Positions 1-57,243 are shown, numbered from the stretch's first letter. The stretch is 57,243 nucleotides of DNA from Methanomassiliicoccales archaeon PtaU1.Bin124 (GCA_002067865.1 MVRC01000011.1:200573-257815); one strand, 5' to 3'. Notes: generated from the sequence alone by a model not told the origin. Numbers and translations: made by a program.

Positions 1-51
1 GTGGACCTCTGCGGCCATCTGCGTCATCTCATTGGGCAATTCCATGATCAT
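1..51 (-). CDS. N-terminus of an unidentified gene downstream of idi2 (partial)
   Basis: Only 17 codons are inside the window, reading M-I-M-E-L-P-N-E-M-T-Q-M-A-A-E-V-H. The ATG at 51 overlaps the TGA of the isomerase gene as ATGA, and an AAAGGAG Shine-Dalgarno sequence lies just upstream, so this is a real, translationally coupled start. In other archaea the genes after ipk-idi are often RNase J or a prenyl diphosphate synthase, but too few residues are visible to choose. Confidence 0.6.
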   Translation of the reverse strand, partial: MIMELPNEMTQMAAEVH

Positions 52-1106
52 ACACTCCTTTGCCGAACCCATTCATCCGTGCGCCCGGTCAGCACATATC
101 CCTTCTTCGACAGTGCCTTCACGTCCTTGCTGCCGGTGAGGAACATCGTCACCCTCAGCTCGTCCCTGACCAAAGCCAGACGGTCCATCACCGCCTGTGG
201 CGACTCCAGCGCCGCCGGCAGGACCGCCCGGGCCATCCCCGCAGAGCTGGCGCCCAGCGCCAGGCCGCAGGCCACGTGGAGGCCGTTCAGCATGCCTCCC
301 GATGCTATCATTGGTAATCCAACGTTCGCTTCCAACAGCGCCGCAGGTGCCGGGATGCCCCAGTCCAGGAACGTCTGGCCGATCGCAGCGCAGCGTTTCT
401 CGTCCATCTCCCTGGCCCGGTACATCTCCACCGCGGCGAAGGACGTGCCAGAAACCCCAGAGACGTCCATTCCTATTATGCCCGTCCCCTTCAGGCGCTG
501 GGCCGTTTCGCGCGAGATCCCTGCTCCGGTCTCTTTGACCATCGTGGGCATCTCCTTGGCCAGATCGCGGATCTTGGCCATGCATCCCTTGGCCTTGGTA
601 TCGCCTTCGGGCTGGGCCACTTCCTGCAGGTAGTTGAGATGGACGGCCATGACATCCGCGTCCACCATGTCCCTTGCCTTCCTGACCTGGTCCATCGTGA
701 ACGGCCTCTTCCTCTGCTGGGAGATCAGCTGGGGCGCACCCACGTTGCCGATGCGCAATGGAACGTCGTAATCCTTCAGGACCGAATAGCTGCCGTCATC
801 GCCATGTTCGATCCCCGCCCTCTGGCTGCCTATGCCAAGACCGATCCTCATCTCGGCGCAGGCCTCGGCCAGGTTGCGGTTGATCTTCTCCGCCTGCTTG
901 AAACCGCCGGTGATGGCAGTTACCACAAGTGGCATGTCCAATCTCTTGCCGAACAGGACTGTCTTGGTGTCGACCTCCTCAAGGTCGAGCTCCGGCAATG
1001 AATCGTGAATGAGCTTGACATCGTTCCAGTGGTTATGCTCCGGGCAAACGTTCTGGTCCATCGTCACCTGGATGTGATCGGCCTTGCGCTTCTCGATCTT
1101 CTTCAT
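48..1106 (-). CDS. fni: Type 2 isopentenyl-diphosphate delta-isomerase
   Basis: This FMN-dependent enzyme interconverts isopentenyl and dimethylallyl diphosphate, supplying both C5 units for archaeal ether lipids. The 352-residue length is normal for the family, and the TIM-barrel landmarks are visible: an ITGG stretch near the N-terminus, GLGIGSQRAG, and the SGGMLNG phosphate-binding loop near the C-terminus. The start is placed at ATG 1106 because its ATGA overlaps the stop of the upstream isopentenyl phosphate kinase gene; the longer reading frame to 1199 would run into that gene. The downstream partial gene also overlaps as ATGA, so three genes form a tightly coupled isoprenoid operon. 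Confidence 0.93.
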   Translation of the reverse strand: MKKIEKRKADHIQVTMDQNVCPEHNHWNDVKLIHDSLPELDLEEVDTKTVLFGKRLDMPLVVTAITGGFKQAEKINRNLAEACAEMRIGLGIGSQRAGIEHGDDGSYSVLKDYDVPLRIGNVGAPQLISQQRKRPFTMDQVRKARDMVDADVMAVHLNYLQEVAQPEGDTKAKGCMAKIRDLAKEMPTMVKETGAGISRETAQRLKGTGIIGMDVSGVSGTSFAAVEMYRAREMDEKRCAAIGQTFLDWGIPAPAALLEANVGLPMIASGGMLNGLHVACGLALGASSAGMARAVLPAALESPQAVMDRLALVRDELRVTMFLTGSKDVKALSKKGYVLTGRTDEWVRQRSV

Positions 1107-1882
1107 ACCTTCCCACCCCTTACCCTTGAGCATAATGGCAGCTCCCCGCGCAGCGCGGCCGCCAGCCTTCCCGGCACATTGCCGTTGATTATGAGACATT
1201 CCTTTGCGAACGATGCGATGCCGAGCATGTATTCTATCTTAGCGTAGATACTGCCAGTGACATCGTCGCACCTCTCGCTCCGGGGGAGCGAGCTCAAGGT
1301 GCTCTGGTCGATCTCGTCGATCAAATGACATTCAGTGTCCAAATGAGGGTCGCAGGAGAAGACACCGTCCACATCGGTGACGAAAATGGCCCGCTCGGGG
1401 CGGAACTCCCTGGCCAAGGCCTCCATCATCTGGTCGCCCGAGCAGATGCCGAACTCCCTCCTGTCGTCCAAGGCCACGTCGCCGAAGGTGACGGGCGTGA
1501 CGCCCATGTCATAGTAGCGGCGGAACTTGTCCAGATCGACCGAGGTGAGCTTGCCGTCGGAGAGCATCGTGCACGATCCCGGCACCAGGCTGACGGCGTC
1601 CAATCCCTCGTGGACCAGGGCCTCGATCACCAGCGTGTCGAGCTCCCTGACGTCCCAGCTCACATGGGCCACGCCCTTCTCCTGGCCCGGCCTCTTCCTG
1701 CCCATATGCAGGTCGTATTTCTTGGCGATGACATGGCCATACGAACCGGCGCCGTGGACCACCAATAGCCTCTGGCCGGATCCCGCCATCTCCTTCGCCA
1801 GGCGATGCACAGCCTCTGGCCTGAAGGTGCGGTAACGGGACTTGTCCGTGATTACGCTCCCACCGAGCTTGACCAGCATCAT
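1103..1882 (-). CDS. ipk: Isopentenyl phosphate kinase
   Basis: This amino-acid-kinase-fold enzyme phosphorylates isopentenyl phosphate with ATP to isopentenyl diphosphate, the last step of the archaeal mevalonate variants. The 259-residue protein has the N-terminal KLGGS loop at residues 5-9, GAGSYGH ending at His50 (the catalytic histidine position of the family), and a C-terminal DVTGSIYAKIEYM segment. The start is at ATG 1882 (a second ATG is at 1879), about 33 bp below a CTATTTAT TATA box at 1912-1919, so the message has little or no leader. It overlaps idi2 by four bases. Confidence 0.92.
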   Translation of the reverse strand: MMLVKLGGSVITDKSRYRTFRPEAVHRLAKEMAGSGQRLLVVHGAGSYGHVIAKKYDLHMGRKRPGQEKGVAHVSWDVRELDTLVIEALVHEGLDAVSLVPGSCTMLSDGKLTSVDLDKFRRYYDMGVTPVTFGDVALDDRREFGICSGDQMMEALAREFRPERAIFVTDVDGVFSCDPHLDTECHLIDEIDQSTLSSLPRSERCDDVTGSIYAKIEYMLGIASFAKECLIINGNVPGRLAAALRGELPLCSRVRGGKV

Positions 1883-1911
1883 ATGAACTGCTGGAAGATA
1901 AGGACGGCTCG

Positions 1912-1919
1912 ATAAATAG
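1912..1919 (-). promoter_or_regulatory. TATA box of the ipk-idi2 operon
   Basis: The minus strand reads CTATTTAT, centred about 33 bp upstream of the ipk ATG at 1882. No Shine-Dalgarno sequence precedes that ATG, which fits a leaderless or very short leader transcript. The box lies just past the 3' end of the neighbouring zinc-ribbon gene. Confidence 0.55.
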
Positions 1920-1926
1920 CTTATCT

Positions 1927-2862
1927 TCAGTCGACCCGCGCACCGCATTTTCGGCAGAACGAGTCATCGGATGACAATGGCGAGCTGCACTTGTCGCACT
2001 TCAAATGCTTGACGACCTTGTGACCGCACTTGGGGCAGAAGTTGTCATCCCCCTTCATGGGTGCCTTGCACACCGGACATTTGTCATCCATGAAATTCCC
2101 GGACGGGGCGGTCCCCTGAGGTCCGACGACGCTCTTGGCATTGACCTCCCCCTGCTCCTGCAACAGATCCTTGTCGGAGAGCTCCGCCACCACCGTTTGG
2201 GTCGGGCTGGTCGCTTCGACCGGCTTGCCCGCCAGCGAACGGCGGGCCTTCATGCAGCAACGGAAGGCGCCAGAGTAGTCCTCGGCGCCAAAGCACTTCT
2301 CCGATTCGCACAGGAACGCCTCGGCCTGTCCGACCTCCTTGTTCTCCGCCTTGGCCTTGCCTAGCTCCTCCTTGGTGGTCTCGATGAGGAACTTCGATTC
2401 CAGGTAGTTCGGGGGAAGTTGCCTCGCGTCGTGGACGGTCTTATCCTCGCCCTTCTCCTCCTTCTCGCCGTCCCCTTCTATGGCGTCCGCATCGTGAGGG
2501 TTCGGCGCCTCCTCGAAGAGCTTCTCATCCTTGGCGTTGACCAGGAGGTCCCTGGCCGCCTTGGTGGTGGCCATGGCCTTGACATAATCACCCCGATCAT
2601 ATTCCGATTGGGCCTTCACCAGCAGGGCATCGGCCGAGCTGGTGTTCTTGCCCATTCCGCGCAGCGATGCCGAGACCGCGGTGGTGCTGCTGAGCGCATT
2701 ATAGGCATCGTCCTTCGTCAATGCCAGTTCGATCTCTTCCCTGCGCTTAGGCCTCATGTACTTCATTTCTATGTACACGGCAATGAGCAGGACAACTAGC
2801 ATGATCACGGAAATTACGGCGATGAATAGGTCCAGATGATTCTCCTCCGGCAGGCTGGACAA
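1927..2862 (-). CDS. Membrane-anchored double zinc-ribbon protein
   Basis: The 311-residue protein has one membrane helix near residues 10-30, then a long charged, partly helical cytoplasmic region with TPR-like stretches (SEYDRGDYVKAM; AEDYSGAFRCCMKA). It ends in two zinc ribbons, CPVC-x10-CPKC and CDKC-x10-CRKC. Such double zinc ribbons usually mediate binding to protein or RNA partners; no catalytic motif is visible and the function is unknown. The first in-frame start is TTG 2862, about 23 bp below an AT-rich box near 2880-2890, suggesting a leaderless TTG start. A GGAGGAG further in could instead serve a later codon, so the start is uncertain. Confidence 0.8.
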   Translation of the reverse strand: MSSLPEENHLDLFIAVISVIMLVVLLIAVYIEMKYMRPKRREEIELALTKDDAYNALSSTTAVSASLRGMGKNTSSADALLVKAQSEYDRGDYVKAMATTKAARDLLVNAKDEKLFEEAPNPHDADAIEGDGEKEEKGEDKTVHDARQLPPNYLESKFLIETTKEELGKAKAENKEVGQAEAFLCESEKCFGAEDYSGAFRCCMKARRSLAGKPVEATSPTQTVVAELSDKDLLQEQGEVNAKSVVGPQGTAPSGNFMDDKCPVCKAPMKGDDNFCPKCGHKVVKHLKCDKCSSPLSSDDSFCRKCGARVD

Positions 2863-2946
2863 TCAAGGCATATTCCCGCATAAAAATTTATCTTAGAAGG
2901 AAATATGGTGGAGAATCCCCACCAGGTGAAAGATGAAAATAAGAAA

Positions 2947-3069
2947 GGCTGACAGCGTGCGTTGCTTCCCGTGGGCTCGCGCACCACAGTACAACAGCGT
3001 ACGCGGGCGGGCTTAGCTTCTGGGTTCGGAAGAGACCAGGCGTATCCCCGCCGCTTTGGCCGTCAAACC
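2947..3069 (-). rRNA. rrf: 5S ribosomal RNA
   Basis: The minus strand carries the conserved 5S core: CCGAACCCAGAAGCUAAG-type loop B/C sequence followed by UGUUGUACUGUGGUGCGCGAG and CCCACGGGAAGC. The two ends pair as helix I (GGUUUGACGGC with GCUGUCAGCC, one bulged U), which sets the length at about 123 nt. It stands alone: no 16S, 23S or tRNA gene is adjacent, and it has its own TATA box. Downstream the transcript runs into TTTCTTATTTTC, a likely terminator. Confidence 0.93.
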
Positions 3070-3098
3070 ATTTCTTAAAACTCCTCAATATTACTCAG

Positions 3099-3106
3099 AT
3101 ATTTAA
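3099..3106 (-). promoter_or_regulatory. TATA box of the 5S rRNA gene
   Basis: The minus strand reads TTAAATAT, centred about 33 bp upstream of the predicted 5' end of the 5S rRNA. This is the spacing expected for an archaeal TBP/TFB promoter allowing a short trimmed 5' leader, and it explains how a 5S gene detached from the other rRNA genes is expressed. Confidence 0.65.
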
Positions 3107-3144
3107 GGGTTTCGAATGGGGCTGGCTCGTTACATTTTTGTCCA

Positions 3145-3876
3145 TTATACGGTGAGCAAAATTGCGTAACCGATGATCGACGAGATGGCCATGGACGAGA
3201 TGTTGTTGCCGAGCTTGTCGACGTAGCCCCACGTCTCCAGTGTGGCGCCGATCAGCGAGTCGATGTTGCATCCGACGAAGCCGAGCACCAAGGGGACCAG
3301 TATCCTGGCATCGAACATCATGCCAGGGAAGAGCAGCACCCATCCCAGTAGCGAGGCGAATATCGATCCGAAAAGCGCCCAAGCGGTGCCATACGCCGAT
3401 ATGCCCCCGTCCACTCCCGGCTCCACGCGCTTGAACGTCGTGATGAGGTAAACCTTCGCGCTGATGACCCCCATCTCCGAGGCGATCGTATCGGAGGCGG
3501 CCACCGCTATGGCCGTGATGTACGTCAGCCTGGCCAGGTCACTATCCTGCTGCCCTGCTGCATAGAATATGATGGCAATAACAAGCGGCACCAGTCCGTT
3601 GGCTACAACGTTCTTCCAGGTTCGTTCTCCCTTCTTCCCTTCCTGCAGGCCCTTCTTCTCCTTCAGGTCGAACTTGTACCTTGTGGCGGCGAACCCGGCC
3701 ACGGTGAAGACGAGAAGAACGATGAGCCACAGGAACGAGCCGAAGATGCCGATCAGAACCCCGACCCAGAGCGCAGCGAAACTACCGCTGCGGGAAAGGA
3801 GCCCCAATCGATATGACAGTATCGAGAGCAGGCCGCACAGCACTAGCAAGAGGACAATGTTCTCCGCCGGCGACAT
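3145..3876 (-). CDS. DUF92 (TMEM19/VTE6-like) integral membrane protein
   Basis: About 243 residues with six or seven hydrophobic segments match the DUF92 family. Conserved polar motifs sit between helices: SDTIASEMG, VEPGVDGGIS and GCNIDSLIGATLE. The plant relative VTE6 is reported to phosphorylate phytyl phosphate, so a prenyl-phosphate kinase role is a family-based guess. The start is taken as ATG 3876 because a TATAAAAT-like box at about 3900-3908 would place transcription start there; an in-frame TTG at 3900 lies within that box. It shares strand with the isoprenoid operon but has its own promoter, and the 5S gene lies between. Confidence 0.85.
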   Translation of the reverse strand: MSPAENIVLLLVLCGLLSILSYRLGLLSRSGSFAALWVGVLIGIFGSFLWLIVLLVFTVAGFAATRYKFDLKEKKGLQEGKKGERTWKNVVANGLVPLVIAIIFYAAGQQDSDLARLTYITAIAVAASDTIASEMGVISAKVYLITTFKRVEPGVDGGISAYGTAWALFGSIFASLLGWVLLFPGMMFDARILVPLVLGFVGCNIDSLIGATLETWGYVDKLGNNISSMAISSIIGYAILLTV

Positions 3877-3927
3877 TGCCCACGTCCATGCCCGCCTCAA
3901 TATAAAATGATGCGTTATTATGCAGGC

Positions 3928-6900
3928 TCAGGTCCGGCCGTTCGCCTTCGTCTTCCTACCGTTGACGTTGAACTTGTCGCGTATCGAACCCCGTTCAAAG
4001 AGCGGCTGGGTCTCCTCCTTCATGCCCCTCAGCTTCTCCAGGTCGCCGTCCCAGGCGATAAGCTCGATGCCATAGTTCTCATCGATGGACTTGATGACCT
4101 TCTCCAGCTTGGCAGGCACCTTTCCTGTCCTGGAGCCATTGAGCACGACGGCGATGTAGATGAACTCGCTCTTCTCCACCATGAGCTTCTTTTCGCCGAA
4201 GTCCATCCTCTTCAGGTGGGTGGTCTGCTCGTCCTTGAACGAGTCCTTGACGAAATTCTGCAGCGCCACCAGCATCGAGCCGAGGATCTGGTCGTCCATT
4301 CCTGGCTTGAGGCGGCGCGCCTGGTGCGCGATGAGGTTGCCGTCATGGTAGATGATGAACACCTCGTCCACCACCGGCCTCGTGACCCAGAGGTAGATCA
4401 GGAGAGCGATGATGACGATGAGCAGCGCCCCCGAGACCAGCAGCCACATGGTCTGGTCCGGACGCAGCTCGACCACCAATTCTATCGGTTGGATGTCCCC
4501 GACGTTATTGTTCGCGTCGACCGCCACGATCTTATACCATATGGTGCAGGTGTTGGTCTGGGCCGGGATGAGGGCCGAGACGTTGCCGTTCTGGTCCACC
4601 GGTACCATACGGACGCTGTAGGTGAAGTTCTCCCCGTCGTAGGAATAGTACAGCGTGGCATTGTACGAGATGTCCTCGCTGATGTGCGCCACGATGAGTA
4701 TGGAATCCCCTATGTATGCCTTCGAGACCTGGTTGGCCAGGGCGATTATCGGCGCACCCTTGTCCAGGACCACCGATATCGTCTTGAGGACCTCGTTGCC
4801 CTGGTCCTTGACCTTGACGGTCACGTTGTGTATGCCTGGTGTGGCGAACCGATGCCAGTTCCAGACCTTCTCCGAGCTGTAGGGCGTCCATCCGTCGCCG
4901 TCCCCGAAGTTCCAGCTGTATTGCAGCACCTCTGCGGCGATGTCTGGGTCGCTCGTCCCATTGGCAGATACATAGATAGTAAGCGATGCCAGATCGATAC
5001 CGGTGCACTCCAAAGAGATGACTGGCGGATGGTCGATAATGGATAGGTCGAACGTTCTCTCGGTCTGGAAGTCGCTGTCGTTCACTCTGAGCAGCAAATG
5101 GTATGAGCCGGCCGCACTGAAGGAATAATAGAAACTGGGTACGGTGGTCGCCATCTGCACGATCTGTCCCGTGCTGGTGCTTACCGTCCAAAGATAGCTG
5201 GGGGTTTCGAATCCTGCGGTTACGGGCACCCGGAAGGTCACATTGCTTCCCAGCGGGAAGGACGTGGCGGAGACCGTGGTAGTGATCTGGCCCACCGTGG
5301 GGTTGGTATCCTGCACGATTATGGTGCCTTCGAACGATGCGGTACTGCCGTCCTGGTCCACCACTGTCAAAGTCACGATGTACGTCCGATGCACCGTATA
5401 CCTGTGGCTCGGGCTTGATTGGGCGGACGTCTGTCCATCGCCGAAGGACCAGATGTATTGGACCACTCGGTCATAGGGGGAGTCTGTCACGGTCGCTTGG
5501 AAATTGACCGTGTCCCCCTCGTCGATGGTGGCAGTGCTGGGCGTGAAGGTGACAGACGGCACGCGGTCCTGGACCACGATCGTCCGGTTGAGCCATGCCT
5601 TGCCAGTGTCATTTTCCATGACCGTCAAGTTTATCCAATATACGCCTCTGGTCAGGAACTGGTGAGAAACGACCGGGTTCGTGCCGCTGGAGCTGTATGT
5701 TCCATTCTCGAACGTCCATGAATAGCTAACTATATGGTCTACTACCGATGTGGACGGGCTGGCATCGAAGGTGATCGACCCCCCCTCAGAGATGGAAGTG
5801 GCCGAGCAAGCGAACGCGGCCGTCGGCAGGGCGTCCGCGATGATCACATCATGGGAGATGATGCTGGTATTGCCATCCCTGTCCGATACGGTCAGGGTCA
5901 CATGGTAGGTTGCGTTCCAGCTGAAAACATGTGTCGGGTTCTTTCGGGTATCCAATGCGGTTCCATCCCCAAAGTTCCATGACCAGGAGGTAATGGCATC
6001 CCTGATGTACGTCGAGGAATCGATGAACTGGACCAGGGCACCCTCGGTCCCGGTCGGGGAAGTGAAAGCGGCCGTAGGGCCAGAGTCATAGACCCGGACC
6101 GTCTGTATCACCGAGGACGATAGGCCGCCAGGGTCAGTGACGACCATCTTGAGAAGGTGGGTTCCGTTCGCGGCGAAGGTCAGCTGTCTGACCGTTACTG
6201 TGGACGCCGCAGCGATCTCCACCCATAGTCCGGTCTGGTTGTACTGAACTTGATAGGAATATCTCAATCTGGGAAGGTCCGAGACCGTATCAGTGCTAGA
6301 GGAGGAATCGACAGTGAACGCGATCCCCTCCGTGGGTATGCCCACTGAACGCACGAACGATGCGGTCGGGGGGCGGTTCATTTCATAGAAAACTGAGATG
6401 GCCTTCGATCCGTTCGAGGAAACGGCCAGGTCTGGCAGCTTATCGCCGTTCACATCTCCGATGGCCAGGAACGATGCACCTGCACCTCCGGTCTGGTGGT
6501 ATGAGGTGGTGAATCCGCTCAACGTCACTTCGAACATAGTGACGAGGCTGGCATGGCTACCAACCACGACGAGCTCTGCCTTTCCATCGTCGTCATAGTC
6601 CCCGATCGTTCCTGAGGAGAAACCGCCCTCCATCCTCTTCACGAAGAGGCTGGTGTCGGCGTTGAAACCAGTAGCGAAATCCCCTTGGGGATAGACTATC
6701 ACATATCCATCGCTCGTTCCAATGACCAGATCGGTCCTTCCATCGCCGGTCAGGTCCGCCGAGTCCATCCAAATGATGGTTCCGGCCACATAGCTCGGAA
6801 GCGAGATGTTCTCAGCGTTACCGCTGGCCCAATTGAACGATGCCCCACTCTGCTGGAAGAATACCGTGATCCCCTTCCCGGTGGAGTTGACCACTGCGAC

Positions 6901-8670
6901 GTCGCATCTGGCAGGCTGTGGGGTATTGCTCTCCCTCCAAACGTCATAATCCGAGCTGGTCAGGAGAGAGAAATTACATTTGGTGAACGAATAAGCGCTT
7001 CCAGCAGTAAAGTGTCCCGTTCCGTCGTTGAGGAATACCTGGAATCCTCCATTGCATCCGATGACGAGATCGTAATAACTGTCGGAGTTCCAAAGGACGG
7101 CATCGATCGATGAGGGGTTCGTAAGAGCAAGCGGGTAGTTCGTCGCGGTATTGGTATAGAATCCCGTTCCGCTGCTGTGTGATATGACGTTGAACGATGC
7201 GGAGGAATCGATGTAGACCAGGTCCTGATATCGGGGATCAGATAACGATGCCACCAGGACTGATTTGATCGAGGCCACGGACCTGAAGTACCATTTTCCG
7301 TTCTCGAGGAAGCACAACTTACTGGACTGTTTGTTCAAGTAACCGATCGATTGGAACATCTGGGTGAAATTGCCGATGATCAATGAGTCGGCCGCGTAGC
7401 CAGTGCCGATGTTGTCATTGGCGTTCCCCAGACTTCCTCCTACGTTATAGACGATGGTCACCGCACCCTGGATGGCAGAGCGGTTCTGAATAACGAGCAG
7501 ATCGAAAGTGAGATCGTCATTAATTCGCGCAGCAAGGAGCTGTATGGCATGTTCCTGGCAAGGGAATGTCCCGGCCGCCCCGAAATAGGAGGGATTCGAA
7601 GATGTGGTGTAATAATAGCTGACGTTGTTGGAAACATCGGAGACCGCTACGATATCGGAAAGGCCGTCAGAATTGAGGTCCACGGCCTTGGCATAGCTCA
7701 ATCCAGAGATGGCCTCGGATTTTGTGCCCCCGGATAGAACGCTCCCTGTCCATTGGTACATGTAGATCATGCCATTGCCATTGCTGGCCATCATGATTGC
7801 AGGGTAGGTCGTTCCAAGGTCCATGACGTCTATCGAAACGGGTTTTTGTATCGTGATCGAAAGGGTCAACGGCCAATCCTCTAACAATGGATTGGCATTT
7901 CTATAGGCCAGGAAAATGCTGTTCTGTGTGTCAGCCATGACTAGGTCCGGTTGTCCATCCGAATCGAAGTCGCAAACTACCAGCAAATTGACCTTACCGA
8001 CAGCCGCCCCCAATGGGATATCGGTTGGGAAAAAATCCGTACTATTCAAGCAGATATTCAATCTGGAATTTCCGACGGGCGAGCTGTCAAGTGTTCTTGT
8101 GTATGCAAGATCATTTAAGCCATCCTTGTCAAAATCTCCGATTGCGATGGCTTGGGGATTCCTTGCTGTTGTTAGTACTTTCGTCGTATTGAATGTGTGA
8201 TTCTGGAAATAGAAAGAAATGGCACCCGCCGTGGGGCTGGTTGAATAACAAACCACGACATCGTCCTTGTGATCATAGTCCATGTCCGCCGCGGCAATGT
8301 CTGTAAGAACTTGTCCAGGTGTCCTGCGGATCGAATTCGTTGAAGAATAGTTACCATCAGTGGTCTGGTAGAATATGTCGAAAAAGGCCTTCTGATAGTA
8401 GATCACTGCCAGGTCCTGTCGTCCATCGGAGTTGAAATCCCCGGTGACGACCTTACGCACGGTGAACTCCACCACCGATGTGTTCGTGAACCATTGGTAC
8501 GTCGATGTTCCCGGAGTGTACATGCCGGTCGACCCAAGGTCCACCGAGGCGGAAGAGGAGGATGCTCCAGAAGCGAGGCCAGATGTAAGGAACGTTGGAA
8601 CGGGGAGAAGAATGAGGGCTAGGGCTAGAACTAAACATCTGTGGAAAGCCTTTGCTATGCCCATCCTCAT
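3928..8670 (-). CDS. Giant surface protein: FG-GAP propeller, PKD repeats, membrane helix, cytoplasmic longin/roadblock-like domain
   Basis: The 1580-residue protein starts with a secretion signal (about residues 1-36). Residues about 70-760 hold many FG-GAP/VCBS repeats with calcium-loop motifs such as DFNSDGRQD, DFDSDGQPD, DLTGDGRTD and DYDDDGKAE. About six PKD-like Ig domains follow to about residue 1290 (WNFGDG, WSFGDG signatures), then a further beta-rich domain and one membrane helix near 1407-1430. The last 150 residues are cytoplasmic and begin VFIIYHDGNLIAH, resembling archaeal longin/roadblock-like domains. It probably binds an extracellular ligand or surface and may signal inward. 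A TATA box at about 8697-8706 lies about 30 bp upstream of the ATG. Confidence 0.85.
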   Translation of the reverse strand: MRMGIAKAFHRCLVLALALILLPVPTFLTSGLASGASSSSASVDLGSTGMYTPGTSTYQWFTNTSVVEFTVRKVVTGDFNSDGRQDLAVIYYQKAFFDIFYQTTDGNYSSTNSIRRTPGQVLTDIAAADMDYDHKDDVVVCYSTSPTAGAISFYFQNHTFNTTKVLTTARNPQAIAIGDFDKDGLNDLAYTRTLDSSPVGNSRLNICLNSTDFFPTDIPLGAAVGKVNLLVVCDFDSDGQPDLVMADTQNSIFLAYRNANPLLEDWPLTLSITIQKPVSIDVMDLGTTYPAIMMASNGNGMIYMYQWTGSVLSGGTKSEAISGLSYAKAVDLNSDGLSDIVAVSDVSNNVSYYYTTSSNPSYFGAAGTFPCQEHAIQLLAARINDDLTFDLLVIQNRSAIQGAVTIVYNVGGSLGNANDNIGTGYAADSLIIGNFTQMFQSIGYLNKQSSKLCFLENGKWYFRSVASIKSVLVASLSDPRYQDLVYIDSSASFNVISHSSGTGFYTNTATNYPLALTNPSSIDAVLWNSDSYYDLVIGCNGGFQVFLNDGTGHFTAGSAYSFTKCNFSLLTSSDYDVWRESNTPQPARCDVAVVNSTGKGITVFFQQSGASFNWASGNAENISLPSYVAGTIIWMDSADLTGDGRTDLVIGTSDGYVIVYPQGDFATGFNADTSLFVKRMEGGFSSGTIGDYDDDGKAELVVVGSHASLVTMFEVTLSGFTTSYHQTGGAGASFLAIGDVNGDKLPDLAVSSNGSKAISVFYEMNRPPTASFVRSVGIPTEGIAFTVDSSSSTDTVSDLPRLRYSYQVQYNQTGLWVEIAAASTVTVRQLTFAANGTHLLKMVVTDPGGLSSSVIQTVRVYDSGPTAAFTSPTGTEGALVQFIDSSTYIRDAITSWSWNFGDGTALDTRKNPTHVFSWNATYHVTLTVSDRDGNTSIISHDVIIADALPTAAFACSATSISEGGSITFDASPSTSVVDHIVSYSWTFENGTYSSSGTNPVVSHQFLTRGVYWINLTVMENDTGKAWLNRTIVVQDRVPSVTFTPSTATIDEGDTVNFQATVTDSPYDRVVQYIWSFGDGQTSAQSSPSHRYTVHRTYIVTLTVVDQDGSTASFEGTIIVQDTNPTVGQITTTVSATSFPLGSNVTFRVPVTAGFETPSYLWTVSTSTGQIVQMATTVPSFYYSFSAAGSYHLLLRVNDSDFQTERTFDLSIIDHPPVISLECTGIDLASLTIYVSANGTSDPDIAAEVLQYSWNFGDGDGWTPYSSEKVWNWHRFATPGIHNVTVKVKDQGNEVLKTISVVLDKGAPIIALANQVSKAYIGDSILIVAHISEDISYNATLYYSYDGENFTYSVRMVPVDQNGNVSALIPAQTNTCTIWYKIVAVDANNNVGDIQPIELVVELRPDQTMWLLVSGALLIVIIALLIYLWVTRPVVDEVFIIYHDGNLIAHQARRLKPGMDDQILGSMLVALQNFVKDSFKDEQTTHLKRMDFGEKKLMVEKSEFIYIAVVLNGSRTGKVPAKLEKVIKSIDENYGIELIAWDGDLEKLRGMKEETQPLFERGSIRDKFNVNGRKTKANGRT

Positions 8671-8894
8671 ATTATTTTGAAAAGAAATGTTTGTGGAATA
8701 TATAATGATTGGTATTATAAAAATTACTGAACGTCGACATGGTTTTTCACTTTTGACAATGGAACATAATTATTATAAAATAATATTATATAAATTGATT
8801 AATTCTCAAAAATGATACTGTATGGCTCATCACCGTCATTGAATGAGATTTAAGAAAAAAGGCATATATACCTTACTCGAGGTCATATTCAAAC
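8671..8894. promoter_or_regulatory. AT-rich divergent promoter region
   Basis: This 224-bp gap separates the giant surface protein gene (minus) from a winged-helix gene (plus). It is far more AT-rich than its surroundings. It holds a TATA-like AATATATAAT at 8697-8706 for the minus gene, CATATATAC at about 8863-8871 for the plus gene, and a perfect inverted repeat ATTATT-ATAA-AATAAT at 8769-8784. No coding signal is visible. The divergent arrangement suggests that the regulator controls both promoters, but no binding data exist. Confidence 0.5.
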
Positions 8895-9254
8895 ATGGAA
8901 AGGAAATCGGCGAGTTTTGAACTAGCTCAACTCGCACTCGACGAGGATTCCTGTAAGATCCTTGCCTTCACCTACCGCAATCCGAAGAGCGTCAAGGACA
9001 TATGTGTTGACCTCAAGATACCCCAGGTGAAATGCTACCGCCGCATCAAGGAACTTGAGGACCTAGGTCTTTTGCGCAGTGTGGAGACATCACCACGCAA
9101 GCGGCTTTACACTTCAAACATTGAAAGGATCCAAATGACTCTGAACGAAGCTCACATATCCATGAGCGCCGAGTATAAGGACGGTGCCAAGAGCTCGTTC
9201 GACCTTAAGTTCGATCCTGAGATGATGGCCGCGGTCGGCCTTATTTCGAAGTAA
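8895..9254 (+). CDS. Winged-helix (ArsR-like) transcription regulator
   Basis: The 119-residue protein has an N-terminal winged-helix DNA-binding domain at about residues 10-75: LDEDSCKILAFTYRNPKSVKDICVDL as helices 1-2, then IPQVKCYRRIKELEDLGLL as the recognition helix and wing. A short C-terminal tail contains no recognisable ligand domain. It is divergent from the giant surface protein gene and is the natural candidate for its regulator. A CATATATAC box lies about 27 bp upstream of the ATG, consistent with a leaderless transcript. Confidence 0.82.
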   Translation: MERKSASFELAQLALDEDSCKILAFTYRNPKSVKDICVDLKIPQVKCYRRIKELEDLGLLRSVETSPRKRLYTSNIERIQMTLNEAHISMSAEYKDGAKSSFDLKFDPEMMAAVGLISK

Positions 9255-9266
9255 AAAGCGAGAAGA

Positions 9267-9542
9267 TCATTCGGATTCGACGACCAATGACTCGTAGGTC
9301 GCCTCAGATATCTTCCTAGCCCATTCCTTGTCCTTCATCGGGGAGATCATCAAGCGTCCGTTCATGTAGATCGTGACCTCGATTCCCTCTTTCCTGGCGA
9401 TGAGCATCATGTCCTTGTCATCGACCTGATATCCATCTCTCTCCAGGTTCGGAATGGATGCCTTTAGATCGTATCGGATGACATCCTGGGGGATGGCCGA
9501 CACGGCCTCACCTTTGCAGACGTAGATCAACCTGAACTTCAT
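9267..9542 (-). CDS. Small conserved protein, paralog A of a tandem pair
   Basis: This 91-residue soluble protein aligns along its whole length with the upstream neighbour: both start M-(K/R)-F-(R/K) and share V-D-(D/S)-K-D-(M/L)-M-(L/I)-I-A-(R/K)-K-E-G-(I/V)-E and a (N/T)GR/K-(L/V)-(M/L)-I-(S/H)-P-M segment. The pair therefore arose by tandem duplication. The strand-turn-strand-helix pattern around G-(R/K) faintly recalls one TBP half-repeat, but that is only a shape impression. Function unknown. It is nine bases downstream of the paralog and is presumably cotranscribed with it and the P-loop kinase. Confidence 0.75.
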   Translation of the reverse strand: MKFRLIYVCKGEAVSAIPQDVIRYDLKASIPNLERDGYQVDDKDMMLIARKEGIEVTIYMNGRLMISPMKDKEWARKISEATYESLVVESE

Positions 9543-9551
9543 CGACAGCCC

Positions 9552-9830
9552 TCAATCGTCCTCGGAACCTTCCACACACAAAGGATAGAACACTTCGATG
9601 GCCTCCTTGGCCTTCTCCTTGCTCATGGGATGGATGAGCACCTTGCCAGTACGATAGACCGTGTACTCCACACCCTCCTTCTTGGCTATGATCATGAGGT
9701 CCTTGCTATCCACCTGAAAGTCCAGCTTCCTCAGCTCCTCCGCCGTTCTTTTCAGGTTGAACTTCACGGGGTCCAACGGGATGCAGGTGTTGGCCTCGGA
9801 GTTGCAGATCCTTACGACCTTGAACCTCAT
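9552..9830 (-). CDS. Small conserved protein, paralog B of a tandem pair
   Basis: A 92-residue protein of unknown function and the paralog of the next gene downstream. The start is taken at ATG 9830 because it forms an ATGA overlap with the stop of the P-loop kinase gene; the longer frame to 9860 would lie inside that gene. Two cysteines near the N-terminus (positions 9 and 15, in ICNSEANTC) are not retained as a pair in paralog A, which keeps only one nearby. Translational coupling to the kinase suggests a linked job. Confidence 0.77.
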   Translation of the reverse strand: MRFKVVRICNSEANTCIPLDPVKFNLKRTAEELRKLDFQVDSKDLMIIAKKEGVEYTVYRTGKVLIHPMSKEKAKEAIEVFYPLCVEGSEDD

Positions 9831-10360
9831 CGCTCCATCTCGCGGAGGAACTGCATGCAACTTGACTTGAACTCTTCCAATGTACCTTCGTTGACGATCA
9901 TGACATCGGCCATGGCTATGATCGAGCCCAACCCCCAGCTCAGCTCCCGGTCGTCCCGGGCGGCGAACTCATCCCAGGTCTTCGGGGCATCATATCTCCC
10001 TCTGCTCCTCAATCGAGGATAACGGGTCTTCGGACCGGAATGGACGGCCACCAATACGACATCCTTCAATCTCTGCTTGTACACTGCCAGCTCCATCAGC
10101 CCTCTGGACCCGTCGATGATCGTCCTGGGGTTCTTGACATGCTCCACCGCCCTCAGGGCCCAGATGTCATATCCATGCTTCTGCCGCTCCGAGGTGGCGA
10201 ACCCCCCCACGCCTTGGTCCGTGGCCGCCACGCCCTGCTTCGCCGCTTCGGCCCTGACGACGTCTCCCATGCGCACAACATCGTAGCCCATCTCCATGGC
10301 CACGCTGACGAACTCTTCCTTTCCGGCCCCTGGCATGCCTGCGATGACCATTACCGTCAC
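9827..10360 (-). CDS. UPF0200 P-loop kinase-like protein (dephospho-CoA-kinase-like)
   Basis: The protein opens with a Walker A motif, GMPGAGKEE, followed by GYDVVRMGDVVRAEA, the lid-type TSERQKHGYDIWA segment, and IIDGSRGLMEL in place of a Walker B strand. This layout is that of the archaeal UPF0200 branch of the nucleoside/dephospho-CoA kinase fold; the substrate is not established. The start is set at GTG 10360, preceded by AAGGAG nine bases upstream; the frame extends to TTG 10387, and ATG 10351 is another option. It overlaps the next small gene by four bases. Confidence 0.8.
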   Translation of the reverse strand: MTVMVIAGMPGAGKEEFVSVAMEMGYDVVRMGDVVRAEAAKQGVAATDQGVGGFATSERQKHGYDIWALRAVEHVKNPRTIIDGSRGLMELAVYKQRLKDVVLVAVHSGPKTRYPRLRSRGRYDAPKTWDEFAARDDRELSWGLGSIIAMADVMIVNEGTLEEFKSSCMQFLREMER

Positions 10361-10505
10361 GTCGAAACGCTCCTTCGATTCACACAATCTGATACCAATG
10401 GATTGTTATCTAACCATTCACGAATTAGGAAAAGAATATAAAATTGATAGGAGGATATGCCATAAAGCAAGGCGATGCCTCGATAGTGAAAAGGGAGGAC
10501 ATAAA

Positions 10506-10898
10506 TTGCAATCATCAAAGTCGGTGGAGAACGTTTTGGACGAGATCATCCGTACCGAGTTCTACAACGACCCCCAGATCGAGAGCGTTTCCGTTGTATC
10601 GAAGAGCGGGCTCATCATCACCGGTGACCCGTCCCGGCTGCCATCCAAGCCCGAGATGTTCTCGGCGATGGTGTCCGTCATATTCTCATCTGCCGAATCG
10701 ACCAGGACCGATGCGAAGAAGGACAAGTTGGAATTCATCGTTGGCGTCTATAAGACGAAGAAGATTTTCGTCCATGAGCTGAGCTCCAGCCTCATGATCG
10801 CCCTTACCGCCGAGCGGGATGTCGTCGATGAGGAGATCCAGAAGCGCATCCAGAAGGTCGTTGCCAAGACCAAGGAAGAACTTGTCTGGCTGCGCTGA
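10506..10898 (+). CDS. Roadblock/LC7-domain protein
   Basis: About 130 residues form a single roadblock/LC7 domain: an N-terminal helix (VENVLDEIIRTEF), strand IESVSVVSKSGLIITG, helix SKPEMFSAMVSVIFSSAEST, then strands LEFIVGVYKTKKIFVHEL and LMIALTAE. In prokaryotes such proteins usually act as homodimeric regulators of small Ras-like GTPases; no GTPase gene is nearby. The start is TTG 10506, seven bases after GGAGG; the upstream part of the open frame overlaps the divergent kinase gene and looks non-coding. A TATAAAA-type box lies at about 10438-10446. Confidence 0.8.
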   Translation: MQSSKSVENVLDEIIRTEFYNDPQIESVSVVSKSGLIITGDPSRLPSKPEMFSAMVSVIFSSAESTRTDAKKDKLEFIVGVYKTKKIFVHELSSSLMIALTAERDVVDEEIQKRIQKVVAKTKEELVWLR

Positions 10899-10924
10899 TC
10901 TATAAGAGGAATGGCGAAGGCGTT

Positions 10925-11383
10925 TCAGATCAGGTTATCCGCTATGTTCTCTAGGATACGGTCGCAATAGACGCATCTCAGGATCGGAGGGTTCTTTCCT
11001 TCGACGATGAACTCCGGCTCGACCGGTTCCTTCTGGTTCGTTATGCAGTTCGGATTGGCACAGCGGGTCTTGCCGATGACGACATCTGGCAGCTTGACAT
11101 TGTGCTTTTCCGCCACATTGAAGTCGCGGATGATGTTGATGGTCGCCCTCGGCGCTATCAATGCGATCTTATCGACCTGGCGTGGGTCGAGCTCGCGGTC
11201 CTCGACCTTGAGCACGTCCTTCCATCCAGATTTCTTTGACGGCACATGCATCAGGATGCTGACGGGGCTCTGAACATTGCCCCCGTCCATGCCGATGATG
11301 CGCAGCACCTTCAGAGCCATCCCGCAATCGATATGATCGATGACGGTCCCGTTCCTGATCGGCGTGACCTTGAACTCCTTCAT
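10925..11383 (-). CDS. pyrI: Aspartate carbamoyltransferase regulatory chain
   Basis: The 152-residue protein binds nucleotide effectors and joins catalytic trimers into the allosteric enzyme of pyrimidine synthesis. The N-terminal effector domain (KVTPIRNGTVIDHIDCGMAL) is followed by a C-terminal zinc domain with CANPNC and CVYC as the four-cysteine site. The start is ATG 11383, whose A is the last base of the pyrB stop (TGATG), preceded by GGGAGGTGA; GTG 11386 is an alternative. It forms a two-gene operon with pyrB. Confidence 0.95.
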   Translation of the reverse strand: MKEFKVTPIRNGTVIDHIDCGMALKVLRIIGMDGGNVQSPVSILMHVPSKKSGWKDVLKVEDRELDPRQVDKIALIAPRATINIIRDFNVAEKHNVKLPDVVIGKTRCANPNCITNQKEPVEPEFIVEGKNPPILRCVYCDRILENIADNLI

Positions 11384-12312
11384 CACAGCTCACCTCCCAA
11401 TACCAGCATGAGCAACGCCATTCGGACCGGCACACCGTTGAACGCCTGATCGAAATATTTCGCATGGGGCGTGGCGTCCACCTCAGGGGAGATCTCGTCC
11501 ACCCTGGGCAGCGGGTGCATGATGATCATATTGCTCTTCGCCTCCCTCAGGGCGTCCAGCTCCACCCGGTACATGCCGGCCACCTTCTGATACTCGGCCA
11601 GGTCCGGGAACCGTTCCTTCTGGATGCGGGTCACGTAGAGCACATCGAGGTCGGACATGACCTCCTCCAGCTTGCTCTTCACCTTGGGCTTTCCGCCCAG
11701 CTTCTCCACCTGCTTGATGGTCTCCTTGGGCATCTGCAGGGATGGGGGAGCGATGAACGTTAGCTCGGCCCCGAACATCGTCAATGCCTCGGCCAGGGAG
11801 TGAACGGTCCTGCCATACTTCAAGTCGCCCACCATGGCCACCTTGATCCCGTCCATGTTCCCCTTCTGCTTCCTCATGGTGAAAAGGTCCAGCAATGTCT
11901 GGGTCGGGTGTTGACCGGCGCCGTCCCCGGCGTTGATGACGGGTTTCTGCGAGAATCTCGCCGCCAGACGGGCGGCGCCCTCATGCGGGTGCCTCAGAAC
12001 GATGACGTCGGAATATGCCTCCAGCATGCGGATCGTGTCGGCCAGTGTCTCCCCTTTCACGATCGAGGTCATGGAAGGGGTGCCCATGTCCAGGGACCTG
12101 CCCCCCAAGCGGTTAATGGCGGTCTCGAAGGACATCCTCGTTCTGGTCGATGGTTCGAAGAAGAGACAGGACAGTATCTTGCCGTCCAACGCCTTGGTGA
12201 TCTTATCTCCGCGGGCATAAGGGATCATCTTGTCCGCGAGGTCCAAAATCTCATCGATCTGTTCTCGGCTGAAGTCTCTGATGGAGACGATGTCCGTGCC
12301 CTTGAAGCTCAT
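11383..12312 (-). CDS. pyrB: Aspartate carbamoyltransferase catalytic chain
   Basis: This enzyme condenses carbamoyl phosphate with aspartate, the committed step of pyrimidine synthesis. The 309-residue length is typical. The carbamoyl-phosphate motif PSTRTRMSFE is near residue 54, with HPTQTLLDLFTM near residue 135 and HPLPRVDEI in the aspartate domain. It is immediately followed by pyrI with a one-base overlap, so the holoenzyme subunits are produced together. Confidence 0.96.
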   Translation of the reverse strand: MSFKGTDIVSIRDFSREQIDEILDLADKMIPYARGDKITKALDGKILSCLFFEPSTRTRMSFETAINRLGGRSLDMGTPSMTSIVKGETLADTIRMLEAYSDVIVLRHPHEGAARLAARFSQKPVINAGDGAGQHPTQTLLDLFTMRKQKGNMDGIKVAMVGDLKYGRTVHSLAEALTMFGAELTFIAPPSLQMPKETIKQVEKLGGKPKVKSKLEEVMSDLDVLYVTRIQKERFPDLAEYQKVAGMYRVELDALREAKSNMIIMHPLPRVDEISPEVDATPHAKYFDQAFNGVPVRMALLMLVLGGEL

Positions 12313-12381
12313 TGCACTCAGGACACAAATCCCGCCCAGCCTATTTTACCCCTTCGGACCGTCATACAGTCCAGGTCAATG

Positions 12382-12735
12382 TCATTGCTCGAATCGGGAG
12401 AGGACGTTCTGCATGCGTCCGTACCAATCATCAACGCACTCCTGCAGCTTGCCCTTGAGCTCGGCCCGGCTGATCGCTCTATAAACGTGAAAATAACCGC
12501 CCCGCTCAATGCTTTTGGTCTCGCGGAAGCACATCCCGCACGTCATCATCTTTTGAAGCGCCCGGTACACCGTCGACCTGTCCCGGTTCATTAGATCAGC
12601 TAGATCGTCAGCGCGCATGGGTCCCGTTTCTACCAACTTATTATATACCATGACCTCAAACTCATTCAATGAGAACGCGCACTGGACCAGGTCTTGGCAA
12701 GTCTTTGCCTGCGTGATCATTTTCTCCGGGATCAT
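12382..12735 (-). CDS. TrmB-like winged-helix regulator, cysteine-rich
   Basis: The 117-residue protein has a TrmB/MarR-type winged helix: FSLNEFEVMVYNKLVETGPMRADDLADLMNRDRSTVYRALQKMMTCGM, then a wing and a short C-terminal helix. It lacks the sugar-binding domain of full-length TrmB. Cysteines at 13, 19, 66 and 69 (a C-G-M-C pair at the end of the recognition region) could make it redox- or sulfur-responsive, which is inference from its divergent position beside a sulfur-relay operon. The start at ATG 12735 is 26-34 bp below an ATTTATATAC box at 12761-12770; the longer frame would include the promoter. Confidence 0.8.
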   Translation of the reverse strand: MIPEKMITQAKTCQDLVQCAFSLNEFEVMVYNKLVETGPMRADDLADLMNRDRSTVYRALQKMMTCGMCFRETKSIERGGYFHVYRAISRAELKGKLQECVDDWYGRMQNVLSRFEQ

Positions 12736-12776
12736 GCTAGGGCCTCGAGTTCTTAGAAAGGTATATAAATTAGCAG

Positions 12777-12798
12777 TTATATATAGTTGTTGCACAAC
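12777..12798 (+). promoter_or_regulatory. TATA box and dyad upstream of the sulfur-relay operon
   Basis: TTATATATA at 12777-12785 lies about 40 bp upstream of the tusA-like ATG. It is followed directly by the imperfect dyad GTTG-TTGCA-CAAC at 12786-12798, which would sit between the TATA box and the transcription start. That position suits a repressor site, possibly for the divergent TrmB-like regulator. Confidence 0.4.
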
Positions 12799-12824
12799 CG
12801 TGCATAACCGTTGGAGATGGAAAA

Positions 12825-13055
12825 ATGCAGAAGGATGAGACCTTGGACGCCAAGGGCCTGATGTGCCCCATGCCCATCGTGAAGCTGTCGAAGAAGATCA
12901 AAGAGATGCAGATAGGGAAGGTCCTGGAACTGATCTCCGATGATGTCGGTTCCAAGGAGGATGTCCCGGCCTGGTGCAAGAGGACGGGTAACCAGCTGCT
13001 CGAGCAAAAAGAGGAGGGCGGTGCCTTCTACTATTACATCAAAAAGGTACAGTAA
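12825..13055 (+). CDS. tusA: TusA/SirA-family sulfur carrier protein
   Basis: The 76-residue protein has the family signature LDAKGLMCPMPIVKLSKKIKEM, in which the cysteine of CPMP carries persulfide sulfur. A second cysteine lies in PAWCKRTGN. TusA proteins hand sulfur from a cysteine desulfurase or rhodanese to downstream acceptors, for tRNA thiolation, cofactor synthesis or sulfur-oxidising Hdr-like systems. It heads an operon whose next four genes are all DsrE/F/H-fold proteins. Confidence 0.9.
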   Translation: MQKDETLDAKGLMCPMPIVKLSKKIKEMQIGKVLELISDDVGSKEDVPAWCKRTGNQLLEQKEEGGAFYYYIKKVQ

Positions 13056-13127
13056 CGACTGGATGGATGAGATTCGTTAATTGATCGATGCCCTCAATCG
13101 AGGGAAAACCAACCACAAGGTGAGAAA

Positions 13128-13538
13128 ATGGCAGAAACCAAGAAGATCGCAATAGTCGTGTCCGAAGGGACGTTCGACAAGGCGATGATGTCGATGATGA
13201 TCGCGAACACGGCCGCCAGTATGGGAACGGAGGTGCATGTGTTCCACACGTTCTTCGGACTGGGATTATTGAAGAAGGGGTCCAGACCCAAGCTCCCCGG
13301 CATGTTCCGTCTGTTCACTGGCACGTTCATCAAGAAGATGAAGAAGATCGGGCTGGAGGACTATCAGGGTCAGTTGAAGTTGGCCGCCGAATTAGGCGTC
13401 AACATCTACGCCTGCAGCACCACCATGGAGCTCATGGGCATCAAGAAGGAGGACATGGTGGACGGGGTGAAGGTGTTGGGCGCCGCCGGCTTCCTTGACC
13501 TGGCCATGGACTCCGAATCGACCTTGTTCATCGGCTGA
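13128..13538 (+). CDS. DsrE2-type (DsrE/F-like) sulfur-transfer protein
   Basis: The 136-residue protein resembles the DsrE2 group of the DsrE/F family: an N-terminal strand KIAIVVSEGTFDKAMMSMMIANTAASMG, the hydrophobic FHTFFGLGLLKKG segment, and a C-terminal YACSTTMELMGI with the conserved cysteine that would accept persulfide from TusA. Genes of this type are often next to tusA. A short hairpin (CCCTC-AATC-GAGGG, 13091-13104) lies in the 72-bp gap after tusA, and AAGGTGAG precedes the ATG. Confidence 0.87.
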   Translation: MAETKKIAIVVSEGTFDKAMMSMMIANTAASMGTEVHVFHTFFGLGLLKKGSRPKLPGMFRLFTGTFIKKMKKIGLEDYQGQLKLAAELGVNIYACSTTMELMGIKKEDMVDGVKVLGAAGFLDLAMDSESTLFIG

Positions 13539-13547
13539 GGTGGTCGA

Positions 13548-13850
13548 ATGGCATCAAAGCTATTCCTGTTGATGAAGTCCCCCCATGAGTTCACAGGGCT
13601 GGGTATGATGAAGAACCTGGCCGGTCAGGACCGTTCCGCGGTCATACTCTTCGAGGATGCCGTCTACTACGCGGTGGACAAGAAGCGCGGAAGCGAGCTC
13701 ATCAGCGCCGTGAAGGACGTCTATGTGATCGCGGACGATCTGGCGGCGAAGGGGTTCGAAGGCAAGGCGGACTCGGGGTTCAAGGTCATCGACTACCCGG
13801 CCGCGGTCGATCTCATCATGGAGCAGTTCGACCAGACCATCACTCTGTGA
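13548..13850 (+). CDS. DsrH/TusB-like sulfur-relay protein
   Basis: The 100-residue protein has the short DsrH-like fold: KLFLLMKSPHEFTGLGMMKNL, then SAVILFEDAVYYAVDKKRGSELISAVKDVYVIADDLAAKG. It has no cysteine at the usual active position, so it is likely a structural partner in a heteromeric DsrEFH-type complex with the next two products. It lies nine bases after the DsrE2 gene and nine before the DsrE-like gene. Confidence 0.8.
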   Translation: MASKLFLLMKSPHEFTGLGMMKNLAGQDRSAVILFEDAVYYAVDKKRGSELISAVKDVYVIADDLAAKGFEGKADSGFKVIDYPAAVDLIMEQFDQTITL

Positions 13851-13859
13851 GGTGCTAAG

Positions 13860-14219
13860 ATGAAGACCTTAGTGATCCAGTTGAGGACCGGAACGATGAT
13901 GAACATGGACTCAAACGTGGCCGTTAAACTGGCCCAGGCCGCGGTGGAGAAGGGGTATGATGTCCGCATTTTCGGCTATGGCGAGGGCATAATGCTGGTC
14001 AAGGACGGGCAGGAGCCCAAGCGCTTCCCGAACGTGGGGGCTGAGACGAAGGAACTGGTAGAAAAGAAGCATGTCGAGGTGGCAGTGTGCAACACATGCT
14101 GCGCCGCCCGAGGCCTGAGGCGCGGAGAGGAGATCCCTGGCATGAAGGTGGGTAGTCTGACCAACGACCTGTCCCGCTATGTGGCGGAGAGCGCTAAGAT
14201 GGTCACGATAGCGAGGTGA
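13860..14219 (+). CDS. DsrE/TusD-like sulfur-relay protein
   Basis: The 119-residue DsrE-fold protein starts KTLVIQLRTGTMMNMDSNVAVKLAQAAVEKGYDVRIFGYGEG. It carries a cysteine cluster V-C-N-T-C-C-A-A-R-G near residue 82-90, the expected site of persulfide transfer. Three cysteines in that loop are more than the single active cysteine common in TusD. GAGGTGCTAAG precedes the ATG. It most likely forms a complex with the DsrH- and DsrF-like neighbours. Confidence 0.83.
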   Translation: MKTLVIQLRTGTMMNMDSNVAVKLAQAAVEKGYDVRIFGYGEGIMLVKDGQEPKRFPNVGAETKELVEKKHVEVAVCNTCCAARGLRRGEEIPGMKVGSLTNDLSRYVAESAKMVTIAR

Positions 14220-14220
14220 T

Positions 14221-14583
14221 ATGATGGCATCGAGCATTCTTGTACTGATCACAAAACCGCCATATGGCTACGAGGAGGCGTTCGCCGGGACCCGTCTGGG
14301 ACTAGGTATGCTCTCGTCCGGAAACGTTGAGAAGTGCAGCATCCTGCTGGTGGGGGACGGGACCCTGAACGCGATCGCGACCCAGAGGCCAGAGGCGGTG
14401 CGCATGCCATCGAACATGGAGGCGCTGCAGGACATGACCGATTTCGACTCAAAGGTCTACTGTGTGAGATCTGACCTGGAGGAGAGAGTCGGCGACGTGA
14501 AGACCCTGGGCTTCATCGAGATGATCGACTGGGAGACCGCGCGAAAGGTCCTGGCCGAGCATGAGATGGTCACCACCTTCTGA
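14221..14583 (+). CDS. DsrF/TusC-like sulfur-relay protein
   Basis: The last gene of the sulfur-relay operon encodes 120 residues with the DsrF-like start SILVLITKPPYGYEEAFAGTRLGLGMLSSGN, followed by ILLVGDGTLNAI. Cysteines are present at VEKCSILL and KVYCVRSD, but neither lies in the standard active-site loop. It begins one base after the previous stop, after a GAGGTGAT. Completion of a TusA-DsrE2-DsrH-DsrE-DsrF set points to a single sulfur-transfer pathway. Confidence 0.82.
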   Translation: MMASSILVLITKPPYGYEEAFAGTRLGLGMLSSGNVEKCSILLVGDGTLNAIATQRPEAVRMPSNMEALQDMTDFDSKVYCVRSDLEERVGDVKTLGFIEMIDWETARKVLAEHEMVTTF

Positions 14584-14645
14584 AAACACCTTCCCCCCTC
14601 CCTTTTTCTGGAAATGTATTAAAGCCTGGAGCGGATGCTCGGCAC

Positions 14646-16412
14646 ATGCTCGAGGCGAAGTGGCGTTCCGGACCGGCGCGAATGGTGAAGTGGAGCGCAG
14701 GCCAGGATCGAACAGAGACGCCGAACGTCATTTTCCACGAGGGCCCAGTGGCCAGGCCCGAGTCCTCGGACCTCATCTATTCATCTTCGAGCGGCGGTAT
14801 CAACGCCCGCATATCCTCGGGTCATCAGCTTTTCTCGCTGCCCGATACCTATTACCCTCCGCTGTCCTGGCTCAGGCACGATGAACAATCTGGATATTCT
14901 GTTGGGGACAACGCCCTGGTCTATCGCGGCGATGCCCGTTTCGGCCCCCCTCCGAACAAGGTTCACGAGGTGGCGGTCCTGGGAAACGCCTTCGAGCTGA
15001 GGCGGGATGCCCGCCAGTTCGCCAAGACCATGGTGGCCTTGCGGAGGGCGGCCGGCCAGAGGAGGCAGATATTCGCACCGGGCATGATGGACGTCAGCAA
15101 CCTGGCCCTGCTGGTGTACATGGGCGTCGATCTCATGGACGACTCCCTGCTCGGCATGCTCGCATCGCAAGGGCTCATCTCGACGGCCGATGGCAACATG
15201 CCGGCATCAGATGCGGAGTGGCTTCTGAAGGACGCCACCACCACCTCGATCACGGCCTACAACAGGGAACAGGCCTGGAAGGAGCTGCAGCTGGTGCGCC
15301 ACATGATCAAGAAGGACCGGCTGAGGGAATTCGTGGAGCTTCGGGTCCATTCCTCGGCATGGATGGTCTCCGCGTTGCGCATATTCGATGAAGAGTTCTA
15401 CGATTTCCAGGAGGAGCGGTGGGCGGTGGTCGGGCCTCAGTTCTTCGCCAACGCCAAACAATCCTTGTTCCGTCCAGATGTATGGAGATGGAGGAAGCGC
15501 ATCCTGGAGCGGTACACCAGACCGGAGACGAAGAAGATCCTGCTTCTGATCCCTTGTTCCGCCAAGAAACCATACTATACCTCGAAGACCCACCAGGCGT
15601 TCCGCCGCACTATCCAGTCCGTCAGCAACTTCGACGTCGTGCACGAGGTCATCGTCACCTCGCCGCTGGGGGTCGTGCCCAGGGAGCTGGAGCTGTTCTA
15701 CCCCGCATCCCAGTATGACATACCGGTCACTGGACATTGGGACCGGGAGGAGGTCGCGATGGTGCAGGAGCAGGTAAGGCACATCGCTTCCCAAGGCTAC
15801 GATAAGATCATCTGCCATCTCGGGGGCGAGGAGGAGTTCATCGGGTTGGACGACTTCATCGACACAGCCCATGGCAGCCCAACATCGGGCAGATCGTTGA
15901 ACGAGCTCCGCTCGGTCCTGGAGGAGGCCTGCGCTCAATATCCGCGAGTGCCGATGGGTCTCGACAGGCAGCGGACCATGGCCGCCGTCTCTCGTTTCCA
16001 GTTCGGGCCTGAGGCGGGAGTGCTGGTCGAAGGAACGAAAGTGACCGGTAGCTATCCCTACTCACGAATGCAGGTGGGCAACTTGCAGATGGGAATGCTG
16101 ACCCCAGAAAGAGGCATGATATCGTTGACGGCGGAAGGGGCGGAGCGGATCGTTGGAAAGGGCCTCGGCACCGTGACCATCGGCGACTTCGAGGTGGAAG
16201 GCAACCTCTTCGCCAAGGGGGTCCAGTCCGCCGATCCGTCCATCCGTACCGGGGACGAGGTGGCGATCATGCGTGCAGGCAAGGTGGCCGGAGTGGGCGT
16301 GGCGATGATGCCTGCGGTGGAGATGGTCGACAGCGACCGCGGTGAGGCGGTCCGCATGCGTCACTACCGTAAGATGAAAACAGTTTCGGAAAGCGGTCAG
16401 ACAACTGGCTGA
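14646..16412 (+). CDS. arcS: Archaeosine synthase ArcS (TgtA2)
   Basis: This enzyme modifies preQ0 at position 15 of archaeal tRNA to archaeosine, a euryarchaeal tRNA modification. The 588-residue protein has a degenerate TGT-like N-terminal barrel, the ArcS core motif PCSAKKPYYTSKTH near residue 300 with SPLGVVPRELELFYPASQYDIPVTG after it, and a C-terminal PUA domain (GDFEVEGNLFAKGVQSADPSIRTGDEV). A TATTAAAG box lies about 27 bp upstream of the ATG. It is monocistronic, followed by a candidate ncRNA. Confidence 0.93.
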   Translation: MLEAKWRSGPARMVKWSAGQDRTETPNVIFHEGPVARPESSDLIYSSSSGGINARISSGHQLFSLPDTYYPPLSWLRHDEQSGYSVGDNALVYRGDARFGPPPNKVHEVAVLGNAFELRRDARQFAKTMVALRRAAGQRRQIFAPGMMDVSNLALLVYMGVDLMDDSLLGMLASQGLISTADGNMPASDAEWLLKDATTTSITAYNREQAWKELQLVRHMIKKDRLREFVELRVHSSAWMVSALRIFDEEFYDFQEERWAVVGPQFFANAKQSLFRPDVWRWRKRILERYTRPETKKILLLIPCSAKKPYYTSKTHQAFRRTIQSVSNFDVVHEVIVTSPLGVVPRELELFYPASQYDIPVTGHWDREEVAMVQEQVRHIASQGYDKIICHLGGEEEFIGLDDFIDTAHGSPTSGRSLNELRSVLEEACAQYPRVPMGLDRQRTMAAVSRFQFGPEAGVLVEGTKVTGSYPYSRMQVGNLQMGMLTPERGMISLTAEGAERIVGKGLGTVTIGDFEVEGNLFAKGVQSADPSIRTGDEVAIMRAGKVAGVGVAMMPAVEMVDSDRGEAVRMRHYRKMKTVSESGQTTG

Positions 16413-16453
16413 CAAACATCGCTTTCGGAATTCGGCGACCTCATGCGCTTTTG

Positions 16454-16460
16454 TTTATAA
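16454..16460 (+). promoter_or_regulatory. TATA box upstream of the candidate ncRNA
   Basis: TTTATAA at 16454-16460 is about 30 bp upstream of the first structured bases at about 16484-16490. No start codon lies at the expected transcription start, so the promoter appears to serve a non-coding transcript or a long leader. Confidence 0.5.
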
Positions 16461-16483
16461 GCATCGCCAGGAATCTCTATTCT

Positions 16484-16623
16484 GTAACAAGTGCGCCCCA
16501 ACGCACTGACACTGGCCTGCTCTATAATCTAACCGAGGAGGAGCCGCTGGTGCTAGGTCAAGATGAGTGAAACCATCCCATGGCGGAGGTCTTCCCGGCC
16601 CTCCGCCACCCCATACTTTTTTT
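16484..16623 (+). ncRNA. Candidate structured non-coding RNA
   Basis: This 140-bp stretch between arcS and the Lrp-like regulator has its own TATA box and a terminator-like end. Visible stems are AGTGCG-CCCCAA-CGCACT (16490-16507, perfect 6 bp), CACTGGC with GCTGGTG (16510-16516 with 16546-16552, two G-U pairs) enclosing a GCTC/GAGC pairing, and a perfect TGGCGGAGG/CCTCCGCCA hairpin (16581-16608) followed by seven T residues at 16617-16623. It matches no RNA family I can recognise (not SRP, RNase P or tRNA). It could also be a 5' leader element for the downstream regulator. Confidence 0.45.
16581..16623 (+). terminator. Hairpin with T-tract ending the candidate ncRNA
   Basis: A 9-bp GC-rich stem (16581-16589 with 16600-16608, 10-nt loop) is followed eight bases later by TTTTTTT at 16617-16623. 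The hairpin plus T-tract would terminate transcription ahead of the regulator gene that starts at 16796. Confidence 0.5.
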
Positions 16624-16795
16624 ACTGCTCGACCAGAAACACATGTCCTCGACGCGATGCAGGCCATCAGCATTCTTGTTCCATGATCTGGAACGGAACC
16701 ATCTGGGAGTCCAAACCATTCGTCCAGGCCGGACCTAATTGGAATCGCCTCTCCTCATAGGAACTGGTTTATTGAAAAAGATCGTTAGGGCGATC

Positions 16796-17692
16796 ATGGA
16801 TGAGATGGACATTCTCATCATCAAGGAGATGGCGGTCGATCCCCGCATCGGATACCGGGACCTAGCGGACCGCTTGGGACTGTCCCTCAATGCCACACAT
16901 AAGCGCATCCAGCAAATGATCACGAAAGGGATCATCGCGGGATTCAGGACCCATCTCAGTCCCTTCCTTACAGGCGGGAGCATGGTCGAGTTCTATGGCC
17001 GTTCGTCCTCGACGGATCTTTCCACGACCATGGAACTTCTGGGCCAGCACGATTGCACCGCCCGGATAATCTCCACCGGGGGTCAGTTCCTCTACATCGA
17101 TTCGCTGGTCCGCAACTTCGAGGAGATGCAGACCTACCAGTCGTTCGTCAGGGAGGTCGGAAAGATCGACGACCTGCAGAACCTGGCGATGTTCACCGCC
17201 GGAGACCCTCCGGCCAAGGACCCGCTCAGCAAGCTCGATTGGAAGATCGTTCGGGCGCTGCAGACCGATTGCCGCAGGCCATTCCAGGATGTGGCGATCG
17301 AGGTCGGTTCCACGTCGAAGACGGTAAAGCGGAGGGTGGAAAGCATGCTGGCGAACAGGTTGATCACCTTCAATATCGACCTGGTGCTCTGCTCCATGGG
17401 AGACCCAGTCTCCTTCGTCCATGCCAAGCTCCGCCCAGGGCGGGATGGGATAGCCATCGGCACTGCTATTTTGAACAAGAAGGACCCCCACGTCCTCGGA
17501 GCGGCCATGTCATCTGTGAATCCTGGCCTGTTCATCTTCTCCATGTGGGGCCGTGACCTGAAGGAGCTCAGGGAAGCAGAGAAGCAGCTAAACGCCAACG
17601 ATGACTTCGAGTCGGTCTATTCGAACCTGTACTACGAGATGAGGACGTATTCGACCTGGAGCGATGAGCTCGTCAAAAAGCGGTCGGCATGA
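16796..17692 (+). CDS. Double winged-helix Lrp/AsnC-type regulator
   Basis: The 298-residue protein has two AsnC-type helix-turn-helix domains: residues about 4-60 (MDILIIKEMAVDPRIGYRDLADRLGLSLNATHKRIQQMITKGII) and about 145-200 (LDWKIVRALQTDCRRPFQDVAIEVGSTSKTVKRRVESMLANRLI). Each is followed by an alpha/beta region. Such tandem Lrp-like architectures are frequent in Thermoplasmata and methanogens. ATG 16796 is chosen because a TTTATT box at 16768-16773 is 23-28 bp upstream. It lies upstream of, and on the same strand as, an ABC exporter with a palindromic promoter. Confidence 0.83.
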   Translation: MDEMDILIIKEMAVDPRIGYRDLADRLGLSLNATHKRIQQMITKGIIAGFRTHLSPFLTGGSMVEFYGRSSSTDLSTTMELLGQHDCTARIISTGGQFLYIDSLVRNFEEMQTYQSFVREVGKIDDLQNLAMFTAGDPPAKDPLSKLDWKIVRALQTDCRRPFQDVAIEVGSTSKTVKRRVESMLANRLITFNIDLVLCSMGDPVSFVHAKLRPGRDGIAIGTAILNKKDPHVLGAAMSSVNPGLFIFSMWGRDLKELREAEKQLNANDDFESVYSNLYYEMRTYSTWSDELVKKRSA

Positions 17693-17716
17693 TCTGGCTC
17701 ACATTCTTAAGGGCCG

Positions 17717-17742
17717 GTCTGTACACCTGCGATGGTACAGAC
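17717..17742. promoter_or_regulatory. Palindromic operator candidate upstream of the ABC exporter
   Basis: A perfect inverted repeat GTCTGTAC-N10-GTACAGAC occupies 17717-17724 and 17735-17742. It abuts a CGATAAAAGG TATA-like box at about 17746-17755, and a third partial copy GGTGTACA lies farther down before the ABC gene. A dyad next to the TATA/BRE is where archaeal regulators bind; the adjacent Lrp-type protein is the obvious candidate ligand. Confidence 0.5.
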
Positions 17743-17838
17743 GGGCGATAAAAGGCCTCTCAGCTCCATTTTTCATGACCTTCCGGTGTACATCGTCTTA
17801 TGACGGTGCGCTAGAATCCCAAGCTCAAGGGATCGAAC

Positions 17839-18771
17839 ATGGAAGCGATCATCATTGAAGGACTAGTGAAGTCGTATGGACCCAACGTCGCGGTGGATCA
17901 TGCCAATCTCCACATCGATGAAGGGACCGTTTTCGGGTTGATAGGGCCGAACGGGGCGGGAAAGACCACCATCCTCCGTTCTTTGCTTGGCATCATACCC
18001 TATGACAGCGGAAAGGTCCTCGTCTCAGGGACGGACATGAGGAGGGCGAACCCGCAGCTGAAGCTGAAGATCGGCTACCTGCCTCAGCGGGCCGCGTTCC
18101 AGGAATGGAAGACGACGGAACAGGTGTTGCTCTCCCTCGGGCGTCTCTCTGGTCTGGAAAAGACCTACCTCAAGGAGCGTGTCGATGAGGTATTGGAGCT
18201 GCTGGGCATCGAGGAATATCGTTCCCGGAAGGTAGGGAAGCTCTCAGGTGGTACGATGCAGAAATTGGGTTTTGCCCAGGCCATCCTGCATGAACCATCC
18301 GTCCTCATACTGGATGAGCCGATGGCGGCCCTGGATCCGTCCAGCCGCTTCCTGTTCAAGAAGATCATCAAGGAGTCCAGGGCATTAGGAACGACCATTC
18401 TGTTCTCCTCCCACATATTGTCCGATATCGAAGATCTGGCCGACTCTGTCGGTCTCCTGCAGCAAGGGAAGGTGCGCTATTCCGGCACGATCGCCGGTCT
18501 GAAGAAAGAAGTGGATCTCAGGTCCGAGCTGATGGTCGAAGTGGTGGATGACAAGGGGGAATGGGCATCGGTGAGATTGCCTGGCGTTGACATAAGGCAG
18601 CCTTCACCCGGGTATCTGGTCGTCCATCTTTCCGATGTCACGCAATGGGACGTCATGGTGCCGAAGATCATGGAAGCACTGATGAACGCTGGCTGTCACA
18701 TCAGGTCGTTCAACCGGAGGGAACCGAACCTCGAGGATGTCTACATGGCCTATGTGGGGGGATCGAACTGA
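17839..18771 (+). CDS. ABC transporter ATP-binding protein
   Basis: The 310-residue ATPase has Walker A GPNGAGKTT near residue 37, a Q-loop at LPQRA, the signature LSGGTMQKLG, Walker B VLILDEPMAALDP and the switch histidine in LFSSHILSDIEDLAD. The C-terminal 80 residues form the extra domain seen in CcmA/NatA-type exporters. It works with the following permease as an ABC-2 type exporter; the substrate cannot be told. The start codon follows CAAGGGATCGAAC in a 146-bp promoter region that carries a palindrome. Confidence 0.92.
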   Translation: MEAIIIEGLVKSYGPNVAVDHANLHIDEGTVFGLIGPNGAGKTTILRSLLGIIPYDSGKVLVSGTDMRRANPQLKLKIGYLPQRAAFQEWKTTEQVLLSLGRLSGLEKTYLKERVDEVLELLGIEEYRSRKVGKLSGGTMQKLGFAQAILHEPSVLILDEPMAALDPSSRFLFKKIIKESRALGTTILFSSHILSDIEDLADSVGLLQQGKVRYSGTIAGLKKEVDLRSELMVEVVDDKGEWASVRLPGVDIRQPSPGYLVVHLSDVTQWDVMVPKIMEALMNAGCHIRSFNRREPNLEDVYMAYVGGSN

Positions 18772-19421
18772 GCCTCACCCTCCTGTTCAAGGACGAGATG
18801 AACGGTTTCTACCGTTCCAAGGTCATGATCGCCCTGTTGATCGGTATGCCGCTGATCGCATTGCTGCTGTTCGTCCTCACACCCGATCTGGAGGGATTGC
18901 CTCTGGGATCGTTCACCGCATTGATGATCTCATCGATGGCCGGGCTCCTGGCCTCAACCACGTTGGCCGTGAGCGTCATCAACGAGCGGACCCAGGGCGT
19001 CTACGACCTGCTGATCGTCAGGCCAGTGAGGAGGCCGCACATATTGCTGGCCAAATATCTCGCCGTGGTCGTTTCAGTGATCGCCGCGGCATTCCTGTCG
19101 CTGCTGGTCGCCAACATCTATGATTGGCTCAATAACAGCCCGATCGATATCGGATCATCGCTCGCCGAACCAATGATGGTGACGATCACGATGGCATGCG
19201 TCTCGTGCGCGGTGGCGATACTGGTGGGGAGCCTGGTCAGGTCTGTCCTGCTGGGCATCATCCTGACGCTTTATGGGGGGAACCAGCTTTCAGCGGTCAT
19301 CGTGCTGACGTCGTTGCAGGACATGATGTCCACGGAGGCTGCAGCGATCATAGGCCTGGCGCTCGCTGCCACGTTGGTAGTGCTGGCGGTCATCATGTTC
19401 AACCGCAAGCTCAACAGCTGA
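18768..19421 (+). CDS. ABC-2 type transporter permease
   Basis: About 217 residues with six hydrophobic segments follow the ATPase gene. The N-terminus LTLLFKDEMNGFYRSK is the usual cytoplasmic start of ABC-2 permeases, then helices begin at VMIALLIGMPLIALLLFVL. The only codon that includes this whole segment is CTG 18768, which overlaps the ATPase stop as CTGA; the first ordinary start is ATG 18798, preceded by AAGGA. The exact start is therefore open. A hairpin and T-tract close the operon. Confidence 0.85.
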   Translation: MSLTLLFKDEMNGFYRSKVMIALLIGMPLIALLLFVLTPDLEGLPLGSFTALMISSMAGLLASTTLAVSVINERTQGVYDLLIVRPVRRPHILLAKYLAVVVSVIAAAFLSLLVANIYDWLNNSPIDIGSSLAEPMMVTITMACVSCAVAILVGSLVRSVLLGIILTLYGGNQLSAVIVLTSLQDMMSTEAAAIIGLALAATLVVLAVIMFNRKLNS

Positions 19422-19434
19422 ACGTATCGAACAG

Positions 19435-19482
19435 GGCAGTGGACGTGCGCTTCGCTGCCTTCTTTTTTTCTTTCTTCTTTTT
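19435..19482 (+). terminator. Terminator of the ABC exporter operon
   Basis: A short GGCAG/CTGCC stem (19435-19439 with 19455-19459) is followed by a pyrimidine tract with long T-runs to about 19482. T-rich tracts are sufficient for archaeal RNA polymerase termination. Confidence 0.5.
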
Positions 19483-19542
19483 CAGAAATGGCAGATGAGA
19501 ACTCACGTCAACCAAACAAGGGGATGGTAGAAAGCGAAGAGG

Positions 19543-19614
19543 TGCAGGTGCCGGGATTCGAACCCGGGCCTTTAGCTTGGAAGGCTAAGATCCTAACCAC
19601 TAGATTACACCTGC
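19543..19614 (-). tRNA. tRNA-Gly(UCC)
   Basis: The minus strand folds as a complete 72-nt cloverleaf: acceptor GCAGGTG with CACCTGC, D-arm with AGTGGTTAGGAT, anticodon stem TTAGC/GCTAA with loop CTTCCAA (anticodon UCC, glycine), and T-arm CCGGG-TTCGAAT-CCCGG. No intron is present at the anticodon, and CCA is not encoded. It lies between the ABC exporter terminator and a small hypothetical gene. Confidence 0.97.
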
Positions 19615-19759
19615 AGATTTGCCTCCTAATCTGATTTTGATATTAAAACCTTGTTTCACTGCTGGATGAACTGCGAAAAATGCTTTTTGTCACTATGACC
19701 AGTGCGAAAAATTAGAGGCAGAGGGGGAGTCCCATCCTCTCCCCCTCTTAGATTCGATA

Positions 19760-19981
19760 TCAGGACGAGAATTCCTTTTCCATCGTGACCAGGTCATCGA
19801 TGAGGTGGCGGATCTCTGCGGAGCTGCGTCCTTGCCGGTCCATCTTAAGGGCCATATTTTCGAGATCGTGTATGGTGTGTTGCTGCATCCAGGCAACGAC
19901 ATCAGACTCGAGGGCCGCCTTCTGCCCCAATATCTCTTCGTTCCTCACTCGCATCCCATCTGTCCGACTTTCGTCGGACAT
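19760..19981 (-). CDS. Small alpha-helical protein of unknown function
   Basis: The 73-residue protein is charged and predicted helical (EEILGQKAALESDVVAWMQQHTIHDLENMALKM, then SSAEIRHLIDDLVTMEKEF), with no known motif and no membrane segment. It is divergent from the TPR megaprotein gene. An ATATATAATG-type box at about 20000-20012 lies about 25 bp upstream, so the mRNA is probably leaderless. The start codon is embedded in an 8-bp hairpin with a GAAA loop (mRNA sense), part of an inverted motif repeated before the next gene. Confidence 0.65.
   Translation of the reverse strand: MSDESRTDGMRVRNEEILGQKAALESDVVAWMQQHTIHDLENMALKMDRQGRSSAEIRHLIDDLVTMEKEFSS
19961..19980. promoter_or_regulatory. 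Inverted repeat TGTCCGAC-N4-GTCGGACA
   Basis: A perfect 8-bp inverted repeat with a 4-bp spacer overlaps the start codon of the small gene at 19981. A near-identical but wider inverted repeat is found at 20084-20114, upstream of the divergent TPR gene. The recurrence of the same octamer suggests a protein-binding element shared by both genes, although an RNA hairpin role is also possible. Confidence 0.45.
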
Positions 19982-20083
19982 TTCTGATATTGCCTACCCA
20001 TTATATATATTTAATTAAAAGGTGATGAGAATTGGCCAGTATCTCATATTGTTCAGAATGGAGGTTAAGGCCTAAACTATTCC

Positions 20084-20114
20084 TGTCTGACAAAAGAATT
20101 CTTTCGGTCGGACA
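20084..20114. promoter_or_regulatory. Inverted repeat TGTCTGAC-N15-GTCGGACA
   Basis: The arms at 20084-20091 and 20107-20114 match except for one T/G pairing, and the spacer contains the 12-bp palindrome AAAGAATTCTTT. The right arm octamer is identical to that at 19973-19980. It lies in the leader or promoter region of the TPR megaprotein. Confidence 0.45.
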
Positions 20115-20190
20115 AATGGAAAAAACACACGCCAGAGGGATAAGGTATTTACATCCATACATTGATGCGGTTTATAAATCGGGTGATGGG

Positions 20191-23100
20191 ATGGGGTATA
20201 TCTTTTCGAGGGATGGCGAGCCTAGGTCAATCAAGAAGGCCTTGAAAATTATCGAAGAGGCCGAATCCATGATCATCGGGAACGATCTGGACAGGGCTCG
20301 GATCTACCTACGAAAGGCCGCCGAGGCGTTGGCTTCCTGCCCCGTCAATGATGACAATGCGAACGAGGTGTCCGACACCTTGGTCCGACTCGCGGACGAC
20401 ATGCAGCACGTGCAGCTCACCGATGACGCCCTCCGGTTGGTGGACAGGGCCGTGAAGGTCGCTCCCGGGAACGCCAACGCAGAAACGGCCCAGGCAAGAC
20501 TGATGGCCATGTCCGGCCGTTCCAAGGAGGCGATGTCCCTGATCGACAACCTGCTCGTCAGGGCGCCGGACCGCAAGCAGCTCTGGGTACTGAAGGGGAT
20601 CATCTGCGACAGGGAGGATCGGTCCGCCGAGGCATTGGACAGTTTCCGCAAGGCGCTCGCCATCGACCCGTTGGACCTGAAGCTCTATGATTCGATCATC
20701 GCCCATGAGGAGGAGAAGCTCCCCTGGATGAAGAAGAAGGCCGAGCTGTTGCTGAGGCTGGGCAAGAACACAGAGGCATCGAGGGAACTGGACCGGATCA
20801 TCGCCGCCGACCCCCGGGCCATCGACGCCCTGGTCCTGAAGTCCGAGCTCTTCATGAAGACCAACGACGTCGTCAAGGCGCAGCAGACCTACGACATCAT
20901 CCTATCTCGCGATCCGTTCAACAAGACCGCTCTCATCGGCAAGGCCAGGCAGAACGGCAGGGACGGGAATGTGCCCGAGGCACTGAGGTATTATAAGGAT
21001 GTCCTGAGGATCGACCCGTCGGACATCATCACCTGGAACGAAGTGGGCGCGCTCCTGCTGGTAGCCAACCGTTATGAGGAGAGCGACATGGCGTACGATC
21101 GGGCGCTGGCCATCGATCCTGGCAACAAGGATGCGACCGCTGGAAAGGATAAGGTGGCCCAGGCCATGGGCAAGGGCTCCGAGGCCGATTCGCTGCACAG
21201 CCGCCTGACCGATATCAAGCAGATGGCCACGGCGCCGGTGGAAGCGCCAAAGCCGCAGGAGAACACGCTTTCCGCCGAGATAGGCGCAGAGGACCGGCTG
21301 AGGGAGGCCAAGAGCATGATGGCCTCCGGGCGCTTCAACGATGCATTGCGCTTGCTGGACAAGGCGCTCCGTTTCGCTCCTGACAGGGTCGACATACTCA
21401 CCGAGGCGAAGGAATGCTACAAGCACATGGGGAAGGACCGGCGCGTCATCGAGATCGCCGACCGCATCCTCAAGCTGCAGCCCGATAACGACCTCGCTCT
21501 CCTTGACAAAGGGGTGGCGATGGACCGCATGGGCAAGAACAGCAGCTCGGTGGAGTTCTACAAGCGCGTGCTGCGCATCCACCCCAAGGACCACGTGGTG
21601 CTGAAGGACACGGTCGTGGCGCTCTTCAATTTGGAACGTTATGATGAGGCATATGAGACGGCACAGTTCGGCTCCAAGGCCTATCCGGACGATATGATGT
21701 TCTGGAGGGTGCAGGGGGACAGCCTTTTCGCCGTGCGCCGTTACCATGAGGCGGTGGAGGCGTTCACCAAGGCCTCCCAGCTCAGCCCCAAGGACAAATC
21801 GCTGATCTACAGCCGCGGCCTGGCTCTGGAGGCGGCGAAGCGGTACGAGGAAGCAGCTGCCGCCTATGACAAGGTCATTGACATCGATTCCAAGGACAAG
21901 CACGCCTGGATCAGCAAGGGCATCACATTGGAGTGGCTGGACCGCTTCGGAGAGGCCCTGACCTGCTACGACCAGGTACTGGCCATCGACAAGAAGTACC
22001 GTTACGCCATGGTGCGGCGTGGTTACGCCTTAGCGAAGATGGAGCGCCACGAGGACGCGGTCCGTTCCTTCGACCGGGCATTGGAGCTGGGGCACAAGGA
22101 CATCGATGTGCTGGAGGCGAAGAAGCGCTCCCTGATGGTGCTGGGCCGTCTGGAGGACGTCATCAAGGTGTGCGAGCGCATCACCCGGTTGGACCCGAAG
22201 AACGCCGAGGCCTATGTGGACCTGGGACTGGCCTGGTTCCGCCTGGAGGATTACAAGAAGGCGGTCTCGTCCTATGACCAGGGGCTGCTGGCCTCGCCTG
22301 ACGACATCCGGATACTCGATCTCAAGAAGGTGGCTTTGATCGCCAACAAGGACTGGGAGAAGGTGGTCTCCGTCTGTGATGAGATCATTGCGGTGGACGC
22401 AGGCAATAAGGCCGCGCTGGTGGACAAGGCCAGCGCATTGGAGGGGCTGGGCAGGGCCGATCTGGCGGTGGACATACTGAAGAGGGCGGTGGCCATGGAC
22501 CAGGACGACAAGAACCTGCTGCTGCGCCTCGGCCTGATGCAGACGTCCGCCGGCAAGTACCAGGAGGCGGTGGAGACGTTCGATACCGCCTGGCGCCTGG
22601 ACTGCACCGACCACGCAATTCTGGACAACAAGGGCAGGGCGCTACTGCACCTGCAGAGGTACGAGGAGGCGCTGCACGATTTCGACCGCTGCATCGACGC
22701 TAACCCCGCGAACCCGCGCTTCTTTGCCGACCGGGGCAGAGCGCTGGCATCGCTGGAGCGTTTCCAGGAGGCCATCGCCGCCTTCGATCAGGCCACCGCA
22801 CTGGACCAGTCCTTTGCTGAGGCCTGGAAGTTCAAGGGCAATTCCTATTACAAGCTGGGCGACTTCAGCCGGGCGGTCATATCCTTCAACCGGGCCATCG
22901 ACCTGGGCATGGAGGAAGGCCAGGTCCTGAGGATGAAGGGCCGGTCGCTGGAGAACATGGGCCGGACCGAGGAGGCCAGGCAGACATACACCCGCGCCAC
23001 GATGGTGAATCCGACCGATGCACTGGTCTGGGAACGGCTGGCCTTGATCGAAGAGAACGATCAGTACCTCGACAATGCCTTTGCGGCCATAGACAAGGCC

Positions 23101-24534
23101 GCATCCCTCGACTCGGGAAACGCCCGCCTCTGGATGGAGCGGGCCGCCATCTCGGAGAAGCTGCAGAAGGACGAGGACACGCTGAGATCGTACGACTGCG
23201 TGCTCGGCATCAACGTCAACGACCCCATCGCCTGGAACGGCAAGGGGATGGCGTTGCTGCGCATGAACGACCACGAGGCTGCCGCCAGGGCGTTCGACAA
23301 GGCGCTGGAGCTGGACCCGGCGATGGAATCCGCCCGGGAGGGCATGCTGCAGGCGCAGAGGCATCTGCACCAGCAGGACGTGGCCGAGTACGCTCAGCGC
23401 GTCATGAACCTGGAGATCAGGCAGGGAAGGCATCTCAGCAAGGAGGACGCCTTCCGCCTGGCGACGATCCCATATGAATATCTGGACGAGGTCATGGCCT
23501 ACATTGAGAAGAAGGAGCCCATCGACGTCGCTTCGCTCTCCCCGGACCAGCTGGAGGAGTACGAGGACTCCTCCCGGCAGGTGCTGCTGATGGCCGCCAG
23601 GAATCCCGCCGTCACCTCGGGCGGACTGAAGCTTTCGGACGTCATGGCGACGATGCCCCATACCGGCATCCCCGCCGCCAAGAAGGTCCTTTCCTACATC
23701 GAGACCGTCAATTCGATGGACCTCTCCCATGTCATGCCGGACGGCGAGGTGCAGGACCTCATGCGAACGGCCATGGAACTGCCCGACGAGAGGCGCAACA
23801 TCATCGGGCTAATGGACACGTTCGGCATCGGACTGTACAAGGCTCGGAGGCTGAAGGTGGCCATGAACGCCTTCCGTGCGGTGAACCCGCCCCAGCCACC
23901 TGCCCCCGTCAGGGAGAGGAAGAGGGCGGTGATCCCGAAGACCCTGGTCAAGTCCACCACGCCGCGTTCCAGGCCAAGGAAATCCCCATTGCCGACGCCG
24001 TTGCTGGAAAGGCCCCTGCCTCCGCCGCCATTGGAAGAGCAGGCGGAGGAGGAGATCCCGTCCCGACCGGACGCGGTGTTCCTTCCCCCGGCGGAGGAAG
24101 AGGAGTCGAGGCCAAGACCGGCCGGACGGCAGCAGCCGATCCTGTTCGACAATACCGAGCGGGAGCTGTACGCCACCTTCTATGGCCAGGAGAAGAAACA
24201 GATCAACACCAGCAATGCCAGCATCAAGGCCCGGAAGTGCTTGTTCCATGGGGACGCTGCCGTTTCATCGTGTCCCGAATGCGGTTCCCTGCTATGCCAG
24301 CAATGCGTCGCTTCCGGCCTGTGCCCCAGATGCCAAACCCCCATCCGGGTGAAGCAGATGAGCTCCGTGGTCAAGAAGGCCAAGGCCAAGCTGCCCCCGC
24401 CCGAGGTGGAAGAGGTGGAGCTGGAGAAGATCGACGTCTCGGAGCGTCAGGCAGCTCAGGCGGAAGCGGAGGAAGAGGCACCGGCAGAACAGCCCCAGGA
24501 AGAGGAGAAGGAACGGGACTGGACCCGGCTGTGA
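20191..24534 (+). CDS. TPR-repeat megaprotein with C-terminal zinc finger
   Basis: About 1447 residues are dominated by roughly thirty tandem TPR units (for example ALDSFRKALAIDPLD, AVEAFTKASQLSPKDKS, AAAAYDKVIDIDSKD, AAARAFDKALELDP), forming one long superhelix for protein binding. After about residue 1130 comes a helical region, a proline-rich linker, and a B-box-like zinc finger (CLFHGDAAVSSCPECGS, CQQCV, CPRC), then an acidic tail. The protein has no signal peptide and is presumably a cytoplasmic scaffold. ATG 20191 is a likely start; ATG 20116 next to an inverted repeat is possible, and the frame extends to 20032. Confidence 0.85.
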   Translation: MGYIFSRDGEPRSIKKALKIIEEAESMIIGNDLDRARIYLRKAAEALASCPVNDDNANEVSDTLVRLADDMQHVQLTDDALRLVDRAVKVAPGNANAETAQARLMAMSGRSKEAMSLIDNLLVRAPDRKQLWVLKGIICDREDRSAEALDSFRKALAIDPLDLKLYDSIIAHEEEKLPWMKKKAELLLRLGKNTEASRELDRIIAADPRAIDALVLKSELFMKTNDVVKAQQTYDIILSRDPFNKTALIGKARQNGRDGNVPEALRYYKDVLRIDPSDIITWNEVGALLLVANRYEESDMAYDRALAIDPGNKDATAGKDKVAQAMGKGSEADSLHSRLTDIKQMATAPVEAPKPQENTLSAEIGAEDRLREAKSMMASGRFNDALRLLDKALRFAPDRVDILTEAKECYKHMGKDRRVIEIADRILKLQPDNDLALLDKGVAMDRMGKNSSSVEFYKRVLRIHPKDHVVLKDTVVALFNLERYDEAYETAQFGSKAYPDDMMFWRVQGDSLFAVRRYHEAVEAFTKASQLSPKDKSLIYSRGLALEAAKRYEEAAAAYDKVIDIDSKDKHAWISKGITLEWLDRFGEALTCYDQVLAIDKKYRYAMVRRGYALAKMERHEDAVRSFDRALELGHKDIDVLEAKKRSLMVLGRLEDVIKVCERITRLDPKNAEAYVDLGLAWFRLEDYKKAVSSYDQGLLASPDDIRILDLKKVALIANKDWEKVVSVCDEIIAVDAGNKAALVDKASALEGLGRADLAVDILKRAVAMDQDDKNLLLRLGLMQTSAGKYQEAVETFDTAWRLDCTDHAILDNKGRALLHLQRYEEALHDFDRCIDANPANPRFFADRGRALASLERFQEAIAAFDQATALDQSFAEAWKFKGNSYYKLGDFSRAVISFNRAIDLGMEEGQVLRMKGRSLENMGRTEEARQTYTRATMVNPTDALVWERLALIEENDQYLDNAFAAIDKAASLDSGNARLWMERAAISEKLQKDEDTLRSYDCVLGINVNDPIAWNGKGMALLRMNDHEAAARAFDKALELDPAMESAREGMLQAQRHLHQQDVAEYAQRVMNLEIRQGRHLSKEDAFRLATIPYEYLDEVMAYIEKKEPIDVASLSPDQLEEYEDSSRQVLLMAARNPAVTSGGLKLSDVMATMPHTGIPAAKKVLSYIETVNSMDLSHVMPDGEVQDLMRTAMELPDERRNIIGLMDTFGIGLYKARRLKVAMNAFRAVNPPQPPAPVRERKRAVIPKTLVKSTTPRSRPRKSPLPTPLLERPLPPPPLEEQAEEEIPSRPDAVFLPPAEEEESRPRPAGRQQPILFDNTERELYATFYGQEKKQINTSNASIKARKCLFHGDAAVSSCPECGSLLCQQCVASGLCPRCQTPIRVKQMSSVVKKAKAKLPPPEVEEVELEKIDVSERQAAQAEAEEEAPAEQPQEEEKERDWTRL

Positions 24535-25839
24535 TCAATAGTCCTGCAGCGGGGACTTCATGAACTCGCGCAAGAGGACAGTGGCATAGCAGCCCTTGCC
24601 CAACGTGAAGCTGATGTCAAGAACGTCATCGGAGCACTGGGTCTTCAGGTCCTTGTAGCCTGCCACCAGTTCCCTCCTGCTGCCGCGGGAGTTGCAATCG
24701 GGGATCTGCGGCACCTTGAAGTCCTCCAGCTTGAGCCCTTCCGATCCCACCACGGACCTTTCGATCTCCCCCATCTGCCCTTCTGCCAGAACACTGTCCT
24801 GGCCATAGAGCACGCCGGAGATGAAAGCCCTACCATCGCGAACCTGCTTGCGTACCAGGTCCATGTTGTTCTCCGTGACCGGCACGTGCTTGTCGTGGTC
24901 GGGCAGGCCGTCCTTGTCGGCCGGGAGGACCACGTCACCAGGCAGCGGTTCGTTCAACGGCAACCCCCTCCTGATGCGCTCGCTGAGGATGCGGTTGAAC
25001 ATGTAAGATTGGTATGCATGGACGAACATCATCTGCAGGTTGCTGGGCAGCACCCGGATGGCTCCGACGTAGTCTTCGGGGTGCCGTTCCAACCAACCGA
25101 TGACCATGCGTTCGAACGTGAGCTTCTGGGGGAAGTAGGACAATGCCGCAGCGTAGTCGCGCTCTTCCTGCAGGCGCTTCCTTGCCTCCCGGGACTGCTC
25201 GTCCTCCTCCTCGTCAGGCTGGGCCACGTACCAGAGCACCGCCCCCTCCATATCGCCCTTCACGATGCTCCTGCCCACCAGATGGGTGATCGGACGGATG
25301 GAGCCGAAGCGCTGCGGGCCAAAGAAGTTGGGGAAGCCCCTCAACGCCTCAAGACGTTCCTGGGTGGAATGAACGGACGCCTGAAGCTCCTCCCCCTTAA
25401 TATTGCAGTCCCTGACCTTGATCGCGAACCGGTTGCCGACTAGGTCTCCGATCGTCAGATGCTTGTTCGAGCGGAACACGTCGCGGACCTCCACCTGGTG
25501 CACGTTCAATGCCTGCACCGCCTCCAGCGGCGCCTCGAACGACAGCAGCTGGGTCGTGACCGCCCTTTTATCCTTGGTGCCGGCGAAGCCGATCTTGGTG
25601 CGGCTAATGCCCAAGGCCTTGGACAGCTGGCGTACCAGCCGATTCATCTCCCAGTTGGTGGAGGTGACCGTGGCGATGACATATTTGCCGTTGTCCGAGC
25701 GGGGCAGGACCTTCGAGACCTCGTCGACCACGAAGTCCTCCGCCTGGACCTTCAGCTTTCCGCCTATGCCAGGTGTATCGGTGTAAAATACTTCCATGCC
25801 CAGGCCGCACTCGTCGGCCGGGGCCTCACGAAAAGACAT
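24535..25839 (-). CDS. truD: tRNA pseudouridine synthase D (archaeal TruD)
   Basis: TruD converts uridine 13 of tRNA to pseudouridine. The 434-residue protein begins with the family substrate loop (VDEVSKVLPRSDNGKYVIATVTSTNWEM) and carries the catalytic aspartate in FAGTKDKRAVTTQ near residue 86, plus NFFGPQRFGS and the TRUD insertion. It is convergent with the TPR gene; the two stop codons abut. Upstream, rpo11 ends three bases before the ATG, so the two share a transcript. Confidence 0.94.
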   Translation of the reverse strand: MSFREAPADECGLGMEVFYTDTPGIGGKLKVQAEDFVVDEVSKVLPRSDNGKYVIATVTSTNWEMNRLVRQLSKALGISRTKIGFAGTKDKRAVTTQLLSFEAPLEAVQALNVHQVEVRDVFRSNKHLTIGDLVGNRFAIKVRDCNIKGEELQASVHSTQERLEALRGFPNFFGPQRFGSIRPITHLVGRSIVKGDMEGAVLWYVAQPDEEEDEQSREARKRLQEERDYAAALSYFPQKLTFERMVIGWLERHPEDYVGAIRVLPSNLQMMFVHAYQSYMFNRILSERIRRGLPLNEPLPGDVVLPADKDGLPDHDKHVPVTENNMDLVRKQVRDGRAFISGVLYGQDSVLAEGQMGEIERSVVGSEGLKLEDFKVPQIPDCNSRGSRRELVAGYKDLKTQCSDDVLDISFTLGKGCYATVLLREFMKSPLQDY

Positions 25840-25842
25840 GTT

Positions 25843-26118
25843 TCACTTCAGTGCCTTGGCCAGCTTGTCCTTGGCCTCCTTGACATCGTTTGCCAAGGCC
25901 TTGGACGCCCGCTTCAAGGCGGTCTGGGGCTTCCCGCTCTTGACCTTCACGTAGAGGGTGGGGTGAGTAAGTCCCTGGGAACCAGATGTGTATTTGACCT
26001 CGTCGACCTCCTTGTCGCCGAGCAGCTCCTTCACCAAGGGGGAGATGAGGGTCATGTCAGCATCTTTGATCCTGATCTTGATGGAGTCCTTATCCTTCTC
26101 TAAGAGCTCAATCTCCAT
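25843..26118 (-). CDS. rpo11: DNA-directed RNA polymerase subunit Rpo11 (L)
   Basis: The 91-residue protein is the small alpha-like assembly subunit that pairs with Rpo3. The pattern MEIELLEKDKDSIKIRIKDADMTLISPLVKELL, then a strand ending HPTLYVKVKSG and a long C-terminal helix, is diagnostic. ATG 26118 is selected because it begins the conserved MEI segment and is about 29 bp below a CTTTATAG box at about 26143-26150; the frame up to 26157 would include the promoter. It is followed by truD. Confidence 0.9.
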   Translation of the reverse strand: MEIELLEKDKDSIKIRIKDADMTLISPLVKELLGDKEVDEVKYTSGSQGLTHPTLYVKVKSGKPQTALKRASKALANDVKEAKDKLAKALK

Positions 26119-26245
26119 GGGGGCCACTATAACGGATTCGTCTATAAAGATTTTCATCGCATGAGGAAAAATGTTGTCAGGCCAATCCCCTCAAACAGTC
26201 AGCGTCCGTCAGATGTTCTGCGGGATCGGCCCTTGAGCGTTTGGA

Positions 26246-27391
26246 TCAGACCAGCACGACGTCCTGGTCCCAGAAACATTCAGGCACCACGACATCGATG
26301 CTCTGCAGTATTCCGGTCGTGGTCATCAGCTTGATGGTGCAGGTCTGCGAGGGGTACAGCGGTATGAAACCGACCAACGTGATCCTGGCCAGGTCCGCCT
26401 GTCCTAGGACATGGTAACCGGTCTCCCAAGGCCCCATGGACACCTTGTGCTCGGCCTTCAGGCCGAAATGGTACAATCCCTCATCCTGGTCCTGACAGAC
26501 ATAGCTGACACTCTGTGTCCCGCTGTTCATGGTGAGGATCATAGAGTCCAGGCGCAGGTCCGGAGCGCCGGAGGGAAGGCCGATCAGCAGCTCGAGGACC
26601 GGAAGGCGCATCGGGGCCGTGTCGACGATTATCTCGACGGCCTCTATTGCGACGAGCGAGTTCTCATATCCAGAGGTGGTCTGCAATGATTCCCTGGTAT
26701 ATCCGAACGACTGCCCCTGGGACAGCTGTGCATCGGTCATCTGATACACTTCGTTCCCATCGGCCCAGTTCGGCGCGCCTATGCCAGTGTCGGTGCCGGA
26801 GAGCACGTACTGGAAGTTAGGAGCATCGGTCGCGGCAAAGACGAGGTAGTACCTTCCGGCGGTGCTCGGTGCAGTGATATTGATATCAACGGCGAAAGTG
26901 GTCTGCCCGGGACCGACATCTGCGGAGATCTGGTTGGCCACGTTTGTGATCGCTCCGGTCTGCCAGGTGGTCACGTAAGCGAACGGGAAGGTCTCGGTGC
27001 CGTCGTTCAGGTTGTGCACTTTAAGGTTGACGGTGCCGGCGATGGTGTCGCCGGGGTCCACTACTATCTTCTTGTCCTTGGAGTCGAGCTCCTGGCCGGA
27101 GAGGTTGCCGGTGGTAAGCTTGATGTGACTGGTATAGTCCTCATCTACATCGTTCTGGCTGGAACCGACCACTTGCTTGACCACGACAGAGGCCGAGACC
27201 TCGGTGATGGAATTATCTCCTGCGTCCTCGCCTCTCTCTCGTGCTATGTTGGACGACTGTATCAGCACCGATGCCGCTACCGCGCCGACCAGCACGAACG
27301 CTATGAACAGGATCACCATCCCGATCCCGATATCCCCAAAGGTATCGTTCTTGAACTTGCGAATGATAGATTCCCCCCGGAACCTTAGCAA
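26246..27391 (-). CDS. Archaellin-like protein with an inserted domain
   Basis: The N-terminus carries a class III signal: basic residues, TFG then DIGIGMVILFIAFVLVGAVAASVLIQ, matching archaellins (cleavage expected after Gly19). At 381 residues it is longer than most FlaB archaellins; about residues 110-200 form a CARDB-like beta domain (GDTIAGTVNLKVHNLNDGTETFPFAYV, AGRYYLVFAATDAP) inserted before the remaining outer domain. No archaellum motor gene is nearby, so it may be a dispersed archaellin or a related pilin. The start is TTG 27391, about 25 bp below a GGATATAACC box. Confidence 0.75.
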   Translation of the reverse strand: MLRFRGESIIRKFKNDTFGDIGIGMVILFIAFVLVGAVAASVLIQSSNIARERGEDAGDNSITEVSASVVVKQVVGSSQNDVDEDYTSHIKLTTGNLSGQELDSKDKKIVVDPGDTIAGTVNLKVHNLNDGTETFPFAYVTTWQTGAITNVANQISADVGPGQTTFAVDINITAPSTAGRYYLVFAATDAPNFQYVLSGTDTGIGAPNWADGNEVYQMTDAQLSQGQSFGYTRESLQTTSGYENSLVAIEAVEIIVDTAPMRLPVLELLIGLPSGAPDLRLDSMILTMNSGTQSVSYVCQDQDEGLYHFGLKAEHKVSMGPWETGYHVLGQADLARITLVGFIPLYPSQTCTIKLMTTTGILQSIDVVVPECFWDQDVVLV

Positions 27392-27452
27392 GCAGGACGC
27401 TATCCGGGGGTTATATCCCCTGTCATCTGGTTATCATTACCCCGAACGAGAA

Positions 27453-29210
27453 TCATTCAATTTGCTTGAGCTGGCTGCGATACATGGAGAGAAGTTCGTC
27501 GCTTCTCGTCGCCTCTCGCGGCCCCTTGTCGTCGCGTATCTTGCCGGTCCAACGGGGGAACCTGATCGCCAATCCGCCGTCCTTACGCACTTTACCATAT
27601 GCGGCCGTATGGATGGGCGAGACGGTGATCTCCGCCCCGCGCACCTCCAGCACGAGGCCGGGCTCGAACCAGAAGTCGGCCTGCATGTTCGATGAGACCA
27701 AGTGGTGCTTGTCCTGCACCCGGTACTGCTCCAGCCTCTTGGGGATCTCGGCCAGGGCGGCATCGTCGAACCCGCTGCCCAGCTTGGACACGGTCTCGAA
27801 CCGGTCCTCCTGCTCGTTGTACGTGGCCATCAGCAGAGCCCCGTAGACGCCCTTCCTCTTGCCCCTTCCGGCGAACGCCCCGACCACGACGAGGTCGACC
27901 GTGTCGTTCATTTCCGAGCGGTATTCCTTCTTGTACTTGATCCAGAGGAACCCTCTGTTACCGGCGCGGTAGAACGAGTCAGGCCCGATGCTCTTGGCCA
28001 TCAGGCCCTCGCACCCGTCCCGAAGCGCCTCGAGGAAGAACTTCTGCACCTCCTCCTCGCTCTGCAGCATCCGCATCTCCGACAGCTTCGCCGCATCCGT
28101 GATGCGGAACGCCTCCGTCAGGGCGGCCCGTCTCTTCAGGTATGTCACTTCGGTCATGTCCTGCCCATCGAGATAGAGCAGGTCGAACAGGCAGATGCGC
28201 ACCGGATATTCCTCCATGGCCTCCTCCAGGCCATGCTTCCTGCCGCGGCGGTGGGAGACCTCCTGGAACGGCAGGAACTCCCCGGTGTTCAGGTCGACCG
28301 GGACGCACTCGCCCTCCACGATGGCCGATCCGACCGTGAACGATTCCTTCAGCGCCTTCACCACGTCCGGGAACTGGGACGTCAGGTCCTCCAATCGGCG
28401 GGAGTAAAGGGTCACTACCCCGTCCTTGATGTGCGCCTGGACCCTGACGCCGTCATACTTGTACTCGAATGCGCAGTTGCCCCCCATCTTCTCCAATATC
28501 TCGGCCGGGGAGGACATCCTCTCGGCCAGCATGACCCTGATGGGATTGCCGACCTGGACATGAATGGACTTTACCCCTTCCAGTCCGGAACGGCTGAGCA
28601 CCTCGCCCACCAGCCCCATGTCGGACGTGATGTTGAACGCCCTCTCCACCGCATCCCTCTCCTCCTTGGTGGCGAAAGCGACCGACAGGGCGTCGATCAT
28701 CGTCATGGCGGCGACGCCCAGTCTCATCTTGCCGGTGACGATGCGGGAGATGTACTTCGCCTCCACCGGGGTGGCGTCATGCAGCACCTCCGCCAGCATC
28801 TTCATCTTGGAGTCCTGCGAACCGCCCCCCTCGGACGACGAGGCTCGCTCCAGGGCGGAATATACCCGGTCCAGTGTGAGCGGTTCGGAGAAAAGGGTGG
28901 TCTGCCTCTTTCCTTGATACAACTTCTCCGCCACACTGCCCAGGTCCCCCTCCTTCAGCTGGACCTCGGAGATCTTCTCCTCCCTGGTGCCGGTGACGAA
29001 GGAAAGGGTACGGATGAGCAGCTTGTCCGCCATGCCCAGCTTCTGCTGGTAGAAATCGGGATAGAGCTGCCCCTGAGTGAGATAGATGGCCTTCCGCAGT
29101 GCGCTGGTCTCAGCTGTCCTGAAGAACGAGGCCAGGATGTCCGTCATCTCCAATCTGCTGGAGGTGGCGTCGAGCCTCTCATAGACCGATACCAGGTCGC
29201 GGAACAGCAT
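27453..29210 (-). CDS. lig: ATP-dependent DNA ligase
   Basis: This is the archaeal replicative ligase that seals nicks using ATP. The 585-residue protein has an N-terminal DNA-binding domain, the adenylation motif KYDGVRVQ with the catalytic lysine near residue 250, motif III-type VRICLFDLLYLDG, motif IV EGLMAKSI, and motif V/VI LWIKYKKEY and IRFPRWTGKIRDDK in the OB domain. ATG 29210 is chosen over the TTG 29246. It is 48 bp downstream of a Hef-type helicase gene on the same strand. Confidence 0.95.
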   Translation of the reverse strand: MLFRDLVSVYERLDATSSRLEMTDILASFFRTAETSALRKAIYLTQGQLYPDFYQQKLGMADKLLIRTLSFVTGTREEKISEVQLKEGDLGSVAEKLYQGKRQTTLFSEPLTLDRVYSALERASSSEGGGSQDSKMKMLAEVLHDATPVEAKYISRIVTGKMRLGVAAMTMIDALSVAFATKEERDAVERAFNITSDMGLVGEVLSRSGLEGVKSIHVQVGNPIRVMLAERMSSPAEILEKMGGNCAFEYKYDGVRVQAHIKDGVVTLYSRRLEDLTSQFPDVVKALKESFTVGSAIVEGECVPVDLNTGEFLPFQEVSHRRGRKHGLEEAMEEYPVRICLFDLLYLDGQDMTEVTYLKRRAALTEAFRITDAAKLSEMRMLQSEEEVQKFFLEALRDGCEGLMAKSIGPDSFYRAGNRGFLWIKYKKEYRSEMNDTVDLVVVGAFAGRGKRKGVYGALLMATYNEQEDRFETVSKLGSGFDDAALAEIPKRLEQYRVQDKHHLVSSNMQADFWFEPGLVLEVRGAEITVSPIHTAAYGKVRKDGGLAIRFPRWTGKIRDDKGPREATRSDELLSMYRSQLKQIE

Positions 29211-29258
29211 ATGGCCCTCTGAACTCCTCTTCACTAGATAATCCAATCGCCGGGGCCA

Positions 29259-30836
29259 TCAAAAGTCGAACAGGGTGCGCTGATTCTCCTTCTTCGGTCC
29301 CTCGTCCTTCGGGCCGTCCGATTCCAGCTCCCTCTTCAGAGTAAGCAGCCTGGACTTCATGGCCTTCTCCTTCCTGGCGCTGGAGAAGTAGTACGCCTGG
29401 TCCCTGGTGCCCTTGGTCATGAAGATGATGACCTTCCCCGCGCTCCGCCTGCCGGTGCGGCCTTTCCGCTGGATGCTGCGTATCTCGGAAGGCACGGGCT
29501 CATAGAACACGACCAGGTCCGTGCTGGCCACGTCCAGGCCTTCCTCGCCCACGGATGTGGCGACGAGGACGTTGTACTCTCCCTCACGGAACTGCTGCAA
29601 CACCCCTACCTGCTCCTTCTGCCTCAGCCCCTTCTCCCCCACCCGATCGGCCTGGCCAACCAGCTTCGCCACCCTCACCCCTTCCACCCTGGACAGCTTG
29701 CTCGCCACCATGTCACAGGTGTCGCGGTAATGGGTGAAGACCAGCACCTTCGAGGCGGGCTTCTCAGCTATCTGCCTGGCCACGGCCGTCATCACCCTGG
29801 AGAGCTTGGGGTGTTCCACCTTCACGTTCTTCATCATCTCGCGAACGGCCTTGAACTGCTCCGTCTCCACGATCACCCTGGAGGCCTTGGAGCCCTCGTC
29901 CGAATCCGCTTCGGCCGACAGCCTGTCCAGGTATGCGATCAAAGAACTGCTGCCCTGGGTCTCGGCCAGGTCTATGGCATGCTCCACCTTGATGGCCATG
30001 GCATTGACGCTCAAGGCGCGATAGATGCTCTTGCTCCTCTCCCCCTGTTTCAATCTGGCGGAGAGGTCGTTGCCCAGCGCCAGCAGGTCCTTGGTGCTGA
30101 TCTGGTCCACATCGGGGATGAGGCCCATATTGACCAGCTCCTTCAGGTATGTCTCGTACAGGGAGGTCAGGATGGAGGAGGCCTTGCGCAGCTCGGGCGG
30201 AAGGTCCAGCTCGATGAACTCCATGTTCACGTCCTGGACATACTTGGCCACGTCCGGGTCGTGCTCTGTGCGGACCTCGATGTTGACGATGCCGAGGTTG
30301 TCGCACACCTCCTTGACCTTCTCCTTCTGGCTGCCGGGGCTGGCGGTCATGCCCAGGACCAGTCCGTTGAAGTTCTTGTACTCCGCAGCCACAGCGACAT
30401 AGGCGTAGTTACCCACCGCCCGGTGCGCCTCATCGAAGATTATGAGATTGACCTTGTCCAGGCGGACGCGGTCGTTCTTCAGATCGTTGGCGACGACCTG
30501 GGGGGTGGAGGCGATGACATCGTTCTCGATCCACAGCGCCTCCCTCTCCTCCGGGGAGACCTCTCCGGTCATCACCGCCACCTTCTTGCCCACCAGGAAG
30601 TCCTGCAGGAATCGGCTGTGCTGTTCGACCAGCGGCTTCGTCGGTGCCAGTAGCAAGACCTTGCCGCCCTTACGATGCAGCACTTCGGCCAGGGTGAGCA
30701 GCGCCACCACGGTCTTGCCCATGCCAGTGGGCAGCACGACCAAGGTGGAACGTTCCACCGCCTCCTTGGCCAGCGCGACCTGGTAGTCCCGCTGCTCTAC
30801 GCTGTCCTTTTTGATCAAGGGGCGGTCGATGAACAC
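29259..30836 (-). CDS. Hef/FANCM-type DEAH helicase without nuclease domain
   Basis: The 525-residue superfamily 2 helicase has motif I LPTGMGKT, motif II FDEAH, motif III TASP, and motif VI QRKGRTGR, with the Hef-type insertion between the two RecA lobes. Archaeal Hef usually carries a C-terminal XPF-like nuclease and HhH domain; here the protein stops after lobe 2 with a charged tail ending QRTLFDF, a likely PCNA-interacting peptide. It probably remodels stalled forks or branched DNA. It starts at GTG 30836, below a CATATAAACC box, and is cotranscribed with the ligase gene. Confidence 0.9.
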   Translation of the reverse strand: MFIDRPLIKKDSVEQRDYQVALAKEAVERSTLVVLPTGMGKTVVALLTLAEVLHRKGGKVLLLAPTKPLVEQHSRFLQDFLVGKKVAVMTGEVSPEEREALWIENDVIASTPQVVANDLKNDRVRLDKVNLIIFDEAHRAVGNYAYVAVAAEYKNFNGLVLGMTASPGSQKEKVKEVCDNLGIVNIEVRTEHDPDVAKYVQDVNMEFIELDLPPELRKASSILTSLYETYLKELVNMGLIPDVDQISTKDLLALGNDLSARLKQGERSKSIYRALSVNAMAIKVEHAIDLAETQGSSSLIAYLDRLSAEADSDEGSKASRVIVETEQFKAVREMMKNVKVEHPKLSRVMTAVARQIAEKPASKVLVFTHYRDTCDMVASKLSRVEGVRVAKLVGQADRVGEKGLRQKEQVGVLQQFREGEYNVLVATSVGEEGLDVASTDLVVFYEPVPSEIRSIQRKGRTGRRSAGKVIIFMTKGTRDQAYYFSSARKEKAMKSRLLTLKRELESDGPKDEGPKKENQRTLFDF

Positions 30837-30892
30837 AGACCCAGAATATGAGAAGAAGGTAAAAATGGTTTATATGGAAGGGATTGGCGGCC

Positions 30893-31213
30893 TTAGTGGC
30901 AGCCGCCGCCGCAGGAGCTGCAGCCGGACACGTTGGGGTTGTGGACGATAAGGCCGGACCCGTACGGGGTCTCGACGAAGTCCACGGTGCAGGCGTCCAG
31001 GATCTCCTTGGTCTCGTTGTCATAGTACAGGGAGAAGCCTTCGGACGGTTGCTCGATGTCGCCCTCCTTCTTTCCCTGCTGGAAGCTCATGCCGAACTGG
31101 GGACCAGAGCAGCCCATTCCCGAAAGGTAGATCTTGATTCCGAAACCTTTCTTGTCGTTCTTTGCGATCAGATCGTTGATGTACTTGGATGCTTCAGATG
31201 TGACTTCAACCAT
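30893..31213 (-). CDS. A-type iron-sulfur carrier (HesB/IscA-like)
   Basis: The 106-residue protein shows the A-type carrier fold: VTSEASKYINDLIAKNDKKGFGIKIYLSGMGCSGPQFGMSF, then a C-terminal CSSCGGGCH. The first cysteine (CSG) and the terminal cysteine cluster can bind a Fe-S cluster; the terminal spacing differs from the C-x-C of classical IscA. ATG 31213 is preceded by GGTGAG; the upstream in-frame start at 31222 lies within that ribosome-binding site. A CTATAAATAC box is at about 31247-31256. Confidence 0.88.
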   Translation of the reverse strand: MVEVTSEASKYINDLIAKNDKKGFGIKIYLSGMGCSGPQFGMSFQQGKKEGDIEQPSEGFSLYYDNETKEILDACTVDFVETPYGSGLIVHNPNVSGCSSCGGGCH

Positions 31214-31312
31214 GTCTCTCACCTGTAGGCGTTCAAATCATCAACGTGTATTTATAGGATTCCCAGGACGGTTTGTTAAGTTACTGCATAACTGCGGCGC
31301 AAGTGTTTTATC

Positions 31313-31777
31313 ATGAGGGCAGGCTCACAGAGGCCCGTGGAATTCCGTCCCCTTCGCCGCGGCGACATACCTTCCCTGGTACGCATGAGCAGGGAGAACA
31401 TGGCAGCCATAGTGAAATCCTCATGGGGCATGGAATGGCAGGACGAACCGCTCTTGGAGTGGTTCATGGACAAGGACATACAGACGGAGGTACTGGAGGA
31501 GGGTGGTGAGGCGGTGGGGTACTACTCCCTCGAACCGATCGATAAGTATCTCTTCATCACGTCGGTCCAGCTTCGCAAGGATCATCAAGGGAAGGGACAT
31601 GGGCGGCACCTGATGGAGCGGATAGAGGACATCGCCAGGCAGCAAGGGGCGGATGGAGTGGAGCTCTGTGTGCAGGACTCCAATGACAACGCCAAGGGCT
31701 TCTACGATCATATCGGGTACTCGGTCATATGCCGCCGGGGGAACAATTTCCTCATGCGCAAGCGGCTCGGCCGATGA
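31313..31777 (+). CDS. GNAT-family N-acetyltransferase
   Basis: The 154-residue protein has a single GNAT domain. The acetyl-CoA loop is RKDHQGKGHGRHLMERIEDIA, following the strand YLFITSVQL, with VELCVQDSNDNAKGFYDHIGYSV as the final conserved region. The acceptor substrate is not known. It is divergent from the iron-sulfur carrier gene and precedes an FN3 membrane-protein gene by 48 bp. Confidence 0.88.
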   Translation: MRAGSQRPVEFRPLRRGDIPSLVRMSRENMAAIVKSSWGMEWQDEPLLEWFMDKDIQTEVLEEGGEAVGYYSLEPIDKYLFITSVQLRKDHQGKGHGRHLMERIEDIARQQGADGVELCVQDSNDNAKGFYDHIGYSVICRRGNNFLMRKRLGR

Positions 31778-31825
31778 AAAGATATTTTGCCCACGATGCC
31801 GTGCGGTGAGGCGGAGACGTTTTCC

Positions 31826-32311
31826 ATGAAGGTCGGGGCCCTGGCAATACTATTCTTTGCGCTTTCATCTGTTCTATTCGTGCCCATCGTGGCCTCGTCG
31901 GCAGCCCCCTCCGCCCCCGTCGACCTGGTGGCCTTCGCGGGGAGGGACTATGTCGATCTGTCATGGAAGGCGCCAGCCAGTGATGGGGGCAGCAATCTCA
32001 CCACCTATGCGCTGTTCCGGGGAGAGAACCCCGAGGACATGGTGCTCATGGCAAATTTCACTGCCAACGTGACCGCCTACCACGATGAGAACGTCGAGAC
32101 CGCCAGGACCTACTTCTACCAGGTCGCCGCCTGGAACGAAGGGAATATGAGCGTCCGAAGCGACATGGTCCTGGCCACCATACCGAAGGTCGAGACGACG
32201 GACAACGGCACTCTCGTCGGTGTGGTCGCCCTGGCCATAGCGGCGGTGGCGATCCAGCTGGGCATCGTGGCCATATGGGTCATCCTGAAGAAGGGCGCGA
32301 GAAAGCAATGA
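31826..32311 (+). CDS. Secreted, membrane-anchored fibronectin type III protein
   Basis: The 161-residue protein has a signal peptide (MKVGALAILFFALSSVLFVPIVASSA), one fibronectin type III domain (PSAPVDLVAFAGRDYVDLSWKAP, YALFRGENPEDMVLMANF, TYFYQVAAWNEGNMSVRS) and a C-terminal membrane helix with a short basic tail. It likely displays a binding domain on the cell surface. ATG 31826 gives the proper signal peptide; the open frame extends to 31787 without added signal features. Confidence 0.78.
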   Translation: MKVGALAILFFALSSVLFVPIVASSAAPSAPVDLVAFAGRDYVDLSWKAPASDGGSNLTTYALFRGENPEDMVLMANFTANVTAYHDENVETARTYFYQVAAWNEGNMSVRSDMVLATIPKVETTDNGTLVGVVALAIAAVAIQLGIVAIWVILKKGARKQ

Positions 32312-32352
32312 GCACGGGCGGTCGATCCATCCAGCATCCATCCACGCCAATC

Positions 32353-32359
32353 TATATAT
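32353..32359 (+). promoter_or_regulatory. TATA box of the Fur-CbiMNQO operon
   Basis: TATATAT at 32353-32359 lies about 29 bp upstream of the fur-like ATG at 32385, predicting a leaderless transcript. The Fur-box-like site immediately follows it. Confidence 0.6.
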
Positions 32360-32361
32360 TC

Positions 32362-32380
32362 GATAACAGTAATCATTATC
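32362..32380. promoter_or_regulatory. Fur box-like operator
   Basis: GATAACAGTAATCATTATC matches 16 of 19 positions of the classical Fur consensus. It lies between the TATA box and the start codon of a Fur-family gene. An overlapping perfect dyad CATTAT-CA-ATAATG at 32374-32387 reaches into the start codon. Binding here would block initiation, so metal-dependent autorepression of the regulator and the downstream metal-uptake genes is the likely logic. Confidence 0.65.
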
Positions 32381-32384
32381 AATA

Positions 32385-32771
32385 ATGAACGGGAGGAACA
32401 GCAGGTGGACCAAGCAGCTGAAGCTGATCTTGGACATCGTCTATGAAAGCGACCACCCCATCACAGCCGATGAGGTGTACACCCGTTCCCGCGGCTCGAT
32501 GCCGAACATCTCATTGGGCACAGTCTATCGTAACCTCAACAAGCTGGTCTCGGAAGGCCTGGTGTCCGAATCCAATGCGAACGGGATATCCACGTTCTGC
32601 AAACATCCCTTCCCCAACACCACCTTCGAGTGCTCATCCTGCCGCAAACTGGTCAGCGTGCCGGTGGACCTGAACGTTCTGGAGCTTTCCAAGAGGTCAG
32701 GTATGGCGGTGGAGCGCTATACCCTGCAGCTTCACGGCGTCTGTAAGGGGTGTCAGAGAAAATGCACATAA
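32385..32771 (+). CDS. Fur-family metalloregulator
   Basis: The 128-residue protein has the Fur winged helix (TKQLKLILDIVYESDHPITADEVYTRSRGSMPNISLGTVYRNLNKLVSEGLV) and a compact dimerisation domain with the zinc site C-S-S-C paired with C-K-G-C near the C-terminus. Its position at the head of a CbiMNQO operon suggests sensing of cobalt or nickel rather than iron, though the metal cannot be read from sequence. A near-consensus Fur box overlaps its promoter. The cbiM start lies inside its last codons, so expression is coupled. Confidence 0.9.
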   Translation: MNGRNSRWTKQLKLILDIVYESDHPITADEVYTRSRGSMPNISLGTVYRNLNKLVSEGLVSESNANGISTFCKHPFPNTTFECSSCRKLVSVPVDLNVLELSKRSGMAVERYTLQLHGVCKGCQRKCT

Positions 32772-33727
32772 TGGAAGGCTTCCTGGACATCTACTGGTGC
32801 CTGTTCTGGTACCTCATGGCCGCACCTTTCCTGGTGATCGGGGCCATCAAGCTCAGGAAGCTCTTCCAGGAGCACCCTGAGATGAAACTGTCCGTGGCCA
32901 TCTCCGGCGCGTTCATCTTCGTGCTCTCCTCGCTCAAGCTGCCGTCCGTGACCGGTTCCTCCTCCCATCCCACGGGGACGGGCTTCTCGACCATACTGTC
33001 CGGGCCAAGGATCACATCTATCATGGCCACCATCGTCCTTTTGTTCCAGGCGCTTCTGCTGGCCCACGGAGGGATCACCACCTTGGGAGCGAACGTGTTC
33101 TCCATGGGGGTCGTTGGGCCGTTCGTGGCATATGGTGTTTATAAGCTGATGCAGAAGGCCAAGGTCCACGTCGTCGCCACGATCTTCACGACGGCGTTCA
33201 TCGCCGATTTCGCCACCTATCTCACCACGAGCATGCAGCTTGCGCTGGCCTATCCGTCGAACGGCAGCGTGCTCATCTCCCTCGCCACCTTCCTGGGCAT
33301 CTTCGCCCTGACCCAGATCCCGCTGGCCGTGTTGGAGGCCGTCCTGATCGTCATGTTCTTCGATTACCTTTCCCGGTCGAGGCCGGAACTGCTCCGCCCT
33401 GAATTGGTCATCGACAAGGGGAAGAAGATGTCCTGGGCCTCGAGGATGGTGGTGGGCGGGATCGTCGTGGTTTGCATCCTCCTCATCCCCATGCTGATGT
33501 ATGCGGGTCAGCAGCTGGAAGGTACCGACAGCAGCGGCGGGAACGCCATCCAGAACATCGTGCCGGATTACCAGCCATGGTTCGACGGCTTCTTCCACCC
33601 ATCGCCGGAGATGGAACCCTGGCTGTTCGCTCTTCAGGCGGTCATAGGCATCTCGATCATCGGTGCCGTGCTCTATCTGACGATGAGAAGGCGCAGGAAA
33701 AAACGAACGGAAGGTAGCACCGAATGA
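32762..33727 (+). CDS. cbiM: CbiM-CbiN fusion, cobalt/nickel ECF transporter substrate-binding component
   Basis: The 321-residue protein begins M-H-I-M-E-G, the N-terminal metal-binding segment of CbiM/NikM (the start at 32762 is chosen for this reason; GTG 32750 would bury it). Several membrane helices follow, with HPTGTGFS and LLLAHGGITTLGANVFSMGVVGP signatures. The last 100 residues are a fused CbiN (APDY-like VPDYQPWFDGFFHPSPEMEPWLFALQAVIG with helices on both sides). It overlaps fur by ten bases and cbiQ by four. Confidence 0.92.
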   Translation: MHIMEGFLDIYWCLFWYLMAAPFLVIGAIKLRKLFQEHPEMKLSVAISGAFIFVLSSLKLPSVTGSSSHPTGTGFSTILSGPRITSIMATIVLLFQALLLAHGGITTLGANVFSMGVVGPFVAYGVYKLMQKAKVHVVATIFTTAFIADFATYLTTSMQLALAYPSNGSVLISLATFLGIFALTQIPLAVLEAVLIVMFFDYLSRSRPELLRPELVIDKGKKMSWASRMVVGGIVVVCILLIPMLMYAGQQLEGTDSSGGNAIQNIVPDYQPWFDGFFHPSPEMEPWLFALQAVIGISIIGAVLYLTMRRRRKKRTEGSTE

Positions 33728-34512
33728 TGGGCATCGATGAGCTGGCTTACCAGTCCCGTTTGAAGGACCTGCCCCCGCTGGGCAAGTTCATCTTGGCACT
33801 CTCGTTGCTGGTCATCGCATTGACCGTCACCTCGTTCCTTGTGCCGATCATAACGTTCTCCATCGGTCTGGCACTTCTGCTCTACTCCACCGGTGGCAGG
33901 TTCCCGCGAATCGTGCTGATCGCCATATTGGACAGCCTGGCCATCATAATCATCGGATGCGTCCTGATCGCATTCCTGACGCAGGGCGGGGGATCGGTCG
34001 TCCAATTGGACCTGCTCGGCCTGAAATTGTCCTTGCAGCGTGAAGGACTGAACCTTGCCACCTTGGTGCTGCTCCGGGCCTTGGCCGGAATATTCGTCAT
34101 GCTGGCATTCATCACGTCTACACCGGTGCCCCACTTCGCCCTGGCGTTGAAGCAGCTGCATGTGCCGAAGGAAGTGCTCGAGCTCACGGTCCTCATCTAC
34201 CGTTACTCCTTCCTGTTGCTGGAACAGATGGAGGTCATGACCATTGCCGCAGCTTGCCGCCTGGGCTTCCGCGGCCTGAGGAACCAGGTGAAGACGACCT
34301 CCCGCATCGCGGTCGGGCTGTTCTCGCGTTCACTGGAGATGGCGGAGCGGTCCCAGATCGCGTTGCAATGCCGCAACTACCAAGGTGATTTCCCAGTGTT
34401 CCGCCCTCCGCGGAAGCTGACCTGGTCCTGGGTGCTGGGACCTATCGCGCTGGCGGCAGCGATCTATGTGGGCAACATCCTGTTGGAAGGATCGTTCTAT
34501 CTGAGATGGTGA
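33724..34512 (+). CDS. cbiQ: CbiQ, ECF transporter transmembrane T component
   Basis: The 262-residue protein has five or six hydrophobic segments and the coupling-helix region ALKQLHVPKEVLELTVLIYRYSFLLLEQMEVMTIAAACRLGFRG, whose A-x-x-R-G-type motif contacts the ATPase. It bridges CbiMN and CbiO in metal uptake. The start overlaps the cbiMN stop as ATGA, and cbiO begins four bases after its stop. Confidence 0.92.
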   Translation: MMGIDELAYQSRLKDLPPLGKFILALSLLVIALTVTSFLVPIITFSIGLALLLYSTGGRFPRIVLIAILDSLAIIIIGCVLIAFLTQGGGSVVQLDLLGLKLSLQREGLNLATLVLLRALAGIFVMLAFITSTPVPHFALALKQLHVPKEVLELTVLIYRYSFLLLEQMEVMTIAAACRLGFRGLRNQVKTTSRIAVGLFSRSLEMAERSQIALQCRNYQGDFPVFRPPRKLTWSWVLGPIALAAAIYVGNILLEGSFYLRW

Positions 34513-34516
34513 AAGC

Positions 34517-35659
34517 ATGTCCGAACCAGTTATCCGCACCGAAGAACTGAACTACATCTACCCCAACAAGACCGCAGCGCTGGAGGGCATCAGCATCGAC
34601 ATCCCCAGGGGCAAGAAGGTCGTGCTGCTGGGGCCGAACGGCGCAGGCAAGAGCACTTTGTTCCTTCATTTCAACGGCATACTCAAGCCCAGCTCTGGGA
34701 AGGTCTTCTTCGGCGGAACGGAGATCGGATACGGGAAGAAGTCCCTGGAGCAGTTGCGTTCGAAGGTGGCCCTGGTCATGCAGAACCCGGACGACCAGAT
34801 ATTCTCGGCCACCATCGAGGAGGACGTGGCCTTCGGTCCTATGAACATGGGCCTGTCGAGGGAAGAGGTGGAGCGCAGAGTGGACGAGGCGCTGGACCAG
34901 GTGGGGATGGCGGACCTGCGCACCAAGCCCACCCAGCAATTGTCCTTCGGGCAGAGGAAGAGGGTGTCGCTGGCTGGGGCGATCGCAATGCATCCGGAGG
35001 TGCTGATCATGGACGAGCCGACGGCTGGCCTCGATTCCCGCATGGTGCATGAGCTGCTGGAGCTGGCCGATGAGCTGAACCAGCAAGGCCTGACGGTGGT
35101 CATGTCGACCCATGATGTGGAGACCGCCTATTCGTGGGGGGACGAAGTACGTGTGCTGAACCGGGGGCGGCTCATCTACAGCGGCGACTCCGATGGATTC
35201 TTCGTCGATGGACAGAGGGCCAGGAACATCGGCATAACCGAGCCGATACTGTACGACCTGAACCGGACCATGTGCAGACGGAACGAGAAGGCGCCGGCCC
35301 CGTTCCCCAAGAACGTCTTCGAGCTCAACCAGAAGTTCGGCCAGCATGCGAAGGTCCTGGGACAGCTGTACTACCTTCCGTCGGATGCTTTGGACCAGAC
35401 CTCCATCCAAGAGGTCAGGCATCGCATGCCTCATGCCGCCATCGGGCTGCTCGGCACAAAGGCCAGGAGGATCGGATGCAATCTGAACCTGCAGGTGGAG
35501 CATCGCTTCGATGCTTACGATGAGGCCCTGATCGAGGTTGGCCAGGGCAGGGATTTCGTGCTCGTGGGCGACACCTCGTGGAAGGACGAGGTGGAGAGGC
35601 GATTGGCGCTTCTCAACAGCACCTACGGCACTGAGATGAGATTGAAAATTTTCGCCTGA
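34517..35659 (+). CDS. cbiO: CbiO, ECF transporter ATPase with C-terminal extension
   Basis: Residues 1-245 are a standard ECF ATPase: Walker A GPNGAGKST near residue 36, Q-loop MQNPDDQIF, signature LSFGQRKRVSLAGA, Walker B VLIMDEPTAGLD, and switch STHDVETAYSW. Residues about 250-380 add a second alpha/beta domain (AAIGLLGTKARRIGCNLNLQVEHRFDAYDEAL, then DFVLVGDTSW), an extension also known in some archaeal CbiO proteins and of unclear role, possibly regulatory. It energises cobalt or nickel uptake by CbiMN-CbiQ. Confidence 0.92.
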   Translation: MSEPVIRTEELNYIYPNKTAALEGISIDIPRGKKVVLLGPNGAGKSTLFLHFNGILKPSSGKVFFGGTEIGYGKKSLEQLRSKVALVMQNPDDQIFSATIEEDVAFGPMNMGLSREEVERRVDEALDQVGMADLRTKPTQQLSFGQRKRVSLAGAIAMHPEVLIMDEPTAGLDSRMVHELLELADELNQQGLTVVMSTHDVETAYSWGDEVRVLNRGRLIYSGDSDGFFVDGQRARNIGITEPILYDLNRTMCRRNEKAPAPFPKNVFELNQKFGQHAKVLGQLYYLPSDALDQTSIQEVRHRMPHAAIGLLGTKARRIGCNLNLQVEHRFDAYDEALIEVGQGRDFVLVGDTSWKDEVERRLALLNSTYGTEMRLKIFA

Positions 35660-35745
35660 AAATGGCGTTCCGTAGCCACTTTCCGAGATACGCATTTTTA
35701 TCCATCCAAAGCATTAGATAAACGCATCATTTAAGGGCCGGCAAC

Positions 35746-38013
35746 ATGGAAGGCGAGGTGGACAAGAGCGGAAAGAGCGAGGTGCAGGTCACCCTGCGCC
35801 GCGACCTTGGTCTACTGGAAGTCCTCATGATCGGCATCGGGCCGAACATCGGCTCGACCATCTTCATCCTGATCGGCACTGGCACATCCATCGCCGGGCC
35901 GGCCATCATCCTGGCCATGGTGCTCAATTTCTTCGTCACGCTTACCACGGCCTTCTCATATGCAGAACTGGCATCGGCCTTCCCGGAGACAGGAGGCGGG
36001 TACCTTTGGATCAAGGAAGGATTGTTCCCTCCCTTTGGCTTCCTGGGCGGCTGGATGTCCTGGGTGGGCCATTGCATCGCCTGTTCCGTCTATGCCCTTG
36101 GCTTCGGAACCGGCATCGTCTGGGCCTTCAATGCCTACAACATCGACTTCTTTGGTCTCGGAGAGACGGAGATACGCATTCTCTCATCCGTGCTCATCGC
36201 TCTCGTCTTCATCTACCTTAACTACCGCGGGGTAAAGGGTGCTGGGCGGTCGGAGATCATCGTGTCGGTGATACTCATCGGGGTCATCACCACGTTCATC
36301 CTCTTCGCATTGGGTTCGATGATGGCCAACCCCAATACCAGCAAGAACTACGCTGATTTCATTCCGAATGGAACGTTGAGCGTTCTTACCTCCATGGCCT
36401 TTACGTTCATGGTGTTCGAAGGGTACGAGGTCGTGGCCCAGACCGGCGAGGAGGCAAAGAACCCCGAGAAGACCGTCCCCCGGGCCATGTTCATGTGCAT
36501 CGGGATAAGCACCTTCCTCTTCGTCGCCGTGGCGATCACCGCCATTGGCGTATCTGGGTGGCACGACATCGCTGCATGGAAGGATTTCGCCATCATCAAT
36601 GCTGCAGATGCGGTCATGGGCAATCTGGGTGCGGGGATGATCGCCTTCGGCATCCTCATCGGTTCAGTGGCAGCGGTCAACTCCATCGTATTCTCCGTTT
36701 CGAGGGTGTCGTTCGCCATGGGCAGGGATGGTAACCTTCCATCTCGGTTCGGCAAGCTGCATCCAAAGAACCATACGCCTACGACCGCGCTGTTCGTCTC
36801 CGGGGCGATCATCATCGCCATGTGCATATTTTTGCCCATGGACTCGGTCGCTGCGGTGGCTGACATCCTGATCCTATTGCTGTTCATGCTGGTGAACATG
36901 GCCGCAATTTCCCTGAGGGTCAAGCAGCCCGATGCCAAACGTTATTTCTTGACCCCTCTCTTCCCCCTATTCCCCATCGTCGGCATCATTTTGAAGCTGA
37001 TATTGGCCGCCACACTTTTCGATTACGAACCTAGCGCCTGGTACCTGGCGCTCATGGTCATCCTGCTCGGTCTCATGATCCACTACTTCGCCAAGGGCCG
37101 CAAGGAGATCGAGGCGGCCGTGGTGGAGCAGCGCATCCCCATGTCCGCCGAGGAGCTGAAGAAGTTCCGTGTACTGCTGCCGGTCGATGAGAACACGAAC
37201 GAGACCAAGATCGACATGGGCTGTCTGCTTGCCGCTGAAAAGAACGGCGAACTGATGCTCATCAACGTGGTCGAGATACCCAGCGCCGTTCCGATCAGCG
37301 ACGTGAACCCGAAGCTGGTGGATGAGCGCAAGAGGATGGTGGAGCGGTTCAAGAAGCATGCCGAAGCGAACGGCATCAAGACCAGGGCCATCGTCACTGT
37401 CTCGCACGATGTCGTCACCGCCCTGATAGACACGGCCAAGGAAGAGGACGTCAACACCATCCTGGTAGGATGGAAGGGCTATACCAACACCCAGAAACGC
37501 ACCCTGGGCAAGAAGATGGACCTGCTGCTCAGGCTGACCCCGTGTGACGTCCTGCTGCTCAAGTCGGACGAGAAGTTCCGCCCCGAGCGGATACTCATCC
37601 TTTCTGGCGGTCTGTGGCACGTGAGCAGGGCCACCGAGGTGGCGGCGATGATCGCAAAGAAGTACAACTCCAGGGTCACTATCCTCAATGTCATCGCTGA
37701 GGAGAAGTACATAGATGTGGCCAGGAAATACTCTGACAGGCTCACGGAGATCCTGGAAAGATCAGGTGTGCCGGTCGTCGTGAAGGAGATACGGCCCGAG
37801 GTCGTGGTGGGCGGGGTCATCTCCGAATCCATCGAATATGATCTGCTCGTCATGGGGTCCAGCGCGGTGAAGCGGGTGCACCGCTCAGACTTCGGAATAG
37901 TCCAGGACCGCATCGTGAAGAGCGCCAAGTGCCCTGTTCTCATCTACAAGCGCGTAGCGACGTTCGAGGACAAGGAAGAACAAGAGGCCGAGGTAGTGGA
38001 CGTCAGCGAGTGA
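35746..38013 (+). CDS. APC-family permease with tandem UspA domains
   Basis: Residues about 20-450 form a 12-helix amino acid/polyamine/organocation transporter (IGIGPNIGSTIFILIGTG; GGGYLWIKEG; FEGYEVVAQTGEEAKNPEK). Residues about 465-750 are two universal-stress-protein domains (FRVLLPVDENTNETK..., and RILILSGGLWHVSRATEVAAMIAKKY... ending LLVMGSSAVKRVH). The C-terminal pair probably gates transport by nucleotide or energy state. TATA-like ATTTTTATC lies upstream. Its 3' end overlaps the convergent DHH gene by 11 bp. Confidence 0.92.
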   Translation: MEGEVDKSGKSEVQVTLRRDLGLLEVLMIGIGPNIGSTIFILIGTGTSIAGPAIILAMVLNFFVTLTTAFSYAELASAFPETGGGYLWIKEGLFPPFGFLGGWMSWVGHCIACSVYALGFGTGIVWAFNAYNIDFFGLGETEIRILSSVLIALVFIYLNYRGVKGAGRSEIIVSVILIGVITTFILFALGSMMANPNTSKNYADFIPNGTLSVLTSMAFTFMVFEGYEVVAQTGEEAKNPEKTVPRAMFMCIGISTFLFVAVAITAIGVSGWHDIAAWKDFAIINAADAVMGNLGAGMIAFGILIGSVAAVNSIVFSVSRVSFAMGRDGNLPSRFGKLHPKNHTPTTALFVSGAIIIAMCIFLPMDSVAAVADILILLLFMLVNMAAISLRVKQPDAKRYFLTPLFPLFPIVGIILKLILAATLFDYEPSAWYLALMVILLGLMIHYFAKGRKEIEAAVVEQRIPMSAEELKKFRVLLPVDENTNETKIDMGCLLAAEKNGELMLINVVEIPSAVPISDVNPKLVDERKRMVERFKKHAEANGIKTRAIVTVSHDVVTALIDTAKEEDVNTILVGWKGYTNTQKRTLGKKMDLLLRLTPCDVLLLKSDEKFRPERILILSGGLWHVSRATEVAAMIAKKYNSRVTILNVIAEEKYIDVARKYSDRLTEILERSGVPVVVKEIRPEVVVGGVISESIEYDLLVMGSSAVKRVHRSDFGIVQDRIVKSAKCPVLIYKRVATFEDKEEQEAEVVDVSE

Positions 38014-38977
38014 AGCTGGCCGACACGAACTCGTCCATGAACCGGTGCTCCATCATGACCGGGATCCTTGCCCCGGCGGCGGTCGGATGACCTCCTCCTT
38101 CCATGCCATGCACCGCGGTGAACCCTTCTACGAAGTTGCCGACGTCCAGACCTTCCCTCTTCATTCCGCGCAGCGAGACGCAGCAGGTGTCCTTCCGTTC
38201 GTGGAGCATCATTGCGTACTTACATCCCCGGCGATACGCCACATCGACCAGCGCCCTGGTCCCGAAACCATACAATGAGCGGTTCTTGTCCCTGCAGGCC
38301 AGGATGGCCACGTCCCCCTTGATCTCCAGTCCCGCCTTGACCCTGGCCACCGCCTTCGGCCAGCGCCTTTCGTTCACCACCTGGATATAGCGGCGCTTGA
38401 TCGACGGCACCTGGGAAGGCCAGCTGCCATCCGCCAGGTTCCTCGCGGCAGCCAGGCGGAACTCGTCATCCTCGATGTCCAGCCTCCAGGAGAAATCGAG
38501 CACCTTGGCCTCCTCGTCCATCTTTTGCATTCCGTGCTTCCGCAGCATATCATGCAGGAGCTGGGTCTCGCAGTACTCCATCTGGTCCGCGATGGCCACG
38601 AGCTTCTTGAGATGGGGGCTGCCCTCCAAGTGGTGGAACAGCACGCCAGCGGCGCTCATGCCCTCCTCCACCACCTTCACTCCCTTCAGTTCCTCCAAGG
38701 CGGAGGAGGGGTGGTGATCGATGGCATGCACCATCTGGGTCTCCCGGCATCCCTCCGCCGCGCGGAGCACATCCGGGACCAGGGCGATGTCCACGAGGTA
38801 TATCTCCCTCGATGTGCGGTCCTTGCTCAGTTCCACGGCACCAGCTCTAGGGGAGGTCACGAAAGATACTCTGGACAGGGGGTGCTTGCTCAAGAAGACT
38901 GCAGCAGACACCAGCCCGTCCACGTTACCTCTGGTGATAAGGTGCTTGTCCCGGTCATCCCTGGATAAGCTATCCAA
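38003..38977 (-). CDS. DHH/DHHA1-family phosphoesterase
   Basis: The 324-residue protein has an N-terminal DHH domain: motif I ITRGNVDGLVSAAVF, motif II YLVDIAL, motif III VHAIDHHP, and a C-terminal DHHA1 substrate domain ending GGGHPTAAGARI. Motif I has R-G-N in place of the usual H-x-D first residue pair, so metal binding may differ. Candidates are RecJ-like nuclease or oligonucleotide/cyclic-dinucleotide phosphodiesterase. The start is TTG 38977 with a TATTATATTC box about 22-30 bp upstream. Confidence 0.87.
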   Translation of the reverse strand: MDSLSRDDRDKHLITRGNVDGLVSAAVFLSKHPLSRVSFVTSPRAGAVELSKDRTSREIYLVDIALVPDVLRAAEGCRETQMVHAIDHHPSSALEELKGVKVVEEGMSAAGVLFHHLEGSPHLKKLVAIADQMEYCETQLLHDMLRKHGMQKMDEEAKVLDFSWRLDIEDDEFRLAAARNLADGSWPSQVPSIKRRYIQVVNERRWPKAVARVKAGLEIKGDVAILACRDKNRSLYGFGTRALVDVAYRRGCKYAMMLHERKDTCCVSLRGMKREGLDVGNFVEGFTAVHGMEGGGHPTAAGARIPVMMEHRFMDEFVSASFTR

Positions 38978-39070
38978 ATTAAACCTCGGGTGAATATAAT
39001 ACCCCGCTGGACTATTTCAATCATTCCCCTTTTAAATATATACGGCCAATATTTGTACGGACCGGAGAGC

Positions 39071-39835
39071 ATGAGGTTCATCGGGGTCGACCTTTCCTGG
39101 AGATGCCGCCCGTTCAAGGAGGGAGCGACGGCAATATGCCGATGCGATGAACGGGGCGAGTTCGATGACCCGGTCCTTCTCACCAGCGATGAGGATATCA
39201 TCTCCTACATCGGAGGGGCGGACGCATGGGTCGGAATCGACGCCCCCCTTCTCGTCCCGAACGAGCTGGGTATAAGGTCAGGGGAGAGGGAGATCCTGAA
39301 GGAAGGGATGCGGGTCCTCCCGACCAACAAGAGGTTCTTAAGGGACCATTGTGGCGGGGCGCGGGGAGAACCGTTGTCACATATGCTGGAGGAAAAGGCG
39401 TTCCGGAGGGGAAGGCCAGGCCCTCTTCCAACGAGGGCATATTTCGAAACGTACCCATTCAGTCTGATCAGTTCACTGTTCCCGGGAGGCATCAGGTACA
39501 AGCGGGGTAAGGCAGCGGAAAAAAGAAATGCCTGCCAGGACATACTGGGACGTCTGCAGGGATGGGACCCTGGCATTCAAATTCCACCAGCCCTCTGCGA
39601 TGAGGTAGGCCATGCCGCCCCGTCCCAAATGAAGGCGGTGGGGGACAAGGTGGACGCGCTGCTGTGCGCAGCTTGCGTGTACGCACATTGGCTATATGGC
39701 GGCCAGAGGACTCGCCTGGTCGGTGATGAAAAGGATGGCTACATTCTCATCGTACGAAGGGATGGCCCACAGGGCAATGACAGATCAGCCGCTCCTCGCG
39801 GCGTTCAGAAGGGCGGGGTCGACCGACGGTTTTAG
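39071..39835 (+). CDS. DUF429 family protein (predicted RNase H-fold nuclease)
   Basis: The 254-residue protein starts MRFIGVDLSWR, the first acidic strand of the DUF429/RNase H-like fold, and has AWVGIDAPLLVPNE, ETYPFSLISSLFP and KVDALLCAACVYAHW as further family signatures. Its function is unknown. ATG 39071 follows a TTTTAAATATATAC box by about 30 bp. It ends with TAG after a tail of about 25 residues that overlaps the next gene by 59 bp; this tail is probably not under family constraint. Confidence 0.87.
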   Translation: MRFIGVDLSWRCRPFKEGATAICRCDERGEFDDPVLLTSDEDIISYIGGADAWVGIDAPLLVPNELGIRSGEREILKEGMRVLPTNKRFLRDHCGGARGEPLSHMLEEKAFRRGRPGPLPTRAYFETYPFSLISSLFPGGIRYKRGKAAEKRNACQDILGRLQGWDPGIQIPPALCDEVGHAAPSQMKAVGDKVDALLCAACVYAHWLYGGQRTRLVGDEKDGYILIVRRDGPQGNDRSAAPRGVQKGGVDRRF

Positions 39836-40457
39836 CTCGGTAGAGGCATCCTTCCATCCGTTCAAGGAGTTCAAGGCCCAGTGGACCAGGCGAGGGGACG
39901 AGGTCAATTTCCTGGTGACTGACTATCTGGAGCGCGCCCCACCCGTCATGTTGGACGATTTTGCCGGATGCATGTTCCAGCGCATGCGCACCAAGCGCCG
40001 CTCCGAGATGTATTCCCCGAGGATGAAGGAATGGATGCTCTCGGATGACTTCGTGAAGTTGAACAGGCCATTGTACCTGCAGAGGAGCCGCAACCTGGCT
40101 CGGAGCCACGCAGGCAGATGCTATGACCTTCGCGAAGGGCTCGACCGATTGAAGGCGATGGGGCTGGTGAGCACGCAGCGCGATCCATATCTCACCTGGA
40201 CCAGGAAGCCGAACCTGCAGCGGCTTGGTTACACCTCGGTGCTCATGAAGGTGGTCGCGATCAGTAGCGCCATGGACGACTCCCGGGTACCGCAGTTCGT
40301 GTCAGATTACGTCCTCCATCACGAGATGATCCACATATCCGATGGGCTGAGGGCCAATGGCACCTATCACGACACGGAGTTCCATCGTAGGGAAAAAGCG
40401 TACCCCCATTGGCGTGAGGCGGAGGCATGGTTGAAGAGGCTGGCCTCGGGGCGATGA
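39777..40457 (+). CDS. SprT/YgjP-like zinc metallopeptidase
   Basis: The protein of about 226 residues has the zinc motif H-H-E-M-I-H with a third ligand in HDTEFHRREKAYPHW near the C-terminus, the arrangement of SprT-like and YgjP-like peptidases. An upstream region includes LQRLGYTSVLMKVVAISSAMDD, a typical strand before the active-site helix. ATG 39777 is selected; ATG 39762 is close and also possible. It overlaps the end of the DUF429 gene in another frame. Its substrate is unknown; Spartan-like DNA-protein crosslink repair is one possibility. Confidence 0.82.
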   Translation: MTDQPLLAAFRRAGSTDGFSSVEASFHPFKEFKAQWTRRGDEVNFLVTDYLERAPPVMLDDFAGCMFQRMRTKRRSEMYSPRMKEWMLSDDFVKLNRPLYLQRSRNLARSHAGRCYDLREGLDRLKAMGLVSTQRDPYLTWTRKPNLQRLGYTSVLMKVVAISSAMDDSRVPQFVSDYVLHHEMIHISDGLRANGTYHDTEFHRREKAYPHWREAEAWLKRLASGR

Positions 40458-40509
40458 AACGAGGTCGTCGGGAGAAGTTAGATTATCGCGGGACGGTATT
40501 GGTGATTAC

Positions 40510-41478
40510 ATGGAAGAGAAGAGGTTCGTGAGGGACCTGGTGGAGGGGGAGAAGGTCTCGGCCGCGTTCTATGTCAGCTTCAAGCGGCCCATCCAGACCT
40601 ATGCCAAGGGCTTCTGGTTCGAGCTGCGCGTCGGTGACCGGACCGGGGAGCTCCCGGCCAAGTACTGGGGCGGTCGGAACGAAGAGGCCGTCCAGATGAT
40701 CTTCGATTCCATCCGGGACGGGGACATAGTGCTGGTGAGCGGAACGGTGCAGAAGTACCGGGACAGGCTGGAGATCTCAGCCAATCCGGAAGAGAAGCAG
40801 GGCGTGAAGAAGCTCAAGCCTGGCGAATACGACCTCTCCCACTTCGTGGCCGTGACCGATAAGAACATACCGGAGATGTACTGCCGCCTGCTGGAATGGG
40901 TCGGCTCCATCCAAGACCCTTACCTGAGCAAGCTCTTATGCAACCTCTTCCAGGACGATGGCTTCGCCCAGAGGTTCCAGAAATGTCCCGCCGCGATCAA
41001 GCACCACGGCAACGTGGTGGGAGGTCTGCTGGAGCACACCCTGGCCACACTGGACATATGCCATTCGATGCAGAGCATCTATTCCGAGCTGGACAGGGAC
41101 CTGATGGTGGCCGGCGCGCTGCTTCACGACATCGGCAAGGTGGAGGAGTACGAGGTGTCGACCAGGATATCCGCCAGCGACCCGGGCAGGCTCATGGGCC
41201 ATATATTCCTGGGGGCGGAGATGGTGCGCAAGCAGATCGCTTCCATCGAGGGTTTCCCTGACACACTGGCCTGGAAACTGACCCACACCATCCTCAGCAG
41301 CCATGGGGCGATGGAGTACGGTTCGCCCGTGGTCCCGATGTTCCCGGAGGCTCTGGCCATATCGTTGGCCGATGAGGCCGAGGCCCGCATGGACAAGATG
41401 CTCCGCCTGATGAGGACGACCCGCACCGAGGATGACTGGACTTATTGCGAGGACGTCGGCAGCGTATACTTAAAATGA
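40510..41478 (+). CDS. YhaM-like 3'-5' exoribonuclease (OB fold plus HD domain)
   Basis: Residues about 1-100 are an OB fold (KRFVRDLVEGEKVSAAFYVSFKRPIQTYAKGFWFELRVGDRTGELPAKYWG). Residues about 150-300 are an HD phosphohydrolase with KHHGNVVGGLLEHTLATLDIC, LLHDIGKVEEY and HTILSSHGAMEYGSP as metal ligands. This combination matches YhaM/CBF1 3'-5' exonucleases, and 322 residues is the expected size. A 260-bp non-coding gap follows. Confidence 0.9.
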   Translation: MEEKRFVRDLVEGEKVSAAFYVSFKRPIQTYAKGFWFELRVGDRTGELPAKYWGGRNEEAVQMIFDSIRDGDIVLVSGTVQKYRDRLEISANPEEKQGVKKLKPGEYDLSHFVAVTDKNIPEMYCRLLEWVGSIQDPYLSKLLCNLFQDDGFAQRFQKCPAAIKHHGNVVGGLLEHTLATLDICHSMQSIYSELDRDLMVAGALLHDIGKVEEYEVSTRISASDPGRLMGHIFLGAEMVRKQIASIEGFPDTLAWKLTHTILSSHGAMEYGSPVVPMFPEALAISLADEAEARMDKMLRLMRTTRTEDDWTYCEDVGSVYLK

Positions 41479-41739
41479 GACAGTTGTCCCCCTGCCCTAA
41501 CAGATTGGTTCACGGCTGGAGATGATACTCCTCTCCCCACACTGACCCGGGCCGGGGGTTTGTTGTCGTGCATCGGGGTTGTCCTCCAGTCATGACGCGA
41601 CGTCACATCGCAAGTTCCTGCAGGGACCCAAATAACGAGCACTGTATGCCACCAGGATACTCCAGGGATCACTGATCACCCTTACTTTTACTGGGGGCAG
41701 GAGGAAAGAGGAAGAGGTGGTTTATTAGCTTTGCCCGGC
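41479..41739. other. Intergenic region between convergent genes, nothing firmly assigned
   Basis: This 261-bp gap lies between the YhaM-like gene and a convergent membrane-protein gene. It contains the dyad TGACG-CGA-CGTCA near 41593-41605, a GATCACTGATCACC direct repeat inside AGGG...CCCT with a T-rich TTACTTTTA after it (about 41673-41696), and GC-rich hairpins around CCCGGGCCGGGGG. I see no long open frame with coding character, no tRNA and no clear promoter. The T-rich end may terminate the upstream transcript; a small RNA is possible. Confidence 0.35.
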
Positions 41740-42870
41740 TCACTCCATCAGTATCAGGTTATCGCGGAGCAGGACCTCCACATCCTCCTCCAGCAGCGGG
41801 GCGTAATCCGTGCCGATGAGGAATATGGGCAGGAAGCCGAACATGTCCATGTACGCCACGGTATAGACCTGGGAGATGGCCGCCTGGGCCCGATAGCGGG
41901 AGGCTTCCATCGCCAGGTCCTCTTTCTGCTGTTCGAACTGCTCCTTTGAGACCTTCTGCGCCCTCTCCACCGCCGGGATAAGCTCGTTCACGAGCCATCT
42001 CTTGCGGACCAGCAGGATATGGTTCACGTTCCTCTTGCTGTAAACGCCCTGCAGGAAGCGGAAGACGAAGAGCTGCGAGATGACGATGATGATCATCGCC
42101 CAGGCGAACTTTATGTCAAGCGAGTCCATCAGCGTGCCCAAGGTTCCGCCTGGCTTCATCAGCGCCCACATGAATATGAAAAGGGCGAACACCAGGATCA
42201 GTATGAAGAAGAGCGCGACCGCCAGCGTTTCCATGATCTTGCTCTCGGTCCGTCCGCCCACCTTCTCCTTCACCTTGTCCTTCATTCCCATGATGTCCCT
42301 AGAGAAATATCGGGAATAGGGCTGCTCCCAGGAAATGACTGCATAATAGGCGATGATCAGGAACGACTGGATGAAGAGCAGGATGCCGACATCCCATACG
42401 GACTGTTCCACGAACAATGAGGTATAGAGCCCGAAGCAGATATCTATGCCAAACAGCAGCACCACGCCGTACAACATCGTCTCGCTGGTCACGAAGAACA
42501 GGTTCCAGAAGATGTGGCCGAACACCTTCTTGTTCTTCTTCAGCAGTTCCGACCCGGTGCCTTTCCTTCCTGCCTGGGTCTCGAACTCCTTCTTATTGGC
42601 CTTCTTGGTGAGCGGCAGGAACATGATGACGAAATAGAGGGAATAGACGAGGAAGCTCGACATTAGCCAGAGCGGGAAATATCTGATCGGCATTGAGAGC
42701 AGCAGGAGGACGTTCAGCACCAGGAAGGCGATCGACACCAGCATGGTCATCCTGAACTGTCCGTCGTGCTTTCCCAGCACCTCCAGGTAGCCGTCCGTCT
42801 TGCGCAGGGATATGTCCGCTTCTTCCCTGGTCCTTCTCAGCGTGCTCTGATATTCCTCGTAACTGTCCAT
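41740..42870 (-). CDS. Multi-pass membrane protein of unknown function
   Basis: The protein of about 376 residues has a soluble N-terminal helix, two membrane helices near residues 40-90, a basic loop, further helices at about 120-190 and 210-270, and a C-terminal coiled-coil-like segment (ELIPAVERAQKVSKEQFEQQKEDLAMEASRYRAQAAISQVY) leading into a conserved-looking hydrophobic end. No family is recognised and no catalytic motif is visible. ATG 42870 has GGGAG at proper spacing; ATG 42876 is two codons earlier. Confidence 0.75.
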   Translation of the reverse strand: MDSYEEYQSTLRRTREEADISLRKTDGYLEVLGKHDGQFRMTMLVSIAFLVLNVLLLLSMPIRYFPLWLMSSFLVYSLYFVIMFLPLTKKANKKEFETQAGRKGTGSELLKKNKKVFGHIFWNLFFVTSETMLYGVVLLFGIDICFGLYTSLFVEQSVWDVGILLFIQSFLIIAYYAVISWEQPYSRYFSRDIMGMKDKVKEKVGGRTESKIMETLAVALFFILILVFALFIFMWALMKPGGTLGTLMDSLDIKFAWAMIIIVISQLFVFRFLQGVYSKRNVNHILLVRKRWLVNELIPAVERAQKVSKEQFEQQKEDLAMEASRYRAQAAISQVYTVAYMDMFGFLPIFLIGTDYAPLLEEDVEVLLRDNLILME

Positions 42871-42996
42871 CTCCATCTCCCTGGATTATTCACTCAACGT
42901 CTTGTAAGTATTTTGAACCTCAGTCGGTCGCGAACCATTTCCGACCGCCCCGCCAGGAAAAATATATCCGTCAGGGATTGGCATTCTGCAACCGCG

Positions 42997-45090
42997 ATGA
43001 GAGAGCTTTTTGAACCCAACAGTGTGGCGGTGGTGGGAGCCGCCCGTGAACCGAACAAGGTCGGGCATGTCATATTGAAGAATCTCATCGAGGACGGATT
43101 CCAGGGACCCATCTATCCGGTCAATCCCAAAGCGGAGGAGATACTGGGTCTGAAATGCTACCCGAGCCTCACCGCCGTTCCTGGGGATGTCGAACTGGTG
43201 GTCATTGTAACCCCAGCTAAGTTCGTGAACGGGGTGATGGAAGAGGCCGGAAAGCGCGGCATAAAGGCGGCCATCGTCATCTCCGCCGGCTTCAAGGAGG
43301 CAGGGAAGGAGGGGGCGGTGCTTGAGGCCGAGATGAGCGCCATCGCCAAACTTTATGGCATGAGGGTGCTGGGCCCCAACTGCCTGGGTCTGATATCCAC
43401 CCATCACAAGATGAACGCCACGTTCACAGCCACTTTCCCATCGGAAGGCGGGGTGGCGATCAGCTCCCAGTCCGGGGCGATATGCTCGGTGTTACTGGAT
43501 TGGGCCGCTGGCACGAACATGGGCTTCTCCAAGTTCGTCAGCGTGGGCAACAAGATGGACATTGAGGAGTCCTACCTGCTGGAATATTTCCGTAACGACG
43601 ACGAGACGAAGGTCATCGGCATGTACATCGAGGCCATCGACCGGGGAAAGGACTTCCTGGAGCAGGCCAAGCTGACCACACGTACCAAGCCTATCATCGC
43701 ATTGAAGGCAGGCAGGACCGCCACCGGAGCAAAGGCCGCGTCCTCCCATACCGGTGCCTTGTCTGGCAGCGACCGGGTGTACGATGCGGCGTTGCAGAAG
43801 GTCGGCATCATACGGGTCAAGACGATGGAGGAGCTGTTCGACCTGCTCACCGTGTTCTCCTCCATGCCATTGCCGAAGGACGACCGCGTGGCCATCGTGA
43901 CCAACGCCGGCGGCCTGGGCGTCATGGCGGCCGATGCACTGGCAGATTCTGGTCTTACCTTGGCCTCGCTGCGGCCGGAGACATTGGAGAAGCTCAAGAA
44001 CAGACTGCCCCCGGCGGCCAACCTCTACAACCCGGTCGATGTGATCGGGGATGCGGACGCCGATCGATACGAGGCAGCCATCCAGATCGTCATGGAGGAT
44101 GAGAACGTGTCCAGCATATTGGCGCTGATGGCGCCGACCGACCTGGTCGACATACCGTCCGTGGCAAGAACGGTCGGAGGGTTCGCCGGCAGCAGCAAGC
44201 CCATCGTCACCGCCTTCGTGGGCGGGGAGGGGCTGAAGGAAGCGGTCTCGATCCTGCGCAGGTCGGGCGTGCCGAACTACGAGTCACCAGACAGAGCGGC
44301 CCATGCGCTGGGATCGATGTTGCGATACAAGGCGGACATGGCCCCGAGCACCGGTCCGATCGAGGTGTTCGACGGGGACAAAGCGATGGTGAGAGCGATC
44401 CTGGACAAGGTCAGGTCCGAGGACCGCCTACAGCTGACCGAGGGCGAGGGGAAGGGGATCCTCAGCGCTTACGGCATCTTCGTTCCAGGAGAGGGCCTGG
44501 CACGCACCGAAGAGGAGGCGGTCCAGCTGGCGAACTCCATCGGATATCCCGTCGTTCTGAAGGTGGAGTCGCCCGACATCGCTCACAAGACCGATGTGGG
44601 CGGAGTGGTGGTCAACATGCGCACCGACGAGGAGGTGCGTTTGAACTTCCAGTTGATCCGTTCCAGGGCGGCGGCCAAACTGCCCAACGCGCGCATCGAT
44701 GGCGTCACCGTGGAGAAGATGTTCTCCGGCAGGGAGGTCATCGTGGGCATGGTGAGGGACGAGCAGTTCGGGCCGGTGATGACGGTCGGGCTGGGCGGAA
44801 TATTCGTGGAGATACTCAAGGACGTGACGCAGACCATCGCACCCATCACCAGGTCCGATGCCAGTCGTATGATCCGATCGATCAAGGCATATCCAATTCT
44901 AACAGGCGCCAGGGGCAGGAGGCCCGCTGACGTCAAGGCACTGGAGGATGTGATCCTCCGGATGGCGCAGATCGCGCTCGACTTCCCGGAGATCTCGGAG
45001 TTCGAGATCAACCCGGTCATGGTCGGGGACGAGGGCGCCGGGGCGGGAGCGGTCGACGCATTGGTTACCATCAGGAGGGAAAGGGCATGA
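42997..45090 (+). CDS. ADP-forming acetyl/acyl-CoA synthetase, fused alpha-beta
   Basis: The enzyme converts acyl-CoA, ADP and phosphate to the acid, CoA and ATP. Residues about 1-130 are the CoA-binding Rossmann domain (PNSVAVVGAAREPNKVGHVILKNL), about 140-450 the succinyl-CoA-ligase-like domains with SSHTGALSGSD carrying the phosphohistidine region, and about 480-697 the ATP-grasp domain (YPVVLKVESPDIAHKTDVGGV). ATG 42997 is used; it is about 33 bp below an AAAATATATCC box, and the longer frame would include the divergent gene. It overlaps the next gene as ATGA. Confidence 0.93.
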   Translation: MRELFEPNSVAVVGAAREPNKVGHVILKNLIEDGFQGPIYPVNPKAEEILGLKCYPSLTAVPGDVELVVIVTPAKFVNGVMEEAGKRGIKAAIVISAGFKEAGKEGAVLEAEMSAIAKLYGMRVLGPNCLGLISTHHKMNATFTATFPSEGGVAISSQSGAICSVLLDWAAGTNMGFSKFVSVGNKMDIEESYLLEYFRNDDETKVIGMYIEAIDRGKDFLEQAKLTTRTKPIIALKAGRTATGAKAASSHTGALSGSDRVYDAALQKVGIIRVKTMEELFDLLTVFSSMPLPKDDRVAIVTNAGGLGVMAADALADSGLTLASLRPETLEKLKNRLPPAANLYNPVDVIGDADADRYEAAIQIVMEDENVSSILALMAPTDLVDIPSVARTVGGFAGSSKPIVTAFVGGEGLKEAVSILRRSGVPNYESPDRAAHALGSMLRYKADMAPSTGPIEVFDGDKAMVRAILDKVRSEDRLQLTEGEGKGILSAYGIFVPGEGLARTEEEAVQLANSIGYPVVLKVESPDIAHKTDVGGVVVNMRTDEEVRLNFQLIRSRAAAKLPNARIDGVTVEKMFSGREVIVGMVRDEQFGPVMTVGLGGIFVEILKDVTQTIAPITRSDASRMIRSIKAYPILTGARGRRPADVKALEDVILRMAQIALDFPEISEFEINPVMVGDEGAGAGAVDALVTIRRERA

Positions 45091-46085
45091 GGACTCTGTT
45101 TCTAGGTTCGGCGGCTGAAAGGTCTGGCAAGAGCATGATCGCACTGGGCCTGGCGTTGAACCACAAGGGCAAGATCGGATACTACAAGCCGTTCAAGGAG
45201 AAGCTCATCGGGGAGGAGGACAGCGTGGTGGACCAGGACGCGTTCCTGATGCGCCGTGCACTGGACCTGCCGTTCACCGAGGACGAGCTGTGCCCGTTCT
45301 TCTATGACATACTGAAGCCGGTCACGATGGAGGACGTGAAGGGCGGGTTCGAGAAGGTGCGGTGCAAGTGCGAAACCATGCTGGTCGAGGGCACCAGGGA
45401 CATAACCACCGGGTATGTGAACGACCTCAGCGGCATGGCCATCGCCCAGTCGCTCCAGGCCGAGATCGTGCTCATCTCCACGGCCAGGCCGGAGGATATG
45501 GAGAGGGTGGCGATGCTGGCCAAGCTGATCGAAGGCTATTCGACCAGGCTGCGCGGGGTCATCTTGAACCAGGCACCGGACGAGTCCATGGCCAAACTGC
45601 TCCGTTCCAAGGGGATCAACGTCATCGGCAACATCCCCCCGCTGGAGAAGCTGAAGCGCTTCAACGTGGAGGAGATCAAGGATGCGCTGGACGCGGAAGT
45701 GGTGGTGGCGGAGGACCAGCTGGGCCGTGAAGTGCGCAGGGTCATGGTCGGGGCCATGATGCCCGAGACCGCGCTGTCCATCATGAGACGCTATGCGGAC
45801 AAGGCCATCATCACCGGAGGGGACAGGGTGGACATCCAGATGGCCGCGCTGTCGACAGACACGTCCTGCCTGGTGCTGACAGGCGGCCTCTATCCTGACG
45901 GCCAGGTGATCTCTCGCGCCTATGAGGCGAGGGTGCCGATACTTGTTACCAGGCACGACACGCTCGAGGCGACGGAGAGGATCGAGCACCTGAACGCCCG
46001 CATCGACCCCGAGGACAAGAACGAGATGGCGCTGATCAAGCGCACGGTCAAGGAGCACGTGGACCTGGATGCCGTCTATCAGTAG
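45087..46085 (+). CDS. P-loop/DRTGG-domain protein (phosphotransacetylase N-terminal-like)
   Basis: Residues about 1-200 form a BioD-like P-loop domain (FLGSAAERSGKSMIALGLALNHKGKIGYYKPFKE; VLISTARPEDMERVA). Residues about 215-330 are a DRTGG domain (VMVGAMMPETALSIMRRYADKAIITGGDRVDIQMAALS). The layout equals the N-terminal half of long Pta enzymes without the transacetylase domain. Translational coupling by ATGA overlap to the ADP-forming synthetase suggests it senses or regulates acyl-CoA metabolism. The gene ends with TAG before a 14-bp stem-loop. Confidence 0.87.
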   Translation: MRTLFLGSAAERSGKSMIALGLALNHKGKIGYYKPFKEKLIGEEDSVVDQDAFLMRRALDLPFTEDELCPFFYDILKPVTMEDVKGGFEKVRCKCETMLVEGTRDITTGYVNDLSGMAIAQSLQAEIVLISTARPEDMERVAMLAKLIEGYSTRLRGVILNQAPDESMAKLLRSKGINVIGNIPPLEKLKRFNVEEIKDALDAEVVVAEDQLGREVRRVMVGAMMPETALSIMRRYADKAIITGGDRVDIQMAALSTDTSCLVLTGGLYPDGQVISRAYEARVPILVTRHDTLEATERIEHLNARIDPEDKNEMALIKRTVKEHVDLDAVYQ

Positions 46086-46104
46086 GTCCTTCGGTTGAAA
46101 GGTG

Positions 46105-46146
46105 ATCGATCGGTGGATGACCAGAGGGTTGAATCCACCGATTGAT
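46105..46146. terminator. Bidirectional terminator hairpin
   Basis: A 14-bp inverted repeat, ATCGATCGGTGGAT with ATCCACCGATTGAT and one G-U pair, has arms at 46105-46118 and 46133-46146. It lies exactly between convergent stop codons at 46085 and 46172, so it likely ends both transcripts. Flanking T-runs are short. Confidence 0.55.
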
Positions 46147-46171
46147 ATGAAAAGAGGTTCAGTGGTCCGGC

Positions 46172-46936
46172 CTAGAACATGCCGTTGGCGTTCTGAGACG
46201 TGGTCGGTACCTCCTGCATTGTGTCCCAGTGCTCAACTATCTTGCCGTTCTTTACCCTAAATAGGTCCGCGAACGCTACATGTTTTCCGGCGAACTCGCC
46301 CTCGGAATGCGTGAAGACGAAATTTCCTTCCGCGATTATGTGGTATGTTTTGTAATACCTCATCGAAAGTCCTGCCTTCGCCAATCCTTCCAGCGCTGCC
46401 CCTAGCCCGGAAAGGTCATCACCAATTCCAGGATTATGCTGGACATATCCCTCGGTGCTGATGTATCTGGTGACATCTCCGGTGCCTTTGGTCAGGATCT
46501 CTTCAACGAACGAAGTCACCAATTCCTTGTTCTCCACGGTCTTTTCGCGATCCTCGATGTCAATATGACCATCGATCATGGAATGACCAGAAACGGTCTT
46601 CGTCTCCTCTGACTGCATGACGTCCCAGTGTTCTACCAGCCTGCCATTCTTCAGCAGGGAACCTTCCTTCACACGATATATGTCGAAGACGATCGTGGGG
46701 CGGTCCATCCAGCCTGTAGCTCGATTATGGGTGACGACCAGTTCACCCTCTGCGATCGCACGGATGCAATCGAACGATCTGGTCATCGGCAGAAAGCCCT
46801 TCAGGACTCCAGCTCCGTCGGGTAATGTGGGGTTATGTTGAACATACCGTTCTCCCCAATATCGGTCCAGTGCGCTCGCGTCCTTGTCCTTGAACAGCTC
46901 CTTCGTTGCCTTCTTCACCAATGACTAATTATCCAT
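46172..46936 (-). CDS. Tandem SnoaL-like (NTF2-fold) protein with an in-frame TAG near the start
   Basis: The protein is two SnoaL/NTF2-like domains: both contain RYVQHNP or GYVQHNP, a central VFTHSEGE or VVTHNRATG strand, and the end (G)RLVEHWD or GKIVEHWD. It may be an isomerase or cyclase-type enzyme, or a binding protein; substrate unknown. A conventional start is TTG 46921. However, ATG 46936 has GGAGTG upstream and a TATA-like AAAATAAATC at about 46957-46966, and reads M-D-N-TAG-S-L-V. This aligns without gaps to E-N-K-E-L-V of repeat two, with TAG (46925-46927) at the lysine. Nonsense mutation or readthrough is possible. Confidence 0.8.
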
Positions 46937-46968
46937 TCTTCACTCCATTCGAAGTTGATTTATTTTCG

Positions 46969-46982
46969 TAACTAGGTAGTAA
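46969..46982. promoter_or_regulatory. Candidate HxlR-type operator
   Basis: TAACTA-GG-TAGTAA at 46969-46982 is a near-perfect dyad between the divergent SnoaL-like and HxlR-like genes. It sits just upstream of the TATA-like elements of both, where an HxlR dimer could regulate the pair. Confidence 0.4.
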
Positions 46983-47043
46983 AAGTAAAGTATTTAATCG
47001 GGAACGAACCTCATCGTCACAAAGTAACCCGGAAGAAACCAGC

Positions 47044-47379
47044 ATGAAAGAATACATCTCAGAGTTGCAGAACATCAGCTGTCCAGTTGAACGAACGGTG
47101 TCTTTGGTGGGTAACAAATGGAGCCTGATGATCCTCAAACAACTGTACTACAATGGAGGTCCTCTGCGATTCAACCAATTATTAAAAACTTTAAAGCCAG
47201 TGAGCTCGAAGACCCTCTCGGCCAAATTGAAGGACCTGGAAAAATTCGAGATCGTTTCTAAAGAGATCATTCCAGCTCGACCCCCGATGGTGCAATACCA
47301 ACTGACAGAGAAAGGAATGGAGTTCGCCGAGGTCTTTGCCACCATGGCCAAATGGAGCAAGAAATGGCATGGGGATTAG
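47044..47379 (+). CDS. HxlR-family transcription regulator
   Basis: The 111-residue winged-helix protein has the family order CPVERTVSLVGNKWSLMILKQLYYNGGPLRFNQLLKTLKPVSSKTLSAKLKDLEKFEIVSKEIIPARPPMVQYQLTEKG. The single cysteine just before the first helix is the redox/electrophile sensing position in several HxlR proteins. It is divergent from the SnoaL-like gene and probably controls it. This gene pair is more AT-rich and uses TAG stops, which may reflect transfer. Confidence 0.9.
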   Translation: MKEYISELQNISCPVERTVSLVGNKWSLMILKQLYYNGGPLRFNQLLKTLKPVSSKTLSAKLKDLEKFEIVSKEIIPARPPMVQYQLTEKGMEFAEVFATMAKWSKKWHGD

Positions 47380-47457
47380 GTCATTTTTTAAGTTCCATCA
47401 AAAACCGATAAGGTGTCTGGGCAAGCTTGATATCCTAGGGGCATAATCCTCGGTCTC

Positions 47458-47739
47458 ATGGTAACAGAAGTACACGCAGCGCACATCCTGGTCGACAGCA
47501 ACGCCTTGGCCGCAGACATCCTGGCCCAGCTGAGGACCGGAAAGAGCTTCGAGGACCTCGCCAGGAAGAACTCCAAGTGCCCCTCCAAGGCGAAGGGCGG
47601 CGACCTGGGCTGGTTCAAGGCCGGTATGATGGTCAGGGAGTTCGAAAAGGCCGCGTTCAACGGCAAGAAGGGCGAGATCGTCGGACCGGTCAAGACCCAG
47701 TTCGGCTACCACCTGATCAAGATCATCGACCAGAAGTAA
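47458..47739 (+). CDS. Parvulin-type peptidyl-prolyl isomerase (PpiC-like)
   Basis: The 93-residue protein is a single cytoplasmic parvulin domain: EVHAAHILVDSNALAADILAQLRTGKSFEDLARKNSKCPSKAKGGDLGWFKAGMMVREFEKAAF, ending VKTQFGYHLIKIID. The active-site histidines, the cysteine of SKCPS and the GGDLGWF motif are all present. No signal peptide is present. It is convergent with the DNA methyltransferase gene four bases away. Confidence 0.93.
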   Translation: MVTEVHAAHILVDSNALAADILAQLRTGKSFEDLARKNSKCPSKAKGGDLGWFKAGMMVREFEKAAFNGKKGEIVGPVKTQFGYHLIKIIDQK

Positions 47740-47742
47740 ACC

Positions 47743-49029
47743 CTAACCTTTCTTCCAGCTTATGACGGCAGTGCGCTGGCGCTCCAGGCGCAGGCGCGAG
47801 GTCGTCGTCTCATTTTCCTTCCCATACCTGCTGACCTCGTCCACCGTCAGGCGGTGCTCCTCTCCCACGATCGATAGGGCCACATCGATGGGTACGATCA
47901 TCTCACCGACATAGGCGTCGTCGATGACGAATGTGATCTTACCATCTGGCTTGATCGTCCGGGACAGCTGTTTCATGACGTTCGAAAGATGGAGCAGATA
48001 GGTGGCGAAGGCGGACCTCTCCTCGGGCATGACCTCCTCTCCATGCAGCAGGTCAACGAGGTCCATTCCTTCCTTGGCCCATTTTCTGGTCGCCATGTCC
48101 AATTCTATCCTGGAGGCCTTGCTCATCCCGCCCCCGGTCGGCAGGAACATGGTTCTGGCATGCTCCAGATCGTCCTCCAGTCCAAGGAACCAATGCTCCA
48201 GCGCATATTCTTGGGGATAATCGAAGCCGTTGAAATAAGGGGGTGAGGTCAGGACCTGATCGAATTCCGATCCCGGCAGGGTCGGCAGGACGTCCATGGC
48301 CGAGCCGGAGACCATCTCCTGTCCTTCCAGGTCATCCCATCCCCGGGACTCTTCCAGCTCGACCAGCTGGATCAATGATTTGGTGAGGTGGAGCGCGAAC
48401 GCGGATTCCAGGCTGAGGAATCGAGGGACCTTGTCCAACTTCGCGGAGATGCCACCGTCTCGCTTCGGCCTGACCGATGCCCCGAACGTCCTTCTCCGGT
48501 CCTGCAGGGCCATCAGCATCACGGCCTGCAGCATGGTCTTCTCTGGCATGCTGGGCAGGGAAGCAAGGAACGATCGCATGCTGACGGCGGCGGCCAGATC
48601 GTCCCGGCCCAGGCCGAAGGTCGGGTCGGTCGGCAGTTCACCAGGCACCACGTCATCGAATATCTTCATGTTGCGGATGAGGTCCGCCTGTCTGGCCAGC
48701 AGCTCCAGGTCCATGGACGGCCAGGAACGGAGGTGCTCGAAACGGGCATTGCAGAGCGGCATCAGCTCGATACCGGTCGCCCTCTTTCCCATGCGGGCGG
48801 ACGCGATGAGCGTGGTGCCGCAGCCGGCGAACGGGTCCAGGACCCTCTCGCCAGGATCGGCCAGAAGTTCCTCCGCCATCCTCACGCTGAAGCCTTCCCC
48901 GAGGCGCACCCAGCCATACTGAGGCCTTGCCTCCTTTGACAGCGAGACGGCCAAGCGTAAAAGGCGTTCATCATCGGTCGTCCTCGATCGGACCTGGCCG
49001 ACCGCATCCTCCCATCCCCTTCTAACCAT
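47743..49029 (-). CDS. DNA methyltransferase (N4-cytosine/N6-adenine type), orphan
   Basis: The protein of about 428 residues has SAM-binding motif I DPFAGCGTTLIASARMGKRATGIE at about residues 70-95, a long variable region of about 160 residues that may hold the target-recognition domain, and catalytic motif IV TSPPY at about 275. TSPPY favours N4-cytosine methylation. Motif I precedes motif IV. No restriction endonuclease is adjacent. ATG 49029 overlaps the rad50 stop by eight bases, so translation is coupled to rad50. Confidence 0.85.
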   Translation of the reverse strand: MVRRGWEDAVGQVRSRTTDDERLLRLAVSLSKEARPQYGWVRLGEGFSVRMAEELLADPGERVLDPFAGCGTTLIASARMGKRATGIELMPLCNARFEHLRSWPSMDLELLARQADLIRNMKIFDDVVPGELPTDPTFGLGRDDLAAAVSMRSFLASLPSMPEKTMLQAVMLMALQDRRRTFGASVRPKRDGGISAKLDKVPRFLSLESAFALHLTKSLIQLVELEESRGWDDLEGQEMVSGSAMDVLPTLPGSEFDQVLTSPPYFNGFDYPQEYALEHWFLGLEDDLEHARTMFLPTGGGMSKASRIELDMATRKWAKEGMDLVDLLHGEEVMPEERSAFATYLLHLSNVMKQLSRTIKPDGKITFVIDDAYVGEMIVPIDVALSIVGEEHRLTVDEVSRYGKENETTTSRLRLERQRTAVISWKKG

Positions 49030-51448
49030 CGATATCCCCTCCCAACAGGCTGGACCCATCGCGCTGCTCCCTCACGACGACCAGGTTGTCCACCGCATCC
49101 TTGATGTCATCGATATGTGTGATCAGCAATATCTGGCCGAACTGCCTCTGCAAGGAGGAGAGCAGCCCGAGAATGTTCCTCTTGCGCACGCTGTCCTGCG
49201 AACCGAAGATCTCGTCCAGCACCAGGAAGTTGACGTGCTGTCCGCTCCTCTCCGCTATCAGGCGGGAGATGGAAAGGCGGAGGCACAGGTTGGCCAGGTC
49301 CGCCTCCCCTCCCGAGAACCGGCTCAATCCGTATGTCCCGGAACCGTCGATCACCTGGATCTCATAGTTGTCATCGATCTCCAATCCGCCATACTTGTTC
49401 TCGGTCAGCTCCACGAATAGCTCCGAGGCGTATTTGGCCAGGGTCGGCAGCACGCGCGAGGTGACGTTGGCCCGGAAGTCCTTCATCACCTGGAGCAGGA
49501 CGTTCAGTTCCATCTGCCTGTGCCTCAGCTCATTGGCCCGGCGGGCATGCTCCTCCAGCTCCTCCAGCCTCTTCCTCGCGGCGGCCTGGGCGGCCTGATG
49601 CCTGGCCTTCTCCTCCCTCAATGTCGAAAGTGATTGGACGGCAGCATCCTTGTAGTCCCTTTCCTGGGAGTACCGTTCCCGGCTGATGCGCAGTTCCTCC
49701 GGATCGAAGTTGAAATCGATCAGGGCCTTCTTCCCCTCGTCCAGTTCCTTCATCACATTGTCCAGGCGGGCCTGGACGTCCGAGGACTCCTTTTCCAACG
49801 GGGGACGTCTCTGCAGCTCCGTCCTCAATCGCATGAGCCGGTCGACCTGGGGCCTGAGCTCGGTGATACGGCGGCGGACCTGATCATATCTGGGCGCATC
49901 GTACTTCACATCATTGAGCAGGGCTATCTGCCTCGATGCCCTGTCGGCCTCCTCCTGCGCTCTCGTCATCCCATCGGTGGATGATCTTACCCGGACGAGC
50001 AGCCCAGTCGCCCTCTCCTTCAGCTTCAGTGCTTCTTTCCGCTTGTTCTCTTGGTTCGTCCTCTGGTTCTGAGTCCTGGTGATGAACTCATCGCCCTTTT
50101 GTTTCAGCCCTTCCAGCTCCTTCAACGAGGCCTCCGCTTGAACGATCTCCTGGTCGAGCTTGCGCAACAGCACGTCATGCTGCCCGTCCATGCGCCTTTC
50201 GCAGGTGGGGCATATGCTGTCAGGCCCCTGGCGATGGACCTCCTCCCTCTTGGAACGCTTCTCCCTGACCTCTTTCTGGATCCGCTCCATCTCTTTGATC
50301 TTCCAGGCAGCATCCCCCTTCGCATTCTGAAGGGCTTCATCATGGCGCTGCATGGCCGCCTCGGCCTGAACAATGACCGTTTCATAATCGCCAAGACCGG
50401 CCAGCTCGCTCTCGGCGCTGAGCCTGTCCTTCTGGTACGTCTCGATGTCCGCATTCCTCTGGACCATGAGCTGCTGCAGAGACGTCAGCTGGGAATGCTT
50501 TACCCTCGCATCTTCCAACAGCTCCCTTTCCCCGTCCAGCCGGCGATGCTCCTCCTCGTTCTTTTCCAGTTCAGGAAGGCCCAATGATTTCTCGTTCAGC
50601 GTCTTGAGATCGTTGGCGATCTGGCCCATGCGGGCCGTCATATTGCGCTGGTCCGCCTCGAGCGAGGCTACCTTGGACTTCGCCAGTTGATACTGCTGGG
50701 AGCGCTTCTCCGCCCTCTCCATCTCCTGCTTCGCCCGCAGCACGTACTTTTCCATCTCTGCCAGCTTGGCCTGCATGGCCGACTCGTCGGCGGAAAGTCT
50801 GGCGATATCGTTCTGGGACCGTGACAATTCCGATCTGGCCTGTTCCGACCTGTCCGTACCGTCCGGCGCGCGGATCACCGCATTAAGGGAATCCAGGTCG
50901 CACTTGGCGCTCCTGGCATCGGCGGAGATGGTCTCCACAACCAGATCGAGCTGATCGATCCCCAGCATGCTCAGGACCAGTTTCTTCCTTTCCGCCGGGC
51001 GGAGCGCGCTCAGGGCGGCCAGGTCCTTCTGCCGGGCGAACACGGACACGAAGAACGCCTTGTGATCCATGCCCAGTCTCTTGACCATCTCGCCGGTCAC
51101 GGCCTCATCGCCGTGGGCGATGCGCATTCCATCGATCTCCAGAGAGGCATCGACCTTCTGGCCCTTACCCTTCAACCATCTGCTCAATCTGTAATGGTCC
51201 GACTCGAGGTCGAAATCGATGGTCACCCTGCACTCTTCGTTCTGCGAGGCGTTGGACCAGCGCACGCCATCCTTGCCGTCCCTCAGAATGGAAGATTCGT
51301 TACCGTAGATGGCCCAGGCCACGGCCTCGACCAAGGTAGATTTGCCGCTGCCGTTCTGACCGAGGATGCCGACCACCCCGTCCCCTACTTCCAGGGCGGC
51401 ATGGCGGAACTTGCGGTAATTGTCGAGCTCGACGCTCCTTATTCGCAT
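49022..51448 (-). CDS. rad50: DNA double-strand break repair ATPase Rad50
   Basis: The 808-residue SMC-like ATPase has Walker A GQNGSGKST near residue 30, long coiled coils, a zinc hook CPTC near residue 420, the signature LSRFSGGEADLANL, and Walker B FLVLDEIFGSQD. It forms the Mre11-Rad50 complex that processes DNA ends. Its start overlaps the mre11 stop by ten bases and its TAG stop overlaps the methyltransferase start, giving a three-gene coupled unit. Confidence 0.95.
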   Translation of the reverse strand: MRIRSVELDNYRKFRHAALEVGDGVVGILGQNGSGKSTLVEAVAWAIYGNESSILRDGKDGVRWSNASQNEECRVTIDFDLESDHYRLSRWLKGKGQKVDASLEIDGMRIAHGDEAVTGEMVKRLGMDHKAFFVSVFARQKDLAALSALRPAERKKLVLSMLGIDQLDLVVETISADARSAKCDLDSLNAVIRAPDGTDRSEQARSELSRSQNDIARLSADESAMQAKLAEMEKYVLRAKQEMERAEKRSQQYQLAKSKVASLEADQRNMTARMGQIANDLKTLNEKSLGLPELEKNEEEHRRLDGERELLEDARVKHSQLTSLQQLMVQRNADIETYQKDRLSAESELAGLGDYETVIVQAEAAMQRHDEALQNAKGDAAWKIKEMERIQKEVREKRSKREEVHRQGPDSICPTCERRMDGQHDVLLRKLDQEIVQAEASLKELEGLKQKGDEFITRTQNQRTNQENKRKEALKLKERATGLLVRVRSSTDGMTRAQEEADRASRQIALLNDVKYDAPRYDQVRRRITELRPQVDRLMRLRTELQRRPPLEKESSDVQARLDNVMKELDEGKKALIDFNFDPEELRISRERYSQERDYKDAAVQSLSTLREEKARHQAAQAAARKRLEELEEHARRANELRHRQMELNVLLQVMKDFRANVTSRVLPTLAKYASELFVELTENKYGGLEIDDNYEIQVIDGSGTYGLSRFSGGEADLANLCLRLSISRLIAERSGQHVNFLVLDEIFGSQDSVRKRNILGLLSSLQRQFGQILLITHIDDIKDAVDNLVVVREQRDGSSLLGGDIDG

Positions 51449-52557
51449 CGGTCGGACCCCCTCAACAGATAGTCCAGGCCCTTCACCCTGATGTCATCCT
51501 TTGGCACACCTTCCACGGGATATTTGTCCAGGAATGACACGAACTCCTGGTCCAGGGCGGAAATGGAGGTACCGCACTGCACCTCGTTCTCATCATCGAG
51601 CGTCCCCACATTATCGATGAACTGCACTGCCTCCGAGGCCCAATCCTTGATCTTCTGCCAATCCAGCGATCGGTGCATCGGCCTGGGGAGATTGGTTATG
51701 TTCAGACGGACGATGGCGCCATCGATGTCTACCGCATCCAAGGCATTCTTGATGGCGGTCATCAGCTCTTCCTGCCCCATGCCCTTGGCGTTGATCGGCC
51801 TGAGGTCGAACATCGACCTGACCGGTATCTTCCTGAACTCCCTCTCTCCACTTTCCAGATCGACCAGCAACCATCCCTTGTCGCACCCGGCCTCGCTCAG
51901 CGACATCCTTTCCGTCGAGCCGCTGTAGTAGGCGTTGGGCTTGACCATTCTCATCGTATGGAAGTGTCCGAGCGCGATATAGTCCATGTCCTGGCTCAGA
52001 TATGAATCGGGCAGGAGCTGCTCGTTGAACTCATCGTTGCTGTATTCGTTCACGCCCTTGATGCCAGCATGGAGCATGAGCACATTGTGATCCACGCCCT
52101 TGTCCACCTTAACCAGGTCCAGCTGGGCCATCATCTCCTCGTCCCGGGCATGCGGGACGGCGTGGACGGCCAGCCCGTCCAGTTCTATCATCTCGTACGT
52201 TTCCTTGTAGACGCAATGGACATGTTCCAGGTGGTCGAAGATGCGGAACACGCTGCCGGTCTCCCTCAGCTTCGGGGCGGAATGGTTGCCGGCGATGAGC
52301 ACCACCTCCTTTCCCGCCTTGGTGAGGCGGATCAGTTGTTCCAGCGTGAACGAGATGGCTCGGTTGGACGGCCGGACGGTATCGAACAGGTCGCCGCTGT
52401 GCAACACCACCTCGGCATCGCTCTCTATGATGCCATCGACACATCGTTCGAACGCTTTGTACAGGTCCATCTCACGCTGGTTGATGCCAAGGCTCTCATC
52501 GACCTTCCTGTAGGCGGAGTAGCCAAGGTGAGTATCGGAGAAATGAGCGATCTTCAT
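51439..52557 (-). CDS. mre11: DNA double-strand break repair nuclease Mre11
   Basis: The 372-residue metallophosphoesterase has all phosphoesterase motifs: FSDTHLG (I), HSGDLFDTVRP (II), IAGNHSAPKLRETG (III), HAVPHARD and ALGHFHTMRM (IV-V). The C-terminal part is the capping and Rad50-binding region. In other archaea it is part of a herA-mre11-rad50-nurA operon; here rad50 follows, herA is two genes upstream with a transporter gene between, and nurA is absent. Confidence 0.95.
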   Translation of the reverse strand: MKIAHFSDTHLGYSAYRKVDESLGINQREMDLYKAFERCVDGIIESDAEVVLHSGDLFDTVRPSNRAISFTLEQLIRLTKAGKEVVLIAGNHSAPKLRETGSVFRIFDHLEHVHCVYKETYEMIELDGLAVHAVPHARDEEMMAQLDLVKVDKGVDHNVLMLHAGIKGVNEYSNDEFNEQLLPDSYLSQDMDYIALGHFHTMRMVKPNAYYSGSTERMSLSEAGCDKGWLLVDLESGEREFRKIPVRSMFDLRPINAKGMGQEELMTAIKNALDAVDIDGAIVRLNITNLPRPMHRSLDWQKIKDWASEAVQFIDNVGTLDDENEVQCGTSISALDQEFVSFLDKYPVEGVPKDDIRVKGLDYLLRGSDRCE

Positions 52558-52624
52558 GTCAGAGCGGAATCAGCATGGCGTCTGCATAATATACGGTTTC
52601 CTGGGAGGGAAGCGGAAGTGGCGC

Positions 52625-54394
52625 TCACTCCTTCTTCGCCTCTTCATCCATCAGCCCGACCGTGAGGATCGTGCGCATCTTGGCATACGAGGCCTTGTTG
52701 GCGTCCCACAGAAGCCAGGCCAGCACAATGCCCAATGGCAGGCCGATCATGATCACCAGGGGGAACTCGGAATAGAGCGGAGTGATCGGCAGCACGACCA
52801 GGAACAGCACTATGCCGAACATGACCGTGAGGAAGTTCACGAACAGCTTGAGCAACAACTTGCCGGAGTCCCATTGGTACAGGCCTCGTTCCAGGATCCC
52901 TTGGACGGCGATATGCCCGATCTTCCGGACGCGGAACAGCGCATCCACGATCGGCGGAAGGATGAGGCCGGCTGATATGATGGCCAGGAAGAGGGACGGC
53001 AGGATCTGCAGCCAGGAGGCGACAGGGTCCAATGAATTTCCTATGTCGAACACCAGTTGCACCATGATCTGCACCAGGAAGAGGATGGTGAAGTCGATCA
53101 CGATGAAGAAGGCCTGGCGAGAGATCTCCCGCCGCTTGTCCTCCCTGCTGTTGAGGACCGCGCCCAGCTCATACCTGATGCTCTCCAACCGACGCCCTGA
53201 AGAGACCAGCGTCTTCGGGGCATGGGTGATGATCCAGTCCAGGAATCCAGTGGACCGCTTGAAGAGGACCGGCATCGCCACCATCGAAATTATGGCCGCG
53301 CCGATCACAACGGAATAGAACGTGCCGTCGACCGCGCCAGAATCGACCCCGGTCTTGGCGATGACGAAGGAGAACTCTCCCATCGCCACCATGGCAAAGC
53401 CGGCGGTGAGCGAGGTCCTTATGGGGCGGTTGGCGATGAAACAGCCCAGGCTTACCGCGAAGACCTTGCCTACGATGAAGATCGCGGCGAACAACAAGAC
53501 CAGGATGATGTTGTCTGCCACTACGTGCGGGTCGATCAGCAGCCCGATCGAAACGAAGAACAGCGCCATGAACATCGACTTTATGCTGCCCACGTTCTCG
53601 CTGATGCGTTCCGCCTCCCTCGATTCGGAGATGATCACGCCCAGTATGAACGCCCCGATGGCGACCGAGAGGCCGATGGAGTAGGCCACTATCGCCATGC
53701 CGAAACAGAATCCCAATGAAACGAGGAGCAGCACCTCGTCGCTGTAGTGCATCCCCACATGATCGATGACCTTGGGCACAACAGCTATGCCAAGTATCAG
53801 GGCCAGACCCAGGAACAGGATGATGCCGATCATCTGCTCCATCAGCTGGTCCGGCCCAGGCATGGAACCGGAGGCGAGCGGCGAGACCACAGTGAGGATG
53901 ATGACCGCCGCCAGGTCCTCGATGATCAGCAGCCCGATTATCGAGTCGGCATAGGGCTTCTTCATGTCGCCCAGATCGGTGAGAACGCGAATGATGACCG
54001 CGGTGGAGCTGATGGACAGCACCGCCCCGAGGAATATGGACTGGATGTCCCCCCATCCCAGCATCCTGCCGACCTGGTAGCCGATGACGATCATCACCAC
54101 CACTTCGATGGTTCCGGCCAGCACCGCGAAGAGTCCGATCTTGCGCAGGCGTTTGATGCTGAACTCCAGGCCGATCGTGAACATCAGCAGGATGATGCCC
54201 AGGTTCGCCAGGAAATTGATGACGTCGGTATCTTTTACAAAAGTGTTAGGCCACATGCCTGGCCCGAGGAACATGCCTGCGAACAGGTAACCGATCATCA
54301 CCGGTATGCGCAGCTTGGAGAAGATGATGGCCGCGAAGCCCGCGGCGATCATGATCATCGCGATCTCCAACAGAAGGAGCGTCTCCTCGTCCAT
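52625..54394 (-). CDS. CPA2-family cation/proton antiporter (KefB/NapA-like)
   Basis: The 589-residue membrane protein has about 12 antiporter helices with the CPA2 signatures MIGYLFAGMFLGPG, GLEFSIKRLRKIG, SISSTAVIIRVLTDLGD and LLIIEDLAAVIIL. The last 180 residues add a loop and about four more helices (residues about 430-580) rather than a TrkA-N nucleotide-binding domain. It would exchange Na+ or K+ for protons. Its placement between mre11 and herA on the same strand is unusual. Confidence 0.9.
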   Translation of the reverse strand: MDEETLLLLEIAMIMIAAGFAAIIFSKLRIPVMIGYLFAGMFLGPGMWPNTFVKDTDVINFLANLGIILLMFTIGLEFSIKRLRKIGLFAVLAGTIEVVVMIVIGYQVGRMLGWGDIQSIFLGAVLSISSTAVIIRVLTDLGDMKKPYADSIIGLLIIEDLAAVIILTVVSPLASGSMPGPDQLMEQMIGIILFLGLALILGIAVVPKVIDHVGMHYSDEVLLLVSLGFCFGMAIVAYSIGLSVAIGAFILGVIISESREAERISENVGSIKSMFMALFFVSIGLLIDPHVVADNIILVLLFAAIFIVGKVFAVSLGCFIANRPIRTSLTAGFAMVAMGEFSFVIAKTGVDSGAVDGTFYSVVIGAAIISMVAMPVLFKRSTGFLDWIITHAPKTLVSSGRRLESIRYELGAVLNSREDKRREISRQAFFIVIDFTILFLVQIMVQLVFDIGNSLDPVASWLQILPSLFLAIISAGLILPPIVDALFRVRKIGHIAVQGILERGLYQWDSGKLLLKLFVNFLTVMFGIVLFLVVLPITPLYSEFPLVIMIGLPLGIVLAWLLWDANKASYAKMRTILTVGLMDEEAKKE

Positions 54395-54401
54395 GTCCAG
54401 C

Positions 54402-55952
54402 CTAGAAGAAGCGAGAGTCTGCCTGCTTACTTAGGGTTTTCGACCTCGGCGCGTCCATCGAAAAATGCTCCAGTCTTTCCTCGTACAGGTGCACCTTGGC
54501 CGGCACGGCGAACGGGGTGAACGGCGATGCCACCAGCACCTCACCTGGCATGAGCATCTGGATCTCATTGTCCAGCATGGATATGTCCTGCTTGGCGGAA
54601 TTGCGCAGGATGTCCCTATCGCGCTTGTCCGCCAGCCCCAGGATGAAGAGGGTGTTGAACTGGCTGATGACCTCCTCGTTGATCAGCTTGGGTTGCTGGG
54701 AGATGGCGCAGAGGCCGAGCTTGAACTTCCTCCCCTCCCTGGCGATCTGGGCGAAGACCGTGCCCTTCGATTGGGACAGCACACGCTGCGCCTCCTCCAA
54801 GGCGATGAGGGTCGGAGGGATCTTTTCGAACTTGGACTGGTCGGAATAGAGGGACTTCTGGTACTCGAATATCGCCCTGGCCAGGATGGTGGAGATCAGC
54901 AGTTCCTCGGCCTCGAACATGTTGCTGGTATCGACCAGGACGGTCTTGCCGCCATGGAGCGCCGCGATGATGTTCTTGGTGATCGACAGCTTCTTGTCGG
55001 TGGTGATGAGATCGAACTGGAAGATGCTGTCCAGCCGGCGTTTGATGACATTGACCGTGCCTTCATGGAACTTGTCGCCCAGGTCCTTCACGACGGATTT
55101 CACGTCCTTGTGCAGAAGCTCCACCAGCCAGTCGTCCCCATACTTCCATTGGGCGGCCTGGAGACATTCCAGCTGGGCCCCGGTGAACTCATAAAGATTG
55201 GCCAGGTCCGGGATCTCGATCTCGGATGAGGAAACGTGGATTGAATTGTATGCGCCCTGCAAGGGCCTGGAGCTGTAGACCTCCAGGGATTCGTGGGCGT
55301 TCGGGGCGTGCTTCAGCCCTTTCTTCGCCGACTCCCCGCCGTCATAATATTCGCCGTGGGGGTCGAGGATGAGGAAGCCATATTTCCTCGATGTCATGCA
55401 TGATAGCGCCAGCGACTTCATGAGGTTGCTCTTGCCCATGCCGGTGGTGGCGAAGACGCCGATATGGTATGGCAGCGCCTGACCGGAGATGCCCACCGGG
55501 AAGTCGAGGATGTGGTCGCCCGACCTCAGCTTCCCGATCTCAATGTCCCCCATGAGGGGCTGCAGGAACTGATAGTCGCCTTGGTTCGCCCTTCGCACCA
55601 GGGAGAAGTGCTCCGGGATCGATTTCGCCTTCTTGAACGAGCTGCCTTCCAGATAACCCAAAGGGAAGCAAAGCCCCAGCCGGTAGATCGATTTGCCATG
55701 GGCAGAGGCTTCGTAGGACTGACCTAGCACATCGTTCCCGATGGCCTGCCCGGCCTCCTTCTCCATCCACCGCTTGTCCTCGGCCTCGGCCCCGAACTCT
55801 ATGTCCCGGGTGCGGACCAGGTATCGTCGATCGCTGCGGCCGTCCTCGATGACCAGCATCTCTCCGACCTGGAGCTGCTTGTCATAACCAGTCCTGAAAC
55901 GCATCTCCATGACGCTGTTGCCACAGACCCGGCCCACGTAGTCCTCGCCCAT
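54402..55952 (-). CDS. herA: HerA bipolar DNA helicase
   Basis: HerA is a hexameric FtsK-like translocase that works with NurA and Mre11-Rad50 in end resection. The 516-residue protein has an N-terminal HAS barrel (YVGRVCGNSVMEMRFRTGYDKQLQVGEMLVIED), Walker A TTGMGKSNLMK, LILDPHGEYYDG, Walker B PTLIALEEAQRVLS and an IAREGRKF arginine region. ATG 55952 is chosen since AGGAGGAAGTG precedes it and the HAS domain starts there; the frame is open much further upstream but looks non-coding. Confidence 0.93.
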   Translation of the reverse strand: MGEDYVGRVCGNSVMEMRFRTGYDKQLQVGEMLVIEDGRSDRRYLVRTRDIEFGAEAEDKRWMEKEAGQAIGNDVLGQSYEASAHGKSIYRLGLCFPLGYLEGSSFKKAKSIPEHFSLVRRANQGDYQFLQPLMGDIEIGKLRSGDHILDFPVGISGQALPYHIGVFATTGMGKSNLMKSLALSCMTSRKYGFLILDPHGEYYDGGESAKKGLKHAPNAHESLEVYSSRPLQGAYNSIHVSSSEIEIPDLANLYEFTGAQLECLQAAQWKYGDDWLVELLHKDVKSVVKDLGDKFHEGTVNVIKRRLDSIFQFDLITTDKKLSITKNIIAALHGGKTVLVDTSNMFEAEELLISTILARAIFEYQKSLYSDQSKFEKIPPTLIALEEAQRVLSQSKGTVFAQIAREGRKFKLGLCAISQQPKLINEEVISQFNTLFILGLADKRDRDILRNSAKQDISMLDNEIQMLMPGEVLVASPFTPFAVPAKVHLYEERLEHFSMDAPRSKTLSKQADSRFF

Positions 55953-56075
55953 CCCGTTCACTTCCTCCTGGAAATGCTCGGCACAGCATATCATTTTTCG
56001 CGAGGTGGCCGAAAGTTGGTCCCAAAAAGGAAGAACATTCGTCATGCGAAACATATTTGTAGTATAGCGGTGAAT

Positions 56076-56300
56076 ATGGTGATTACGGTGACAAAGATGA
56101 TAACCGTGAGGGTACACCAGGATGGAACGGGCATGTGGACGAGCGAACTGATGCAGAGAGTGATCGGCATGGCATTCGGGCCTCTGGCCAGGAGGTTGGG
56201 GGTGGTGCCTCGGGAGAAGGGACGGAAGACCGGGGGGAAGAAGGAGGAGCACATGGCTCAGGCTGTTGAGGCATATCGTTGGATGGGCTGGAACAAGTAA
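56076..56300 (+). CDS. Possible small basic protein of unknown function
   Basis: A 74-codon frame lies in the gap between herA and the RHH-like gene, reading MVITVTKMITVRVHQDGTGM and then a basic stretch (RRLGVVPREKGRKTGGKKEE). ATG 56097 (the eighth codon) has a better ribosome-binding site, GGTGA five bases upstream. No family is recognised. Its unopposed position in otherwise non-coding DNA and an SD-like start support it, but evidence is thin. Confidence 0.4.
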   Translation: MVITVTKMITVRVHQDGTGMWTSELMQRVIGMAFGPLARRLGVVPREKGRKTGGKKEEHMAQAVEAYRWMGWNK

Positions 56301-56358
56301 TGGCCATGAAGAGCGAAATCACCGCTATCAACAAAATCAAAATAATCAACGGTGTGAT

Positions 56359-56784
56359 ATGTCAGGCGAATGCGGGGAGTCCGCAGAAACAGAGGCGTTG
56401 CAGATGACGGATGTCACAATAAGAGGGATCGATGACGAAGTGTACTCCAAGTTCGCCGCCGAGGCAAAGAAGAACGGCAAGGCCATCGGGGAACTGACCA
56501 CCGAGGTCATGAGGGAATATGTGGAAAGGGAGATCCCAAAGCCCTACAAGATCTGCAACATCGACAACCTGCCTGTGACCAAGATCGACCTGGAGTCCAT
56601 GGATGGGAAGGTCATCTTCCAGAACATCGATGTGCTGGAGTTCATGGAAGATGTCGACTGGGCCACGGTCAAGGAAAGGGTGGAGCGCATCGAGAACGTC
56701 GACAGGATCATCATTCCTAAAGGCCTTTCAAAGTTCCAGATATTGTCGAAGGCCAAGAACATCGATACCGTCGAGACCAAGTGA
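56359..56784 (+). CDS. Ribbon-helix-helix-like regulatory protein
   Basis: The core DVTIRGIDDEVYSKFAAEAKKNGKAIGELTTEVMREYVE is a CopG/Arc-type ribbon-helix-helix pattern; the remaining 80 residues (IDLESMDGKVIFQNIDVLEFMEDVDWATVKERVERIENVDRIIIPKGL) form an alpha/beta domain of unknown role. It could be a transcription regulator or antitoxin-like protein, but no toxin gene is adjacent. ATG 56359 follows GGTGTGAT; ATG 56404, which removes a 15-residue cysteine-containing leader, is equally plausible. A perfect hairpin terminates it. Confidence 0.7.
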   Translation: MSGECGESAETEALQMTDVTIRGIDDEVYSKFAAEAKKNGKAIGELTTEVMREYVEREIPKPYKICNIDNLPVTKIDLESMDGKVIFQNIDVLEFMEDVDWATVKERVERIENVDRIIIPKGLSKFQILSKAKNIDTVETK

Positions 56785-56808
56785 TCCAACGTTGATGGGC
56801 CATTCATC

Positions 56809-56827
56809 CCAGGGCGATCCGCCCTGG
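56809..56827 (+). terminator. Hairpin terminator after the RHH-like gene
   Basis: CCAGGGC-GATCC-GCCCTGG forms a perfect 7-bp stem with a 5-nt loop 24 bases after the stop codon, followed by CCACTTTTC. It separates the RHH-like gene from the FtsZ-like gene. Confidence 0.55.
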
Positions 56828-56873
56828 CCACTTTTCAATAAGTCTAATATGTGATGGCAACGATTAAGAGGAT

Positions 56874-57243
56874 ATGCGAAGCGCGCCGCGGAGCCTGCCC
56901 GTAGGTGAAGAGAGGCCTTCGGCCATCTTGGTGGGGGTCGGCGGGGCCGGATGCAACGCCGTGGCGGTGTCGCAAATGAAGAAGTTCGTGATCGTCTCGG
57001 ACAGGGACACGAACCACGAAGGGATGGACCATGTCCGGTTGACCTCTTCGGAGATCGAGGTCTTCCGCACCACCTCGCCCCATTATCTGACCACCGACCT
57101 GCCTGCGATCAGAAGGATGTCGGATCGTCTGGACGAGCACGACATCGTTTTCATATTCTCTGGCCTGGGGGGAGAGACCGGCAGTCATGCCGCGCCCGTT
57201 CTGGCCACACTTTCGAAGCGCAAATCGAAGCTGGTCGTGGCGG
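56874..57243 (+). CDS. Divergent FtsZ/tubulin-superfamily GTPase (partial, runs off the window)
   Basis: From ATG 56874 the frame is open to the window end (123 codons). It begins with a short leader, then AILVGVGGAGCNAVAVSQMKKF, the first nucleotide-binding strand-loop of FtsZ-like proteins. Residues about 92-110 read IFSGLGGETGSHAAPVLATL, aligned with the tubulin signature loop GGGTGTGAAP of FtsZ; the third glycine is replaced by glutamate, so it is not a canonical FtsZ. The region between is shorter than in FtsZ. The rest of the protein is outside the window. A TTCAATAAG box lies near 56835-56843. Confidence 0.8.
   Translation, partial: MRSAPRSLPVGEERPSAILVGVGGAGCNAVAVSQMKKFVIVSDRDTNHEGMDHVRLTSSEIEVFRTTSPHYLTTDLPAIRRMSDRLDEHDIVFIFSGLGGETGSHAAPVLATLSKRKSKLVVA

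Follow-up and report, generated by a model that had tools for sequence, protein, structure and literature searches.

A Fur-family regulator with a conserved predicted operator and altered sensor residues heads a CbiMNQO operon in Methanomassiliicoccales

In the stretch of DNA analyzed here (the window, 57,243 nt), a gene for a Fur-family protein is followed on the same strand by the genes of a CbiMN-CbiQ-CbiO transporter. The features of the locus are given below.

32325..32344, + strand: direct repeat ATCCATCCA-GC-ATCCATCCA, 11-bp-spaced, 5′ of the TATA box (direct reading)
32353..32359, + strand: TATA box, TATATAT, ending 26 bp 5′ of the start codon (direct reading)
32362..32380, + strand: predicted operator GATAACAGTAATCATTATC, a 16/19 Fur-box match scored against the bacterial Fur consensus GATAATGATAATCATTATC
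32369..32379, + strand: conserved 11-bp operator core GTAATCATTAT (RTAATSATTAY), inside the Fur-box match
32373..32388, + strand: second dyad, TCATTAT-CA-ATAATGA, perfect, across the start codon (direct reading)
32385..32771, + strand: Fur-family regulator, 128 aa (PF01475)
32604..32618, + strand: coding region for residues 74-78 (HPFPN), a motif of the clade that replaces the canonical sensor segment
32762..32771, + strand: 10 nt shared by the 3′ end of fur and the start of cbiM, where the CbiM Met-His-Ile codons force Fur Cys-Thr-stop
32762..33727, + strand: gene fusion cbiMN, whose product begins MHIMEG and joins the cobalt ECF S component CbiM to a CbiN domain (PF01891, PF02553, TIGR00123)
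33724..34512, + strand: cbiQ, ECF transmembrane (T) component (PF02361, TIGR02454)
34517..35659, + strand: cbiO, ECF ATPase extended at its C-terminus by ~130 aa (PF00005, TIGR01166)

The regulator scored 44.0 bits against PF01475, for which the curated cut-off is 23.1. We placed the start of cbiMN at the ATG at 32762, at the Met-His-Ile of CbiM, and its product carries the CbiM and CbiN domains in one protein (PF01891, 188 bits; PF02553, 56.5 bits, cut-off 25) and passes the CbiM equivalog cut-off (TIGR00123, 296 bits vs 184). CbiQ (PF02361, 119 bits; TIGR02454, 112.6 bits vs 111.8) and CbiO (PF00005, 113 bits; TIGR01166, 271 bits vs 212) also exceed theirs, and all the components that define a CbiMNQO cobalt ECF transporter were thereby found. 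The C-terminal extension of CbiO matched no known family in Pfam or the PDB. The close packing of the genes described in the initial annotation was borne out: fur and cbiMN overlap by 10 nt, cbiMN and cbiQ by 4 nt, and a gap of 4 nt separates cbiQ from cbiO. No riboswitch was found in the leader, as a search of Rfam returned no match at E ≤ 1 between 31500 and 36000.

The 16/19 site that had been reported between the TATA box and the start of the regulator gene is indeed located there, at 32362-32380, with the ATG at 32385. It is the only 19-mer in the window with at least 16 matches to the Fur consensus, against 0.0025 expected from base composition (0.10 for the whole genome). From the distance between the TATA box and the ATG we infer a leaderless transcript of the regulator gene. 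Several genera share a core that reads GTAATNATTAC, like the Zur boxes of Gram-positive bacteria, and we therefore use the term Fur box as a label for the shape of the site, not as a sign of iron sensing. The perfect dyad over the start codon is present as annotated, but it was seen in three genomes only, all of the same genus (g1); outside this genus the spacing to the ATG differs or the operator lies further upstream. Because it is not kept there, we discarded it as a separate conserved element; we take it to be either incidental or a part of the operator that was extended locally. The ATCCATCCA-GC-ATCCATCCA direct repeat 5′ of the TATA box occurs once in the window, and similar runs were also seen in near relatives; it is possibly a second control element.

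A protein search of the source genome and its relatives in the order recovered the regulator in 33 of 61 genomes, and in the 2.2-Mb source genome, of which the window is C11:200573-257815, it is the only gene with a PF01475 match. The orthologs found in named genomes belong to Methanomassiliicoccales, some records being labelled only Euryarchaeota or Thermoplasmatota, and on this basis we assign the source organism to the same order. In nearly all readable neighborhoods of the relatives fetched, fur is followed by the genes for CbiMN, CbiQ and CbiO, an arrangement that extends to Candidatus Methanoplasma-type genomes. We also considered a Fur-CbiM pairing beyond the order and rejected it, as no CbiM was found beside the Fur relatives in the bacterial loci fetched or in the other Thermoplasmatota Fur loci that were read. 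Several genomes keep cbiMNQO without the regulator, which is therefore dispensable.

The predicted 7-1-7 operator at the regulator's own promoter is conserved in its orthologs. Across Methanomassiliicoccales we tallied 36 loci in which the regulator gene directly precedes cbiMN, and the RTAATSATTAY core was found at ≥9/11 positions in 35 of them, at ≥10 in 31 and at 11/11 in 23; the remaining linked locus, G043, has only a diverged site (8/11). Among background windows of 75 nt, 3.1% reach ≥9/11 and 0.3% reach 11/11 (as about 115 nt of promoter was scanned, perhaps 5% is the fairer figure for chance). In the family to which the window belongs, the core occupies a nearly fixed place beside the start codon, and in the deep Methanoplasma-type branch it lies some 45-55 bases upstream of the gene, with perfect ATAATCATTAT cores, four of seven as the full TGATAATCATTATCA. 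Coding constraint therefore cannot explain its conservation. From genomes without a linked regulator we collected 20 cbiM loci, 16 of them of the cbiMN type by best match, and none of these 16 promoters contained the full core within 300 bases upstream. The site is likewise missing at L062-L064, three Fur-family genes with canonical ligands and no cbiMN after them, and at L053, an unlinked paralogue; it is kept at L057, a Fur-family gene that does not precede cbiMN. The initial annotation had named absence of the site before orthologous operons as evidence against the proposal, and this is not what we observed.

Genome-wide pattern searches (a weight matrix was not used) gave nine exact and 43 relaxed core sites in the source genome, and a reversed control pattern gave 19. 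Among the sites read, the one at fur was the only one in a convincing metal-related promoter; most other core matches fall within genes or next to unrelated ones, and the other exact cores of relatives are likewise mainly found in coding sequence. We thus rejected a wider regulon for the source genome. As no second convincing target was found, the regulator looks like a dedicated autorepressor of its own operon rather than a global Fur. Together with the 35 conserved loci, this supports the self-contained, autoregulated uptake module that had been suggested from the sequence.

The protein itself has a Fur fold as judged from a predicted structure. The AlphaFold2 model (pLDDT 85.5) combines the winged helix and the dimerization domain, and Foldseek matched it to Fur, PerR, Zur and Mur chains with a probability of 1.00 and TM scores of up to 0.78; the model was used for fold only. 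By profile, the closest solved structures are PerR and Fur, with B. subtilis PerR (PDB 2fe3) the nearest. The regulators form one clade, split off in the tree by a branch of 100/100 support, and all 26 clade members have the structural Cys4 zinc site made of two CxxC pairs (C83, C86, C120 and C123). The regulatory ligands of PerR are H37, D85, H91, H93 and D104 (PMC3458967), and we scored these positions in PerR numbering, accepting Asp or Glu at 85 and allowing Asn at 93. The regulator has P25, C72, N78, T80 and S91 at these positions, that is, none of the five canonical ligands. Scores in the 26 clade members ranged from 0 to 2 of 5 and in 14 bacterial relatives from 4 to 5; among other Thermoplasmatota Fur proteins, 18 of 21 have all five. 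Because none of these ligands is left, metal dependence is not implied by homology, and metal sensing cannot, on the residues compared, be carried over to this protein from its relatives. Of the metal-sensing uptake module first described, the autoregulated uptake part is supported and the canonical Fur/PerR sensing residues are lost.

Instead of the canonical segment the clade carries an H-P-x-x-N motif, in which H74 and P75 are present in 26/26 members and N78 in 25/26; position 80 is His in many of them. Few residues are invariant beyond this motif, the DNA-binding part and the Cys4 site. H74 comes two residues after the position that corresponds to PerR D85, where the strand predicted for both ends (68-73 in the model), and could, if the model is right, face the old regulatory site. 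Where fur and cbiM overlap, Fur ends in Cys-[Thr/Ile]; without an overlap, this Cys is absent. We considered this terminal pair as a sensor ligand and rejected it, since the ATG-CAY-AT of CbiM can be read in the Fur frame as nothing but Cys-Thr/Ile-stop.

Cobalt or nickel had been proposed as the signal, and a comparison with the second CbiM-type system of the source genome favors the former. This second operon, at C12:145394, lies beside a gene that is most similar to CfbB/CobB. With 493 bits against a cut-off of 560 this neighbor falls short of the CfbB model, but it exceeds the cut-off of a cobyrinate synthase model, and it may be either CfbB (nickel) or CobB (cobalt). Just 5′ of the operon start there is a NikR-like box, GTAGCAC-N13-GTGTTAC (13/14), and boxes like it are found before second-type CbiM genes of other genomes, in some of which the second operon is divergent from the Fur operon. 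The same half-site arrangement was predicted to be a NikR signal before nickel transporters of delta-proteobacteria (PMC545781). The boxes we found carry mismatches: the exact pattern GTAACAC-N11-14-GTGTTA had no matches in seven genomes. NikR_C proteins were present in all 31 genomes searched. With NikR in the genome and a NikR-like box at the paralogous system, cobalt is left for the Fur-linked system, and the presence of the CbiN domain and a score over the cobalt CbiM cut-off also argue for it. Judging from these circumstantial features, the Fur-linked CbiMNQO likely transports cobalt, and the original choice between the two metals is narrowed accordingly.

We propose that the regulator is probably a dedicated, autoregulated repressor of cobalt import in which sensing has been rebuilt around His74. 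The Cys4 zinc site would hold a Fur-type dimer together, and the dimer would sit on the 7-1-7 inverted repeat over the transcription start, just 3′ of the TATA box. With enough cobalt, the bound dimer would block the transcription machinery and shut off the regulator gene together with the co-transcribed genes of the CbiMN-CbiQ-CbiO importer; once cobalt falls, the repressor would leave the operator and the importer would be made. The co-repressor may be cobalt itself or a cobalt-derived molecule, recognized at a putative site built around the invariant His74 with Asn78 and, in many members, the His at position 80.

Other readings share much of this scheme and differ in the signal. The same autorepressor might respond to nickel, or to nickel and cobalt alike, as CbiM-type transporters can carry either metal, methanogens have a high need for nickel, and the Fur-family relative Nur is a nickel sensor (PMC3919588); nevertheless, with a NikR-like box on a separate CbiM-type operon, NikR in the genome, and a Fur-linked transporter that has a CbiN domain and exceeds the cobalt CbiM cut-off, we consider this unlikely. 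Instead of free Co2+, a corrinoid or some other cofactor loaded with cobalt could be the signal, with H-P-x-x-N forming a new ligand pocket. Replacement of all five regulatory positions in a protein that keeps its fold and Cys4 site would fit such a change, as would the lack of a riboswitch match at the locus, but no corrinoid-binding domain was detected in what is a minimal Fur of 128 aa, and an invariant His suits a metal site equally well, so that this too seems improbable.

A more radical alternative is that the regulator senses nothing and that negative autoregulation merely sets a constant level of expression. The loss of the canonical sensor and the scarcity of invariant residues outside the parts named above are compatible with it; against this, the order-wide invariance of H74 and P75 (and near invariance of N78) and the link to one transporter, maintained to an equal phylogenetic depth, suggest that a signal has been retained, and we judge a signal-free regulator very unlikely. 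That an ordinary iron-sensing Fur lies beside the transporter by chance is scarcely credible: the 16/19 Fur-box match speaks for it, but the canonical ligands are absent, none of the other sites read in the genome is followed by an iron gene, and the linkage to cbiMNQO is fixed.

Compared with PerR, Fur and Zur, the archaeal regulator has the same fold, winged helix, structural Cys4 zinc site and 7-1-7 operator shape in common, but H37, D85, H91, H93 and D104 are all replaced, H-P-x-x-N is present, and the protein is linked to one predicted cobalt importer. Fur-family control of a CbiMNQO-like operon is already known from Mycoplasma genitalium, where Fur represses such an ECF transporter and loss of Fur raises cell nickel about 10-fold (PMC6968530). 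The Mycoplasma protein has two or more targets, among them hrl and the transporter, and nickel is the metal indicated there (PMC6968530), whereas the archaeal regulator heads the operon, has one convincing site and is predicted to respond to cobalt. NikR-controlled NikMNQO systems also have a metal repressor site before an M-N-Q-O ECF transporter (PMC545781), and the source genome has a NikR-type system as well; NikR, however, is a ribbon-helix-helix protein with a GTAACAC-N13-GTGTTAC-type site, and the archaeal regulator is a Fur protein. Nur of Streptomyces (PDB 3eyy) is likewise a Fur-family protein specialized to a metal other than Fe or Zn, but it has another regulon and is more distant from the archaeal regulator by profile (49 bits vs 75 for PerR).

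In the open literature we found no report of this clade or of an archaeal Fur that senses cobalt or is linked to CbiMNQO, nor any description of how archaeal cobalt uptake is regulated. A genome survey of Methanomassiliicoccales notes cbiOMQN, and its main text does not mention Fur (PMC10804542). Cobalt uptake in some bacteria is under the control of B12 riboswitches (PMC7689651). If our reading is true, this would be a Fur-family regulator dedicated to cobalt, of which the open literature searched gives no earlier example, and cobalt uptake in Methanomassiliicoccales would be regulated by a protein, with no riboswitch detected. These archaea are methylotrophic methanogens of guts and wetlands, and a heavy dependence on corrinoids is expected of them. 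We regard it as an evenly balanced proposition that a Fur branch confined to this order discarded the canonical site, acquired a new one at H-P-x-x-N and became a regulator of cobalt/corrinoid uptake. This one-gene, one-site switch, in which the operator is conserved and the sensor clearly altered, lends itself to direct tests and would show how the signal of a Fur protein can change although its fold and DNA site are kept.

A direct repeat lies upstream of the promoter of the Fur-linked operon, which comprises the fur-family regulator gene followed by cbiMN, cbiQ, and cbiO:

32325-32344, 5′ of the TATA box: direct repeat ATCCATCCA-GC-ATCCATCCA, 11-bp spacing

Similar ATCCA runs are found in near relatives, and TTGGAT...ATCCAA-like dyads occur in cbiMN promoters that have no regulator gene linked to them; these resemblances suggest a site for another regulator.

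At window positions 32762-32771, as in orthologous loci, the fur stop codon overlaps the Met-His-Ile start of CbiM, so the last residues of the regulator are fixed as Cys-Thr/Ile, and its conserved terminal Cys is an overlap artefact. At the far end of the operon, CbiO carries a C-terminal extension of about 130 aa (residues ~250-380, window 35267-35659), for which searches for Pfam and PDB matches returned none. Its conservation is weak and, in a sample of 77 genomes, confined to the order; the paralogous CbiO (269 aa) has no such extension.

The second, paralogous CbiM-type operon of the same genome (contig C12, 145394-146008, L221) is immediately preceded by a NikR-like box, GTAGCAC-N13-GTGTTAC, and comparable boxes are located upstream of second-type cbiM genes in many relatives. 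The Fur-linked and the second operon point away from each other in G006, G007, G010, and G013, where a single intergenic region holds both a predicted Fur-type operator and a NikR-like box.

In G020 (C9; L057, L127; genome ~79% complete) a regulator gene of the same clade has a perfect predicted operator, its terminal Cys is already gone, and no cbiM was found behind it. In G043 (C20, L047) two genes of this clade stand in tandem close to the contig edge, with the operator absent or diverged. Finally, the regulator is missing from G029 (C5) and G032 (C7) (L272, L273), although their genus otherwise has it; upstream of cbiM there is no operator, and a Shine-Dalgarno-like ggaggataat precedes the gene. 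This absence is a natural deletion of the regulator.
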